From: Deltaproteobacteria bacterium
GTDB taxonomy: Bacteria > Myxococcota_A > Polyangia > Polyangiales > Houyiibacteriaceae
Reading direction: 5' to 3'
Assembly: GCA_019313915.1 (NCBI GenBank)
Contig: JAFDAJ010000011.1
Location: 1-53,784 of the forward strand
DNA length: 53,784 nucleotides
This document shows, one piece after another, positions 1 through 53,784 of the stretch. A model generated the notes under the pieces. It was not told the DNA's origin and did not search any database. It saw only the letters and a program-made list of their open reading frames with translations. The translations under genes and the position numbers were made by a program. How positions within the stretch are numbered: the stretch's first letter is position 1; each line of letters opens with the position of its first letter.

Positions 1-2
1 GC

Positions 3-74
3 GCCGAAGAGCATCGCGCGCTGGAGTTGCTATTCGATGGTCTTCGGCGACAGGCTGAATCGCCCCTCGACTAG
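3..74 (+). CDS. C-terminal end of an unidentified protein (5' part outside window)
   Basis: Frame 3 is open from the window edge and codes for 23 residues (AEEHRALELLFDGLRRQAES, then PLD) before a TAG at 72-74. The helical, charged composition looks like a genuine protein end, and the stop lies exactly at the start of a large inverted repeat that also ends the facing gene. Frame 2 stops at 56-58 and frame 1 reads through the repeat, so frame 3 is the best choice. Function cannot be told from this fragment. Confidence 0.5.
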   Translation, partial: AEEHRALELLFDGLRRQAESPLD

Positions 75-198
75 TGTGCGAGAGATTTTCGCGTGTGGTC
101 GAGCGCCCCCGCAGAGAGCGACCGAGAGGTACGTCCGTACCTCGCAGGGAGCGAGCGAGGAGGTAAGCCGACCACACGCGAAAAGATCCGCACACTAG
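71..198. terminator. Large inverted repeat between convergent genes (bidirectional terminator or palindromic element)
   Basis: The arms at 71-101 and 169-198 match as 10 bp (CTAGTGTGCG), a 5/4-nt internal loop, then 16 bp (TTTTCGCGTGTGGTCG). The 67-nt apical part contains another perfect hairpin, GAGGTACG/CGTACCTC at 126-133 and 136-143 with a 2-nt loop. The terminal CTAG on each side supplies the TAG stop of each facing gene (72-74 plus, 195-197 minus). This fits a two-way terminator, but the element is longer and more elaborate than usual and could be a mobile palindromic repeat. No flanking target-site duplication is evident. Confidence 0.75.
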
Positions 199-1559
199 CG
201 TCGCGACGAACGGCGCTTGGCCTTCTTGGCGGGAGCTTTACGACGCTTCTTGGCCGCGGCTCCTCGCTTTTTCGGCGCAGCACGCTTCTTCGTTACCTTG
301 GCGCGCTTCTTCGGGGCTGCCCGTTTCTTCGTCACCTTGGCGCGCTTCTTCGGGGCTGCCCGTTTCTTCGTCACCTTGGTGCGCTTCTTCGGAGCTGCCC
401 GTTTTTTCGTCAGCTTGGTGCGCTTCTTTGCAGCCGCGCGCTTTTTCGTCACCTTGGCGCGCTTCTTCGCAGCAGCACCCCGTTTTTTGGGCGCCGCTCT
501 CTTCTTGGTGGCCGCGCGGCGTTTCTTCGTGGCAGGCCGACGCTTGGCAGACGTGCCGCGCTTCTTCGCAGCGGCCTTCTTCTTGGCGGCGGCCTTCTTC
601 TTGGCAGCGGCCTTCTTCTTGGCGGCAACCTTCTTTCGCTTGATCGCGTCCGCTTTCTTCTTCGCCGCCGCCTTCTTCCGCATTCGCATGTCGGCCTTTT
701 TCTTGGCTTCTGCCTTCTTGCGAGCAGCCTCCGCCTTCTTCATGGCGGCGGCCTTTCTCTTCTCGAGCTCGGCCTTCTTTTTCTCTGCTGCCACGAGCTT
801 GGCTTCCGCCTTCTGGACCCTGAGCAGCTCGGCCTTCTTCTTGGCTTCGGCCTTCTTGCGAACAGCCTCGGCCTGCCGGCGGGCCGCTTCGGCCTTCTTC
901 TTGACGTCCGCCTTCCTTTCAGCGGCTTCCTTGCGCGCCTGGGCCTGTGCTCGCGCGAGCTCGCGGAGGTCTATCGTCTTGGTTTCGATTCGCTTGCGGG
1001 TCTTTTTGGGTTTCTCTTCCTCTTCCTCCTCGTCCACCTCCTCCTCTGGAGGCCGCGGAGGGGGAACAAAGGGGCGCCGCGGCGCGGGCCGACTCGCCTT
1101 GATGCCGGAGAGCGGAAGGTGACCTGCCTTCTTGGCCGCCTCATAGGCGGCCCGCATCGCCTCTGGCTCGCCAAAGTACTTGGTCATCGGGTCGAGATAG
1201 AGCTTCTTCCAGAGCTTCTCGCAGGCCTTTCCGAGACCTGGAGGGATCTTGGTGTGGGTGACGTCGATCTTGGTGCCGCCGGCGACCGGTTCAAATGTGA
1301 TATCGACGTGCGAGTCGTTGGTGCCCTTTGGAAAATCGCGGGTTCGCCACGTCATCGCGATCCGGCTTCCAGTCACCAGATAGACGTGTGTCGCATCGAT
1401 GAAACCATCATCTGAAACGACTCGACCGCCTACCCATGGGTCCACCGTAGCCCGCGATCCGGTAAACGCGGAGTGATGGCGCTCGTCCATCCACGCGGAA
1501 TAAATACGGTTTGGACTTGCAGGTATCACGGACGAGACAGTAAATTCTTCCGTGTCCAT
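195..1559 (-). CDS. SRPBCC (AHSA1-like) domain protein with a long lysine/alanine-rich histone-H1-like tail
   Basis: Residues about 1-130 read as an AHSA1/SRPBCC ligand-binding domain (start TEEFTVSSVIPASPNRIYSA; later VDITFEP and GGTKIDVTHT). A proline-rich and then acidic linker (EEEVDEEEEEE) follows, and from about residue 170 to the end (454 aa) the protein is almost only K, A and R, like bacterial H1/HctB-type tails that bind DNA. The tail ends in tandem 13-residue repeats of the KKRAAPKKRAKVT type. ATG 1559 is chosen with GAGG just upstream; a TTG at 1568 is also possible. I infer a nucleoid- or nucleic-acid-binding protein; the ligand of the N-terminal domain is unknown. Slippage in the repeats could vary the tail length. 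Confidence 0.85.
   Translation of the reverse strand: MDTEEFTVSSVIPASPNRIYSAWMDERHHSAFTGSRATVDPWVGGRVVSDDGFIDATHVYLVTGSRIAMTWRTRDFPKGTNDSHVDITFEPVAGGTKIDVTHTKIPPGLGKACEKLWKKLYLDPMTKYFGEPEAMRAAYEAAKKAGHLPLSGIKASRPAPRRPFVPPPRPPEEEVDEEEEEEKPKKTRKRIETKTIDLRELARAQAQARKEAAERKADVKKKAEAARRQAEAVRKKAEAKKKAELLRVQKAEAKLVAAEKKKAELEKRKAAAMKKAEAARKKAEAKKKADMRMRKKAAAKKKADAIKRKKVAAKKKAAAKKKAAAKKKAAAKKRGTSAKRRPATKKRRAATKKRAAPKKRGAAAKKRAKVTKKRAAAKKRTKLTKKRAAPKKRTKVTKKRAAPKKRAKVTKKRAAPKKRAKVTKKRAAPKKRGAAAKKRRKAPAKKAKRRSSRR
263..496 (-). repeat. 39-bp tandem repeat (about 6 copies) coding for the basic tail
   Basis: Units start at about 263, 302, 341, 380, 419 and 458, each containing CGCTTCTTC on the plus strand, and code in frame for 13-residue K/A/R/V/T repeats of the histone-like tail. 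Copies at 302 and 341 are nearly identical; the outer ones have diverged. The period is a multiple of three, so gain or loss of a unit keeps the frame. Confidence 0.85.
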
Positions 1560-1597
1560 CGTCCTCAAGTTCCTTGACTCGCTGGCCTGTATAAGTC

Positions 1598-1656
1598 CAG
1601 GAAACTCATTTGAAAACCAGAAAATTGCGCCTGGTCTGGGTCAGGAGACTCATTTG
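1598..1656. promoter_or_regulatory. Pair of 15-bp direct repeats in a divergent promoter region
   Basis: CAGGAAACTCATTTG at 1598-1612 and CAGGAGACTCATTTG at 1642-1656 differ at one base and are spaced 44 bp apart. Between them lies an ACCAG/CTGGT inverted pair (1616-1620 and 1631-1635). They sit in the roughly 185-bp gap between the SRPBCC gene (minus) and the hydantoinase gene (plus), which fits a two-site operator. No regulator gene is adjacent, so the binding protein is unknown. Confidence 0.45.
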
Positions 1657-1745
1657 TGATGTTCTTGTAAGCTATCCGGGCGACTTCTGCACGCCAAAGC
1701 TCAGATCGTACCGCGCCTCTTGACCCCGTCTTGCGCCGTGCTTCG

Positions 1746-4700
1746 ATGCAGAGCTCGATGCCGCAGCGAGGTCCCCGGCACCAGTTCTGGATCGACCGTG
1801 GAGGCACCTTCACGGACTGCATCCACTATGACAGGGACACCGGCGCCCTCCGGGTGACCAAGGTGCTCTCCTCCGATCAGGCCCCGCTCCAGGGCATCCG
1901 AGCGCTCTTGGGGCTCGGGGTAGACGATCCGATCCCTCCGAGCGAGGTTCGGATGGGGACGACGCTGGCTACCAACGCACTCCTCGAGCGGGGCGGCTGC
2001 CGGTGCATCCTCGTCGCTGACGAGGGGCTCGGGGACCTGATCAAGATCGGCGACCAAACACGGCCGGAGCTGTTTGCGCTCGAGATCGAGAAGCCCGAGC
2101 CGCTTCCGGACGCAGTCATCGAAGTCGGCGCCCGCATGACGGTCGACGGGTCGCTCCTTCACGCCCTGGATTCAGACGCGCTCCGCCTAGCCCTCGAAAA
2201 AGCGCGAAACCGTGGTGCCGAATCGGTCGCGGTCGCATTGATCCACGCCTATCGCGACGGTGCCCTCGAGCGTCGAGTGGCTATGATCGCCGAGGAGCTC
2301 GGCTTCACGCACATCTCGGTCTCGAGCGAGATTTCGAACGAGCTAGGGCTACTCGGCCGCACGGACACGACGGTCGCCAATGCGTACCTCACGCCACTGC
2401 TGACGCGTTACCTGGCGGATCTCGAAAAGGAGCTCGGCACCGGCCGTCTGCGAATGATGCAGAGCAATGGCGGGTTGGTCGACGCGTCCCGTTTCATCGG
2501 ACGCAACGCGGTGCTCTCCGGTCCCGCCGCCGGCGTCGTGGCGACAGGTGCGATCGCGAACGAGCTCGGCCTGTCGGAAGTGATCGGCTTCGACATGGGC
2601 GGCACCTCAACCGACGTATCGCGGTACGCCGGCGAGGTGTCGAGAGTGTTCGAAAGCCAGATCAGCGGAATTCGGATCCGCGCGCCGATGATCGAGCTCC
2701 ACACCGTGGCCGCCGGAGGCGGCTCGATCTGCAAGCTCGAGGGCAAACGCATGACGGTGGGACCGCAAAGCGCCGGCGCCGACCCCGGCCCGCTTTGCTA
2801 CGGAAGACCGGGCGGGCAGGAACTCACGCTGACCGATGTTTCGCTTTGTTTGGGACGCATCACAGCCGACCGGTTTCCTTTCTCGCTCGATGAAGCAACT
2901 CCTCGAAACAAGCTCGACGAGGTCGCTGCGTCGCTGCGGGAGCTGGGAGTCGAACGGAGCTCCACCGAGGTTGCACACGGCTTTCTGCGCGTCGCGGTGG
3001 AAAACATGGCGGCGGCGATTCAGAAGGTGTCCGTCGGCCGTGGACACGACGTCCGCACGCACGGCATGGTCGTCTTCGGCGGCGCGGGGGGACAGTACGC
3101 ATGCCTCATTGCACGCCGGCTCGGGATTCGAAGCTTGGTGTTCCATCCATATGCTGGCGTGCTGTCGGCGTTCGGAATGGGGGTCGCTAACTTCGAGTGG
3201 CACGGCGAGCAGGACGCAGGGCGCACGAGCTTGGAAGACCCGTTGCCCGAACGCTGGCGACGTGCGTTCGCGGAGCTCGAAGCTTCGGGACGAGCGACGC
3301 TCGCCCGGGACTCTGGCGCCGAGTCCCGGTGGTCCGTGCAACGCCAGGTTGCGCTTCGCTACCAGGGCACTGAAACGGCGCTCGCCGTCGATTGGGCCGA
3401 ATCGAGCGCGATGCGCTCGGCGTTCGAGGCGCTTCATCGGCGCGAGTTCGGATACGTTCGGGCCGACCACCCGATCGAGGCCGCAACGCTACGGGTGAAG
3501 GTCCAAGTGAGTGGCACCAAGCCGGAGCTCCCTGCCGCCAAGGCGGGCACTGGCAAACCGGTACGCACCGCGATGCTTTGGTCGGGTGGGGCGCTCGTCG
3601 AGGCGCCGGTCTACCACCGGGAGAACCTCCCGATTGAGGTCGAGGTGACCGGGCCTGCGTTGGTGCTGGACGCGACGGGAACCGTCGTCGTCGATGCGGG
3701 CTTCGTCGCGCTTCGAAACGACCGTGACTACCTGATCCTCCGGGACATCGAGTCCAACGCCGGACACGAGGTTGCCGACACCCACGTCGACCCCGTTCTC
3801 CTCGAAGTGTTCAACAACCAATTCAAGTCGATTGCCGAGCAGATGGGCGTGGTCCTGCAGCGCACGGCGATGAGCACCAACATTCGCGACCGGCTCGATT
3901 TTTCGTGCGCGGTGTTCGACGCGGAGGGGGGCCTGGTGGCCAACGCGCCGCACATCCCGGTGCATCTCGGCGCCATGGGTGAATCGGTGCGAGCCGTTCT
4001 GACGGCGCATCCCACCGCGACGCCTGGCCAAGTCTTCGTCACGAACGATCCCGCAGGAGGCGGCTCCCACCTTCCCGACATCACGGTCGTCACACCCGTA
4101 CACGACAACGCCGGCGCACTCCGCTTCGTCGTCGCATCACGTGGGCACCACGCTGACGTCGGCGGGCTGACGCCCGGCTCGATGCCACCATTTTCAACGA
4201 CTCTCGAAGAAGAGGGAGTCGTATTGCGAAATCTCGAAATCGTTAGCGAAGGCATATTTGGGGAGACGCGTCTTCGCGACGTGCTGGCCAGCGGCCCGTA
4301 CCCTGCGCGCAATCCCGACGAAAATGTGGCCGACGTGCAAGCTCAGATCGCGGCCAACGAGAAGGGCATGCAGCTGCTCGACGAACTGCTCGCGCGCTAC
4401 GGGATCGACGTCGTCACAGCATACATGCAACACATACAAGACAACGCGGCCGAGCTTACGGCTCGCGCAATCGAGGGCCTGCCGGACGGCGAGCACAGCT
4501 TCGAGGACCGCCTCGACGACGGGGCGCGTATTGCGGTCCGGGTCACCGTTCGCGGCGGGGCGATGGAGATCGATTTTGCGGGAACCGACAGCGCGCTCGC
4601 CAGCAACCTCAACGCACCTCGAGCGGTCACTATGGCCGCGGTTCTCTACGTTCTGCGCGTGTTGGTCGGCAAACCAATCCCACTCAATAGCGGCTGCATG

Positions 4701-5297
4701 CGGCCGGTCACGATTCGTATCCCAGCGGGCTCGCTTCTCTCACCCGAGGCGGAGTGCGCAGTCGCCGCAGGCAACGTGGAAACCTCACAGCGCATCGTAG
4801 ATGTCCTGTTCGGCGCGCTTGGTCTGGCGGCCGCGAGCCAGGGAACCATGAACAACATCACCTTTGGCGATGACCACTTTGCGTACTATGAAACTCTCGG
4901 GGGCGGGGCTGGCGCAACGGAGCACCGACCTGGTGCGTCGGGCGTGCACACCCATATGACCAACTCGAAATGCACCGACCCTGAGGTCCTCGAAGCCCGC
5001 TTCCCGATACGGATTCGCCGGTTCGAGCTCCGACGGGGCTCCGGTGGCAAGGGAGCGCAAGCGGGAGGCGACGGGCTGATTCGCGAGCTCGAGTTCCTGT
5101 CGGCAATGCGGGTTTCGGTGCTCTCCGAGCGGCGTGCCGTGCCGCCCTATGGTATGCGCGGTGGCGCTCCAGGGGCTCCGGGCATGAACCTACTAAACGG
5201 CAAGCAACTCGCTCATCGCGTCACCATCGAGGTGTCGCCCGGCGACGTGCTGCGCATTGAAACGCCGGGAGGCGGTGCATGGGGTGACCCCGAATGA
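1746..5297 (+). CDS. Hydantoinase/5-oxoprolinase family protein, fused A and B subunits
   Basis: This roughly 1183-aa protein carries both halves of the ATP-dependent hydantoinase/oxoprolinase family, as in 5-oxoprolinase. The A half begins [11 protein letters not shown] (residues about 13-23), followed by [10 protein letters not shown] near 282 and [15 protein letters not shown] near 446, the actin-like ATP-binding motifs. The B half starts at [12 protein letters not shown] (about 689) and includes [13 protein letters not shown] and the conserved C-terminal ERR...PYGMRGG region. It probably opens a cyclic amide (5-oxoproline or a hydantoin) using ATP; which substrate cannot be told. Start is uncertain: ATG 1746 or 1758 (a TTG at 1731 also exists), none with a clear ribosome site. 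It overlaps the next gene by 4 nt (ATGA). Confidence 0.93.
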
Positions 5298-5848
5298 GGC
5301 CGAGAGACCTATGGCGGCGCGTGCAACAGATCGTCTTCCACAACATTCTGCATGCCGACGATACGCCGCACCGCATCGCGTGGGGCGTGTTCATCGGCGC
5401 GATGATCGCGTTTACGCCGACCCTCGGGCTTCAAATCGTGTTGTACTTGCCGATCGCGGCACTCTTACGCGCCAACAAGGTGTCGGGCATTCCCATCTTG
5501 TTCATCAGCAATCCGTTCACCGCGGTGCCGCTGTACTACGCGACCTGGTCGGTCGGGGCAGCGGTGTTGCATCCAGAAAGGGAAATCACGCGAGGGACGA
5601 TCAATACGTGGCTCGGGAACACCGGCCGATCTCTCAAAGACGGCGGAATCGAGCGTCTGCTCGAAAGCGAGTTTTGGAGCGACACGGGACGGCTCTTGGT
5701 CAGCACGGGTGGAGAGCTGTGGATGGGCGCACTGGTGTGCGGCCTGCTCGTCGCGCTTCCCTCGTACTTCGTGACCCGATGGGGCATCAACGCATTCCGC
5801 CATTTGCGGGAGGGGCGTAGGCTCTCTCGCGGGCCCATCGACCACTAG
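5294..5848 (+). CDS. DUF2062 family membrane protein
   Basis: 184 aa with hydrophobic segments near residues 30-60 and 67-95 and another near 140-157. The GVFIGAMIAFTPTLGLQIVL stretch followed by ISNPFTAVPLYY is the DUF2062 pattern. Its ATG overlaps the stop of the hydantoinase gene (ATGA), so the two are translationally coupled. DUF2062 proteins are inner-membrane proteins of unknown biochemical role, often near lipid or glycan genes; coupling to an oxoprolinase is not an association I recognise. The gene faces the phasin-like gene, with a nested hairpin between them. Confidence 0.88.
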   Translation: MRPRDLWRRVQQIVFHNILHADDTPHRIAWGVFIGAMIAFTPTLGLQIVLYLPIAALLRANKVSGIPILFISNPFTAVPLYYATWSVGAAVLHPEREITRGTINTWLGNTGRSLKDGGIERLLESEFWSDTGRLLVSTGGELWMGALVCGLLVALPSYFVTRWGINAFRHLREGRRLSRGPIDH

Positions 5849-5859
5849 AAGAAGGAGAC

Positions 5860-5917
5860 AGCCGACGAGTCAGCGAAGCGGCACTGGTGGCAGGCCGCTT
5901 CCGCCAACCCGTCGGCT
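5860..5917. terminator. Nested hairpin between convergent genes
   Basis: The outer stem AGCCGACG/CGTCGGCT (5860-5867, 5910-5917) encloses an inner stem GAAGCGG/CCGCTTC (5875-5881, 5895-5901), both perfect. It lies between the stops at 5848 and 5923, with no T-run on either side. It probably serves as a two-way terminator. Confidence 0.6.
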
Positions 5918-5922
5918 TGGGA

Positions 5923-6174
5923 CTAAGCTTCTTTCTTGGAGCCTTCGACGCGGTCGGAAAGCTCGCCCATCGACTCCGCGAGACTGCTGATCATCTCGGA
6001 CGTGGTCGTGAGGGTAGCGGCAGCTGCGTCGATCGCGGTGCGCGAAACGCCAAGCCACAGGCTGGTGACCTTGCGGCCCAGCGTTGTGACGCTCTCGGCG
6101 GTCTTGCTGACTTGATCAACAGCTGCGTTGACGTTCTGTTCGATGGTGGATTGGATCTTTTCTTGGTCAGTCAT
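5923..6174 (-). CDS. Small phasin-like amphipathic helical protein
   Basis: 83 aa without cysteine or proline, built of long amphipathic helices (TIEQNVNAAVDQVSKTAESV ... SLAESMGELSDRVEG) like small phasins or other granule/membrane-surface proteins. AGGAG stands 7 nt before the ATG, and the start lies 8 nt inside the end of the upstream ribbon-helix-helix gene, so the two are co-translated. Phasins coat polyhydroxyalkanoate granules; no PHA synthase or depolymerase is visible in the window, so that role is only a guess. The KKEA end carries no obvious targeting signal. Confidence 0.65.
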   Translation of the reverse strand: MTDQEKIQSTIEQNVNAAVDQVSKTAESVTTLGRKVTSLWLGVSRTAIDAAAATLTTTSEMISSLAESMGELSDRVEGSKKEA

Positions 6175-6718
6175 CGGCTTTCTCCTGATTGGGGGTCGAT
6201 GCTTGGGGCAAGGCGTCCTTGCCCGTAATCAATTTTCGGCCAGGGTCGTCGAACAGGACCATGTAGGCCTCGGACCCGGCTGGAAGCTTTTGTCCGGTCA
6301 CGCCGCAGATCGCGTCGTGCACGAGTGTCATGGGCATCACCCCAACGGCGCCCTCGAGCGGGTCCGCGGTCGGAGCCGGGACCGGCTCGTCGACTCGCTT
6401 GGCAGCATCTGGTCGGCCAGGTGCATCCGGCGCACTGGAAATCTTGCTCAGCTTCTCGACGGACTTCTCATGGAACCGGTTTCGCTCAGACGCGAGCATC
6501 TCCACAACCTCGCGGAGCTCGCCTTCGGCCTTGGCGCCTACGACATCGAGGGTATCGAGGGCGTCCTCGAGGAGGGCGCGAACGACATTCGAAACCGGGA
6601 CCCGCCACGCGTTGGCGACCCGCTTGAGCTCCTTCTCGAGGACGGCGGGCACACGCGTATGCAACACCCGCTCTTTCCTGCCTCCCTGGCGCTCCTTCTT
6701 GTCGTCTCCGTCGCTCAT
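6167..6718 (-). CDS. Ribbon-helix-helix type transcriptional regulator
   Basis: 183 aa. Residues about 16-55 (RVLHTRVPAVLEKELKRVAN, then AWRVPVSNVVRALLEDAL) show the short strand plus two helices of a ribbon-helix-helix DNA-binding domain. The middle is charged and coil-like, with a disordered Pro/Ala linker at about 110-130. The C-terminal part (DAICGVTGQKLPAGSEAYMV) looks like a small folded domain I cannot name. ATG 6718 is chosen because the extension to 6736 would lie in the operator-bearing leader. It is translated just before the phasin-like gene and probably represses its own operon through the palindromes at 6726-6792. A PhaR-like role is conceivable but the domain family differs. 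Confidence 0.7.
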   Translation of the reverse strand: MSDGDDKKERQGGRKERVLHTRVPAVLEKELKRVANAWRVPVSNVVRALLEDALDTLDVVGAKAEGELREVVEMLASERNRFHEKSVEKLSKISSAPDAPGRPDAAKRVDEPVPAPTADPLEGAVGVMPMTLVHDAICGVTGQKLPAGSEAYMVLFDDPGRKLITGKDALPQASTPNQEKADD

Positions 6719-6725
6719 GGCCCAC

Positions 6726-6746
6726 TTGTAACACAACGTGATACAA
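6726..6746. promoter_or_regulatory. Palindromic operator before the ribbon-helix-helix gene
   Basis: Arms TTGTAACAC (6726-6734) and GTGATACAA (6738-6746) match at 8 of 9 positions around AAC. The site starts 8 nt upstream of the regulator ATG (6718), where bound protein would block transcription or ribosome entry. It is clearly more AT-rich than its surroundings. Confidence 0.6.
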
Positions 6747-6758
6747 TCGCAACCGATC

Positions 6759-6792
6759 TTGTGTCACAATTTTGTAAACGTTTGTAATTGTG
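6759..6792. promoter_or_regulatory. Second operator cluster with TTGTG/CACAA palindromes
   Basis: TTGTGTCACAA (6759-6769) is a perfect 5-bp-arm palindrome. CACAAT (6765-6770) pairs with ATTGTG (6787-6792) across two TTTGTAA repeats. These share the TTGT/ACAA half-sites of the palindrome at 6726-6746 and lie between the regulator gene and lspA, so several regulator dimers may bind cooperatively. Confidence 0.5.
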
Positions 6793-6862
6793 CCTCTTTA
6801 TCTCAACCTGGGTCGATTTCACGAATGTCTCTCGGACCGCCGTGTGGGGCGGCGGCGCTGAT

Positions 6863-6890
6863 TTGACCCACAAAATCCAACTGTTAGAGT
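6863..6890 (+). promoter_or_regulatory. Possible sigma-70-type promoter for lspA
   Basis: TTGACC (6863-6868), a 16-bp spacer and TAGAGT (6885-6890) resemble -35 and -10 boxes. Transcription would start around 6897, almost at the GTG (6899), so the message could be leaderless; no ribosome-binding site is visible before that GTG. Confidence 0.35.
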
Positions 6891-6898
6891 CGCCCGCC

Positions 6899-7510
6899 GT
6901 GACTCGCACACCCCGCTCCCGCAACGCCTTGATTCTATGCCTGGCCGCCACCGCGGTTCTCACCGCCATGGACCTCGGCACCAAGCACTGGGCGCTCGAC
7001 CGGCTCTCTCAGCCCTCGTCGTTCGCCTCCGGGCCGGTCTGCCAGCCCGACGAGCACGGCCGGATTGACACCCAGCGGGCCCAGCGGTCGCCCGTCGTGT
7101 TGATCGACGGGTACCTCGAGTTTCGATACGCGGAGAACTGTGGTGCCGCATTTGGGTTCATGCGCGAGATGCCGGCGCCGGTTCGCAAAGGGGTCTTCTA
7201 CGTCGCGGCCGGGGGGGCGGTGTTACTGCTCCTGTGGATGTTTGCCACGGGCCGTGGGGGCACGCTGTTCGCGCTCAGTGTTCCGCTGATCATCTCAGGC
7301 GCGATCGGCAACTTGGTAGACCGCGTGCGTTTGGGCTACGTCGTCGACTTCGTCCGCTTTCACCTCAATGACCGGTGGGCGTACCCGACGTTCAACGTTG
7401 CCGATGCCTGGATCACGATTGGCGTCGCATTGATTTTGATCGAAGGCTTCACCGACGGACGCCGGGAAAAGCGGGCGCGCGCCAAGAGCGCGGCGGCCCG
7501 GCCCGACTGA
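6899..7510 (+). CDS. lspA: Lipoprotein signal peptidase (signal peptidase II)
   Basis: LspA cleaves signal peptides of diacylglyceryl-modified prolipoproteins in the inner membrane. The 203-aa protein has four hydrophobic segments (about 9-26, 97-116, 122-138, 166-183). The family signature NCGAAFGF is at 80-87, and the two catalytic aspartates lie in GNLVDR (D141) and FNVADAW (D169). It is longer than usual (about 165 aa) because of an insertion at about 40-70 in the first periplasmic loop, with a Cys, and a basic C-terminal tail. GTG 6899 is preferred because it gives a normal N-terminus (MTRTPRSRNALILC); the open frame extends upstream to 6788 without homology. Two large lipoproteins at 25621-30014 are likely substrates. 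Confidence 0.93.
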   Translation: MTRTPRSRNALILCLAATAVLTAMDLGTKHWALDRLSQPSSFASGPVCQPDEHGRIDTQRAQRSPVVLIDGYLEFRYAENCGAAFGFMREMPAPVRKGVFYVAAGGAVLLLLWMFATGRGGTLFALSVPLIISGAIGNLVDRVRLGYVVDFVRFHLNDRWAYPTFNVADAWITIGVALILIEGFTDGRREKRARAKSAAARPD

Positions 7511-7532
7511 GCCGGCGTGTTAGAGTCCGGCT
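7510..7532. terminator. Short hairpin across the lspA/ileS tail-to-tail junction
   Basis: AGCCGG (7510-7515) and CCGGCT (7527-7532) form a perfect 6-bp stem. The loop contains the ileS stop (7520-7522) and the first stem base is the last base of the lspA stop. No T-run is seen. Only 9 bp separate the two genes. Confidence 0.5.
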
Positions 7533-10500
7533 GATTTGATCGCTAGGGCTAGGGGCGTTCCGTCGATTTCGGTGTCGTGCTCGCTGCTGGTGTCCGATCC
7601 ACCCTGGGCGAAGGCCGAGGCGAGGGTCTCGGCGGCAATGCGAGCGGCGTGCTCCTCGATCGCCTCAGCCAGCTCGCCTTCCGCGTTCCATCTCACTTCG
7701 ATTCGAGCTTCGTACGCCAGGTCCATGGCTTTGCGGGATCGCTGAATGCGGTTGATCACCTCGCGGGCGAGACCCTCACGCCGAAGACTGTCGTCGACCC
7801 GCGTGTCGATCACCACGACCTGGCCCGCGCCCGATGCCGCCGCGAAATCTTCTCGAGCGCTCAATCGCACCTCGACCTCGTCGGGTGTCAGCTCGATCGG
7901 GCCATTTGGGAGCTCGATGACGATCTTGCCATTCTCTTCCATCCCGGCATAGAGCGCGGAGCCGTCCGCTTCGGCGAGCGCTTTCTTGCAGGCCGGGACC
8001 TGCTTGCCGAGCTTCGGCCCGAGCACTCGGAAATTCGGCACCAGCTCGAACTCGACGTACTTGTGCGGCTCCTGCGTGAACCCGAGCTCGCGCACGTTGA
8101 GCTCTTCCCGAATCGCGCTCGTGAAACGATCGATGCCTCGCCGTTCCGTGTCGTTCGCCACGACCACGATCGCTTTGGCAAGCGGCTGGCGAACCTTGAG
8201 CTTATTTTCGTTGCGGACGCGCTGCCCGAGCGTGACCACGTTGCGAACTCGCTCCATCGTCTGCCGGAGCTCGTGGTCGGCGCGCGCTTCGTCAGGCTCC
8301 GGAAACGATGCCAAATGCACCGACTCCGGCGCCGAGGCGTCGTCCTTGCGAACCAGGTTCTGAAACAGGGTCTCGGTCATGAAGGGAATGAAAGGCGCGG
8401 CCAATCTCGTCAGGTCGAGCATCACCTCGTACAGGGTGCTGAACGCCGCGCGCTTGTCGGCAGAGTCATCCGAAGCCCAGAAGCGGGCGCGGCTGCGGCG
8501 GACGTACCAGTTCGACAGCCCATCGACGAAGCCGAGGAGGTGCCGCACAGCCATGTGGCTTTTGTAGTCGTCGAGCTCTTCTCGGACCGCACGCACCGTT
8601 GCATCGAGCTCCGCGAGCACCCAACGATCCATGTCGGGCCGCTCCGCCAGCGGCGGACGGTCAGCAGCCGGGTTCCATCCGTCGATGTTCGCGTAGGTGA
8701 CAAAAAAACTATAGACATTCCATATTTTCAGCAGAAACTCGCGCACCGCATCAGTGGCTGCGTCATCGAAGAAGCGCGTGTTCTGCCCGGGCACTGTGCT
8801 GGCATAGAGCGCCCATCGAACCGCGTCCGCACCCACGCGGTCCATGAGCACCAGCGGGTCGGTATAATTCTTGTCGCGCTTGCTGAGCTTCTTGCCCTTC
8901 TCGTCGGTCATCAGCCCTAGGACGACGCAGTTCTTGAACGGATGGGGCAGGGCGCGCTCGGGGAACATGAGCGAGCTGATCGTCATCAAGGAATAGAACC
9001 AGCCACGCGTCTGATCGACGGCCTCGGTAATGAAGTCCGCAGGGAACGTCCCCTCGAAGCCTTCCGCGTTCTGATGCGGGAACCCCCATTGTGCGAACGG
9101 CATACAGCCCGAGTCGAACCAGCAGTCGATGACCTCGGGCACGCGCCGGTAGACACCCGGTTCGCCATCTTTGGTCCAAGTCACTTCGTCGATCCATGGC
9201 TTGTGAACCATCAAGTGGTCTTGCAACGTCGGGTCGGCTGCCTTTGCTTTTTCGAAGTGGGCAAACGCATCGGGGTTTCGCTCGAGAATCTGGGCGACCG
9301 AACCGACGGACTCCACCGCGCCGGTCTCGTCGTTCTTCCAAATCGGAAGGGGCGTTCCCCAGAAACGCTCACGAGACAGCGCCCAATCGACGTTGCCCTC
9401 CAGGAACTGCCCCATGCGCCCGCTCTGGATGTGCTCGGGCTCCCAGTGGACGGCCTGGTTGTTCTCCTTGACGCGTCCGATCTCCTGCGTGGTTCGGATG
9501 AACCAGGAACGGCGGGCGTATTGGATCAGCGGATCCTGCATGGCGCGCCAGCAGAACGGATAGTCGTGGCGGTAGACCTCCTCCTTGAAGAGCACGTCGC
9601 GCGCGCTGAGGTTTCGGATGATGTCGCGGTCGGCCTCTTTGCAAAACCGGCCGGCGAAGTCGGTCACTTCGTCCGGGAAGGTGCCGTCGGGCTTCAGGAG
9701 CTGAAGGAAGCCCATTCCCTTTTCCTTGCAGACCCGGAAGTCGTCCTCACCAAACGCCGGCGCGAGATGAACGAGGCCCGAGCCGCTGTCGAGCGAAACG
9801 AAATCCGCGTCGATGACCTGCCAGGCGGGGCCGCCTTCGGGCTCGGCGTAGCGGAACGGCGGCTCGTAGCTCATCCCAACGAGCTCAGAGCCTTTGCGCG
9901 TCGCTATCACCTTTGCGTCATCACCCACCACTTTGTCCACGAGCGCGGCTGCAAGAATCAGTCGTTCGCCACTCTCGATCTCGACGGTCGCGTAGTCGGT
10001 CTTGGCATCGACTGCGAGCGCGATATTCGACGGAAGGGTCCAAGGCGTCGTGGTCCACGCGAGGAACGATGTGTTGTCTTCACCCATTACGGGGAAGCGA
10101 ATCATCACCGACGGATCATCGAGCTTCTTGTACCCCTGACCGACCTCACCGGCAGAAAGCGCCGTACCGCCTTGCGGCCACCACCACACCACCTTGTAGC
10201 CCTGGTAAAGAAGCCCCTTGTTGAACATCTCCGAAAGCGCCCACCACACACTTTCGACATAGGACTTGTGGAAGGTCACGTACGCGGAGTCAAAATCGAC
10301 CCAGAAGCCGATCCGCTCTGTCATTTTCCGCCACTCACCGATGTACTTGAATACCGAGTCGATGCACTTGCGGCTGAACGCCTCGACGCCGTACTCCTCG
10401 ATGGCGTCCCGGCCGCTGATGCCAAGCTCTTTTTCCACCTCGACCTCGACCGGAAGGCCGTGCGTGTCCCACCCTGCGCGGCGCGGCACGTAGTAGCCGC

Positions 10501-10723
10501 ACATCGTCCGGTAGCGCAGAAACACGTCCTTCATCACGCGCGTCAGCACGTGGCCGGGGTGCGGCATGCCGTTGGCCGTTGGGGGCCCTTCGTAGAAGAT
10601 GAAGGCCTGCTTGTCGTCGCCGCCTTCCAAGGTCTTTTCGAAGATGCGGGCGTTTTCCCAGAACGCGAGCTGGGTCGCGTCGAGCTTGGTGAACGAAACC
10701 TTCGGGGAGACGGGGTCGAACAT
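7520..10723 (-). CDS. ileS: Isoleucyl-tRNA synthetase (long, type 2 form)
   Basis: Class I enzyme charging tRNA-Ile in the cytoplasm. The 1067-aa length and motif context (PHPGH at 54-58, then YYVPRRAGWDTHGLPVEVEV) fit the longer, eukaryote-like type 2 IleRS, which is often naturally tolerant to mupirocin. The KMSKS loop is present as KKLSKRDKNY near residue 610. The long CP1 editing region and a C-terminal anticodon-binding region (LSNWYVRRSRARFWAS) are seen. ATG 10723 (MFDPVSPKVSFTKLDA) is used; the frame stays open upstream into folD on the other strand, but that part lacks sense as protein. It diverges from folD across 87 bp. Confidence 0.96.
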   Translation of the reverse strand: MFDPVSPKVSFTKLDATQLAFWENARIFEKTLEGGDDKQAFIFYEGPPTANGMPHPGHVLTRVMKDVFLRYRTMCGYYVPRRAGWDTHGLPVEVEVEKELGISGRDAIEEYGVEAFSRKCIDSVFKYIGEWRKMTERIGFWVDFDSAYVTFHKSYVESVWWALSEMFNKGLLYQGYKVVWWWPQGGTALSAGEVGQGYKKLDDPSVMIRFPVMGEDNTSFLAWTTTPWTLPSNIALAVDAKTDYATVEIESGERLILAAALVDKVVGDDAKVIATRKGSELVGMSYEPPFRYAEPEGGPAWQVIDADFVSLDSGSGLVHLAPAFGEDDFRVCKEKGMGFLQLLKPDGTFPDEVTDFAGRFCKEADRDIIRNLSARDVLFKEEVYRHDYPFCWRAMQDPLIQYARRSWFIRTTQEIGRVKENNQAVHWEPEHIQSGRMGQFLEGNVDWALSRERFWGTPLPIWKNDETGAVESVGSVAQILERNPDAFAHFEKAKAADPTLQDHLMVHKPWIDEVTWTKDGEPGVYRRVPEVIDCWFDSGCMPFAQWGFPHQNAEGFEGTFPADFITEAVDQTRGWFYSLMTISSLMFPERALPHPFKNCVVLGLMTDEKGKKLSKRDKNYTDPLVLMDRVGADAVRWALYASTVPGQNTRFFDDAATDAVREFLLKIWNVYSFFVTYANIDGWNPAADRPPLAERPDMDRWVLAELDATVRAVREELDDYKSHMAVRHLLGFVDGLSNWYVRRSRARFWASDDSADKRAAFSTLYEVMLDLTRLAAPFIPFMTETLFQNLVRKDDASAPESVHLASFPEPDEARADHELRQTMERVRNVVTLGQRVRNENKLKVRQPLAKAIVVVANDTERRGIDRFTSAIREELNVRELGFTQEPHKYVEFELVPNFRVLGPKLGKQVPACKKALAEADGSALYAGMEENGKIVIELPNGPIELTPDEVEVRLSAREDFAAASGAGQVVVIDTRVDDSLRREGLAREVINRIQRSRKAMDLAYEARIEVRWNAEGELAEAIEEHAARIAAETLASAFAQGGSDTSSEHDTEIDGTPLALAIKSAGL

Positions 10724-10810
10724 GGCCCCGCGGCATACCACGCCAAGCCGCAATTTCCACCGGGGCTCGGTGGTTTGAGAACTGGCGGGGCTCCTGGTAG
10801 ACCCCCGCCC

Positions 10811-11662
10811 ATGGCTGAGTTGATCGATGGGAAGGCGCTTGCGAAAGAGGTGCGAGCGGAGGTCAAGGCGAGGGCGGAGGCGTTCAAGGCATCGCACAAC
10901 CGCGCGCCGGGTTTGGACGTAGTGCTCGTCGGGGAGGACCCTGCCTCTCAGGTGTATGTCCGCAACAAGGAGCGCGCCGCGGCCAAAGCCGGCATCGAGG
11001 GACGGGTACACCGGCTGCCCGCAGAGACGTCTGAGGCTGATCTTATGGCGCTGATCTTCGAGCTCAACGGCGACGACCACATCGACGGCATCCTGGTTCA
11101 GCTCCCGCTGCCCGATCATCTTCACGCCCAAACCATCGTCGATGCGATCGACCCCGCCAAAGACGTCGACGGCCTGCACCCGTTCAACGCCGGGCTCCTC
11201 CTGGTCGGCCGCAAAGGGCTTCGGGCCTGCACACCGAGCGGCTGCATGCGCATGCTGGAGCACATCGGCTGCGACCCCAAAGGCAAGCGCGCGCTGGTCC
11301 TCGGCCGCAGCACCTTGGTCGGCAAGCCCATCGCGCTGATGCTTCTCGAGAAGCACGCGACCGTGACGATCGCTCATTCACGCACAGAGAACCTCGCCGA
11401 CCGAGTCCGCGAGTCGGACATCGTAGTCGCCGCTGTAGGCCGCCCCAATCTCGTCAAGGGCGATTGGATCCAAGACGGCGCAGTCGTAATCGACGTCGGC
11501 ATCAACCGGCTCGACGACGGATCGCTCACCGGCGACGTGGACTTCGAGGGCGCCCAGGAGCACGCAGCTTACATCACTCCTGTGCCGGGCGGGGTGGGAC
11601 CGATGACGATCGCCATGCTCCTAAGCAACACAGTAGACGCCGCCGAAGCACGAATCCTCTAG
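10811..11662 (+). CDS. folD: Bifunctional methylenetetrahydrofolate dehydrogenase/methenyl-THF cyclohydrolase
   Basis: FolD interconverts 5,10-methylene-THF, methenyl-THF and 10-formyl-THF, using NADP, in the cytoplasm. The 283-aa length is typical. Visible signatures are the SQVYVRNKERAA stretch with the catalytic lysine, QLPLPDHL, the TPSGCMRML loop, the nucleotide-binding GRSTLVGKPIALML and the C-terminal PVPGGVGPMTIAML. ATG 10811 gives MAELIDGKALA; a much longer open frame upstream is antisense to ileS and is not real. The TAG stop lies within the inverted repeat shared with parB. Confidence 0.96.
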   Translation: MAELIDGKALAKEVRAEVKARAEAFKASHNRAPGLDVVLVGEDPASQVYVRNKERAAAKAGIEGRVHRLPAETSEADLMALIFELNGDDHIDGILVQLPLPDHLHAQTIVDAIDPAKDVDGLHPFNAGLLLVGRKGLRACTPSGCMRMLEHIGCDPKGKRALVLGRSTLVGKPIALMLLEKHATVTIAHSRTENLADRVRESDIVVAAVGRPNLVKGDWIQDGAVVIDVGINRLDDGSLTGDVDFEGAQEHAAYITPVPGGVGPMTIAMLLSNTVDAAEARIL

Positions 11663-11692
11663 GGGGTTGGGATGGGGGAGAGTGTCCCCTAG
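11659..11692. terminator. CTAGGGG/CCCCTAG inverted repeat containing both convergent stop codons
   Basis: CTAGGGG (11659-11665) and CCCCTAG (11686-11692) are perfect 7-bp arms around a G-rich 20-nt loop. The folD stop TAG (11660-11662) and the parB stop TAG (11689-11691) are both inside the arms, the same arrangement as at 71-198. No T-run follows. Confidence 0.6.
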
Positions 11693-12537
11693 GTCAGCTT
11701 CTCGATTAGGCGGTCTAGCTCGTCGAAGCTGGAGTAGCTGATTCGTACCTGGCCGCGCTCTTTGCCGCTTTCGTGGATCTTCGTGGAGGAGCCTAGGGCG
11801 CGGGAGAGACGGTCTTCGAGGTCGCGGACGTTGGTGCTTTTCGCGGCCTTCTTCGAGGGGGGGCTGCCGTCACCGCGTGCCGAGCGTCGTGCCTGACGCT
11901 CGGCCTCACGAACGCTCCAACCTTTCGACACGGCAGCGCGTGCAAGCTTCTTCATGCTCGACACGTTCGGAGCCGACAGCAGGGCGCGGCCGTGCCCCTC
12001 GCTGAGCTCGCCGTCCTCGATGAGCTCCATGACGTCTTTCGGAAGCTTCAGCAGGCGCAGCGCGTTCGCGACGGTCGAGCGCTCCTTGCCGACCTTGGTC
12101 GCGATGACCTCCTGAGTGTACCCGTAGTCGTCGACCAAGCGCTGAAAGGCTCGGGCCGTTTCCATCGGGTTCAAGTCTTCGCGCTGCAGGTTCTCGACCA
12201 GCGCGGCTTCGAATGCTGCTTCGTCGCCGAGCTCGTGCACGAAGATCGGAACCTCTTTGAGCCCCGCCTGCTGTGCGGCCCGCCAACGACGCTCGCCCGC
12301 AATGATCTCGAGGCCACCGGCAGGCCGCTTGCGCACTAAAATGGGCTCGAGCACGCCGTGCTCGCGAATCGACGCTGCGAGCTCCGCCAGCCCCTCCGCA
12401 CCCATTCGCCTGCGAGGCTGCATACGCCCCGGATGCAGGTCCTCGATGGCGGCGTTGTTGTTGGTGGAGCGTTGCGAGGCGGGCGGCGCTGCCGGAAGTA
12501 AGCCATCCAACCCGCGCCCCAATCGTCTGCGGGCCAC
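11689..12537 (-). CDS. parB: Chromosome-partitioning protein ParB
   Basis: 282 aa. ParB loads at parS sites, spreads as a CTP-driven clamp and recruits ParA. Start RRRLGRGLDGLLP is the usual ParA-interacting tip. The CTP-binding box appears as GERRWRAAQQAGL, followed by ENLQREDLNPMETARAFQRL, and a helix-turn-helix region as YTQEVIATKVGKERSTVANA. The C-terminal VRISYSSFDELDRLIEKL is the dimerisation segment. GTG 12537 overlaps the parA stop by one base, so the pair is coupled. No clear parS palindrome is seen in this window. Confidence 0.95.
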   Translation of the reverse strand: MARRRLGRGLDGLLPAAPPASQRSTNNNAAIEDLHPGRMQPRRRMGAEGLAELAASIREHGVLEPILVRKRPAGGLEIIAGERRWRAAQQAGLKEVPIFVHELGDEAAFEAALVENLQREDLNPMETARAFQRLVDDYGYTQEVIATKVGKERSTVANALRLLKLPKDVMELIEDGELSEGHGRALLSAPNVSSMKKLARAAVSKGWSVREAERQARRSARGDGSPPSKKAAKSTNVRDLEDRLSRALGSSTKIHESGKERGQVRISYSSFDELDRLIEKLT

Positions 12538-13307
12538 TACGCTGCTGCCTCCAGGTCGTCGAGCAGCTCGCGCGCCAGATTCAAATACGTGTACGACCCC
12601 CGTGAAGATGCGTCATACAAAATCACCGGTTTTCCGTGGGAAGGCGCCTCTGCAAGCCGCACGTTGCGTGGAATGATCGTGTCGTAGACGTGGAAGTGAC
12701 GACGCACTTCGGCGGCGACTTCGTTGGCAAGGTTGTTGCGGGAATCAAACATGGTGAGCACCACGCCGTGAATCTCGAGGTGCTCGTTGACCGACGCTCG
12801 CACGCGCTCGATCGTTCCCACGAGCTGCGACAACCCTTCGAGCGCGTAGTACTCACACTGAAGCGGAACCATCACGATGTCGGCCGCGGTCAACGCATTG
12901 ATCGTCAGCATGCCCAGTGACGGAGGACAATCGACAATAATGAAGTCGTAGTCGTCGCGCACCGCGTCGAGCGCCACCCGCAACCGTGTTGCGCTGTCAT
13001 CGACTTGAAGCAGGTCACGCTCGGCACCAACGAGATCCTGCGTCGCGGAGATCACGTGCAGGTACGGCATCTCGGTCTCATAGATCACATCGGCCGTTTC
13101 AACCTCGCCGAGGAGCAGCTCATAGGAGCCCTCCTGGTCCTCGTCACCCGGACTGCAGCCGACCCCGGTCGATGCGTTGCCCTGTGGATCGAGATCGACC
13201 AACAGAACGCGCTGCTCCGCCACGGCAAGACTGGCACCGAGATTCACCGCCGTCGTCGTCTTCCCCACGCCACCCTTTTGGTTGGCGATCGCTACCACCC
13301 GACTCAT
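12537..13307 (-). CDS. parA: Chromosome-partitioning ATPase ParA (Soj)
   Basis: 256 aa, the size of chromosomal ParA proteins. The deviant Walker A box is NQKGGVGKTTTAVNLG at residues 9-24, Walker A' is VDLDPQGNAS and Walker B is DYDFIIVDCPPSLG. No N-terminal helix-turn-helix is present, as in chromosomal Soj rather than large plasmid ParA. It drives origin segregation together with ParB. The surroundings (folD, map) are not the classical gidA/gidB/rpmH origin cluster, so the replication origin is not shown to be close. Confidence 0.95.
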   Translation of the reverse strand: MSRVVAIANQKGGVGKTTTAVNLGASLAVAEQRVLLVDLDPQGNASTGVGCSPGDEDQEGSYELLLGEVETADVIYETEMPYLHVISATQDLVGAERDLLQVDDSATRLRVALDAVRDDYDFIIVDCPPSLGMLTINALTAADIVMVPLQCEYYALEGLSQLVGTIERVRASVNEHLEIHGVVLTMFDSRNNLANEVAAEVRRHFHVYDTIIPRNVRLAEAPSHGKPVILYDASSRGSYTYLNLARELLDDLEAAA

Positions 13308-13411
13308 GGACTGCGTCTACCAGCGCCCGTGCACGGTTTCAATCTCGTCTGTTTTTTTGCCATCTCGATCGTGGTGGGTAGGGTGTGCTGCAGTGTAGTA
13401 CAAAGTAGTCA

Positions 13412-13446
13412 TTTGCCATACCCGTGCTGCCTGGTGGGCTGGCAAA
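13412..13446 (+). promoter_or_regulatory. Hairpin immediately before the ribosome-binding site of the 59-aa gene
   Basis: TTTGCCA (13412-13418) pairs with TGGCAAA (13440-13446), and inside it CCC (13421-13423) pairs with GGG (13436-13438). The strong purine-rich site AAAGGGAGGGG and the ATG (13459) follow directly, so folding could change ribosome access. It could equally be a terminator-like element between the divergent parA and this gene. Confidence 0.4.
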
Positions 13447-13458
13447 AAGGGAGGGGAC

Positions 13459-13638
13459 ATGCGCCCTAGCGGACCGAAGAGCTATCAGAATCTGGCCGAG
13501 TTCGAACGCGAGGAATTGCGTAGGCACCACAAGGCCGGATGGTCTCTTGACGATCTCTATTCAGAAGCGACGTTCGAGCCCGGTGAGGACGACTCGCTCA
13601 AGAACGACGAACCCAAAGAACTCGACTTCGACTTCTAG
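13459..13638 (+). CDS. 59-residue acidic protein of unknown function
   Basis: ATG 13459 follows a very good ribosome site (GGGAGGGG, ending 2-3 nt upstream). The 59 codons read MRPSGPKSYQNLAEFEREEL, then a basic/aromatic stretch (RRHHKAGWSLDDLYSEA) and an acidic end (EPKELDFDF). Codon use matches the surrounding genes. A basic helical part followed by an acidic tail suggests a protein-binding or nucleic-acid-mimicking adaptor, but no family is recognised. It diverges from parA across 151 bp. It is easily missed because of its size. Confidence 0.6.
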   Translation: MRPSGPKSYQNLAEFEREELRRHHKAGWSLDDLYSEATFEPGEDDSLKNDEPKELDFDF

Positions 13639-13644
13639 CCCGCC

Positions 13645-13664
13645 GACCGCGGCGAAAAGCGGTC
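13645..13664. terminator. Hairpin between convergent small genes
   Basis: GACCGC (13645-13650) and GCGGTC (13659-13664) are perfect arms around GGCGAAAA. They sit between stops at 13638 (plus) and 13692 (minus), with no T-run. Confidence 0.45.
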
Positions 13665-13691
13665 AGTCCGACCAATCGCCGCGAAGCGAAC

Positions 13692-13925
13692 TCAGTCGAG
13701 CGGACCACCGCCAACCTGGAGCAGGTGCTCCTCCTGGCCAAAGGTGGCGTCGTGCTGAGTTGGGCCAATGATGCCTTCGGCCATCGCCCAGAGCAGGGTG
13801 AACGCCACAGCCAGAGTCGCGAAGCTCAGACCGATGAGCCTGGGCCCGGTCCAAAACGCGTCTTCCTTTTCAGTGCGCGCGGCCATCTCGTCGCTCATCG
13901 GGACGTTGTTGTACGTGTCTGACAT
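13692..13925 (-). CDS. Small single-pass membrane protein of unknown function
   Basis: 77 aa from ATG 13925 (MSDTYNNVPMSDEMAARTEK). A hydrophilic, charged first 35 residues precede one hydrophobic segment at about 36-58 (LIGLSFATLAVAFTLLWAMA); the short end (PTQHDATFGQEEHLLQ) would face the other side of the membrane. Upstream in-frame codons to 13970 look non-coding. It faces the 59-aa gene and diverges from map. No family recognised. Confidence 0.6.
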   Translation of the reverse strand: MSDTYNNVPMSDEMAARTEKEDAFWTGPRLIGLSFATLAVAFTLLWAMAEGIIGPTQHDATFGQEEHLLQVGGGPLD

Positions 13926-14065
13926 GAAAAAAGCCCTGTAAACCCTCTCGGACCGGCTACTTAGTGCCATCCGGCCAGTGGGTCAAACCAGTGGCAAAGC
14001 ACCGCAAACTCGACAATTTGCAGGTCTGTCTTACAAGCGGTACGACCTTTCGTTTGAGGAATCCT

Positions 14066-14923
14066 TTGTCTGCCATCGAGCTCATGACTCCCCACATGCT
14101 CCAAGACATGCGGGCATCCTGCCAACTGGCGGCCAACTGCCTGACCGCCGTGGGGGAAATGATCCGTCCCGGAGCCACGACGAGCGACATCGACGCCTTC
14201 GTGCATGAATACATCGTCTCACGCGACGCGTATCCGTCCCCCCTCGAGTACAAGGGGTTCCCGAAGAGCGTCTGCACCAGCGTCAACGACTGCGTCTGCC
14301 ACGGAATTCCGGGGGACCAGGTGCTGAAGGACGGCGACATCGTCAACGTCGATGTCACCACGTACGTGCCGAAGGAGCACGGCTACCACGGCGACACCAG
14401 CGTTACCTTTTACGTCGGCGAGCCGAGCGAGGAGGCCATCCTGGTCGTCGAGACGGCTCGGCGTTGCCTCGAGCTCGGGATCGCCGAGGTGAAGCACGGA
14501 AAGCGCATCGGTGACATTGGCGGGGCCATTCAAGAGTATGCCGAGGCGAAGGGTTGCTCTGTGGTTCGCGACTATGTCGGCCACGGGGTCGGCCGCGAGT
14601 TCCACATGCCGCCGCAGATTCCGCACTTCGGGCAGCGGGGCAAGGACAAGCGGCTAAAGGCCGGGATGGTCTTCACCATAGAACCGATGATCAACATCGG
14701 CGGCTACCAGACCGAGGTGATGGACGACGAGTGGACCGTGCTCACGATGGATCGTTCGCTGTCCGCGCAGTTCGAGCACACCGTGTTGGTGACGCGCGAG
14801 GGCGTCGAGGTGCTGACCGCCCGCAAGAACGTGGTCCTCAGTAGCGAGGACAAGCCTTGGGTCGACGTCGGTCCGCTTTCCTCGCCCGCAGCCTGGAACG
14901 CCAAGCAAGAAAAAACGGGCTGA
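14066..14923 (+). CDS. map: Methionine aminopeptidase, type I
   Basis: Removes the initiator methionine from nascent proteins. The five metal ligands are visible: D in DIVNVDVTTY, D in YHGDTSV, H in VGHGVGREFH, E in TIEPM and E in QFEHTV. The catalytic-site His is in CVCHGIPG. I choose TTG 14066 (reads LSAIELMTPHM), because GAGGA ends 6 nt upstream and family members begin with this ...IEL... stretch; the frame is open to ATG 13964, and an ATG at 14084 is a third option. The result is 285 aa. Its end overlaps a strong hairpin. Confidence 0.93.
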   Translation: MSAIELMTPHMLQDMRASCQLAANCLTAVGEMIRPGATTSDIDAFVHEYIVSRDAYPSPLEYKGFPKSVCTSVNDCVCHGIPGDQVLKDGDIVNVDVTTYVPKEHGYHGDTSVTFYVGEPSEEAILVVETARRCLELGIAEVKHGKRIGDIGGAIQEYAEAKGCSVVRDYVGHGVGREFHMPPQIPHFGQRGKDKRLKAGMVFTIEPMINIGGYQTEVMDDEWTVLTMDRSLSAQFEHTVLVTREGVEVLTARKNVVLSSEDKPWVDVGPLSSPAAWNAKQEKTG

Positions 14924-14942
14924 CGACTCAGTCGCCAGCCCG
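14916..14942. terminator. Strong hairpin with T-run for the minus-strand Rieske operon, overlapping the map stop
   Basis: CGGGCTG, one mismatch and CGAC pair with GTCG, mismatch and CAGCCCG around a TCA loop. On the minus strand it is followed by GTTTTTTC, a classical intrinsic terminator for the Rieske/phosphatase operon. On the plus strand it covers the map stop (14921-14923). Confidence 0.8.
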
Positions 14943-15045
14943 CATTAAGCCATAGTTAGCGCCCCGCTCTGCAGCCTCTCCACCTGCAGCGACGTCCAAG
15001 TCGAACTCCACTACGACCATTGCCTTCGTGATCGATTTTGCCGCG

Positions 15046-15402
15046 CTAACGAGAATCCGGCGCGTCCGAGACGAAGAGGTCCCCGCCTGCTTCGCGCACG
15101 TAAAGCCGCTGGAGCGCCATCCCCTCGCACGGCCCTTCCACGCAGTAGCCGTCGTGTAGGCGGTAGGTTGCCCCATGGGTCCCACAGACCAGGTGCGCAC
15201 CGTCCTCGCTCAAGAGGTCGCCCGTTCCGCCGTCGAGCGGCACCGGCAGATGCCGGCATAGATTGCGGTACGCGACGATGTCGCCGCTCTCGTCGCGAAG
15301 CAGCAGCGCCATGATGGGAAGACCGTCGGCGTCTTGGCCGAGTCGCGCCGTACGCACGACGCCCTCCCGCAGATCTTCCCGACGGCAGACCCAAACCTCC
15401 AA
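15046..15402 (-). CDS. Rieske [2Fe-2S] ferredoxin-like protein
   Basis: About 118 aa. The Rieske cluster ligands are CRH (in NLCRHLPVPLDGG) and CGTH (in LVCGTHGATYRLHDG), i.e. C-x-H and C-x-x-H with the usual spacing, so a 2Fe-2S cluster is expected. No signal or membrane segment is present, which favours a soluble electron-transfer or sensor protein over a bc1 subunit. Start is uncertain: TTG 15402 lies 9 nt after AAGGA; TTG 15411 overlaps the TGA of the phosphatase gene. Either way it is coupled to that gene. The partner enzyme is unknown. A terminator follows at 14916-14942. Confidence 0.85.
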   Translation of the reverse strand: MEVWVCRREDLREGVVRTARLGQDADGLPIMALLLRDESGDIVAYRNLCRHLPVPLDGGTGDLLSEDGAHLVCGTHGATYRLHDGYCVEGPCEGMALQRLYVREAGGDLFVSDAPDSR

Positions 15403-15407
15403 CGCCG

Positions 15408-16085
15408 TCAATCCTTCCCGGGTTGAGCGTAGGTCCCGCGCGCGGGGACCGAGACGAGATCCCTTCGGGGCATCCACAGGCCTGTCAGCCAGCCGCCATA
15501 CACGCACCCCGTATCGAGGCCGACCGAATGAGGACGGTTTTGAAGCCCGCGCACCGCATCGTGCCCGAACACCGCCAGCCGAGGCCCGGGCCAGAGCGAA
15601 GCCCACGGCGTGCCCTCTTCGTAGTTTCTCGACGAGGTCCCGTCGCCGAGAATGCTGCGCATGTTCATCAGGTCATCAGGGTCCTGGTCTTCGAGAGGGA
15701 CGCCGGGCAACAGTCCGGCATGCACGACCAGGGCGTCGTGCTCGGGGAGCTCGAGCCAGAGCGGGAGGGCCGCCAGCCAACGCCAATCCTCTTCTTCGAG
15801 CTCATCGGCGACCCGTTGGTGGGCGGGCTTGAGGTTTGGAAGCTCGCCGCCTGCGCACTTCGCATCCCACCACTTCAGGCAATGCTGGTCGTGGTTGCCA
15901 CGCACCGCGCGTGCCCCCAACTCCCTCGCGAGCCTCACAACCCCCAACGAATCCGGACCTTTGGCGACTAAATCTCCGACCAGAACCAGCTGATCGCCCT
16001 CTTCCCAGCCCGACTCATGCAAAAGGTCTTCGAGCTCCTCGCGACAGCCGTGGACGTCTCCCACGATGAGGGTGCGATGGGTCAT
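15408..16085 (-). CDS. Metallophosphoesterase, ApaH / Ser-Thr phosphatase-like
   Basis: 225 aa from ATG 16085 (MTHRTLIVGDVHG). The calcineurin-type metal motifs are GDVHG, GDLVAKGPDS and GNHD (VRGNHDQH), then VVHAGL and the late FGHDAV. This is the diadenosine-tetraphosphatase/PrpA-type family, acting on dinucleoside polyphosphates or phosphoproteins; sequence alone does not decide which. An in-frame extension to 16157 is unlikely. The gene diverges from the peroxiredoxin across 93 bp and is coupled to the Rieske gene, suggesting a shared stress or redox context. Confidence 0.88.
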   Translation of the reverse strand: MTHRTLIVGDVHGCREELEDLLHESGWEEGDQLVLVGDLVAKGPDSLGVVRLARELGARAVRGNHDQHCLKWWDAKCAGGELPNLKPAHQRVADELEEEDWRWLAALPLWLELPEHDALVVHAGLLPGVPLEDQDPDDLMNMRSILGDGTSSRNYEEGTPWASLWPGPRLAVFGHDAVRGLQNRPHSVGLDTGCVYGGWLTGLWMPRRDLVSVPARGTYAQPGKD

Positions 16086-16178
16086 GTCCCGATCTTGGGC
16101 GCGTCCCGCACAGATTCCAAGTTCGTGAGGCGGCCGACGCGTTGACACCCAGCGCAAACCGGCAATAGAGGCGTCTCC

Positions 16179-16649
16179 ATGATCAAAGAAGGCCGCAAGG
16201 CCCCTGCGTTCAATCTGCCCTCATCCACGGGCGACAAACTGTCCCTCCAAGACCTCGCGGGCAAGTACGTCATCGTCTACTTCTACCCGAGGGACAACAC
16301 GCCGGGCTGCACGACGGAGGCCAACGACTTCAACAAGGCGCTGCGCAAAATCAAGGCGCGCGATGCGGTGGTCATCGGCGTCAGCAAGGATTCGATCGAG
16401 TCGCATTGTAAGTTCGCTGACAAATACAAACTGAAGTTCCCTCTGCTCAGCGACCCAGACGGCAAGATGCTCGAGAAGTACGACGCCTGGGGCGAGAAGA
16501 ACATGTACGGGAAGAAGTCGATGGGAATCATCCGATCGACCGTCCTGATTGGACCGGATGGCAAAGTCATCAAGCACTTTCCAAAAGTGAAAGTGAAGGG
16601 CCACGTCGAAGCGGTGATCGAAGCCCTCAACGACGCCCGTTGCGATTGA
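16179..16649 (+). CDS. bcp: Thiol peroxidase, BCP/PrxQ-type peroxiredoxin
   Basis: 156 aa. Reduces hydroperoxides through the peroxidatic Cys44 in PRDNTPGCTTEA. The usual nearby resolving Cys (five residues on, as in E. coli BCP) is replaced by Asn49; the only candidate partner is Cys77 in SIESHCKFADKY, which fits the PrxQ subtype with the resolving Cys in helix 3, or a 1-Cys mechanism. Arg in SMGIIRSTVLI completes the active site. GAGG stands 7 nt before ATG 16179. It is the first gene of a plus-strand run leading into scpA. Confidence 0.93.
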   Translation: MIKEGRKAPAFNLPSSTGDKLSLQDLAGKYVIVYFYPRDNTPGCTTEANDFNKALRKIKARDAVVIGVSKDSIESHCKFADKYKLKFPLLSDPDGKMLEKYDAWGEKNMYGKKSMGIIRSTVLIGPDGKVIKHFPKVKVKGHVEAVIEALNDARCD

Positions 16650-16684
16650 CACTGGGGAGCGTACGAGCGCATGGTTGCACCGCG

Positions 16685-17629
16685 ATGAGCGAGCCCAGCC
16701 CCATGCAGGTGCCCGAGGCCCCGGAGGCTCTGGACCCCAATTTCCGGATCGAGCTGCCCAACTTCGAGGGGCCGCTAGACCTGCTCCTGCATCTGATCCG
16801 CAAGCACGAGCTCGATATCCTCGACCTGCCAATCTCCTTCATCACCGATAAATACCTGGAATACCTCGGGTTGATGGAGAATCTAAACCTCGACGTTGCC
16901 TCGGAATACCTGGTGATGGCTGCGACGCTGGCACACATCAAGAGCAAGATGCTCCTGCCTCGGCCGCCCGAGGATCAAGACGACGACGAGCTAGACGAGC
17001 TCGACCCGCGCGCCGAGCTGATTCGGCGCTTGCTGGAGTACCAGAAGTACAAAACGGTCGCTGCAGATCTGGGCGCGCGCGCGATCGCGGGTCGAGACGT
17101 GTTCTCACGGGGCACGCCTCCGCCAGCCGCCGATGGACCGGCGCCACTGGCGCAAGTGAGCGTCTTCAAGCTGCTCGACGCGCTCAAGAGGATCGCAGAG
17201 CGCGTCAACGCGACCATTTCACTCGAGGTCGATGCGGAACGGATGTCCATTCAAGAACGCATCGGTGGGTTGGTCGACCTGCTTCGCGAGCGCCGCCGGT
17301 GCCGCTTCGACGAGCTCTTCGAGGACGTAAGCACGTCGTATGATCTCGTGGTCACGTTCCTCGCGCTGCTCGAGATGGCGAAGATGCGCTTGGCGAGCAT
17401 CTATCAGACCGACCACGAAGAGCCCATCTACCTCGAGTACACGCTGCTCGACGCCACCGGCGAGCCGGTGGTTCCCGCCGACGTGCAGCAGCCGACGAGC
17501 GATGTGGCCGACGCGGCGATCGACTTCAGCGAACCGGTTGAAATGGGCCAGGAAATACGAGAATCGGTGGTCGTGCCGGCTGGAACCTCCGATGCCTACG
17601 GATGGATTGAGGACGAGCAAGAACGATGA
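16685..17629 (+). CDS. scpA: Segregation and condensation protein A (kleisin)
   Basis: 314 aa. ScpA bridges the SMC heads together with ScpB in chromosome condensation. The N-terminal SMC-neck-binding part is clear (FRIELPNFEGPLDLLLHLIR, then KHELDILDLPISFITDKYLEYL). An acidic patch follows (EDQDDDELDELD) and a C-terminal winged-helix region is near 210-260 (FDELFEDVSTSYDLVVTFLA). ATG 16685 (MSEPSPMQ) is preferred; upstream codons overlap the bcp end. The stop overlaps the scpB start by 4 nt. No smc gene is in the window. Confidence 0.93.
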   Translation: MSEPSPMQVPEAPEALDPNFRIELPNFEGPLDLLLHLIRKHELDILDLPISFITDKYLEYLGLMENLNLDVASEYLVMAATLAHIKSKMLLPRPPEDQDDDELDELDPRAELIRRLLEYQKYKTVAADLGARAIAGRDVFSRGTPPPAADGPAPLAQVSVFKLLDALKRIAERVNATISLEVDAERMSIQERIGGLVDLLRERRRCRFDELFEDVSTSYDLVVTFLALLEMAKMRLASIYQTDHEEPIYLEYTLLDATGEPVVPADVQQPTSDVADAAIDFSEPVEMGQEIRESVVVPAGTSDAYGWIEDEQER

Positions 17630-18405
17630 CGCAAACAGATCTGCAGACCGACAACGGCGCCTCGGAAAACGGAGCTGGAGCGGCCATTGCGCCGAGCGCC
17701 GACACGCTCAAGAACGTGATCGAGAGCCTGATCTTCGTCTCGGGCAGCCCCCTGACGCCGAAGAGGCTCGCGAGGGCGGCCCGGGCCACCCTCGCCGAAG
17801 TACAGCCGCTGCTCGACGAGCTCGTCGCCGACTACGAGCACCGGGGTGTGCACCTCTATTACGTCGCTGGCGGGTACCAGTTCCGTTCCGCGCGCGAGAG
17901 CGCCGACTTCGTCAAGACCTTGGTCGCGCCCAAGCCCATGCGCCTCACGCGTGCGCAGCTCGAAACGCTCGCCATCGTCGCGTACCGTCAGCCGCTCACC
18001 CGGCCCGAGGTCGATGACGTTCGCGGCGTCGACTCCGGCTCGTCGCTCAAGATGCTGACCGACCGTGGTCTCGTGAGGATCCTCGGGCGCAAGGATGAGC
18101 CTGGAAGGCCGTTGGTGTACGGCACGACCCCGGGGTTCTTAGAGTTCTTCGGATTGAGCGCCTTGAAAGACCTCCCCACGCTTCAAGAGTTCAGCGACCT
18201 CACCGACGAGCACAAGGCCCTGTTCGAGGAGAAGACGGGCGAGTCGATCGACATCGCGGCGGCAGAGATCGCCGCGGCAGAGGCGATGGAACAGGCAGAG
18301 GAGGAGCTCCTCGCCGAAGAAGAAGCAGCCATTGCCGCAGCTGAAGCCCTGGCGGCTGCCGAGGACGAGGAAGACGGGGAAGACGACGAGGAGGACGAGG
18401 AATGA
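17626..18405 (+). CDS. scpB: Segregation and condensation protein B
   Basis: 259 aa. Two winged-helix domains: residues about 27-105 ([20 protein letters not shown]) and 105-180 ([14 protein letters not shown]-type [20 protein letters not shown], followed by [20 protein letters not shown]). It binds ScpA in the SMC complex. The last 60 residues are an alanine/glutamate tail ending in an almost pure acidic stretch, longer than usual for the family. Start overlaps scpA and stop overlaps glyQ by 4 nt each (ATGA), so the set is translationally coupled. Confidence 0.93.
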
Positions 18406-19340
18406 CCTTCCAGGAACTCATCCTCGCGCTCGAACGCTTCTGGGCCGAGCGCGGTTGCCTGATCGTGCAGCCCTACAACTCCGAGGTCGGGGCGGGCACC
18501 TTCAACCCGCACACCTTCTTGCGAGCAATCGGCCCGGAGCCGTGGAATGTCGCGTACGTCGAGCCGAGTCGTCGCCCAACCGACGGCCGCTACGGTGAAA
18601 ACCCCAACCGACTTCAGCAGTTCCATCAATATCAGGTCATCCTCAAGCCATCGCCGCCCGACATTCAGGACCTCTACCTCGAATCGTTGCGCGTGCTTGG
18701 CACCAACCCGACCCACCACGACATCCGTTTCATCGAGGATGACTGGGAGTCGCCGACTTTGGGCGCGTGGGGCCTCGGTTGGCAAGTGTGGCTCGACGGT
18801 CTCGAAATCAGCCAGTTCACCTATTTCCAGCAGTGTGGCGGCATCGACTGCAAGCCGGTCAGCGGCGAGCTGACGTACGGCCTCGAGCGGATCGCGATGT
18901 ATCTGCAAGACGTGGATGATGTCTACGAGCTGCAGTGGGCCCCGGGGATCCGGTACGGCGACATCTACAAGCGCGCCGAGTGGGAGTGGAGCACCTACAA
19001 CTTCGAGCAGGCGGACGTCGACCTTCAGAAGAATCTGTTCGGAGAGTACGAGAAACAGGTAGCGGCCTTGCTGGGCCTCAGCGCCAAGAAGGGGAAGGGC
19101 GGCGCCCTGCAGTTCGACCGTGAGCCTCTCGAGAGGCTGGTGCTTCCTGCGTACGACGCGGTCATCAAGTGCAGCCACTATTTCAACGTCCTCGACGCGC
19201 GGGGCGCGATCAGCGTGACCGAACGGCAGCGGTATATTGGCCGCGTGAGGCTCATCGCTCGGGCGGTCGCAGAGTCGTGGTACGCCCAACGTGAGGCCCT
19301 CGGCTTCCCGCTCCTCGACACCGCTGCGGCGGCTCAATAG
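18402..19340 (+). CDS. glyQ: Glycyl-tRNA synthetase, alpha subunit
   Basis: 312 aa; catalytic subunit of the bacterial alpha2beta2 GlyRS. The start [20 protein letters not shown], the motif around [20 protein letters not shown] and the active-site segment [18 protein letters not shown], then [15 protein letters not shown], are diagnostic. Only 60 bp separate it from glyS; this gap holds a GGGGC-CAT-GCCCC mini-hairpin (19349-19361). Joining GlyRS to scpAB in one overlapping set links translation and chromosome genes only by transcription; no functional link is implied. Confidence 0.97.
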
Positions 19341-19400
19341 CGCGTTTTGGGGCCATGCCCCGTTGCGCCTGTGGATCCGGTCTGGTAGCAACGCCTCTCC

Positions 19401-21509
19401 ATGACATCCGAGTTTTTGCTGGAGATTGGAACCGAGGAGCTCCCGGCGTCGTTCGTGACGCACGCGCTGCGCTCCATGAAGGCAGGCGCCCTCGAGCTAG
19501 TTGGCCAGGCTCGGCTCGGAACCGACTCGCTCGAGGTGCATACGCTCGGAACGCCCCGACGCCTCGCGCTGAGGTTGCGCGGGCTGGCGCCGAATCAGCC
19601 CGATCGCGACGAGACAGTCATGGGCCCACCGTGGAGCGCCGCGTTCGAGGCGGACGGCGCGCCCAAGAAGGCGGCGATAGGGTTCGCGAAGAAGCACGGC
19701 GTCGCAGTCGACGACCTGCAGAAGCAGACGACCGAGAAGGGTGACTACGTCAGCGCGCGGGTGCACGAGGCCGGCAAAGCAACCGCCGCAGTGCTCGCCG
19801 AGATTCTTCCCCATGTGTGTCAGCGCATCACGTTCCCCAAATCCATGCGGTGGGGGTCTGGCGAAATCTCGTTCGGCCGGCCGATCCACTGGGTCGTGTC
19901 ATTGCTCGGCAGCGAGGTCGTCGACTTCGAGTTCGCAGGCGTGCGGGCAGGGCGCGGGACGCGGGGCCATCGCTTCCTCGCCCCTGAAACATTCGATCTC
20001 GACGAGGCCAGCAACTACGAAGAGGCGCTCGAGCGGGCGCACGTGCTGGTTGATCTCGAGGTCCGCAAGGAGCGCATGATGGAGGGCCTGCTTGCAGCGG
20101 CGAAGGCACTGGGCGGCGTCCTCGAGCCGGATGCGTTTCTTGCCGACGAGTGCGTATCGCTCGTCGAGCAGCCGTTTACGGTACCTGGCAGCTTCGACCC
20201 TTCCTTTCTCGAGCTCCCGGAAACGGTGGTGATTTCGGTCATGCGCGACCACCAGCGATACTTCGCGGTGCGCGCATCCGCAGGGGGCGCGCTGCTTCCC
20301 GCCTATCTCAACGTGGTCAATACCGCGCAGGATCCGGAGACCATCGCTAAAGGCAACGACCGGGTCCTTCGCGCGCGCTTGGCCGATGAACGATTCTTCG
20401 TCGAAGAGGACCGCAAAGCCCCGCTCGCCGACCGCCTCCAGAAGCTCGAATCGGTAGTGTTCCAGTCGAAGCTCGGCACAATGGGCGCCAAAGTACGGCG
20501 ACTGCAGGCCAATGCCCGCGCCCTCGCAGAGCAATCGGGAGTCGACGCCGCCGCCTGCATGGAGGCGGCGAGGTTGTGCAAGGCCGACCTCGAGACCCTC
20601 ATCGTCTTCGAGTTCCCGGAGCTTCAAGGCGAGATGGGCCGTTGGTATGCGCTACGCGAGGGCATGGACTCCGCGATCGCCGACGCGATTCGCGACCACT
20701 ACCGGCCTCAGGGAGCGGAAGATGTCGTGCCCGACCAGGTCGTCGGCGCCGTCGTCGCCGTGGCAGACCGCATCGACACGTTGGTCGGGTGCTTCGGTAT
20801 CGGCTTGGTCCCTACCGGGTCGGCGGACCCATTTGCGCTTCGACGCGCGGCACTCGGGATCATTCGCATCGCACTCGAAGGGCCCATCGACATCGATCTT
20901 CGGCAGCTCATCGACCAGGCGTACCGCCACTACGCGGGCGACGCCGATCTCACACCGGCTGACGAAGTCCGCGCGTCACTCGATGACTTCTTCCGTGGTC
21001 GCATCCGCGCAATGCTCAAGGACGCGCACGGCGGCGATGTCGTCAACGCGTGCCTCGGCGCTTGGGACGGCACCTCGCTACGCGACCTGCGGAGCCGAAT
21101 CGAAGCCGTGTCCGAGCTGGGCGCCGCACCCGAATTCGAGGCGCTCGCAATCGCCTTCAAGCGCGCGTTCAACATCACGAAGGAGAGCGCGCGGGGCCCC
21201 ATCGACCGGGCGCTTCTCGAAGCCGGCGCGGAGAGCGCACTTGCGGAACGGTTCGAAACGGTGCGCGATCAGATCCGCGAAGCAACCGGCGAACGGCGCT
21301 ACGCTGCTGCGTTGAAGCTCGTCGCCAAGGAGCTCGGCGCGCCGATCGATCGCTTCTTTGAGGAGGTGTTCGTGATGGTCGACGATGCCCGCGTCCGAGA
21401 CAATCGCCTGCGATTGCTTGGAGAAATCGCGGACACAGTCAATGGCATTGCGCACTTCCACCAGCTTGGGACAAAGTTGCAACGCCGTGACCCTTCTGTA
21501 TCCGCTTGA
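19401..21509 (+). CDS. glyS: Glycyl-tRNA synthetase, beta subunit
   Basis: 702 aa; binds tRNA-Gly and is needed with GlyQ. Family marks are the start EFLLEIGTEELPASFVTHAL, the TFPKSMRWGSGEISFGRPIHW box, VISVMRDHQRYFAV, the HD-like region (LCKADLETLIVFEFPELQGE) and DPFALRRAALGIIRI. A C-terminal anticodon-binding helical domain ends the protein (FFEEVFVMVDDARVRDNRL). The stop lies inside the likely start region of ppdK (overlap 23 nt). Confidence 0.97.
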   Translation: MTSEFLLEIGTEELPASFVTHALRSMKAGALELVGQARLGTDSLEVHTLGTPRRLALRLRGLAPNQPDRDETVMGPPWSAAFEADGAPKKAAIGFAKKHGVAVDDLQKQTTEKGDYVSARVHEAGKATAAVLAEILPHVCQRITFPKSMRWGSGEISFGRPIHWVVSLLGSEVVDFEFAGVRAGRGTRGHRFLAPETFDLDEASNYEEALERAHVLVDLEVRKERMMEGLLAAAKALGGVLEPDAFLADECVSLVEQPFTVPGSFDPSFLELPETVVISVMRDHQRYFAVRASAGGALLPAYLNVVNTAQDPETIAKGNDRVLRARLADERFFVEEDRKAPLADRLQKLESVVFQSKLGTMGAKVRRLQANARALAEQSGVDAAACMEAARLCKADLETLIVFEFPELQGEMGRWYALREGMDSAIADAIRDHYRPQGAEDVVPDQVVGAVVAVADRIDTLVGCFGIGLVPTGSADPFALRRAALGIIRIALEGPIDIDLRQLIDQAYRHYAGDADLTPADEVRASLDDFFRGRIRAMLKDAHGGDVVNACLGAWDGTSLRDLRSRIEAVSELGAAPEFEALAIAFKRAFNITKESARGPIDRALLEAGAESALAERFETVRDQIREATGERRYAAALKLVAKELGAPIDRFFEEVFVMVDDARVRDNRLRLLGEIADTVNGIAHFHQLGTKLQRRDPSVSA

Positions 21510-24159
21510 GGCAGAGCTGGACCCGGACGTCCGCCTGCAACTCCTCGGAACGAAGGCGGCCGGCCTGAACGAGATGACCGCGCTCGGAATTCCGGTGCCG
21601 CCGGGGTTCACAATCACGACCGAAGTCGGCAAAGGGTACCGACAGACCCGCACGCTGCCAGACGGCCTCGAAGCGTCCGTCACGGAGGCCGTCCATTCGA
21701 TCGAGGAGCGCCTCGGAAAACGGTTCGGGGACGCCACTAATCCGCTGCTCGTTTCGGTTCGATCGGGCGCGCAGATCTCGATGCCGGGGATGATGGACAC
21801 GCTGCTCAATATCGGCCTCAACGAGCGCTCTCTCGGCGGGCTTGCAACAATGCACGGGGACCAACGTTTCGCGCTCGATGCGTACCGCCGCTTGCTGCAG
21901 ATGTACGGAACGGTCGTGCGCGGCATCGGAGGCGACCGCTTCCAGTATCTGCTCAGCGACCTCAAGACCCACCTTGGGCAGCCCCGCATGCTCGATTCCG
22001 AGGTCCCGGCAACCGCGCTCGAGGGGCTCATCGCGTCACAACTCAGTTTGATCGAGGAAGCCTCGGGCGCACCGTTCCCCCAAGACGTCCATACACAACT
22101 CTGGGATTCCATCGGCGCGGTGTTCGCGTCGTGGGACAACATGCGAGCGGTTCGCTACCGGCGCATGCAAGGGATCGACAACGACGGTGGCACCTCATGC
22201 ACGGTGCAAGCGATGGTCTTCGGGAATACCGGCCCGCAAAGCGGCTCGGGCGTGGCATTCACACGCAACCCCTCAAACGGCGACAAACAGCTTTACGGCG
22301 AGTTCCTGCCCAACGCCCAAGGCGAAGATGTCGTCGGGGGCATTCGCACGCCGGTCGCGCTCACGTCCAATGCGGCGGCACCCGGCAAGGAAGCGTCGAG
22401 CCTCGAAGCTTCACTGCCCGAAGCCTTCGAGGCGATCTCCGCATATTGCACCACACTCGAAAACCACTTCGGCGATATGCAGGACGTCGAGTTCACCATC
22501 GAGAATGGGCACTCGTATCTGCTGCAGACGCGAGCCGCGAAGCGAACGGCTCGCGCAGCGGTCCGCGTTGCGGTCGACATGGTGAGTGAAGGAGTCCTCA
22601 CCAAGGAAGGCGCGTTGCTTCGGGTCGACGCCCGCTCGCTCGAGCAACTGCTTCAAGCGCGGCTTCCGACTCAAACCGAGCTCAGTGCCCACGGGGTCGA
22701 GCCGCTCGCCGTCGGATTGCCCGCGAGCCCGGGTGCCGCATCCGGTCGAATCGTGTTCACCGCGGACGACGCGGTCCGCTGGGTAGCAGAGGGCCAGGAT
22801 GTCATCCTGGTGCGCCAAGAAACCAGCGCGGATGATATCCACGGAATGAAGGCGGCGAAGGGCGTCGTGACGGCGGCGGGCGGAATGACCTCCCACGCCG
22901 CGGTCGTCGCGCGCGGGCTCGGAAAGTGTTGCGTCGTGGGCTGTGCCGGACTCGAGATCAGTCCGAAGGAGCGTACCGTGCGTCTCGACAACTCGGAGTC
23001 GTCTGAGCCTCTGCGAGAGGGTGATCTGCTCACCGTGAATGGGTCGACCGGCAGTGTCTATGCGGGCGCACTCGATATGGTTGCCTCTGCGACGGTCGAT
23101 GAGCTTCAGGAGTTGATGGAGTGGGCCGATCACGTCCGCCGCATGCGTATCTATGCCGAAGCCGATACGCCGCAGGCGGCACGCGCGGCCCTGAGTTACG
23201 GGGCGGAAGGCGTGGGACTGTGCCGGACGGAGCGAATGTTCTTTGCGCAGGATCGGTTGTTCGCGATGCGATGCGCGCTGCTCGCGATCGACGATGAGCA
23301 GCGCAGGGAGTGGCTGTCGGAGCTCGAGCAGGCGCAAAAGGACGACTTCGTCGAGATGTTTGAGGCGATGGACGGAAGGCCGGTCACCATTCGCTTGCTC
23401 GACCGAGCGCTCGGGGAGTTCCTCCCGCAAGACCAGGAGTCGCTGCAAGCGATCGCCAACGCGCTCGACCTCGAGTTGGAAGAGGTAACGAAGGCCGCCG
23501 AGCGGCATCGCGAATCGAATCCGGCGTTCGGACACCGCGGCGTGCGCGCAGGGCTCACCGTCCCCGGCCTCTACGACATGCAACTTCGGGCCATGCTCTT
23601 CGCGGCGCGCGAATGCACCGACCAGGGTGTGCCCGTCGAGCTCGAAGTCTTGGTTCCAATGGTCGCTTTTACCTCGGAGGTCGAGGCGTTGTGCTCTGTC
23701 TTGAACGCGGTGCAGCAGCAGGTCTTCCCGGAGTCGACGAACCTTTTCACCTGCCGCGTGGGTGCCATGGTCGAGCTGCCGCGCGCGTGCCTCATCGCCG
23801 ACCAGCTCGCCCGATACACACAGTTCTTTTCGTTTGGGGGCAACGACCTGACGCAGACCACGCTCGGCATCAGCCGGGAGGACGCCGGCCGTTTCTTGCC
23901 AACCTACCTGAACGACCTCGGCCTTGTCGCGCGGGACCCTTTCACCTATCTCGACGAGCAGGTCGCCGAGCTGATGGGCATTGCGCTCGAGCGCGCCAAG
24001 GCAGTCCGTCCGGACCTCACCGCGGGCCTGTGCGGCGACCAGGGAGGCAGCCCCGCGTCCATCGAAATCTGCGAGCGCCTTCATCTAGACTTCGTCTGCG
24101 CACCCCTCTCCCAACTCCCCGGGGCTCGCCTAGCCGCCGCCCAAGCTCGGCTCCGCTGA
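21487..24159 (+). CDS. ppdK: Pyruvate, phosphate dikinase (divergent active site)
   Basis: About 890 aa from GTG 21487. PPDK interconverts pyruvate + ATP + Pi and PEP + AMP + PPi. The ATP-grasp part (GTKAAGLNEMTALGIPVPPGF; RSGAQISMPGMMDTLLNIG) is normal. The phosphohistidine box GGMTSHAAVVARGLGKCCVVGC carries the catalytic His (about 470). The PEP/pyruvate domain has GLCRTERMFF (usually ...EHMFF) and ends in GLCGDQGGSPAS (usually CGEHGGDPSS), keeping the catalytic Cys (about 849) but changing neighbouring residues. SFGGNDLTQTTLG replaces the usual SFGTNDLTQ. It still looks full length and probably active. Start is uncertain; ATG 21385 lies deep in glyS and is unlikely. Confidence 0.93.
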   Translation: MTLLYPLEAELDPDVRLQLLGTKAAGLNEMTALGIPVPPGFTITTEVGKGYRQTRTLPDGLEASVTEAVHSIEERLGKRFGDATNPLLVSVRSGAQISMPGMMDTLLNIGLNERSLGGLATMHGDQRFALDAYRRLLQMYGTVVRGIGGDRFQYLLSDLKTHLGQPRMLDSEVPATALEGLIASQLSLIEEASGAPFPQDVHTQLWDSIGAVFASWDNMRAVRYRRMQGIDNDGGTSCTVQAMVFGNTGPQSGSGVAFTRNPSNGDKQLYGEFLPNAQGEDVVGGIRTPVALTSNAAAPGKEASSLEASLPEAFEAISAYCTTLENHFGDMQDVEFTIENGHSYLLQTRAAKRTARAAVRVAVDMVSEGVLTKEGALLRVDARSLEQLLQARLPTQTELSAHGVEPLAVGLPASPGAASGRIVFTADDAVRWVAEGQDVILVRQETSADDIHGMKAAKGVVTAAGGMTSHAAVVARGLGKCCVVGCAGLEISPKERTVRLDNSESSEPLREGDLLTVNGSTGSVYAGALDMVASATVDELQELMEWADHVRRMRIYAEADTPQAARAALSYGAEGVGLCRTERMFFAQDRLFAMRCALLAIDDEQRREWLSELEQAQKDDFVEMFEAMDGRPVTIRLLDRALGEFLPQDQESLQAIANALDLELEEVTKAAERHRESNPAFGHRGVRAGLTVPGLYDMQLRAMLFAARECTDQGVPVELEVLVPMVAFTSEVEALCSVLNAVQQQVFPESTNLFTCRVGAMVELPRACLIADQLARYTQFFSFGGNDLTQTTLGISREDAGRFLPTYLNDLGLVARDPFTYLDEQVAELMGIALERAKAVRPDLTAGLCGDQGGSPASIEICERLHLDFVCAPLSQLPGARLAAAQARLR

Positions 24160-24170
24160 AAAAGAAAAAG

Positions 24171-24193
24171 AAAAGGGGGTCTGACCCCTTTTT
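24171..24193. terminator. AAAAGGGGG-TCTGA-CCCCTTTTT palindromic terminator after ppdK
   Basis: A-run and G-run at 24171-24179 pair with C-run and T-run at 24185-24193 around TCTGA, leaving T-tracts on both strands. It is a strong intrinsic terminator of the scpA-ppdK run. It resembles the palindrome at 52839-52861 in overall form (A-run, G4, short centre, C4, T-run). Confidence 0.8.
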
Positions 24194-24256
24194 GCGGTTG
24201 CTGGAGGTGGCTGGACGTGTTGGAATGTAGTTTCTGGAAGATTGCGGTGAGGCTGT

Positions 24257-25567
24257 ATGTCAGATGGCGCGAGAGGGTTTGACGACTCCGAGGTGAGCGG
24301 ACCTCATTCGGGAGTGTCGAAAGCACCCGAGGGTCTCCTCGGTCGCACGATCGATGAGCGCTACCGCGTCGAGGCCTTACTCGGCGAAGGTGGCATGGGT
24401 TTGGTCTACCGGGTCACGCATACGCGCCTCAACAAGCCGCTCGCGATCAAGGTGCTTCGCCGGGAGAACACGAAGGACCCCGAGGTGCTGGCGCGGTTTC
24501 GGCGTGAAGCCGAGAGTGCGTCGGGGATCGGCAACCAGCACATCATCGACATCAACGACTTCGGCGAGTTGGACGATGGCTCGACCTATTTCGTCATGGA
24601 GTGCCTCGAGGGGCTCGACCTCATCGACGCGATCGACGCGGCCCAACGTATGCCCGAGGAGCGCGCCATTCACATCGCCATCCAGCTCTGCCGCGCGCTC
24701 GGAGCAGCGCACGACGCCGGAATCATCCATCGGGATCTCAAGCCCGAAAATGTATTTCTGATCCGTCGCGACGACATCGATGACTTCGTGAAGGTCCTCG
24801 ACTTCGGCATTGCCAAGGTCGCCAACGGCCCGAAGCGAATCACGCGCGACGGCGAGGTGCTTGGGACGCCTCACTACATGTCGCCCGAGCAATGCGAAGG
24901 CGACGGCGTCGACCACCGCACCGACATTTACGCGCTCGGCGTATTGCTCTACGAGATGGTGACCGGTCACGTTCCGCACGACGCTGACACCATGATGGGC
25001 ATTCTCACCAAGCAAATGTACGAGGACCCGATTCCACCCACGGTCCGCGTACCGCAGGTCTCCGAGCAGCTGGAACAGTTGATCATGCGCTGCCTCGAGA
25101 AGAAGCCGGAGCAACGCTACCAGGCGATGCACGAGATCGAGGCTGATCTCCACCGCGTCCACACCGGCCGAAAACCAGTTGGACCCGATACGGTCACCCT
25201 GACGCCGACTCGACCGCCTCGTCCGGTGCGCGCCCGGGTGTCACCGCTGTACGTCGGGGGGCTTGGAATGGCCGTCGTGGCGCTGATTGGAACACTTGCC
25301 ATGAGCGCATACATCGAGCGAAGGGCTGATCCGGAGTGGGCCAGCCTTGCCCCGAGCTTCACCACGGCCGAGGTGTCCGCGACCGCAGCTCTCACGGAGG
25401 CAAATGCTGACGTCGAAGTGGGTGACGGACAGTCGGCGCAGACCGTATTGGAGGCGCCAGGAGTCGAAGCCGAGGAAGCACGTGCCAACCCGGTCCGGCG
25501 TAAGCCTCGGCAGCGCATCAAGCCGTCGGCCCAACGGGACCAGGCCATCCTCGATCCCTGGAAATAG
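24257..25567 (+). CDS. Membrane-anchored Ser/Thr protein kinase
   Basis: 436 aa. The kinase domain covers about 34-300: glycine loop LLGEGGMGLVY (41-51), Lys65 in AIKVLRR, catalytic IIHRDLKPENV with Asp160, DFG at 182-184, and activation-loop end GTPHYMSPEQ (203-212). The fold is Hanks-type (PknB-like) and complete. A proline-rich linker leads to one membrane segment (about 332-352) and an 85-residue outer tail without a recognisable sensor domain. ATG 24257 follows GAGG. The two large lipoprotein genes lie directly downstream, so these exported proteins could be functionally linked to it; that is inference. Confidence 0.94.
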   Translation: MSDGARGFDDSEVSGPHSGVSKAPEGLLGRTIDERYRVEALLGEGGMGLVYRVTHTRLNKPLAIKVLRRENTKDPEVLARFRREAESASGIGNQHIIDINDFGELDDGSTYFVMECLEGLDLIDAIDAAQRMPEERAIHIAIQLCRALGAAHDAGIIHRDLKPENVFLIRRDDIDDFVKVLDFGIAKVANGPKRITRDGEVLGTPHYMSPEQCEGDGVDHRTDIYALGVLLYEMVTGHVPHDADTMMGILTKQMYEDPIPPTVRVPQVSEQLEQLIMRCLEKKPEQRYQAMHEIEADLHRVHTGRKPVGPDTVTLTPTRPPRPVRARVSPLYVGGLGMAVVALIGTLAMSAYIERRADPEWASLAPSFTTAEVSATAALTEANADVEVGDGQSAQTVLEAPGVEAEEARANPVRRKPRQRIKPSAQRDQAILDPWK

Positions 25568-25620
25568 GGTGCTTCGCTGCCAGTTGCCCCCCGTAGGGTG
25601 AACGGCTAGGGTGCCGCTCC

Positions 25621-27318
25621 ATGGGGTCGCGATTTGGCCCGCAGGGCGCCGCGATCGGCTTCGCTCTGGGGTTCTTGCTTATCTCCGGGACTGTCTCGAC
25701 CGGCTGCATCAATACGGATGGGGAGGCGCTGCCTGCCGGCCTGATGTCGTTTCCCATCGCGATCGAGCTCTCGGTCGACCAGGATACCGATGGCAACCCC
25801 AAGTATCTGTTCGTCACGAGCTCGAACTTCGGGCTCCAGTACAACTCCGGAAACGTCCAGTCCTACGACATCGAGAAGATGGTCGAGGCGATCAATGCGG
25901 GCTGCGTGAGCGCCTGGCGTGACCCGGAATGTCTGCAAAGCGACTATACGGGCGACGTCAACGATCCGGCGTGTGTGTGCGACCCGGCGACCGACTTCAA
26001 CTGCACCGCTGTGCCGCAAGGAATCCGCCAGAGATGCGTCGACAGTACGTTCGAGGGTGACATCAATGATCCCATGTGCGCCTGCGAACCGCTGGCGCCT
26101 CCCGACCCCGGCGATGGACCCGGGGACGAATGCGTGGAGATCCCCTTTGACCGCTGCTCGGTCATTCCCTCCGACCTCCAGTTTCGGGACCCCGGGGCGG
26201 CGCTGCGGCTCGTTCCGGTCGACGGCCTGATTCGCGGCGAGGTCCAGATCGGCTCTTTCTCAGATGGCCTAGGCGTCGGCACGGATGGGCGGAGGCTGTA
26301 CCTGCCGGTCCGAAGCGACGCGAATCTGACGTTCATCGACGTCAATGAGGAAGGTCAGCTCAACTGCGGCGGAGGATTCGGAACGCGGCATACCTGCACG
26401 GGCCCCTATCGCTCGGGTAGCGCTGAGCTGGTCAACCCCACGGTCTTACTCGAACTGCCGGCCGATCCGGTCGATGTGTTCGTCGGAGACCTAGCGGCGG
26501 ACTTCGCCCCGCCGGGCAGCCCCGACGACCCCGCCTTCCGCGGGGACTACATCTTGATGGCACACCGCGAAGGCAAAGCGAGCATGTTCTTCGACCAGCT
26601 CCGCCCAGGGGGCCCGGAACCTCAGAAGCGCCCGCGCCTTGCGGCCACGGTCGACGAGCTCGCACCCGAACAGGTGACCATCACGTACGAGCCCGGCGCC
26701 AAGCGCGCTTGGATTCCCAGCGCCGAGCTCGCGGCGGTGGTCCGCCTCGGCATCGGCATCGACGGGGACCCCACGCAGAGCTACCTGTTCAACGCAGGGA
26801 CCCTCTTCGTGACGGGGCTCGACACCGGGATCAGCAATCGGGACATCCGCTTCGATCCGAGACCTGGCAGGGACCTCGCCTACATCGTGTCCCGCTCACC
26901 CAACGCCTTAGTTGTCGCTCGCAGCAATGTGGCGGGCGGGAACCTGAACATGGTCGGCCAGATACCGACGTGCCGCGACCCTTCGCGCATTCAAGTCGGT
27001 GAAATCCCTGTGGGTGGACGCAGCGTACTGCTGGCCTTCGTGAGCTGCTTCCTCGCGAGGAGCGTGCAAGTCATCGACACAGACAAGTTCCAGGGGATCA
27101 CCCTCCTGACCAACATCAGCGGCGCCTTCGAGTTCGTCATCGATGCTCCGCGACTTCTCCTGTACACCGCCGACTTCAGCACCTCGGTCCTCCGTGTTGC
27201 CGACTTGCGACCGCTCGTCGCCTGCCTCGAGGGCGGCGCGGATGGTCCTGAAGAGTGCTCGCCGCAGCTCCTTGGCCTCGTGGGCTTGCCCCAACCCGTA
27301 TCGGAGCTGCCACGATGA
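25621..27318 (+). CDS. Large putative lipoprotein with Cys-rich insert, function unknown
   Basis: 565 aa. The N-terminus is basic then hydrophobic (AAIGFALGFLLISGTVSTGC), with a possible lipobox STG-C, so a lipid-anchored envelope protein is likely. Residues about 95-185 are rich in cysteine and carry two similar stretches, GDVNDPACVCDP and GDINDPMCACEP. The rest alternates beta-strand-like segments with loops and recurrent phrases like RRLYLPVRSDANLTFIDV and LAYIVSRSPNALVVARSN, which resembles a YVTN/WD-type beta-propeller. Its TGA overlaps the ATG of the next lipoprotein gene, so they are made together. Confidence 0.75.
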   Translation: MGSRFGPQGAAIGFALGFLLISGTVSTGCINTDGEALPAGLMSFPIAIELSVDQDTDGNPKYLFVTSSNFGLQYNSGNVQSYDIEKMVEAINAGCVSAWRDPECLQSDYTGDVNDPACVCDPATDFNCTAVPQGIRQRCVDSTFEGDINDPMCACEPLAPPDPGDGPGDECVEIPFDRCSVIPSDLQFRDPGAALRLVPVDGLIRGEVQIGSFSDGLGVGTDGRRLYLPVRSDANLTFIDVNEEGQLNCGGGFGTRHTCTGPYRSGSAELVNPTVLLELPADPVDVFVGDLAADFAPPGSPDDPAFRGDYILMAHREGKASMFFDQLRPGGPEPQKRPRLAATVDELAPEQVTITYEPGAKRAWIPSAELAAVVRLGIGIDGDPTQSYLFNAGTLFVTGLDTGISNRDIRFDPRPGRDLAYIVSRSPNALVVARSNVAGGNLNMVGQIPTCRDPSRIQVGEIPVGGRSVLLAFVSCFLARSVQVIDTDKFQGITLLTNISGAFEFVIDAPRLLLYTADFSTSVLRVADLRPLVACLEGGADGPEECSPQLLGLVGLPQPVSELPR

Positions 27319-30014
27319 AACGCTTGCTTACCTTGGCCTTGTGCGCCTTCGTGCTGGCGTCGTGCAGCAACAACGCCACCAACATCGTCCTGTCAGCACT
27401 GAACCGCTCCGCTAAGATCCAGCTCTTGTGCGCGGACGTGGAGCTGATTACCGGCAACCTCTTTGACCTCCGGCAAGTTCTCCCGTCCGAGCTCTGCAGT
27501 TCTGAAACGACCTTCGCGGATGAAGTAGAGGCCCAGTTCTTGGGCGCCGTGACCCAAACGCAGACGGGAGAGGTCGCCGTCGTCAGTTTCAGCAGGTCGC
27601 TGATTTTCGACACGAACCGCACCGTTCCGGGCGTGACTGCCCTACGCGTCGGAGAGCAGCCGACCGGCATCCAAATTTCGCCCTTCGAACCGAGCTACAC
27701 ATACGTCAGCAGCTTCAGCCCAAAGAGCGTACAGGCCATTCCGACGGAAGCCGTCATCACGGGCGAATCCGAGTCGCCCACCCAGCAGGTTCGCTTCGAG
27801 GCAGGCCCTACGGACCTGGCTTTGCACGAGCTTGCAACGGTCACGGCGAAAGTCGACGAAGACGGCAAGGTCACCGGCGCCACCAGCGATATCGCATTTC
27901 GATTCCTGTACGCCGCCATTCCTGACCTCGGGCAGATTTTCCAGATCCCAGTCATCACGACCACTGGCCCCGACGGCGAGTCGACCGTCCACGAGTCCCT
28001 CGGTACGCCACTGGGTATCCCACTGCCGACTTACGACTGCAGCACAGTCACGCTGGTGTCGCCGCCGCCCTCGACGGAGAGCGACTACCATCGTATCTGT
28101 CCTGAGGACTTCGAGGATCGCCCGGGGCGCTTCATCAAGACCGTCGAGACGACCACACCCTGCGTCGACGGCGCAGTCCCCGGCCCCAGTCCTGTCGCGC
28201 TCGCCATCGACTACGGGATGGAGGGAAACTCCCTGGACGATGTCCTCCTCGTCGCAGACGCCAACCAGCCGGTGATTCATCGCTTCCAGTTGTTGCCCGC
28301 CGGAGCACGCGCGATCGACCCCATCGTCAGCGGTACACCCACGACCGATATCGACGTGACGCCCTACGTCCCGGCCAGCTCGGAGCCCGACGATCAAGCG
28401 GCAACCCAACGCTACCTCTACGCGGTGAGCGCGACCGACAGTAGCGTCATCGCGGTGAATTACACTGAAGACCCTGATGGCACCGCCCCGGAGGACAAGA
28501 CCTTCGGCGCGGTGCTTCCCGTGGTCGCCGGCATCTCCACTCGCGCCAACGAAGAGAACGTCGAATCACGAAATCGCGTTCGTTCCTTGTTCTCGAACGT
28601 GCGCTCGATCGAGGTCATCTCACCATTCTACAATCTGGAACCGGACCCGGACACCGGCGGCGCAAGGGTCCCCGAAGAGGATATCTGCACATCGACAGAC
28701 GACAACGCGTTCGCGTTGGCCCAAAACGCAAGCAACATGCGTGGCGTCTTCCTGGCGGTGAGCCTTTCGAACGGAACGATGTTCTTCCTCGACATCTACG
28801 ACCTCAACGCGCCGTGCCGTGGGGGAGAAGGCGCCATTGCCTGCACCTTGGCCGAGACGGGGCCGGACCAGTTCGCGAGCATTCGGCGGAACCGGCGGCG
28901 GTGGAGGTTCACCCCATCCACGTTCATCGCCATCGACGGCACCCCGTCGCTTCAGTTCAACATCGCGCCAGGGAAGCTCGACGAAACGACCGGCGATCCC
29001 CTAAATTCCGACGGCCCTGGCCTCGAGTTTATCGAGTGCCCGACGTCGATGTTCAATGTGTTCGGTGTCAACCCGACGCCCAACGACGCGTTGGTCTGCT
29101 CCTCGTCGCAAGTGTGGAGCACCTTCACGCAGCGCTGGGACGCGCTCTGGGAAGGGTTGATCCCCCACTCGGAGGGGGGTCTCGGCCTCTTCTCGGACGA
29201 GTCGGTCCCGAGCAACCAGTTTCCCGCGCCCCCGAACCAGGGATCAGGAAATTGGTTCCTCGGCGGCGACGTGCCGTTCTGCCGGGTTGGCGTGCTCGGC
29301 GAGCAGGCCGGCGGGGACATCAGCAGCGACCTGAGCATCGACCTCGTGGAATCCTATGATGGGGACCGTGTGCTCATCGTCGGTGAGCTGCCGCCCAACA
29401 CCCGGGACAATCCAGCTTGCGAGAAATTCGAAGACCTCCGGGACGATATCGACGACTTCCCGGTTTGGTTCCCCATTGAGCGTGCCTATAACGATCAGCT
29501 CGAGATCGGGCCGTCCCTCACCGACCGGTACACCCTAGAAGAGGTGCAATTCTGTTTCAACCAGTTCACCGAGTACGAGATCCACACGCGGAACGTGTAC
29601 ACGGTCACCGGTACGTCGTCGGGATTCATTCACCGCGTCATCCCCGACGAGACAACGGGCGAATGCGTCCTCGACCTCGGTCCCGATGGGCGCCCGATCG
29701 TGGAAGACGACGTGGACACGTTCCTCACGGCCCGCGCGTTCGAAGACGCACAGTTCATCAACCCGCTGGTCAGCTTTCACATCGGCCCGTTCCCTCCGAT
29801 GACTCCCGTCACCGACTCCACCGTCTCCTTGCTCAATTTCAACATCCTGAATCAGTTCGACGTCGAGATCCTCGATACCAGCACCGCTCGTCGCTCGTTG
29901 CCGGCGTCGATGCTGTTTTCCGAGCGACAGGACCAGCTGTTCTTCGTGGACTTCGAAGGTGGCGTCCGGCGCATCGTCTTTTCTCCGCTTTCCATCGTCC
30001 AATCTTTTCAGTAG
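27315..30014 (+). CDS. Large lipoprotein, function unknown
   Basis: 899 aa from ATG 27315 (MKRLLTLALCAFVLASCSNN). The lipobox LAS-C is perfect, and Ser-Asn after the Cys suggests outer-membrane sorting. The rest is strand-rich and repetitive in style (GEVAVVSFSRSLIFDTN; DVLLVADANQPVIHRFQL; YLYAVSATDSSVIAVNY; MFFLDIYDLNAP; QLFFVDFEGGVRRIVF), again suggesting a beta-propeller or propeller-like surface protein. It overlaps the preceding lipoprotein gene by 4 nt and mutS follows after 9 nt. The tandem pair may form one envelope complex. No named family is recognised. Confidence 0.78.
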   Translation: MKRLLTLALCAFVLASCSNNATNIVLSALNRSAKIQLLCADVELITGNLFDLRQVLPSELCSSETTFADEVEAQFLGAVTQTQTGEVAVVSFSRSLIFDTNRTVPGVTALRVGEQPTGIQISPFEPSYTYVSSFSPKSVQAIPTEAVITGESESPTQQVRFEAGPTDLALHELATVTAKVDEDGKVTGATSDIAFRFLYAAIPDLGQIFQIPVITTTGPDGESTVHESLGTPLGIPLPTYDCSTVTLVSPPPSTESDYHRICPEDFEDRPGRFIKTVETTTPCVDGAVPGPSPVALAIDYGMEGNSLDDVLLVADANQPVIHRFQLLPAGARAIDPIVSGTPTTDIDVTPYVPASSEPDDQAATQRYLYAVSATDSSVIAVNYTEDPDGTAPEDKTFGAVLPVVAGISTRANEENVESRNRVRSLFSNVRSIEVISPFYNLEPDPDTGGARVPEEDICTSTDDNAFALAQNASNMRGVFLAVSLSNGTMFFLDIYDLNAPCRGGEGAIACTLAETGPDQFASIRRNRRRWRFTPSTFIAIDGTPSLQFNIAPGKLDETTGDPLNSDGPGLEFIECPTSMFNVFGVNPTPNDALVCSSSQVWSTFTQRWDALWEGLIPHSEGGLGLFSDESVPSNQFPAPPNQGSGNWFLGGDVPFCRVGVLGEQAGGDISSDLSIDLVESYDGDRVLIVGELPPNTRDNPACEKFEDLRDDIDDFPVWFPIERAYNDQLEIGPSLTDRYTLEEVQFCFNQFTEYEIHTRNVYTVTGTSSGFIHRVIPDETTGECVLDLGPDGRPIVEDDVDTFLTARAFEDAQFINPLVSFHIGPFPPMTPVTDSTVSLLNFNILNQFDVEILDTSTARRSLPASMLFSERQDQLFFVDFEGGVRRIVFSPLSIVQSFQ

Positions 30015-30023
30015 ACCCGATTC

Positions 30024-32597
30024 ATGGGTGTACGGGGGACGGCTCGAAAGAAGGACCACACGCCCGTCATGCGCCAGTTCCTTCGCGCCAAGGGCCAGCA
30101 TCCCGACGCGATCATCTTCTTTCGGCTCGGGGATTTCTACGAGATGTTTTACGAGGACGCGGTCCGAGCGGCCGATATCCTCGATATTGCGTTGACGTCT
30201 CGCGGAACCGACCCCGACGGCAGCAAGATCCCCATGGCTGGCGTGCCGCATCACGCGGGAGCCGGATACCTCGCAGCGCTGCTGCGGCACGGGGAGAAGG
30301 TCGCGATCTGCGAGCAAATGGGCGACCCGTCGAGCGTTCGCGGAGTCGTCCCGCGGGAAGTCGTGCGCGTGGTCACGCCGGGACTTTGCCTCGAGCCTGA
30401 TGCGCTCGACGCGCGCTCGGAGAATTTTCTGGTCGCAGCCACGCGGGATGGCGGCGTCGCCGCGCTCGAGCTCTCCACCGGCACACTCCGCGCCTGCGTG
30501 ATCGAGATGGGGCCACAGTGGGTCGGCGAGCTCGTGCGGTTGGACCCAGCCGAAGTGCTGATCGAATCGGGCGCCAAGGAGCTCGAGGCACTCTGCAAGC
30601 AGAGCCTTCCCAATGCAGCGCTACGCACAGTCGAGTTCACAAACGGCGCCGAAGACCTGGGTGAGACGCTCACCGCCGAGCAGGCCGCCGAGCTGTCGAG
30701 CCAAGAACCCGCAGGCCGAGCCGCGGCGTTGGTGCTCGGCTACGCCAGGGCGCACCAGGCCGCCTCGCAGATTCACCAGGCCACGCTCTACACCGCGGGG
30801 GACCGTCTCGTCTTGGACGACGCGGCGGTTCGCAACCTCGAGTTGGTTCGCACGCTCGACGGAGAGCGCCGCGGATCGCTTCTCGACCTCCTCGACGAAA
30901 CCAAAACGCCAATGGGGGCACGGGGCCTCCGCTCCCGGTTGCTCGAACCGCTGACTGATATCGAGCGCATCCGACGCCGGCACGACGCGGTTGAGCTCTT
31001 CTTTATCGACGCCCGCTGCCGCGACCGGTGCAGGGCAAGGCTGGGCGAAATCGGCGACGTCGAGCGCCTCGCTGTTCGGACGGCCGTCGGGCTGGCGACG
31101 CCACGCGACCTCGGCGTCATTCGCAATAGCCTAGTGAGCGCCGCTGCGCTTCACCAGCAACTCACGGAACGCCCTGGCACCGACCTCGACGACGCGATGG
31201 CATCACTGCAGCGCGCCGACTTGTGTCCGGACGTGCTCGCGATCCTCCAGGCTGCGCTCGTCGACGAGCCTCCATCCATCGACCGGCAGGGCGGAATTTT
31301 TGCCGACGGACACCTCGACGAGCTGGATGCCCTGCGTAAGCTGTCCACGACCGCCAAGGACATCGTGCTCGATCTCGAGCGCCGGGAACGGGAGCGCACC
31401 GGCATCGCTTCGCTCAAAATCAAGTTCACACGAGTCTTCGGCTACTACATCGAGATCACGAAATCCAAGCTGGACGCGGTCCCCGACGAGTACGTTCGCA
31501 AGCAGACGATCGCGAACGGAGAGCGCTTCATCACCGCCGAGCTCGCTGAGCTTCAAGACCGTATCCTGCATGCAGACGAGCGTGCCCGCGCACTCGAGTC
31601 GGCCGCGTTCCTCGATCTGCGCAAGGCCATTGGGGACGAGGCGCCGAGGCTGCACCGGCTGGCACGAGTCATCGCGTCAATCGATACGAGTGCCGCTCTC
31701 GCCGAGGTCGCGCACCGCCGCGGTTATGTGCGCCCGGACGTCGATGGCACCCGCGAGCTCTTCCTCGAAGACAGCCGGCACCCCACCGTCGAATGCTACG
31801 CCGCCAAAGACGGCTTCGTTCCCAATACCATCGAGCTCGACCCGGACGCCACCCGATTGATGCTGCTGACAGGGCCCAACATGTCGGGAAAATCGACCAC
31901 CATGCGGCAAGCAGCGCTCGCCGTGATCATGGCCCAGGCCGGTGGGTTCGTCGCCGCCAAGTCCGCGCGGATCGGCATCGTCGATCGCGTCTACACCCGC
32001 GTCGGAGCCAGCGACCACCTCGCCCGCGGTCAGAGCACCTTCATGGTCGAAATGATGGAAGCGTCCGCGATCCTGCGGGGCGCGACCGAGCGATCGTTCG
32101 TGATCCTCGACGAGATCGGACGCGGCACGAGCACCTACGACGGGCTCGCGATCGCCTGGGCGGTGGCCGAGCACCTGCACGACGCAACGCGTTGCAGAGC
32201 GATTTTCGCCACCCACTATCACGAGCTGTGCGAGCTTGCCGATCGCCTACCCAACGCCGCCAACTACAACGTTGCCGCAAGGGAGCACGATGACAGCATG
32301 GTTCTGCTGCATCAGCTCGTGCCCGGTGGCTCGAACCGGAGTTATGGCCTAGCTGTTGCAAGGCTTGCAGGCGTTCCCCCAGTCGTCTTGGCACGTGCCA
32401 AAGCAAAGCTCCAAGAGCTCGAAACGCGCGTCGAGGCAACACCGGCGCCACAGATGCCACTGTTCGAACCAACCCAGCCACAGAAGTCCGAAGCGGAGGC
32501 CACCTTACGCGCACTCGACGTCGATCGCATGACTCCGGTCGACGCGCTCGTCACGCTTGCAAGGCTCCGCGACCTGGCGAGCCGCGACGAAGAGTAA
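30024..32597 (+). CDS. mutS: DNA mismatch repair protein MutS
   Basis: 857 aa. Recognises mismatches and small loops. The mismatch-reading motif is present as RLGDFYEMFYEDA (Phe and Glu of the FxE type). Further on are connector/core regions, the clamp (VFGYYIEITKSKL), Walker A GPNMSGKSTTMRQ (near residue 616), DEIGRGTSTYDGLAIAWA and THYHEL. The C-terminus has a short acidic/proline part and helix-turn-helix-like end. Its position only 9 bp after the lipoprotein gene suggests read-through transcription. No mutL is seen nearby. Confidence 0.97.
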   Translation: MGVRGTARKKDHTPVMRQFLRAKGQHPDAIIFFRLGDFYEMFYEDAVRAADILDIALTSRGTDPDGSKIPMAGVPHHAGAGYLAALLRHGEKVAICEQMGDPSSVRGVVPREVVRVVTPGLCLEPDALDARSENFLVAATRDGGVAALELSTGTLRACVIEMGPQWVGELVRLDPAEVLIESGAKELEALCKQSLPNAALRTVEFTNGAEDLGETLTAEQAAELSSQEPAGRAAALVLGYARAHQAASQIHQATLYTAGDRLVLDDAAVRNLELVRTLDGERRGSLLDLLDETKTPMGARGLRSRLLEPLTDIERIRRRHDAVELFFIDARCRDRCRARLGEIGDVERLAVRTAVGLATPRDLGVIRNSLVSAAALHQQLTERPGTDLDDAMASLQRADLCPDVLAILQAALVDEPPSIDRQGGIFADGHLDELDALRKLSTTAKDIVLDLERRERERTGIASLKIKFTRVFGYYIEITKSKLDAVPDEYVRKQTIANGERFITAELAELQDRILHADERARALESAAFLDLRKAIGDEAPRLHRLARVIASIDTSAALAEVAHRRGYVRPDVDGTRELFLEDSRHPTVECYAAKDGFVPNTIELDPDATRLMLLTGPNMSGKSTTMRQAALAVIMAQAGGFVAAKSARIGIVDRVYTRVGASDHLARGQSTFMVEMMEASAILRGATERSFVILDEIGRGTSTYDGLAIAWAVAEHLHDATRCRAIFATHYHELCELADRLPNAANYNVAAREHDDSMVLLHQLVPGGSNRSYGLAVARLAGVPPVVLARAKAKLQELETRVEATPAPQMPLFEPTQPQKSEAEATLRALDVDRMTPVDALVTLARLRDLASRDEE

Positions 32598-32650
32598 CGA
32601 AACCCGACCGGCGGTATACCTTCGACGAGGGGGCTGTTACCATCACGACT

Positions 32651-33718
32651 ATGGACGATCGTCTTCGGCGGATCACCGCAGCGCTCGAAGAAGCGGACCG
32701 GCAAATCGTGGGCGCGCTCAACGCGCGCGCACGAGCGATGCACCAGTACAGCGCGCTCCGCGAGGAAGCCGGCGACGAACCGCTGCGCCTGCCGAAGAAA
32801 GCCAAGGTCATCGAAGCCGCGCGCGCGCTTGCCGAAGAGTTCCCCGCGAGCAGCATCGAGCCCGTGTTTCGCGAGGTGTTGTCTGCGTGCACGGAGCTCG
32901 TTGCGCCCGATGTAGTGGCGTACTTCGGCGGCCCTGGGGATCTCGCACACGCGGCCGCGCGCGACCACTTCGGTCACGCGGCGAGCTTCCGCCCGACCGA
33001 ATCGGTATCGGGCGTGCTGGAAGCGGTGCTGCACGGCCACGCGACCTTTGGCGTGATTCCACTCGAGACCTCGACCGACGGCGCGATCACCGCGACGCTC
33101 AAGGGTCTGGTCGCGACCGACGCCAAGCTGTGTGCGGAACGGATCGCGCCGCTGCGCTATCAACTTCTCTCCCAGTCGGGCGAAGTCTCGGAAGTGGTCA
33201 AGATCTACGGCACTGCGCCGGCCATCGCCGCGTGCGAACGACAACTGCGCTCTCGCTACCCGGACGCCATCCTCGTCGACGTTCAATCAGGACAGGCCGC
33301 CGCGCATTTCGCGATAGGGGACGATCAGTCTGCCGCACTCGGATCAGCGTTGCTCAAAGAGCTATTCGGGTTGAAGTTGATCGACGACCGTCTCGAGGAC
33401 GACGCGGATGTCGTCACTCGATTCGGGGTCGTCGGAAGCCACCTCCCGTCTCGCACGGGACAAGACCGGACGGTCCTCGCAGTGGCGCCGGGCGATGAGC
33501 CGGGAGCACTGCATCGCGCGCTCCAACCGCTGGCCGACCGGAAGATCAACCTCACCCGGGTTGAATCGAGGCCCTCGACCGGCACCGAGTGGCGGCACGT
33601 CTTCTTTCTCGAAATGGACGGCCACATCACCGACCGAGCCATTCTCACGGCGGTGGAGGAGCTGCGCCGCATCGTCCGTTATGCCAAGGTCCTCGGAAGC
33701 TATCCCCGACCAACCTGA
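32651..33718 (+). CDS. pheA: P-protein: chorismate mutase-like domain / prephenate dehydratase
   Basis: 355 aa. Makes phenylpyruvate for phenylalanine synthesis. Residues 1-90 align with an AroQ chorismate mutase, 95-270 with prephenate dehydratase (VVTRFGVVG holds the catalytic Thr-Arg-Phe) and 275-355 with the ACT domain (RVESRP, VFFLEMDGH) that senses phenylalanine. Two oddities: the mutase part lacks the usual PxRE-type catalytic acid (it reads LPKKAKVIEAAR), and the dehydratase has GGPGDLAHAAA and LETSTDGA instead of GPxGTFS and ENSTEGA. The mutase may be weak or only structural. Downstream hisC and aroA belong to amino-acid synthesis. Confidence 0.9.
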   Translation: MDDRLRRITAALEEADRQIVGALNARARAMHQYSALREEAGDEPLRLPKKAKVIEAARALAEEFPASSIEPVFREVLSACTELVAPDVVAYFGGPGDLAHAAARDHFGHAASFRPTESVSGVLEAVLHGHATFGVIPLETSTDGAITATLKGLVATDAKLCAERIAPLRYQLLSQSGEVSEVVKIYGTAPAIAACERQLRSRYPDAILVDVQSGQAAAHFAIGDDQSAALGSALLKELFGLKLIDDRLEDDADVVTRFGVVGSHLPSRTGQDRTVLAVAPGDEPGALHRALQPLADRKINLTRVESRPSTGTEWRHVFFLEMDGHITDRAILTAVEELRRIVRYAKVLGSYPRPT

Positions 33719-33727
33719 CCGAGCCCC

Positions 33728-34828
33728 ATGAGCGACCTCGCGGCACCCCACATTCTCGCGCTGACGGCGTATGAGCCAGGCAAACCCGAAGACGAGCTCA
33801 AGCGTGAGCTCGGCATCGACAACGTCGTGAAGCTCGCGTCGAACGAGAACCCGTACGGACCCTCTCCGAAGGCGATCGAAGCGCTGTCGCGTGGCTCACT
33901 TCAACTGCACCGTTACCCGGATCCCAGCGGACACGACTTGCGCCAGGCGCTGGCGGTGCATCACGGCATCTCGGCCGAAGAGCTGTGTCTCGGCAATGGC
34001 TCGAACGAGCTGATCGACTTGATCTGCCGTGTGGTGGCGACCCGCGGTGAGCACGCGGTGTTCGGCAGCCCGTCGTTTCCCTGTTACCGCATAGGCTCGG
34101 TCGCACAAGAGCTGCGCTTTACGGCGGTCCCTCTTCGTGATCACGTGCACTGGAGCGTCGACGACTTGCTCGAAGCGGTCATCCCGGAAACGAAGCTCCT
34201 CTTCGTCTCCAACCCAAACAACCCAACCGGAAGCTACATCGCCAAGGGCGAGCTCGCCCGGCTCCTGCGCTCGCTCCCAGAGCGCGTGCTCGCAGTAATC
34301 GACGAAGCGTATTTCGAGTACGTGGACGCCGAGGACTTCGCCCCATCCACCGAGCTCCGCGAAACCCGCGAGCGTCTGGCCATCCTGCGAACGTTCTCGA
34401 AGGCCTACGGCCTCGCGGCCCTGCGAGTCGGCTACGCAATCGGCACCCCGGAGCTCGTCACCACGCTCAACCGTTTGCGCGCGCCGTTCAACGTCGGAAC
34501 TCCCGGCCAAGTCGCGGCACTGGCCGCACTGACGGACCCTGCCCATCTCCGAACCAGCGTCGAAGCGACAGTTCACGACCGCGCCAAGCTCGCCAAAGCC
34601 CTGGAAACCACCGGGCTCCAGGTCGCGCCGAGCCAGGCCAACTTCCTCTTGGTCGACGTCCAACGGCCGGGCAGGGCGATCTACGAGGCGCTGCTTCACG
34701 AAGGTGTCATCGTGCGCGCCATGCCCGCACCGCTGGAGTCCTCGATCCGCGTCACGGTCGGCAAGCCAGAGGAGAACGAGCGCTTTCTCCAAGCGCTGCA
34801 GCGCGTGCTAAGGGAGTCGCGTGTCTAG
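33728..34828 (+). CDS. hisC: Histidinol-phosphate aminotransferase
   Basis: 366 aa, PLP enzyme of fold type I. SNPNNPTGSYI, DEAYFEYVD and the PLP lysine in RTFSKAYGLAALRVGYAIG (near residue 224) are typical; the start LTAYEPGKPEDELKRELGID matches the HisC subfamily, with KLASNENPYGPSP. In this aromatic cluster it may also transaminate phenylpyruvate or 4-hydroxyphenylpyruvate, as HisC-family enzymes do in some bacteria. No other his gene is in the window. It overlaps aroA by 8 nt. Confidence 0.93.
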   Translation: MSDLAAPHILALTAYEPGKPEDELKRELGIDNVVKLASNENPYGPSPKAIEALSRGSLQLHRYPDPSGHDLRQALAVHHGISAEELCLGNGSNELIDLICRVVATRGEHAVFGSPSFPCYRIGSVAQELRFTAVPLRDHVHWSVDDLLEAVIPETKLLFVSNPNNPTGSYIAKGELARLLRSLPERVLAVIDEAYFEYVDAEDFAPSTELRETRERLAILRTFSKAYGLAALRVGYAIGTPELVTTLNRLRAPFNVGTPGQVAALAALTDPAHLRTSVEATVHDRAKLAKALETTGLQVAPSQANFLLVDVQRPGRAIYEALLHEGVIVRAMPAPLESSIRVTVGKPEENERFLQALQRVLRESRV

Positions 34829-36182
34829 CGCGCCGAAGAAGCGGTACCGCGTACGTCGGTCGGGGCCGCTGAGCGGCAGCGTTCGGGTCCCCGGAGATAA
34901 ATCGATCGGCCACCGAAGCCTCATCTTCGGGGCGCTCGGGCGCGGTGTCTCACGCATCACCGGCTTGTCCGAGGGCTTAGACAACGCAGCCACACGGCAG
35001 GCGTTCCGTTCGATGGGCGTCGCCGTCCAAAGCACGGACGAGGCGACCACGGTGCATGGCGTTGGCCTCCGGGGGCTCCAGATGCCCACCAGCGTCGTCG
35101 ATTGCGGAAACTCCGGTACCACCATGCGGCTCCTGGCCGGCCTGTTGACCGGACAGCGATTCGGCACGCGCATGACCGGCGACGAATCGCTCACCCGACG
35201 TCCGATGGGCCGCGTAATCAAGCCGCTACGGGCGAGGGGCGCGCACATCGCAGGCACCGCGGGCGCACAGCCCGATGAGCTCTACCCGCCGATTTCCATC
35301 GCGCCTCTGGTCGAGGGCGAGGCCTTGAAGGGCATCGAATACTCGATGCCGATCGCCAGCGCACAGGTGAAAAGCGCTCTCCTCTTGAGCGGCCTGTACG
35401 CCTCGGGTCCGACCGCCATCGAGGAGCCGGTCCTGTCGCGTGACCACACCGAGCGCATGATGCTCGCCCTGGGGGTCCCCCTCCAAACCGCTGGTGCCTC
35501 AGTAGTTCTCGACCCGAATCTCGAATGGGCGGGAGGTTGGGAGCCTTTTGAATGGCACGTCCCCGGGGACCCATCGAGCGCGGCGTTCCCGCTGCTGGCC
35601 GCCGCAATGGTGCCCGGAAGCCAAGTCAGCGTGCAGGACGTGTGTATCAACCCCACTCGCACCGGCCTGTTTGATTGGCTGCGCTTGCTCGGCGCCAGCA
35701 TCTCTCACCGGCCAAGCGGACACGGCGCCGGCGACGAGCCGATGGCCGAAATCACGGTCGCGCATGCCGCAATACGAGGCTCGGTCGCGGGCGGTGAGCT
35801 CATCGTTCGTATGATCGACGAGATTCCCGCCGTGTGCGCCTTGGCTGCTGTCTCCAAAGGGCGCACCGAGATCCGCGACGCCGCGGAGCTTCGCGTCAAA
35901 GAGAGCGACCGCATCGCCACCATGGCGCACGTCCTCGACGCGTTCGGCGTCCCATGCGAAGAGCTGCCAGACGGTTTGATCATTACGGGAGGCGCCCGCC
36001 TTCGCGGCGCCCAGATCGAAAGCCGCGGCGATCACCGAATCGCGATGGCCGCTACCTTGCTCGGCATGCTGGCCGAAGGCGAGTCACTGATCGGCGGAGC
36101 CGAAGCGGTCGACACCAGCTTTCCGGGCTTCGTTGCGCTGCTTCGGTCGCTCGGCGCTGACATCGCAGAGGAAACCCTATGA
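34821..36182 (+). CDS. aroA: 3-phosphoshikimate 1-carboxyvinyltransferase (EPSP synthase)
   Basis: 453 aa. Joins shikimate-3-phosphate and PEP in the shikimate pathway. Signatures: SVRVPGDKSIGHRSL near the N-terminus, DCGNSGTTMRLLAGLL, RPMGRVIKPL, SAQVKSALLLSGLYA and the late AELRVKESDRIATM. The usual Ser in DKSISHR is Gly here (DKSIGHR). Start GTG 34821 overlaps hisC by 8 nt; the end overlaps cmk (ATGA). The adjoining pheA and hisC make this an aromatic amino-acid operon. Confidence 0.96.
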   Translation: MSSAPKKRYRVRRSGPLSGSVRVPGDKSIGHRSLIFGALGRGVSRITGLSEGLDNAATRQAFRSMGVAVQSTDEATTVHGVGLRGLQMPTSVVDCGNSGTTMRLLAGLLTGQRFGTRMTGDESLTRRPMGRVIKPLRARGAHIAGTAGAQPDELYPPISIAPLVEGEALKGIEYSMPIASAQVKSALLLSGLYASGPTAIEEPVLSRDHTERMMLALGVPLQTAGASVVLDPNLEWAGGWEPFEWHVPGDPSSAAFPLLAAAMVPGSQVSVQDVCINPTRTGLFDWLRLLGASISHRPSGHGAGDEPMAEITVAHAAIRGSVAGGELIVRMIDEIPAVCALAAVSKGRTEIRDAAELRVKESDRIATMAHVLDAFGVPCEELPDGLIITGGARLRGAQIESRGDHRIAMAATLLGMLAEGESLIGGAEAVDTSFPGFVALLRSLGADIAEETL

Positions 36183-36856
36183 GTCGCCCACGCCCCGTCA
36201 TCGCGATCGACGGCCCCGCCGGCGTCGGCAAGAGTACGACGGCGCGCGTCCTCGCACAGCGCCTCGGCTACACCCTCGTCGACACCGGCGCCCTCTATCG
36301 CGGCGTGGCCCTGGCAGCCCGCGACCGCGGCATCTCCTGGGACGACGAGGCCGCCATCGTCACCCTCGGAGATGAGACCGACCTCGGTTTTGCCTCACAA
36401 GAAGACGGAACGCCTCGGCTTTTGCTCAACGGTCAAGACCGCGCCGACGAGATCCGAACCCCCGAGCTGTCCGCGGGCGCAAGCCAGGTCAGCGCCTATG
36501 CAGGGGTCCGCCGGGCGCTGCTCGGCATCCAACGCGATCTGGGCAGCGAGGGCGGGGTGGTGCTAGAAGGCCGCGATATCGGAACCGTCGTTTTCCCGGA
36601 CGCCGAAGTGAAGCTCTTCCTGACCGCGTCGGCCGAGGAACGGGCCCGTCGCCGGGTCCAAGACCTCCAAAATCGCGGAGCAACAGCCGAATACGATGAG
36701 ATTCTGGCCCAAATACGCTCTCGAGACGAGGCCGACTCGACGCGCGCCATCGCCCCCCTTCGCCCAGCCGAGGACGCCGTCATCCTCGACAGCACGAGCT
36801 TGGACCTCGAAGCGGTCGTCCAACACGTCCTCGAGTTAGTCCGGTCCTGCAATTGA
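36179..36856 (+). CDS. cmk: Cytidylate kinase
   Basis: 225 aa. Phosphorylates CMP and dCMP. The P-loop is GPAGVGKSTTARVL at about 13-26, followed by VDTGALYRGVALAARDRG; the NMP-binding SAGASQVSAYAGVRRALLGIQR and the EGRDIGTVVFPDAEVKLFLTA stretch with R residues of the lid are typical. It overlaps aroA by 4 nt. The order aroA-cmk-rpsA is widely conserved. Confidence 0.96.
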   Translation: MSRPRPVIAIDGPAGVGKSTTARVLAQRLGYTLVDTGALYRGVALAARDRGISWDDEAAIVTLGDETDLGFASQEDGTPRLLLNGQDRADEIRTPELSAGASQVSAYAGVRRALLGIQRDLGSEGGVVLEGRDIGTVVFPDAEVKLFLTASAEERARRRVQDLQNRGATAEYDEILAQIRSRDEADSTRAIAPLRPAEDAVILDSTSLDLEAVVQHVLELVRSCN

Positions 36857-36968
36857 CACCCCTTAACTCCCCTGCTACCCACGGACTCCCCTGCATTTCC
36901 GGGGGCCTTCGGAGGGTCGGCCAGGTGTGCCGAGCGCTCCCGAACACTCCGGAAGCAGTGATTTATCC

Positions 36969-37325
36969 ATGACAGAAACCACACAAATCGAAACCCCCAA
37001 TCCCGAGAGCTTCGCTGCTCTTTTCGAAGCCTCGGCAACACGTACAGACCAACTCCGCGAGGGCGACATCGTCGCCGGGACGATCCTGAAAGTCAGCAAA
37101 GACACGGTCGTCGTCGACATCGGATACAAATCCGAAGGCGTCATCTCGCTTCATGAGTTCATCAACGCCGAAGGCAACATCTCGGCGACCGCCGGCGATT
37201 CCGTCGACGTCCTGATCGAATCCAAGGAGAACGAAGACGGCCTCGTCATGCTCTCCAAGGAGAAGGCCGACAAGCTCAAGGTCTGGGATGAGATCAGCGC
37301 CGCGTGCGAGCGTGACGAGCTGTGA
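36969..37325 (+). pseudogene. rpsA: 30S ribosomal protein S1, N-terminal fragment (frameshifted)
   Basis: ATG 36969 opens MTETTQIETPNPESFAALFE, and residues about 32-100 form S1 domain 1 (REGDIVAGTILKVSKDTVVV, then DIGYKSEGVISLHEF). The frame is closed at 37323-37325 by a TGA created by a 10-bp tandem duplication (37313-37332). Removing one copy restores a single S1 protein of about 646 aa ending at 38919. S1 binds mRNA on the small subunit and is normally essential, so either the sequence has an error here or the cell tolerates a split or re-started S1. Confidence 0.9.
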
Positions 37326-37332
37326 CGAGCTG
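37313..37332 (+). repeat. 10-bp tandem duplication that breaks rpsA
   Basis: TGACGAGCTG occurs twice in direct succession (37313-37322 and 37323-37332). One copy gives the expected reading ERDELIEGTI; two copies shift the frame by one and create a TGA. Confidence 0.9.
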
Positions 37333-37674
37333 ATCGAAGGCACGATCACCCAGCGCGTGAAGGGCGGCCTCGCCGTGACCATCCGCGGTGGCGTGAAGGC
37401 TTTCCTTCCCGGTTCACAGGTCGACCTTCGACCGGTCCGCAACCTCGACCGCCTTCTTGGCCAGACCTTCCAGTTCAAGGTCATCAAGTTCAATAAGAAG
37501 CGCGGCAACATCGTGCTTTCGCGTCGAGTGCTTCTCGAGAAGGAGCGCGACCGTCTCAAGGAAGCCACCCTCGAGAACCTCCAAGAGGGTCAGGTCGTCA
37601 CCGGTACGATCAAGAACATCACCGAATATGGTGCGTTCGTCGACCTCGGCGGCATCGACGGTCTGCTTCACATT

Positions 37675-37713
<39 letters not shown>

Positions 37714-38727
37714 GTCTTCGAGGTAGGCGACGAAGTCACCGTCAAGGTGCTCAAATACAACGCCGACACGGAGCGAGTGTCGCTCGGCCTCAAGCAGACC
37801 ATGGAAGACCCATGGAATCTGGCGACCAACATCTACGTCGCGGGTAAGAAGGTCAAGGGCAAGGTCGTTTCGCTCACCGACTACGGCGCCTTCATCGAGC
37901 TCGAGCAGGGCGTCGAGGGCCTGATTCACGTCAGTGAAATGACGTGGGCTAAGCCCAAGCATCCGTCGAAGGTGCTCGAGGTCGGCCAAGAGATCGAGTG
38001 TGTCGTTCTCGACCTCGACGCGCAGAACAAGCGCATCAGTTTGGGCCTCAAGCAGCTCGAGCCTGACCCGTGGACGGTCTTCACGCAGAAGTACAACCCG
38101 GGCGACATCATCCAGGGCCGCGTTCGCTCCATCACCGATTACGGGGTGTTCGTTGGCATCGAGGACGGCGTCGACGGCATGGTTCACAAGTCGGACGTCA
38201 GCTGGACCCAGCGCATCAACAACCCCGCCGACGTCTACCGCAAGGGCGACGAGGTCGAGGCAATCATCCTTTCGATCAATCACGACGACCGTAAGGTGAG
38301 CCTCGGCATCAAGCAGCTCTACGAAGATCCATGGAGCTTCGTGCCGCAGCGATATCCCGAGGGCACCGTCGTCGAGGTTCGATCGACCGGCGCCGACGAG
38401 TACGGCATCCACGTCGAGCTCGAGCGCGGAGTCGAGGGTGTGATTCCTCGCGGCGAAATCAGCGCCGATCTCAGCCAGGAGCCAACCGACATCGTCAAGA
38501 CCGGCGACATCGTCAAGGCTCAGGTCATCCGCCTCGACGACGACGACCGGACCATCACGCTGTCGCTTCGCGCAGCCGAGGGCCAAGACGTCAACCAGGT
38601 CGCACGCCCCGAGGAGGCCCAGAAGCGGGTCGCCCCACGCAAGATCGGCCCAAGCCTAGGCGGCGCGCAAGCGACGCTCGGCGATGCGTTGAAGGACAAG
38701 CTCGGAGCACTCAACCTCGCGCCGACC

Positions 38728-38871
38728 GCCGAGGAGACGCCTGCGGAGACCGCCGAAGAGACGCCTGCGGAGACCGCCGAAGAGACGCCTGCGGAGACCG
38801 CCGAAGAGACGCCCGCAGAGGCCGCCGAAGAGACGCCCGCAGAGGCCGCCGAAGAGACGCCCGCAGAGGCC
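38728..38871 (+). repeat. 24-bp tandem repeat, six copies, coding for the S1 acidic tail
   Basis: Six units of 24 bp code for AEETPAET or AEETPAEA. The first three share GCGGAGACC and the last three GCAGAGGCC, so the array grew as two blocks. The unit is a multiple of three, so copy number can change without frameshift. Tails of this sort on S1 are not part of the core fold. Confidence 0.9.
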
Positions 38872-38953
38872 GAAGAGGCCCCGGCGGAAACGCCAGACGC
38901 AGAAGAGAAGCCGGAATAGCAACGTAGGCCTGAGAGCCAACGACACGCAGACG

Positions 38954-38985
38954 CGAGCTCGGGCACCTTCAGGGTCCCGGGCTCG
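38954..38985. terminator. Probable terminator hairpin after rpsA
   Basis: CGAGCTCGGG pairs with CCCGGGCTCG (one G-T pair), then two mismatches and two more pairs around TTCA, 34 nt after the rpsA stop. No T-run is present. Confidence 0.55.
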
Positions 38986-39023
38986 AAGTCGTTGTGGGGC
39001 AGGGGACGGGTCCCGTCCTTCCG

Positions 39024-39053
39024 CCCGACGCTGGCACTGTCGCTGACGCCGAC
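39024..39053 (-). repeat. GNCAGY-type hexamer run (5 units, minus strand)
   Basis: On the minus strand the units read GTCGGC, GTCAGC, GACAGT, GCCAGC, GTCGGG. The same hexamer pattern appears at 41304-41363, 42374-42397 and 52271-52348. Confidence 0.6.
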
Positions 39054-39268
39054 ACTAGGTCGTGTGGAGGGGCACGGCGGAGCGCGATGTGGGGACCCAG
39101 CGGCGTAGCGAGTGACAATCTGCAAGACAGCAACCACCGCAGATTGGGCGCGAGCGCCGAGGGGAGGCTTGCGTGGCCACAGGATCCCAGTCCCTCCGGC
39201 CACCTTTGCAAGCCGACCCGTCCGCAGGGTCCCCGCGTCGCGTTCCGCCGTGCCCCGGCTCTTCTACG

Positions 39269-40024
39269 CTACCGGACGCTGATGACTATTGCGGTGATGT
39301 TGTCTCGGCCGCCGCGTGAGTTGGCCATGTGGATGAATCGTTCTGCCGCACCCTTGGGGCCCATGTCGATCACGTCCGGGATCTCGTCGGCTTGCAGGTA
39401 TCCGTGAAGTCCGTCCGAACAAAGCATGTATGCGTCCGACGGCTGCACCTCGAAGAACCCCGTGTCGACTTGAACGTACTCGCGGCTTCCCACCGCGCGG
39501 GTGATCACATTGCGGTGCGGTGACCGGGCCGCTTCGGCCTCGGTGATGATCCCCTGCTTGACCTGCCAGGCGACGAGGGTGTGATCCTCGGTAAGTGGCT
39601 CGGCGGCGTGGCCGCGGATCAAATAGATTCGGCTGTCGCCCACCTGGGCGGTGATGCCGTAGTCGCCACACATCGCCAACACCGACACCGTCGTCCCCAT
39701 GCCTTGCTGTTCGGGATCGTGCTGCGCCAAGCCGAAGACCATATAGGTCGCAGCCTGAACGGCGCTCTCGACAACCCGAATGGCGCGCCGAAGCGAATCC
39801 TCGGAGGTATCGCCCTGAGCGACGCGGTCGAGAGCGTCGTGGCCCCGGCTGACCATGCCGTGCACCGTGTCCACGGCTTCCTGGCTCGCGATCTCGCCGG
39901 CGGCGTGTCCGCCCATCCCGTCCGCGACGACGTACAAGCCTAGATTGTCATCCACGAGGAACGCATCCTCGTTCAACTTTCGGCGCTGTCCAACGTCGGT
40001 CAGTCCCGCACTATGGTATTGCAA
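39269..40024 (-). CDS. PP2C-family protein phosphatase
   Basis: 251 aa. Dephosphorylates Ser/Thr phosphoproteins with two metal ions. Motifs: RKLNEDAF, VADGMGGHAAGEIAS, GTTVSVLAMCG, QVGDSRIYLIR, CSDGLHGYL and GRDNITAIVI, all expected metal and phosphate residues present. No membrane segment. It starts with TTG 40024, preceded by GAGGA. It can oppose Hanks-type kinases such as the one at 24257-25567, but they are 14 kb apart. It diverges from the TPR gene across 152 bp. Confidence 0.94.
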   Translation of the reverse strand: MQYHSAGLTDVGQRRKLNEDAFLVDDNLGLYVVADGMGGHAAGEIASQEAVDTVHGMVSRGHDALDRVAQGDTSEDSLRRAIRVVESAVQAATYMVFGLAQHDPEQQGMGTTVSVLAMCGDYGITAQVGDSRIYLIRGHAAEPLTEDHTLVAWQVKQGIITEAEAARSPHRNVITRAVGSREYVQVDTGFFEVQPSDAYMLCSDGLHGYLQADEIPDVIDMGPKGAAERFIHMANSRGGRDNITAIVISVR

Positions 40025-40176
40025 CTCATCCTCATTCAGCAGTGGCGGCCGCCGACCGGCGCTCGCACTCTCAGATTAGCGAAAACACCGCGGTCCACCA
40101 AGAAGAGCGCGGAAATCGTTCCCCGTGGGCCGCCTTACCACTGACAAGGGAAGGGCGGCTGCTAAGCTCGCAGCGC

Positions 40177-41574
40177 ATGAGCGATGGCGAAGCGACCGAA
40201 GACCTCGAATCGGCCTGGACGGCGCTCCTAGCAAACCAGAACCGCTTGGGGTCGGACCGGAAGCTCGCTAATCTGGCGCTCGGCTTGATCCAGCAAATGG
40301 GCAACGGGGTCGCCCACCGCGACGTTCTCCATGCCCTGGCGGAGGCCTGGACCCCAGACTGGCGCCTGACGCTTACGGCTTCCTCCCTTCTCGTCGAGCA
40401 GGCTGGACGCCGTGGCATGGACGAGCCGACGCTCACCGACGATGGACCCGCATCGTGGGCTGCGGCCGCTTTGCAACGAAGCTTGGACGCCCTGAGTGAT
40501 GCCGAGCGCGCCAACGCGGACCTGGCGGGGAATATGTACGCGATGCTCGGGAACGCGCTTCGGTTGTGCGGCCCAGGCCGGGATGCTGAAGCGCAGGAAG
40601 CGTTCACTCGCGCCATTGAGCTCGACCCCGAGCGCGGAGAGTGGTGGTACGACGCAGGCTTGCTCGACAAGTGGCGTGGCAGGTTCGACGACGGTTACGC
40701 TGCCAACGAGCAAGCGCGCATGCGCATGGGTCCCCAACGACCCGTGCTTTGGAATCTCGCGATCTGCGCGACCGCGCTCGGCAAGGCTGAGGAAGCGGCC
40801 GAAATCTGGGAGGAGATCGGGGTGCCTGCGCGTCTCGATCGATCACGCGGCATGCCTTACGTCGCTGGGCTTCCACCGATGTTGCTCCGTGTGTTGTCGC
40901 GCACATCGCCCACGGACGGCACCTCGTCGCTCCCCGACAAGACCGTGGGTTTCGAGTTGGTGTGGATCGCGCCGCTCAGCCCGTGCCACGGGGTGGTGCA
41001 GTCGCCAATATTTGGCGATGCGCCCATCGACTACGGCGACCTGGTACTATGGGATGGAGCGCCAGTCGCGGCCCACCGAACTTCCGCCGGGGACACGGTG
41101 CCAGTCTTTCCGCTGCTCGAGGTCTTGCGACCGGGAAGCGAGCGGCGCTGGTCCTTCGTCGCGCTCGAGACAGAGCCTGGTGCGCGCGAAGGGCTCGAAG
41201 ACGCGCTGCCGGAAGGCACCCGGGTGTTTGTGCAGGATGAGCGGGTCGGCCATCACTGTGCGGCGTGCGAAGCAGGGGATGGGGATCCGCACGAGCACGA
41301 GGAGGCAGTGTCGGGGGCAGGGACAGTGCCAGTGCCAGCGTCAGGTCCAGTGCCGGGGTCGGTCTCCCTCGTTCGGGGGAAGGTCATCGTTCAGCCCACC
41401 CAGGACTTGGAGGCTTTTCGGGATGCTTGGGAGGCTGCCGCTCGGGCACGGCCATTGTCCGTTTCCCTTCCTGCTCTGTACGAAGAGCTAGGTGATTCCA
41501 AGCGGGCGGGGCAAGAGCATCAGGCCTGGCGGGGCATCGAGGGGAAGGCGATTCGCCAGAAAGCGGGCGCGTGA
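40177..41574 (+). CDS. TPR-repeat protein with an unrecognised C-terminal domain
   Basis: 465 aa from ATG 40177 (MSDGEATEDLESAW). Residues about 115-230 form TPR-like helical hairpins (AQEAFTRAIELDPERGEWWY; RPVLWNLAICATALGKAEEA). A second part (about 245-360: VGFELVWIAPLSPCHGVVQS; DYGDLVLWDGAPVAAHRTS) looks like an independent fold I cannot name. A CAAC pair with His residues (HHCAACEAGDGDPHEHEE) may bind metal. Then comes a low-complexity linker coded by a hexamer repeat (41304-41363) and a helical end. An alternative start at 40042 lies over the PP2C promoter and is unlikely. Its stop overlaps the VUT gene (GTGA). Confidence 0.8.
   Translation: MSDGEATEDLESAWTALLANQNRLGSDRKLANLALGLIQQMGNGVAHRDVLHALAEAWTPDWRLTLTASSLLVEQAGRRGMDEPTLTDDGPASWAAAALQRSLDALSDAERANADLAGNMYAMLGNALRLCGPGRDAEAQEAFTRAIELDPERGEWWYDAGLLDKWRGRFDDGYAANEQARMRMGPQRPVLWNLAICATALGKAEEAAEIWEEIGVPARLDRSRGMPYVAGLPPMLLRVLSRTSPTDGTSSLPDKTVGFELVWIAPLSPCHGVVQSPIFGDAPIDYGDLVLWDGAPVAAHRTSAGDTVPVFPLLEVLRPGSERRWSFVALETEPGAREGLEDALPEGTRVFVQDERVGHHCAACEAGDGDPHEHEEAVSGAGTVPVPASGPVPGSVSLVRGKVIVQPTQDLEAFRDAWEAAARARPLSVSLPALYEELGDSKRAGQEHQAWRGIEGKAIRQKAGA
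41304..41363 (+). repeat. GNCAGY-type hexamer array inside the TPR gene (10 units)
   Basis: Ten consecutive hexamers from GGCAGT to GTCGGT, including GACAGT, GCCAGT, GCCAGC and GTCAGG. They read as a Ser/Gly/Val/Pro/Ala linker (SGAGTVPVPASGPVPGSV). As six is a multiple of three the array leaves the frame intact. Confidence 0.7.
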
Positions 41575-42371
41575 GCGGCGGCGAGGGCGGCCTGCTTCCA
41601 TCGGAGCAGTACGACTTCGAAGGGCTGCCCCGGCTCGATGAGGCGACGTCACACGAGCGGCGGCAGCTCGTGTTCTTGGTGTTGTCGGGACTGTTCTTGG
41701 GAACGCTCGCGATGCTCAACATCTTGGGCGTCACGCGTTTCATCGACCTGAGCTTCCAACTACCCGGGACGAGTATCACCGTCCCCATGCCGCTCGCGAT
41801 CGGTGTGCTGCCCTATCCGATCACGTTCCTGTGCACCGATTTCATCTCTGAGCTCTATGGCCGTCATCGCGCCAACCAAGTCGTGTGGATGGGCCTCGGC
41901 CTGAATCTCTGGGTCATGCTCATCCTGTGGGTCGGCGGCGCGCTGCCCGGGTTCGAGCCCGTCGACCAGCCGCACTCCGGCGTATTCTTCGAGGTGCGCC
42001 GCCTCGCCTTCAGCGCGGTAACCGCCTCGATGATCGCGTATCTCGCCGCTCAGTTCGTCGACGTGCAGGTCTTCCACTTCTGGAAGCGCCTCACCAACGG
42101 CCGCCACCTCTGGTTGCGCAACAACGGCTCGACACTGGTCAGCCAGCTCGTCGACACCACCGCGGTCATCCTCATCACGCACTTCCTCGCCAATGCCATT
42201 CCCATCGACGACGCAAGCCCGCTATGGCCGCAGCTCCTGACATTCATCGCGGCGGGCTACACCTTCAAACTCACGGTCGCCTTGCTGGACACCGTGCCCT
42301 TCTACTTAGGCGCCAAACACCTCGGCCGATACCTACGCATCCACCCTGTGCACGGCACCCGTTCCAGCTAA
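41571..42371 (+). CDS. VUT-family (YhhQ-like) queuosine-precursor transporter
   Basis: 266 aa. A hydrophilic 30-residue start is followed by about six membrane segments. Marks of the VUT/DUF165 family are PLAIGVLPYPITFLCTDFISELYGRHRANQVVWMGL, seen in pieces (ITFLCTDFISELYG; RANQVVWMG), then SQLVDTTAVILITHF and YTFKLTVALLDTVPFYLG. Members import 7-deazaguanine queuosine precursors. The substrate here is inferred from the family. No tgt or que gene is in the window. GTG 41571 overlaps the TPR stop. Confidence 0.85.
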   Translation: MSGGEGGLLPSEQYDFEGLPRLDEATSHERRQLVFLVLSGLFLGTLAMLNILGVTRFIDLSFQLPGTSITVPMPLAIGVLPYPITFLCTDFISELYGRHRANQVVWMGLGLNLWVMLILWVGGALPGFEPVDQPHSGVFFEVRRLAFSAVTASMIAYLAAQFVDVQVFHFWKRLTNGRHLWLRNNGSTLVSQLVDTTAVILITHFLANAIPIDDASPLWPQLLTFIAAGYTFKLTVALLDTVPFYLGAKHLGRYLRIHPVHGTRSS

Positions 42372-42373
42372 CA

Positions 42374-42397
42374 GTGGCACTGGCGCCAACGCTGTCG
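42374..42397 (-). repeat. GNCAGY-type hexamer run (4 units, minus strand)
   Basis: On the minus strand the units read GACAGC, GTTGGC, GCCAGT, GCCACT; degenerate but in the same phase and pattern as the longer arrays. It lies directly after the VUT stop codon. Confidence 0.5.
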
Positions 42398-42408
42398 CTC
42401 GAGCGGGT

Positions 42409-42427
42409 AGCCGTGTTTCACGGCTAG
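42409..42427. terminator. Perfect hairpin between the VUT gene and secG
   Basis: TAGCCGTG (42409-42416) and CACGGCTA (42420-42427) pair fully around TTT. It sits between stops at 42371 (plus) and 42432 (minus), without a T-run. Confidence 0.65.
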
Positions 42428-42431
42428 GGCG

Positions 42432-42854
42432 CTACTCGCCTGCCGGTTCCGGGCTCTCGGTTGCCTCGGCAGGCTCTTCGACGTCGAGTGGCGCCTCGGC
42501 CTCTGCGGCAGCGGCTTCCTCGGCCTCCTGGGCGGCAGCTTCAGCCTCTTCGGTTTCGATCTCGGCGGCAGCTTCCTGGGCAGCGGTTTGCTCACGCACC
42601 GCTCGGTCGAGCGCTTGCTCGCCGGAAGACGAAAGGAACGCGAGCCACACCGAAAGCGCCATGAATGCGAACGCAAACCCAGCGGTCAGTCGAGTGAGTA
42701 GGTTGCCGGCTCCGGCGCCGCCGAAAATCTGCTGGCCCGTGCCCCCACCACCAAATGCTGACCCGAGCCCGCCACCTTTGCCCGACTGCAGAAGCACGAC
42801 AAGGATGAGGAATAGACACACGAAGACGTAGACGATCGAAATAAAGGTATGCAT
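42432..42854 (-). CDS. secG: Preprotein translocase subunit SecG
   Basis: 140 aa. Two membrane segments (about 5-24 and 52-72) with the LLQSGKGGGLGSAFGGGGTGQ loop between them are diagnostic for SecG, the accessory subunit of SecYEG. The last 65 residues are an alanine/glutamate-rich, acidic cytoplasmic or periplasmic tail, longer than in typical SecG (about 75-110 aa). ATG 42854 lies 4 nt after the tpiA stop. Last gene of the gap-pgk-tpiA-secG operon, a common arrangement. Confidence 0.94.
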   Translation of the reverse strand: MHTFISIVYVFVCLFLILVVLLQSGKGGGLGSAFGGGGTGQQIFGGAGAGNLLTRLTAGFAFAFMALSVWLAFLSSSGEQALDRAVREQTAAQEAAAEIETEEAEAAAQEAEEAAAAEAEAPLDVEEPAEATESPEPAGE

Positions 42855-42858
42855 GTAC

Positions 42859-43635
42859 TCAGCTCTCCGCCCGGCCTATGCCGGCATCGATAATCGGAAT
42901 GAAGTTGTCGGCGGTCAACGAGGCACCGCCAACGAGCGCGCCGTCCACATCCGGCTGCGAGAGCAGCTCCTCCGCGTTGTTCGGTTTGACGCTGCCACCA
43001 TACAGAACCCGGACGGAATCCGCCCAGGATTTGCCCTTGAGCTCCGCAAGATGCTCGCGAATCGCGCGATGTACCTCCTGCGCGTCCTCGGCCTTCGCGG
43101 TGCGACCGGTCCCAATTGCCCAAATCGGCTCGTAGGCAACGACCAGCGGGGCCAACGCAACGGCGTCCAGCCCCTCGGTTGCCGCCTCCACTTGGCCCAG
43201 CACGACTTCGAGCGTCTTGCCAGCTTCACGCTGCTCCAGGCTCTCCCCTACGCACAGGATGGGCACGATCTTGTGCACCAGCAGAGCGGCGAGCTTCTTA
43301 CGCACACCCGCGTCGGTTTCACCGAAGAACTGGCGCCGCTCGGAGTGACCGATGATGCAGTAGCCGCAGCCCACGTCGAGCAACAGCGCGGGGCTCAGCT
43401 CGCCGGTCCACGCGCCCGAATCTTCCCAATGCGTGTTCTGTGCCGCAAGGCCAACAGCGGAGCCGCCGAGCGCCTCCTTCACAGCCGCCAGCGAAGTCGC
43501 GACCGGACCGAGGACCACTTCGCACGCCGACCCGTCGCCCACGTGAGCGGCAATCGCGCCGGCCAATGCCTGAGACTCGGCGACGGTGTTGTGCAACTTC
43601 CAATTGCCCGCGATCAGCGGCTTGCGGTCGGTCAT
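42859..43635 (-). CDS. tpiA: Triosephosphate isomerase
   Basis: 258 aa. Interconverts DHAP and glyceraldehyde-3-phosphate. Active-site residues: Asn and Lys in AGNWKLH, His in IIGHSERR, catalytic Glu in [12 protein letters not shown]; the phosphate-binding end is [10 protein letters not shown] and GALVGGASL. Overlaps pgk by 4 nt (ATGA). The enzyme is full length and looks normal. Confidence 0.97.
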
Positions 43636-44819
43636 GGCTGAAGGGCCTCCACGCCCGGCAGCGGGCGGCCCTCTAGATACTCCAACGACGCGCCACCGCC
43701 AGTAGACACGTGGTCGAAGCGGTCGGCGAGGTCGGCCTGCTTCACCGCCGCGACGCTGTCACCACCCCCAACCACACTGAACCCGGGACAATCGGCCGCA
43801 GCGCGCGCCACGGCCAGCGTGCCCTCCGCGAAGGCGGCGTTCTCGAACAGTCCCATCGGCCCGTTCCAGAACACCGCCATAGCCCGACGGAGGCGCTCCC
43901 TGTAGAGCCGCTCCGTCGCGGGGCCGATGTCGAGCGCCATGGCATCCGCCGGGATCTCATCGACCCCGACGACCTGAGCCACGCCGGACTCGATCGAGTC
44001 CCCGACCCGAACGTCGATGGGAAGAAGGAGGTCTACCTGGCTCTCCTCGGCCGCCGCCATCAGGCTGCGCGCGAGGGCAAGCTTGTCGTTCTCGCAAAGG
44101 CTCTTGCCAACATTCAAGCCGCGCGCGGCCAGAAAGGTATTGGCCATCGCGCCGCCGACGAGCAGCGCGTCGACCTTGCCGAGCAAGGCTTCCATCACGC
44201 CGATCTTGTCGGTGACTTTTGCGCCGCCGAGGATCGCGATGTACGGGCGTGGCGTATCCGTGCGGAGCGTGTCCAGCACCTCGAGCTCGCGCTGCATGAG
44301 AAGGCCCGCCGCGCGCTCTTTCATGAGACGGGGCAGGGCGCTCACCGACGCGTGCGCCCGGTGCGCGGCGCCGAACGCGTCGTTGACGTATGCGCCGCAA
44401 GACGCTCCCAACTCGCGCGCGAAGTCCACGTCGTTGTCTTTTTCAGCGGCGTGGAAACGCAGGTTCTCGAGCAGCGCAACTTGGCCGTCGCGCAGATCCT
44501 GAACGACCTTGCGCGCGCCGTCCCCGATGCAGTCGTCGGTGAGGCGAACCTCTCCGCCCTCGAGCAGCTCGGCCAGCCGAACTGCAACAGGCTCGAGCGA
44601 AAGCCCGGGAACGACCTTGCCATTGGGCCGGCCTAGGTGCGAAGCCAACACCACACGCGCGCCTTGTTCGATCGCGTACCTTATCGTGGGGAGGGCCGCA
44701 CGAATTCGGGTGTCGTCCGTGACCTCGCCGTCCTTCAACGGAACGTTGAAATCGACCCGAATGAACGTGGTAGTGCTTTCGAGGCTCAGGTCCTCGATCG
44801 AACGAATCGGCTCGGACAC
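43632..44819 (-). CDS. pgk: Phosphoglycerate kinase
   Basis: 395 aa from GTG 44819 (reads [17 protein letters not shown]). The family regions [64 protein letters not shown] and [11 protein letters not shown] are present. The frame is open upstream to 44945, but that part overlaps gap and has no similarity. It starts 4 nt after the gap stop and overlaps tpiA. Confidence 0.96.
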
Positions 44820-44823
44820 GGGC

Positions 44824-45834
<1,011 letters not shown>

Positions 45835-45931
45835 TTTTCGACTCCCTGTATACGACAAGCGCCGTCCAAACACGTCGCCGACGAGGGCGCACGGTAGCGC
45901 GGAGTGCGTCTTGGTCAAGGAGCCAAGGGCG

Positions 45932-45962
45932 CGAATAGTTTGCGCTTTTGACCGAAGTCAAA
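45932..45962 (-). promoter_or_regulatory. Possible gap-operon promoter with overlapping inverted repeat
   Basis: On the minus strand TTGACT (45956-45961) and TATTCG (45932-45937), spaced by 18 bp, resemble -35 and -10 boxes. TTTGAC/GTCAAA (45947-45952 and 45957-45962) form a perfect palindrome with a 4-bp centre over the -35, an obvious operator position. The regulator is unknown. Confidence 0.45.
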
Positions 45963-45976
45963 GCAAAGCGCGCCGA

Positions 45977-46168
45977 CTATTCTGCGGCTTCTTGCGCGTC
46001 GCGAAGTTCGGTGGTCACGAGCTCGAGGACCGCGTTGGTGAACGCAACGATGTCCGAGCGGCTGTGGCCGCTATTTCGAAGCTCTCGGTAGACCGACTTC
46101 GCGATAATCCGAACGCCACGGCTGTCCGCCGCCAGTACATTCGGGTCCTGTGTTCTTGTAGCCCCCAT
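45977..46168 (-). CDS. Small conserved-looking protein, function unknown
   Basis: About 63 aa from ATG 46168 (MGATRTQDPNVLAADSRGVR); a GTG at 46201 would add 11 basic residues. The IIAKSVYRELRNSGHSRSDI region and the following VAFTNAVLELVTTELRD form two amphipathic helices, like a small helical DNA- or protein-binding domain. Codon use is normal. It lies between the sigma-factor gene and the gap promoter, on the same strand as both. Confidence 0.55.
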   Translation of the reverse strand: MGATRTQDPNVLAADSRGVRIIAKSVYRELRNSGHSRSDIVAFTNAVLELVTTELRDAQEAAE

Positions 46169-46200
46169 CCTGAGCCGAGCATGATGCACTTTGCGTGCCA

Positions 46201-46259
46201 CTTGTAGAAAACGGCAAAGCCCCGGATTTCCGCAGTTGTTTTACAGCGGAATTTACAAG
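46201..46259. other. Nested inverted repeat in the leader of the small gene
   Basis: CTTGTA/TACAAG (46201-46206 and 46254-46259) enclose TTCCGC/GCGGAA (46228-46233 and 46246-46251). The roughly 240-bp gap between the small gene and the sigma-factor gene is less GC-rich than its flanks and otherwise holds no coding frame; a further hairpin TCCCGG/CCGGGA lies at 46369-46385. Confidence 0.4.
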
Positions 46260-46410
46260 GAAGGGAAGCTTTTGCCACACCTGAATCCAAAAACGTCACA
46301 CCCCCCGCAAAGTGCGCAATCGGTTTCGCATTTAGGCGCCAAGCGCGTAGAGGCATGCGCACGTAACCTCCCGGGAAGACCGGGATTTCGGCTGCCTGGC
46401 CGATTTTCGC

Positions 46411-47007
46411 TCACCCCGCCTCGAGTGCGTCACGCAGTTCCTGAAGCGCGTTGGTGTGAAGCCGGCTGGCCCACGACTTCGAGATCCCCAATTCGCGGGC
46501 CATGGCGTCGATAGAGCGGCCCTCGAAGTAGAACCCTCGGACAAGGAGCCGCTGCCTTGGCGAGAGGCTGGGGAGGGCCTGCAGGAGCCGTGTGACGCTT
46601 TCATTCTTGAGGAGAACGGCCTCCGGGCTCTCGTCGCCGAAGCGCCCCTGCAGCACCGTAGCCGCTGTCAGGCTTGCGCTCATGCGTGTGAACGCTTTGT
46701 CGAGGGCCGTAGGCGCCGCCGTGGGGCTGGTCTCGCCAGCCAGCAGCATGCGCTCATGCGCGCGGCGAGGGAGCTGGGACATCTTGCGAACCCCATCGAG
46801 CATGGCGCCACGGACCCGGTGGTAAGCAAAGGTCTGAAACTGGACACCTCGGCCAGGGTCGAAACGGTGGCGCGCCTCGAGCAAGCCCCCAAAGCCAAAG
46901 GCCACCAGATCCTCGAGATCGCCCCGAAGCGAGAGTTCGCGGCGAAGTCGGTGCGCGAGGCCGTGGACCATTTTCTCGTGCTGCGTGATGAACTCCGTGC
47001 CTTGCAT
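46411..47007 (-). CDS. RNA polymerase sigma factor, sigma-70 family (FliA/SigF-like)
   Basis: 198 aa. Region 2 is clear (DLEDLVAFGFGGLLEARHRF; VQFQTFAYHRVRGAMLDGVR) and region 4 carries a helix-turn-helix (SLSPRQRLLVRGFYFEGRSI; ARELGISKSWASRLHTNALQ). The spacing and LEDLV...RVRGAMLD resemble FliA/SigF-type group 3 factors, but region 3 is weak. No anti-sigma gene or flagellar gene is adjacent. AGGAG stands 5 nt before ATG 47007. It diverges from the unknown gene at 47124. The regulon is unknown. Confidence 0.88.
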   Translation of the reverse strand: MQGTEFITQHEKMVHGLAHRLRRELSLRGDLEDLVAFGFGGLLEARHRFDPGRGVQFQTFAYHRVRGAMLDGVRKMSQLPRRAHERMLLAGETSPTAAPTALDKAFTRMSASLTAATVLQGRFGDESPEAVLLKNESVTRLLQALPSLSPRQRLLVRGFYFEGRSIDAMARELGISKSWASRLHTNALQELRDALEAG

Positions 47008-47123
47008 GCCGACTCCTGAACGGAATTCCTTTACCCAAGTGGGTGAATGAAGTCAAATGGAATACATCTACCTACATAATGGAAAGACTAGTCGGAGTCG
47101 TGTGCCTGGGGTATAGCGGCGCT

Positions 47124-47687
47124 GTGAAAACGCCGCGCCCAGGCATTGCCAGCGCAAATCGGCCACGTTTGGGGTCGTTTGCCAGCCTGATTGACCAAGT
47201 CCTGGACGACGACGACGCACTCGACGGGCTGGCCTTTGCCTACGCCGAGCTTGGGGAGCCGGAACGCCGCGGGCTGGCTCACGCGGTTCTCCAAGATGCG
47301 GGAAACCCCACTCAGGCTCTGGTCGCGTTTCTCGCGGTAGAAGAAAACCCGAGGCTGCGGCAACGGCTAGCGGGCCTGATCAGCAAGCACGGGTGCATCG
47401 ATCAGTGCGCATTCCTAGAGGGAACTGAAGCGCAGGGAGCCGCTCGCTTGATGCAGTCCCTCCCAGGGCTCGAGCCCGAGTCACTCCGAATCGCCTGGAA
47501 AGACAGCAAGATCGCGAGCATCGAGATCGAATCTCGAAAATCTCTGCGCAATGACGCGTCGCTGTTGGCCGTCTCCGTGGCCGAGGCTATGCAAACGCTC
47601 GCGCCTATCGTCTGGCGGCACATCCGGTCAGGAGGCGAGCTCCCGGACGGCGTCGAACGCTTCGCCGGGTTCTTCTCCGTCGGCTAG
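47124..47687 (+). CDS. Protein of unknown function diverging from the sigma factor
   Basis: 187 aa from GTG 47124 (KTPRPGIASANRPRLGSF); ATG 47079 or GTG 47043 would extend it into the promoter region. It is mostly helical (DALDGLAFAYAELGEPERRG; TQALVAFLAVEENPRLRQRL), reminiscent of HEAT-like helical repeats, with no signal peptide. Two cysteines sit in KHGCIDQCAF. Because it shares a divergent promoter with the sigma factor it might be its regulator, but no anti-sigma motif is seen. Confidence 0.6.
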   Translation: MKTPRPGIASANRPRLGSFASLIDQVLDDDDALDGLAFAYAELGEPERRGLAHAVLQDAGNPTQALVAFLAVEENPRLRQRLAGLISKHGCIDQCAFLEGTEAQGAARLMQSLPGLEPESLRIAWKDSKIASIEIESRKSLRNDASLLAVSVAEAMQTLAPIVWRHIRSGGELPDGVERFAGFFSVG

Positions 47688-47701
47688 CTTGCGCGCAAGC
47701 T
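47686..47701. terminator. Perfect 16-bp palindrome over the stop codon of the unknown gene
   Basis: AGCTTGCGCGCAAGCT is fully self-complementary and overlaps the TAG at 47685-47687. The gene facing it ends at 47717; a second pair GGTCA/TGACC spans that stop. A two-way terminator is likely, without a T-run. Confidence 0.5.
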
Positions 47702-47716
47702 TGGCGCGGTCAGTGG

Positions 47717-50700
47717 TCAGTCGTGACCGTTGCCGTTACCGAGGAGGGCGCCCTCGAACTTCGTCGTCTCCATCAGTGAGCCGTCCTCCGCATCGCGGCG
47801 TACCATGAAGAAGTGCCGGACGACCGAGTTGTTGTCCTCCCGCGCGACTACCATGATCGAGTTCATCCCCGGGTGCACTGGAATCTCGGCATCAAAGGCG
47901 AGCTCCTGAGGGTTGGTGCTGCCCTGGTTCGACTCGTAGTAGACCTTGTGCCAGCTCGTCGAAATGTAGAGGTCGCGTACACGTTGCCCGTCGGTCGCCT
48001 TGCCCTGCACCCGGAAGACGTCGTCACGAGTGACGTAACTTTCGACAGGCGCGAGCTCGATCTCGGGGGAGGCGTTGCCGATCGTCCACGCGATCGGCGG
48101 ATCCTTGGAGATCTTTCCATCAGCGGGCGAGGCGGCATTCGCAGCCACCCAGCCCGGCCGGCCGCCGCCGAGATCGATGCGCGCGAACGCTCCGCTCGTC
48201 GCGGTCTGCAGCAAGCGAACGGGTTTTTCCGCGGTGGCGATTACGGGCGCGCTGCCATCGGGCCGCTCACGAACCTCGGTGCCGGACTGCAGGCTTACGA
48301 CACGCTTCGCCGGAAGCTTCGTCACCGGTCCTGCTTCCTGGGAAATGGGGACCTTGAGCTTGTGACCAGCTGCAGCGCCGAGCTCGGTGTCGACGACGCC
48401 AAACAGGAGTGTGGCTTGTTCGTCCGCGAAGTCGCGAAGCACCTGGAACGAGAAGGGCACGACCCACTCCTCACCGGCTGCTAGCGCGTCTCTTCGGAAG
48501 CGTCCGTCATGGAGCAGGACACCGGCGCCGCTCTTGTTTTGGAGGTTGGCTTGGACCTCGAAACTGTCGACCTCACTGATGTTCTTGACCGTGAAGTAGA
48601 GCGTCACCTGCTCGCCGGGCTGCACCCGCCCGTCACCGTTGCCGTTGATGTTGTCCGCCACCTGCAGGCCGTAGGCGAACCGCGGCTTGGGCAGAGCATG
48701 GATGAACGCGCGGACCTCGACCGGCTCTGGGGCGTGCCCATGAGCCTCTTCGAGCTCGATGGCGATCGCGTCCGCGCGGTCCATCATGTTGCGTGGAATG
48801 CGACACACGCGCTTCTCATCTTCGGTGACGCACTTGCCGAGCGTCGTCGTCCACGAACGGGTTTGGCCTGGAGAGAGCTTGCCAAACACCAGCTCACGCC
48901 CATCGAACCAGCCGTTGTCGCTTCGGGTGGTGGCCCGCAGCTGGTACAATGGATGCTCGCCTTCGTTGGTGACCTCGACGCGCAATGAGAGAGGATCACC
49001 CGCCCGCGTCGGCTTGTCGCCAGAGCTGGTTTTCGCCACGACGCGAACCTTGCTCGGCCCCTTGTCGGGACCCACGCTCCAGTCGATGCCGAGCTTGTCG
49101 AGGTCCCGCACCACCTTCTCGGTTTCCTGCTTCTGGACGCGCTCGATGATCGCCTCCGACGCACGCAACATCTGAAGCCGCTTGGGCGACTTGGCGTTCA
49201 CCACGAGGTTTCGCGAGAACCGAATCAGGAAGGCCTCCTGGTCCTCGTTCTCCTCTTCGTCGGGCTCCGACTCGAGCAAGCGCTGGCGTAACTGGGCATT
49301 GAGGTAGTAGCCCATGACGACCGTCGGACGCTGCGAATCGGTAGCGCTCGCATGGGTGAGATGCGCCTCGAGATCGCCCTCGCGCAGGAAGAATTCGTCG
49401 ACCTTGAGATCCATGGCCTCTTTGTCGACCGTCATCGGGCTGATCGCGATGTCGGGAACGATGCCCACGCCCTGAATCGAGACGTCGCCAGGCGTGAGGT
49501 ACTGCGCCACCGTGAGCTTCAGCGCCGACTTGTCCTGCAGTTGGTAGAGGACCTGCACGGAGCCCTTGCCGAAGCTCTGCTCACCGATGATGAGCGCGCG
49601 GTCATGGTTCTTGAGGGCGCCGGCAACGATTTCACTCGCGGATGCGCTCTGGCCGTTGATCAACAAGACAATCGGGTAACGGGGTTCCGTGCCTCCAGGA
49701 TTCGCAAACTCCTCGGTGCGCTCACGCGGGTCTTGCGAAGACGTCGTCACGATCGGGCCGTCTTCGAGGAAAGTGTCCGCGACCTGAACGGCTTGATCGA
49801 GAAGGCCGCCCGGATTGCCTCGGAGGTCGAGGACGAGGCCCACCATGCGCTTCTTGTGAAGTGCCGCGAGCGCTTTGCGAAGGTGGCGGTCGGTATTGCC
49901 TTGGAAGTTCTTGATCTGGATGTAGCCGACGCTATCGCGGAGCATCCGGTGCTCGATCGAGGCGATCTGGATCCGGTCACGGGTGAGCTTGACGGAGCGA
50001 GGGCTGCCCCACTTCTCGGCCTTGTTTTGGCGGCGAATGAAGATGGTCACGTTGGAACCAGGCTTACCGCGCAAACGATTGACCGCCTCCTGAAGGGGCA
50101 TGTTGAGAGTAGACTCCTCGTTGATCTTCACGATGCGGTCGCCGCGTTCCAAGCCCGCCTTGGACGCCGGGGTGTCGTCTATTGGCCGGATCACCGTGAG
50201 GTGCCCATCCCGAATCGAAATGACGATACCAAGCCCGCCAAACTCGCCGCGGGTGCTGGTTTGCATCTCGGCGAACTGCTCAGGCCGAAGCAGAGTGGTG
50301 TGTGGGTCGAGGGTCTTGAGCATCCCGTTGACGGCGCTGTACTCGATCTGATTGAGCTCGACGTCCTCTTCGTCCTTCAGCTCTTCCTGCAAGAACGCGA
50401 AGACCTCGCGGAACCGGCCGGCAAGCTCCCAGGGGCTCGAGACGTCCGATATCTTGAACTCGCTCTGTGCGCTGTTGACCTGGACCTTGAGCGTCTCTGC
50501 GCCTTCCCGGTAATGAACCAGGACCGGCGCGACGTCCTTCTGGATGGCGTCGAGGCCCGCCAACATCATCCGCTGATGGTCGATTCGCTTGGGATCGACG
50601 TAGTCGTCGTTCACCTGGTGAATGACCCGGTTCATCACCAGAAGCTTGGTGAGGTCCCAGGGCGTCTTTTGGCGCGCCGCGTGGGCCCGCGGCGAGGTGT

Positions 50701-50803
50701 CGAGGTCGATTTGCAGGCCGTTTTCAATCGGCCAACCAAAGGAAATGGTGAACGCCGCGAGGACGACCACCAAACCAAGCAAGGGCTTCCAGAGTCTTCT
50801 CAT
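47717..50803 (-). CDS. S41 C-terminal processing protease with PDZ domain and long C-terminal extension
   Basis: 1028 aa from ATG 50803 (MRRLWKPLLGLVVVLAAFTI), with an N-terminal membrane anchor or signal at about 7-25. PDZ domain about 185-260 (GEFGGLGIVISIRDGHLTVI; SKAGLERGDRIVKI). The S41 core holds LDLRGNPGGLLDQAV and the Ser388/Lys413 dyad in GQSASASEIVAGAL and GEQSFGKGSVQ. After about 470 comes a 550-residue extension: beta-rich modules with NEGEHPLYQLRATT and NISEVDSFEVQANLQN (CARDB-like), then an SH3b-like segment (GTEVRERPDGSAPVIATAEK) near 855. It probably cleaves envelope proteins; the extension may bind the cell wall or clients. ATG lacks a ribosome site and lies behind a C-run. 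Confidence 0.92.
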   Translation of the reverse strand: MRRLWKPLLGLVVVLAAFTISFGWPIENGLQIDLDTSPRAHAARQKTPWDLTKLLVMNRVIHQVNDDYVDPKRIDHQRMMLAGLDAIQKDVAPVLVHYREGAETLKVQVNSAQSEFKISDVSSPWELAGRFREVFAFLQEELKDEEDVELNQIEYSAVNGMLKTLDPHTTLLRPEQFAEMQTSTRGEFGGLGIVISIRDGHLTVIRPIDDTPASKAGLERGDRIVKINEESTLNMPLQEAVNRLRGKPGSNVTIFIRRQNKAEKWGSPRSVKLTRDRIQIASIEHRMLRDSVGYIQIKNFQGNTDRHLRKALAALHKKRMVGLVLDLRGNPGGLLDQAVQVADTFLEDGPIVTTSSQDPRERTEEFANPGGTEPRYPIVLLINGQSASASEIVAGALKNHDRALIIGEQSFGKGSVQVLYQLQDKSALKLTVAQYLTPGDVSIQGVGIVPDIAISPMTVDKEAMDLKVDEFFLREGDLEAHLTHASATDSQRPTVVMGYYLNAQLRQRLLESEPDEEENEDQEAFLIRFSRNLVVNAKSPKRLQMLRASEAIIERVQKQETEKVVRDLDKLGIDWSVGPDKGPSKVRVVAKTSSGDKPTRAGDPLSLRVEVTNEGEHPLYQLRATTRSDNGWFDGRELVFGKLSPGQTRSWTTTLGKCVTEDEKRVCRIPRNMMDRADAIAIELEEAHGHAPEPVEVRAFIHALPKPRFAYGLQVADNINGNGDGRVQPGEQVTLYFTVKNISEVDSFEVQANLQNKSGAGVLLHDGRFRRDALAAGEEWVVPFSFQVLRDFADEQATLLFGVVDTELGAAAGHKLKVPISQEAGPVTKLPAKRVVSLQSGTEVRERPDGSAPVIATAEKPVRLLQTATSGAFARIDLGGGRPGWVAANAASPADGKISKDPPIAWTIGNASPEIELAPVESYVTRDDVFRVQGKATDGQRVRDLYISTSWHKVYYESNQGSTNPQELAFDAEIPVHPGMNSIMVVAREDNNSVVRHFFMVRRDAEDGSLMETTKFEGALLGNGNGHD

Positions 50804-50813
50804 TGGATTTTTT

Positions 50814-50833
50814 GGGGGGGCAGGGAGGGGGGG
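50814..50833 (+). other. G-rich tract with G-quadruplex potential between divergent genes
   Basis: Seven Gs, CA, three Gs, A and seven Gs (50814-50833) on the plus strand. The tract lies 11 bp upstream of the S41 protease ATG and 75 bp before the CCA-enzyme gene. The protease message would carry the C-rich copy. Confidence 0.5.
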
Positions 50834-50907
50834 CTGACTATTGAGTGTAACCTCGTTGGCCTCTAAGGCCAATTGCGTCCGATCGTACCTAGGGTTATCG
50901 AAACGAC

Positions 50908-52278
50908 GTGCCAGACCGAATTCTCCGCCAGCAGATCGCAAGCCCGGTGCTCGATATTTGTAAGGAGCTCCGCAATGCCGGGGAGCGGGCCTGGGTAGTG
51001 GGCGGCTGTGTGAGGGACACCTTGCGCGGCCAGCGGGTCAACGATTGGGATGTAGCCACGACAGCCTTGCCCGAAAAGGTCCAGCAAACGTTCCGCAAGG
51101 TCATCCCGACCGGCATCGACCATGGGACCGTGACCGTGCTCTGGAAGGGCGGGGCCTACGAGGTCACGACGCTCCGCGGGGATGGCACCTATACCGACGG
51201 CCGACGACCCGACAGCGTCGTCTTCGTCGAGGATATCGACCGCGACCTCGCACGCCGCGATTTCACGGTGAACGCCATCGCCTACGACCCCGTCGAGGGC
51301 AGGGTGGCCGATCCGTTCGACGGCCTGGCCGATATGCGGGACCAGGTGCTGCGGGCCGTCGGTGAACCGAGCGAGCGCTTCCAGGAAGACGGGCTTCGAA
51401 TCTTACGCGGAGCGCGGTTCGTCGCGACGCTCGGATTCGAGCTCGAGGAAGCCACCGAGGCGGCCTTTCGTGGTGCGCTCGATACATTTCGCAAGGTGAG
51501 CCCCGAGCGCGTGCGCGATGAGTGGCTGAAGGCGATGAAGGCCAACACTCCGTCGCGCGCGTTCGAGGTGATGCGGCGGACCGGCATCCTCGAAGTGACG
51601 TACCCCGAGCTTCTCGAACAAGTCGGTTGTGAGCAGAATCAATGGCACGCGTACGACGTGTGGGACCACACGATGCGAGTGCTCGACGAATCGGTGAACG
51701 ACCCGGTCGAACGAGTCGCGGCGCTTCTTCACGACGTGGCCAAGCCGCGCACGCGAGCGAAGTCGGACAAGACCAACGACTGGACCTTCTACCACCACGA
51801 AAAGGTCGGCGCAGACATGGCCGAGCGCTGGCTCCGCGATTACCGATTTTCCAACCAAGAGCGCAAGCTCGTGGTCGGCCTCATTCGCCATCACCTGATC
51901 TGTTACACCAGCCAATGGACCGACGCCGCGGTACGGCGCTTCATCAAACGCGTCGGAACCGACGGCGTCGAGCCGCTGTTACGCCTGGGAAAAGCCGACG
52001 CACTCGGCAAGGGGCGCAACGTAGAAGAAGAGCTCGCAGCATTGAAGGAGCTGCGTGACCGGGTCGACAAGGCGATGGAAGAGGGCAACGCCCTCACGAT
52101 CCAGGACCTCGCCATAGGCGGCAACGACGTGATCGAGCATTTGGAGGGCGGGGCAGGCCCGGCGGTCGGTGAGATTCTCCGAGACCTGCTGGACCGGGTA
52201 ATCGAGGATCCTTCGTTGAACACCCGCGACAAACTGATGCCGATCGTGGAGGAACTGGCGGCCAAGCAAGGTCAGTGA
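50908..52278 (+). CDS. CCA tRNA nucleotidyltransferase / poly(A) polymerase family enzyme with HD domain
   Basis: 456 aa, class II nucleotidyltransferase. Catalytic GGCVRDTLRGQRVNDWDVAT (residues about 31-50) has the two metal-binding aspartates; RRDFTVNAIAYDP, DPFDGLADM and EDGLRILRGARFVATLGFEL follow. An HD phosphohydrolase domain starts near 260 with DHTMRVLDE and LLHDVAKP. The HD domain favours a CCA-adding enzyme with repair activity over PcnB, but I cannot separate them. GTG 50908 is used. The stop TGA (52276-52278) lies inside the first units of a hexamer array. Confidence 0.92.
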   Translation: MPDRILRQQIASPVLDICKELRNAGERAWVVGGCVRDTLRGQRVNDWDVATTALPEKVQQTFRKVIPTGIDHGTVTVLWKGGAYEVTTLRGDGTYTDGRRPDSVVFVEDIDRDLARRDFTVNAIAYDPVEGRVADPFDGLADMRDQVLRAVGEPSERFQEDGLRILRGARFVATLGFELEEATEAAFRGALDTFRKVSPERVRDEWLKAMKANTPSRAFEVMRRTGILEVTYPELLEQVGCEQNQWHAYDVWDHTMRVLDESVNDPVERVAALLHDVAKPRTRAKSDKTNDWTFYHHEKVGADMAERWLRDYRFSNQERKLVVGLIRHHLICYTSQWTDAAVRRFIKRVGTDGVEPLLRLGKADALGKGRNVEEELAALKELRDRVDKAMEEGNALTIQDLAIGGNDVIEHLEGGAGPAVGEILRDLLDRVIEDPSLNTRDKLMPIVEELAAKQGQ

Positions 52279-52348
52279 CAGTGGCAGTGGCAGCGTCAGT
52301 GGCAGTGGCAGTGGCAGTGCCAGTGGCAGCGTCAGTGGCAGTGCCGGT
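52271..52348 (+). repeat. GNCAGY-type hexamer array starting at the stop codon (13 units)
   Basis: Thirteen consecutive hexamers: GTCAGT, GACAGT, GGCAGT, GGCAGC, GTCAGT, three GGCAGT, GCCAGT, GGCAGC, GTCAGT, GGCAGT and GCCGGT. The array begins within the last codons of the CCA-enzyme gene (its TGA is inside) and fills half of the gap to the next gene. It is the longest and cleanest of four such runs in this window. Confidence 0.85.
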
Positions 52349-52420
52349 GAGTTGACATATGGAGGGGCGCCGCGAGCGCTTTTTTGGACTGGGTCGGGGG
52401 GTCCGGTAGCTTGGTGCCCG

Positions 52421-52831
52421 ATGAGGCTTTGGGCTGCCATCTTGTTGATCTTCGTGCTCCTGTCGCCGGCCACCGGCCAGGCGAAGAAGACCGCGGATTT
52501 TCGTCATACCTATGACCAGGTGTGGGGCGCCGCGATCCGCATGATTCGCGTCGACCAGGGGTACGCGATCAAGGACCGGGACCAGGGCGTCGGCTACTTC
52601 CTCTTCGACTACCGCGACGACGGCCGCACTTATCCAGGCAGCGTCGAGCTCGTCCGAATCAAAGACCAGGGCGGCGGCTCGATCCGTGCGGTCGTCCAAA
52701 TCCCGGCGATGCCGAGCTACATCGAACGCATGCTCCTCGACAAGCTCACCAGGAAGCTCGTCGACGAATACGGCGAGCCCGAGCCGCCCAAGAAGCCCTC
52801 GGACTCTCCGTCGTCTGACAGAGGGAACTAG
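52421..52831 (+). CDS. Small exported protein, function unknown
   Basis: 136 aa from ATG 52421 (MRLWAAILLIFVLLSPATGQ). A signal peptide of about 22 residues with a likely cut after GQA precedes an alpha/beta-looking mature part (FRHTYDQVWGAAIRMIRVDQ; VGYFLFDYRDDGRTYPGS; IPSYIER-like MPSYIERMLLDKLTRKL), which resembles periplasmic lipoprotein-type domains of the BamC or DUF-type fold in style, but I cannot assign it. The end is Pro/Lys/Ser-rich. A palindromic terminator follows. Confidence 0.75.
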   Translation: MRLWAAILLIFVLLSPATGQAKKTADFRHTYDQVWGAAIRMIRVDQGYAIKDRDQGVGYFLFDYRDDGRTYPGSVELVRIKDQGGGSIRAVVQIPAMPSYIERMLLDKLTRKLVDEYGEPEPPKKPSDSPSSDRGN

Positions 52832-52838
52832 CCCTTTC

Positions 52839-52861
52839 AAAAAGGGGACTGTCCCCTTTTT
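52839..52861. terminator. Perfect palindrome with A- and T-runs between convergent genes
   Basis: AAAAAGGGGAC and GTCCCCTTTTT are perfect 11-bp arms around one T. T-runs stand on both strands, so it can stop transcription both ways (stops at 52831 and 52867). Same style as 24171-24193. Confidence 0.85.
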
Positions 52862-52866
52862 CTCGG

Positions 52867-53784
52867 TTACGGGATCGGGTCGGCGACGGATTGTTCGAAA
52901 CAGTAGAGGTGGAGACTGTCCTGTACGCAAGTTTGGAAGTCTCCAGCTGTCCAGCCTTGGCCGACGCTCGTGGTCTTTCCGACCGCTGGGAGCGCAACGG
53001 AGCCGCCAGCGGAGGGATCGTTCGTGGTCAGGCCAAGGCAGCCATTGTTGGGGTGCACGACTCCATCGAACGTTGTGTTGGTCCAGGTTCGGCACCCGAG
53101 TACCGGGGCTGTGCGCTGGCAAGCACTCGAGCCCGGCGAGAGAACAGTGCCGAACTCATCGATCTCGATGTTGTTGTCGAGATGGCCTTCACCAGGGGGT
53201 GGTGGATCCATGGTCAGACGCTGCCAGCTCGAAGAGATCTGCGTCCCGTCGAGCATGCGGTACGGAAGCGTCGACTTCTCGAAGCGCTTGAGCGGCGAGG
53301 TGCACCGATCCGAGGTCCACGAGAACCAATAGCCGCCAAGGCCAGCGGCTTCCGCCACGTCCGCGCAGATTTGGTCGGCGCCGCGCGGGCCACCGAGGGC
53401 CGCGTCCGACTGGGCGCTGCTCAAGAACACGAGCCCCGACGCCATACAGGTCCCCGCTACACAGACCTCCATCTCGCCGCACGTGACTTCTCCGCAGAAC
53501 CGGTTCATCGCGGAGCCGGCCCACGGGGCGCCGCCATCCGGAATACAGATGCCGCCGCCGGTGCCGCCTTGGCCGCCCATGCCGCCACCCATGCCGCCGG
53601 CGCCAGCCATGCCGCCCATGCCACCTGTGCCCGCCATGCCGCCAGTGCCGGCCATGCCGCCCATGCCACCTGTGCCCGCCATGCCGCCGGTGCCGGCCAT
53701 GCCGCCCATGCCACCTGTGCCCGCCATGCCGCCGGTGCCGGCCATGCCGCCGGTGCCGGCCATGCCGCCCATACCGCCTGCGCC
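52867..53784 (-). CDS. DUF1554-type (endostatin-like/C-type-lectin-like) surface protein, N-terminus outside window
   Basis: The frame is open to the right edge, so the N-terminus, probably a signal or lipoprotein peptide, is missing. The first part seen is about 70 residues of Gly/Met/Ala/Thr repeats (GGMAGTGGMAGTGGMGG style), then a short Cys-rich stretch (FCGEVTCGEMEVCVAGTC). The C-terminal 180 residues match the DUF1554/collagen-endostatin-like pattern (LVFLSSAQSDAALGGPRGAD; QICADVAEAAGLGGYWFSW; DGTQISSSWQRL; NNIEIDEFG) with conserved cysteines near the end (GCRTWTN, CVQDSLHLYCFEQ). Such proteins are exposed on myxobacterial and leptospiral surfaces. The internal repeats may be a spacer. 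Confidence 0.82.
   Translation of the reverse strand, partial: GAGGMGGMAGTGGMAGTGGMAGTGGMGGMAGTGGMAGTGGMGGMAGTGGMAGTGGMGGMAGAGGMGGGMGGQGGTGGGICIPDGGAPWAGSAMNRFCGEVTCGEMEVCVAGTCMASGLVFLSSAQSDAALGGPRGADQICADVAEAAGLGGYWFSWTSDRCTSPLKRFEKSTLPYRMLDGTQISSSWQRLTMDPPPPGEGHLDNNIEIDEFGTVLSPGSSACQRTAPVLGCRTWTNTTFDGVVHPNNGCLGLTTNDPSAGGSVALPAVGKTTSVGQGWTAGDFQTCVQDSLHLYCFEQSVADPIP

Follow-up and report, generated by a model that had tools for sequence, protein, structure and literature searches.

A genus-specific family of degenerate (GNCAGY)n tandem arrays with a possibly DNA-read CAGYG core in uncultured myxobacteria-like bacteria

The hexamer array that overlaps the end of a CCA-adding enzyme gene belongs to a repeat family of a generally known type that is specific to one lineage, a genus of uncultured myxobacteria-like bacteria. 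We read this family as genus-specific, degenerate and subject to fast turnover, amplified by local duplication and kept to its CAGYG core by a putative agent that reads the DNA, and we put the probability of this reading at about one half.

The window, that is, the whole stretch of 53,784 nucleotides that was analysed, contains 12 three-unit GNCAGY matches, compared with zero in dinucleotide shuffles of the same sequence, and its repeats and relevant genes are collected in Table 1. The preliminary description had reported 13 consecutive hexamers from position 52271 that overlap the TGA of the CCA-adding enzyme gene. Twelve of these are perfect and stand back to back at 52271-52342, but the thirteenth, GCCGGT at 52343-52348, has one mismatch to the motif. 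The overlap was borne out, since the 3′ end of the ORF falls inside the array and its stop codon is supplied by GTCAG-TGA-CAG. Three further copies had been claimed in the window; two of them are weaker but were picked up by the scan, whereas the third, at 42374, is sub-threshold and could be either chance or the remains of an array. The claim that all copies share one phase is meaningless between separate loci, and the frame is kept inside a gene because the unit is 6 bp, so that no special explanation is needed. The copy at 39024 is matched by an array of identical orientation in the orthologous gap of genome G016. The gene hosting the copy at 41304 is of unknown family; in the NCA-GYG frame the array encodes a (T/P/A/S)(V/A/G) linker, and the G016 ortholog likewise carries an array in this linker. 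No known RNA families were found within the window.

Table 1. Repeats and associated genes in the analysed window
Feature	Position	Strand	Details
GNCAGY array, 12 perfect units + GCCGGT	52271-52348	+	Motif scan and shuffles
CCA-adding enzyme / tRNA nucleotidyltransferase gene, 456 aa	50908-52278	+	PolyA_pol head, RNA-binding and HD domains
Short degenerate GNCAGY array	39024-39053	-	3 perfect units of 5; 3′ gap adjoining MITE-like element
Degenerate 10-unit array	41304-41363	+	3 perfect consecutive units; inside gene 40042-41574
Weak array-like stretch	42374-42397	-	2 perfect units of 4; after stop codon; below detection threshold
MITE-like element, ~190 bp, inverted GGAGGGGCRCGGCGGAGCGCGA-type ends	39066-39256		~11 left-end matches in own genome
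Near-perfect palindrome GAAAAAGGGGACAGTCCCCTTTTTC	52838-52862		
24-bp coding tandem repeat, 6.2 copies	38724-38872		C-terminal end of S1-domain (ribosomal protein S1-like) gene
Long coding-like GCCGCCCAT/GCCGCCGGTGCC repeat array	53549-53784		Window end
39-bp repeat	265-473		Near window start

Other repeats accompany the arrays. Several copies of the MITE-like element have a GNCAGY array at a distance of 12-19 nt on their left (GGAGGGGC) side, and the array at the CCA-adding enzyme gene is followed by a relic-like left end of this element. The palindrome recurs close to other arrays of the genome and also in the G012 gap downstream of the CCA gene, which has no array, and it is probably another dispersed intergenic repeat.

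A genome-wide scan for runs of three or more units, as the preliminary description had proposed, returned 174 + 158 = 332 matches in the genome of origin (4.41 Mb, 448 contigs), compared with 2 + 3 = 5 for GNCAGY read backwards. Runs of eight perfect units gave 51 + 52 overlapping matches and zero in this control. For called arrays we used order-3 Markov shuffles as the control and dropped the reversed-sequence control, because a GNCAGY array still gains part of its score when reversed; stretches from three genomes held 54, 33 and 13 arrays, and their shuffles 1, 0 and 0. The array statistics cover stretches of four genomes, ~2.4 Mb in total, of which the blocks of G016, G014 and G015 were mostly taken regardless of arrays and those of G000 were partly picked for containing them, so that the densities of G000 are inflated. 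Of the 18 period-6 repeats in a 387-kb sample, 17 were members of the GNCAGY family in a broad sense.

Four-unit matches are present in 17 of the 18 other genomes of the genus (20 to 890 per genome; none in G010) and absent from most other genera of the taxonomic family. A sample of 377 genomes from the phylum again set the genus apart, with the repeat family missing from most of them. The three strong exceptions outside the genus for which repeats were listed are nearly pure GTCAGC or GGCAGC tracts; the exceptions that are readable are homogeneous, ordinary slippage tracts. Many congeners were found in Myxococcales, Polyangiaceae or Deltaproteobacteria metagenome assemblies and include the single-contig chromosomes CP070713 and CP070650; because arrays occur in these as well, the family is not the artefact of a single assembly.

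The arrays are head-to-tail copies of a 6-bp unit, as in bacterial short tandem repeat or microsatellite families, whose units are no longer than 6 bp, and (GNCAGY)n is equivalent to CAGYG plus one free spacer base. Because the array-calling score favours the motif, we rely for positional figures on Tandem Repeats Finder (TRF), the scoring of which treats every unit position alike. For 690 units from intergenic arrays, the minor-base fractions at positions 1 to 6 were 1.3, 52, 1.0, 7.2, 0.7 and 23%, a contrast that is somewhat exaggerated by the rule for family membership (80% match at positions 1, 3, 4, 5 and 6). G1, C3 and G5 are therefore ~99% fixed and A4 93%, with deviations mostly to G, whereas position 2 varies almost freely and position 6 holds a pyrimidine, T more often than C. 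The pattern is unchanged in the within-array means (0.015, 0.31, 0.009, 0.077, 0.004 and 0.19). Intergenic period-6 arrays of non-family motifs are nearly absent. Size-matched arrays of this hexamer contain 3.6-3.9 distinct canonical units within the genus versus 1.2-1.5 in other bacteria. Adjacent units are more alike than in within-array shuffles, most strongly at lag 2 (0.574 versus 0.487 at position 2), a sign that one or two units may be duplicated locally. With three positions almost invariant, a fourth nearly so and two free in non-coding DNA, units that keep CAGYG appear to be distinguished at the DNA level.

Comparison of orthologous sites, with one genome per species, points to rapid change. 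The CCA-adding enzyme has orthologs in 17 of the 19 genomes of the genus that were searched, the genome of origin included. Downstream sequence could be read in 14 species, and about half of them have arrays or clear remnants behind the gene, ranging from 4 units in G009 to ~26 in G016, and the gap has no array in, for example, G012, G013, G003 and G001. Another intergenic element (AGACAGCAGGCGGCAGCGCGAGCCCGAAGGGCGAAGCCCGGCGCGAAGCGCC...) fills this gap in G006, G005, G017 and G002 (L239, L240, L237 and L238). Unit number varies between species at other orthologous gaps as well. At loci not picked for arrays, the orthologous position in another species also carries an array for 4 of 5 G000 sites, and at shared sites the flanks are roughly 70-85% identical while the units differ. 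A different intergenic repeat (GGTTTGCGGTTTTGCGGTCAGCGGTT-like) replaces the array at one orthologous site (L272 6697-6749; L276 gap orthologous to G000 C335:2320). On the CCA-protein tree, G016 and G018 are sisters with 890 and 20 four-unit matches, respectively (~45-fold), and G010, which has none, groups with G015, which has 213. Such swings in copy number among close species argue for quick turnover, and near-absence of the family is compatible with life in the genus.

By the gene calls of a simple in-house dicodon scorer, 53 of 87 arrays lie outside genes. Both neighbouring genes were called for 50 intergenic arrays, which were distributed over 31 tandem, 13 convergent and 6 divergent gaps, where gap numbers predict 29.8, 6.2 and 14.0 (chi-square p=0.002), and in the tandem gaps 22 of 31 arrays were closer to the upstream stop (p=0.03). 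The clustering at 3′ ends suspected from the window is thus moderate yet significant, with convergent gaps enriched and divergent gaps depleted, and the suggestion that a simple-sequence family occupies gene ends on either strand is upheld across the genus. Array strand shows no preference relative to the genes, either near stops (17 same, 23 opposite) or in tandem gaps (14 of 31). This independence argues against an action in the transcript, and a function tied to the transcript strand was rejected. The simplest reading of the placement is tolerance, with promoters avoided.

Three further mechanisms were examined. The window array alone has a folding z-score of -4.9 against dinucleotide shuffles, but the 52 arrays taken together showed no folding excess (mean z 0.17 against letter shuffles and -0.13 against unit-order shuffles), and expansion driven by hairpins was therefore rejected. 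An explanation by replication strand is unsupported: two-arc tests of array orientation gave p=0.21 and 0.29 on two single-contig chromosomes, on which GC skew indicated no clear origin. Terminator-like hairpins were found at 2 of 54 array-bearing 3′ ends versus 44 of 574 others, a non-significant difference (p=0.41) that leaves a replacement of intrinsic terminators by arrays unsupported.

In the reading that we prefer, slippage or unequal recombination would duplicate one, two or more units locally and so make arrays grow and shrink, and only units with the CAGYG core would stay, because an agent acting on the DNA would read the core at amplification or retention. This agent would most simply be a DNA-binding or DNA-processing protein of the genus, and the siting at 3′ ends would mainly reflect that insertions are tolerated there. 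A more specific version, in which a putative protein recognises CAGYG in double-stranded DNA and its binding, or the duplication that it provokes, enforces the five-base core and the free sixth base across arrays, is tentative, and we regard it as less likely than not. Purely neutral microsatellites, plain slippage tracts in which sequence context or base modification would make mutation unusually fast at positions 2 and 6 in this genus while nothing reads the motif, would account for the copy-number swings between sister species, the 3′ placement, the likeness of neighbouring units and the fact that both variable pyrimidines follow a G (GpY). Neutral slippage with random mutation would vary all six positions, however, and does not predict the observed pattern; the minor-base fractions differ 20- to 70-fold between positions, and positional mutation hot-spots are unlikely. 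G-to-A and C-to-T are usually the commonest changes in bacteria, yet they are rare at positions 1, 3 and 5, and the A and G that occur at position 2 are not produced by simple deamination. Because arrays of the same hexamer are, in addition, homogeneous in other bacteria, we consider the neutral account rather unlikely.

A functional binding array, on which a putative host protein would oligomerise along tandem CAGYG and so insulate or mark the ends of genes, perhaps by blocking transcription as a roadblock, would fit a core that is constrained although no coding need requires it. The excess in convergent and deficit in divergent gaps, the acceptance of either orientation and the retention of arrays at orthologous sites also fit it. 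Position-specific constraint agrees with recognition of the CAGYG core, but the large swings between sister species argue against an essential host function. The lack of matches in G010 and the array-free CCA sites in about half of the species also speak against such an array; nor do terminator-like hairpins differ significantly at array-bearing 3′ ends. We judge this explanation improbable. Arrays within genes, often antisense in the RCT-GNC frame, could point to Thr/Ala-Gly/Asp/Ala/Val linkers, low-complexity coding repeats that either spread or persist as pseudogene remnants. In that frame, however, the third codon positions are largely fixed and the amino-acid-changing positions variable, so that selection at the protein level fails to explain the pattern, and most arrays lie outside called genes; a coding origin is disfavoured as very improbable.

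The nearest known kind of repeat is the STRR of heterocyst-forming cyanobacteria, clade-restricted tandem arrays of short units that are often intergenic and of unknown function (PMC2670836). The GNCAGY family is of a similar kind, its arrays being also many, clade-restricted and mostly outside genes, and is not a member. The unit of a cyanobacterial STRR is usually 7 bp, and hairpin formation has been reported for an STRR, whereas the GNCAGY unit is no heptanucleotide but a hexamer of another motif, and hairpins are not general among its arrays. With microsatellites and VNTRs (MLVA loci), such as (GCCAGT)n in Acetobacter and Shewanella, the family shares the hexamer frame, the period and length changes in whole units, but the tracts of this type that we found are nearly homogeneous and the arrays of the genus are mixed at positions 2 and 6. 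REP- and MITE-like dispersed repeats are likewise intergenic, multi-copy and clade-specific, but GNCAGY arrays are tandem only and have no inverted ends, fixed length or single-copy unit. In the open literature, a scope outside which most subscription journals fall, we found no description of the GNCAGY family.

Short tandem repeats are scarce in most bacterial genomes (PMC12699852), and here one uncultured genus of Myxococcota type carries many tens of degenerate-hexamer arrays per genome. Because some of them fall at the end of a contig, metagenome assemblies are also broken by them. A strict positional pattern without coding constraint offers a testable case for a sequence-specific process that maintains repeats in bacteria, and the sister pair G016 and G018 provides a natural contrast for locating the gene responsible. 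If a CAGYG-reading agent exists, the family would represent a self-propagating degenerate repeat in a bacterium.
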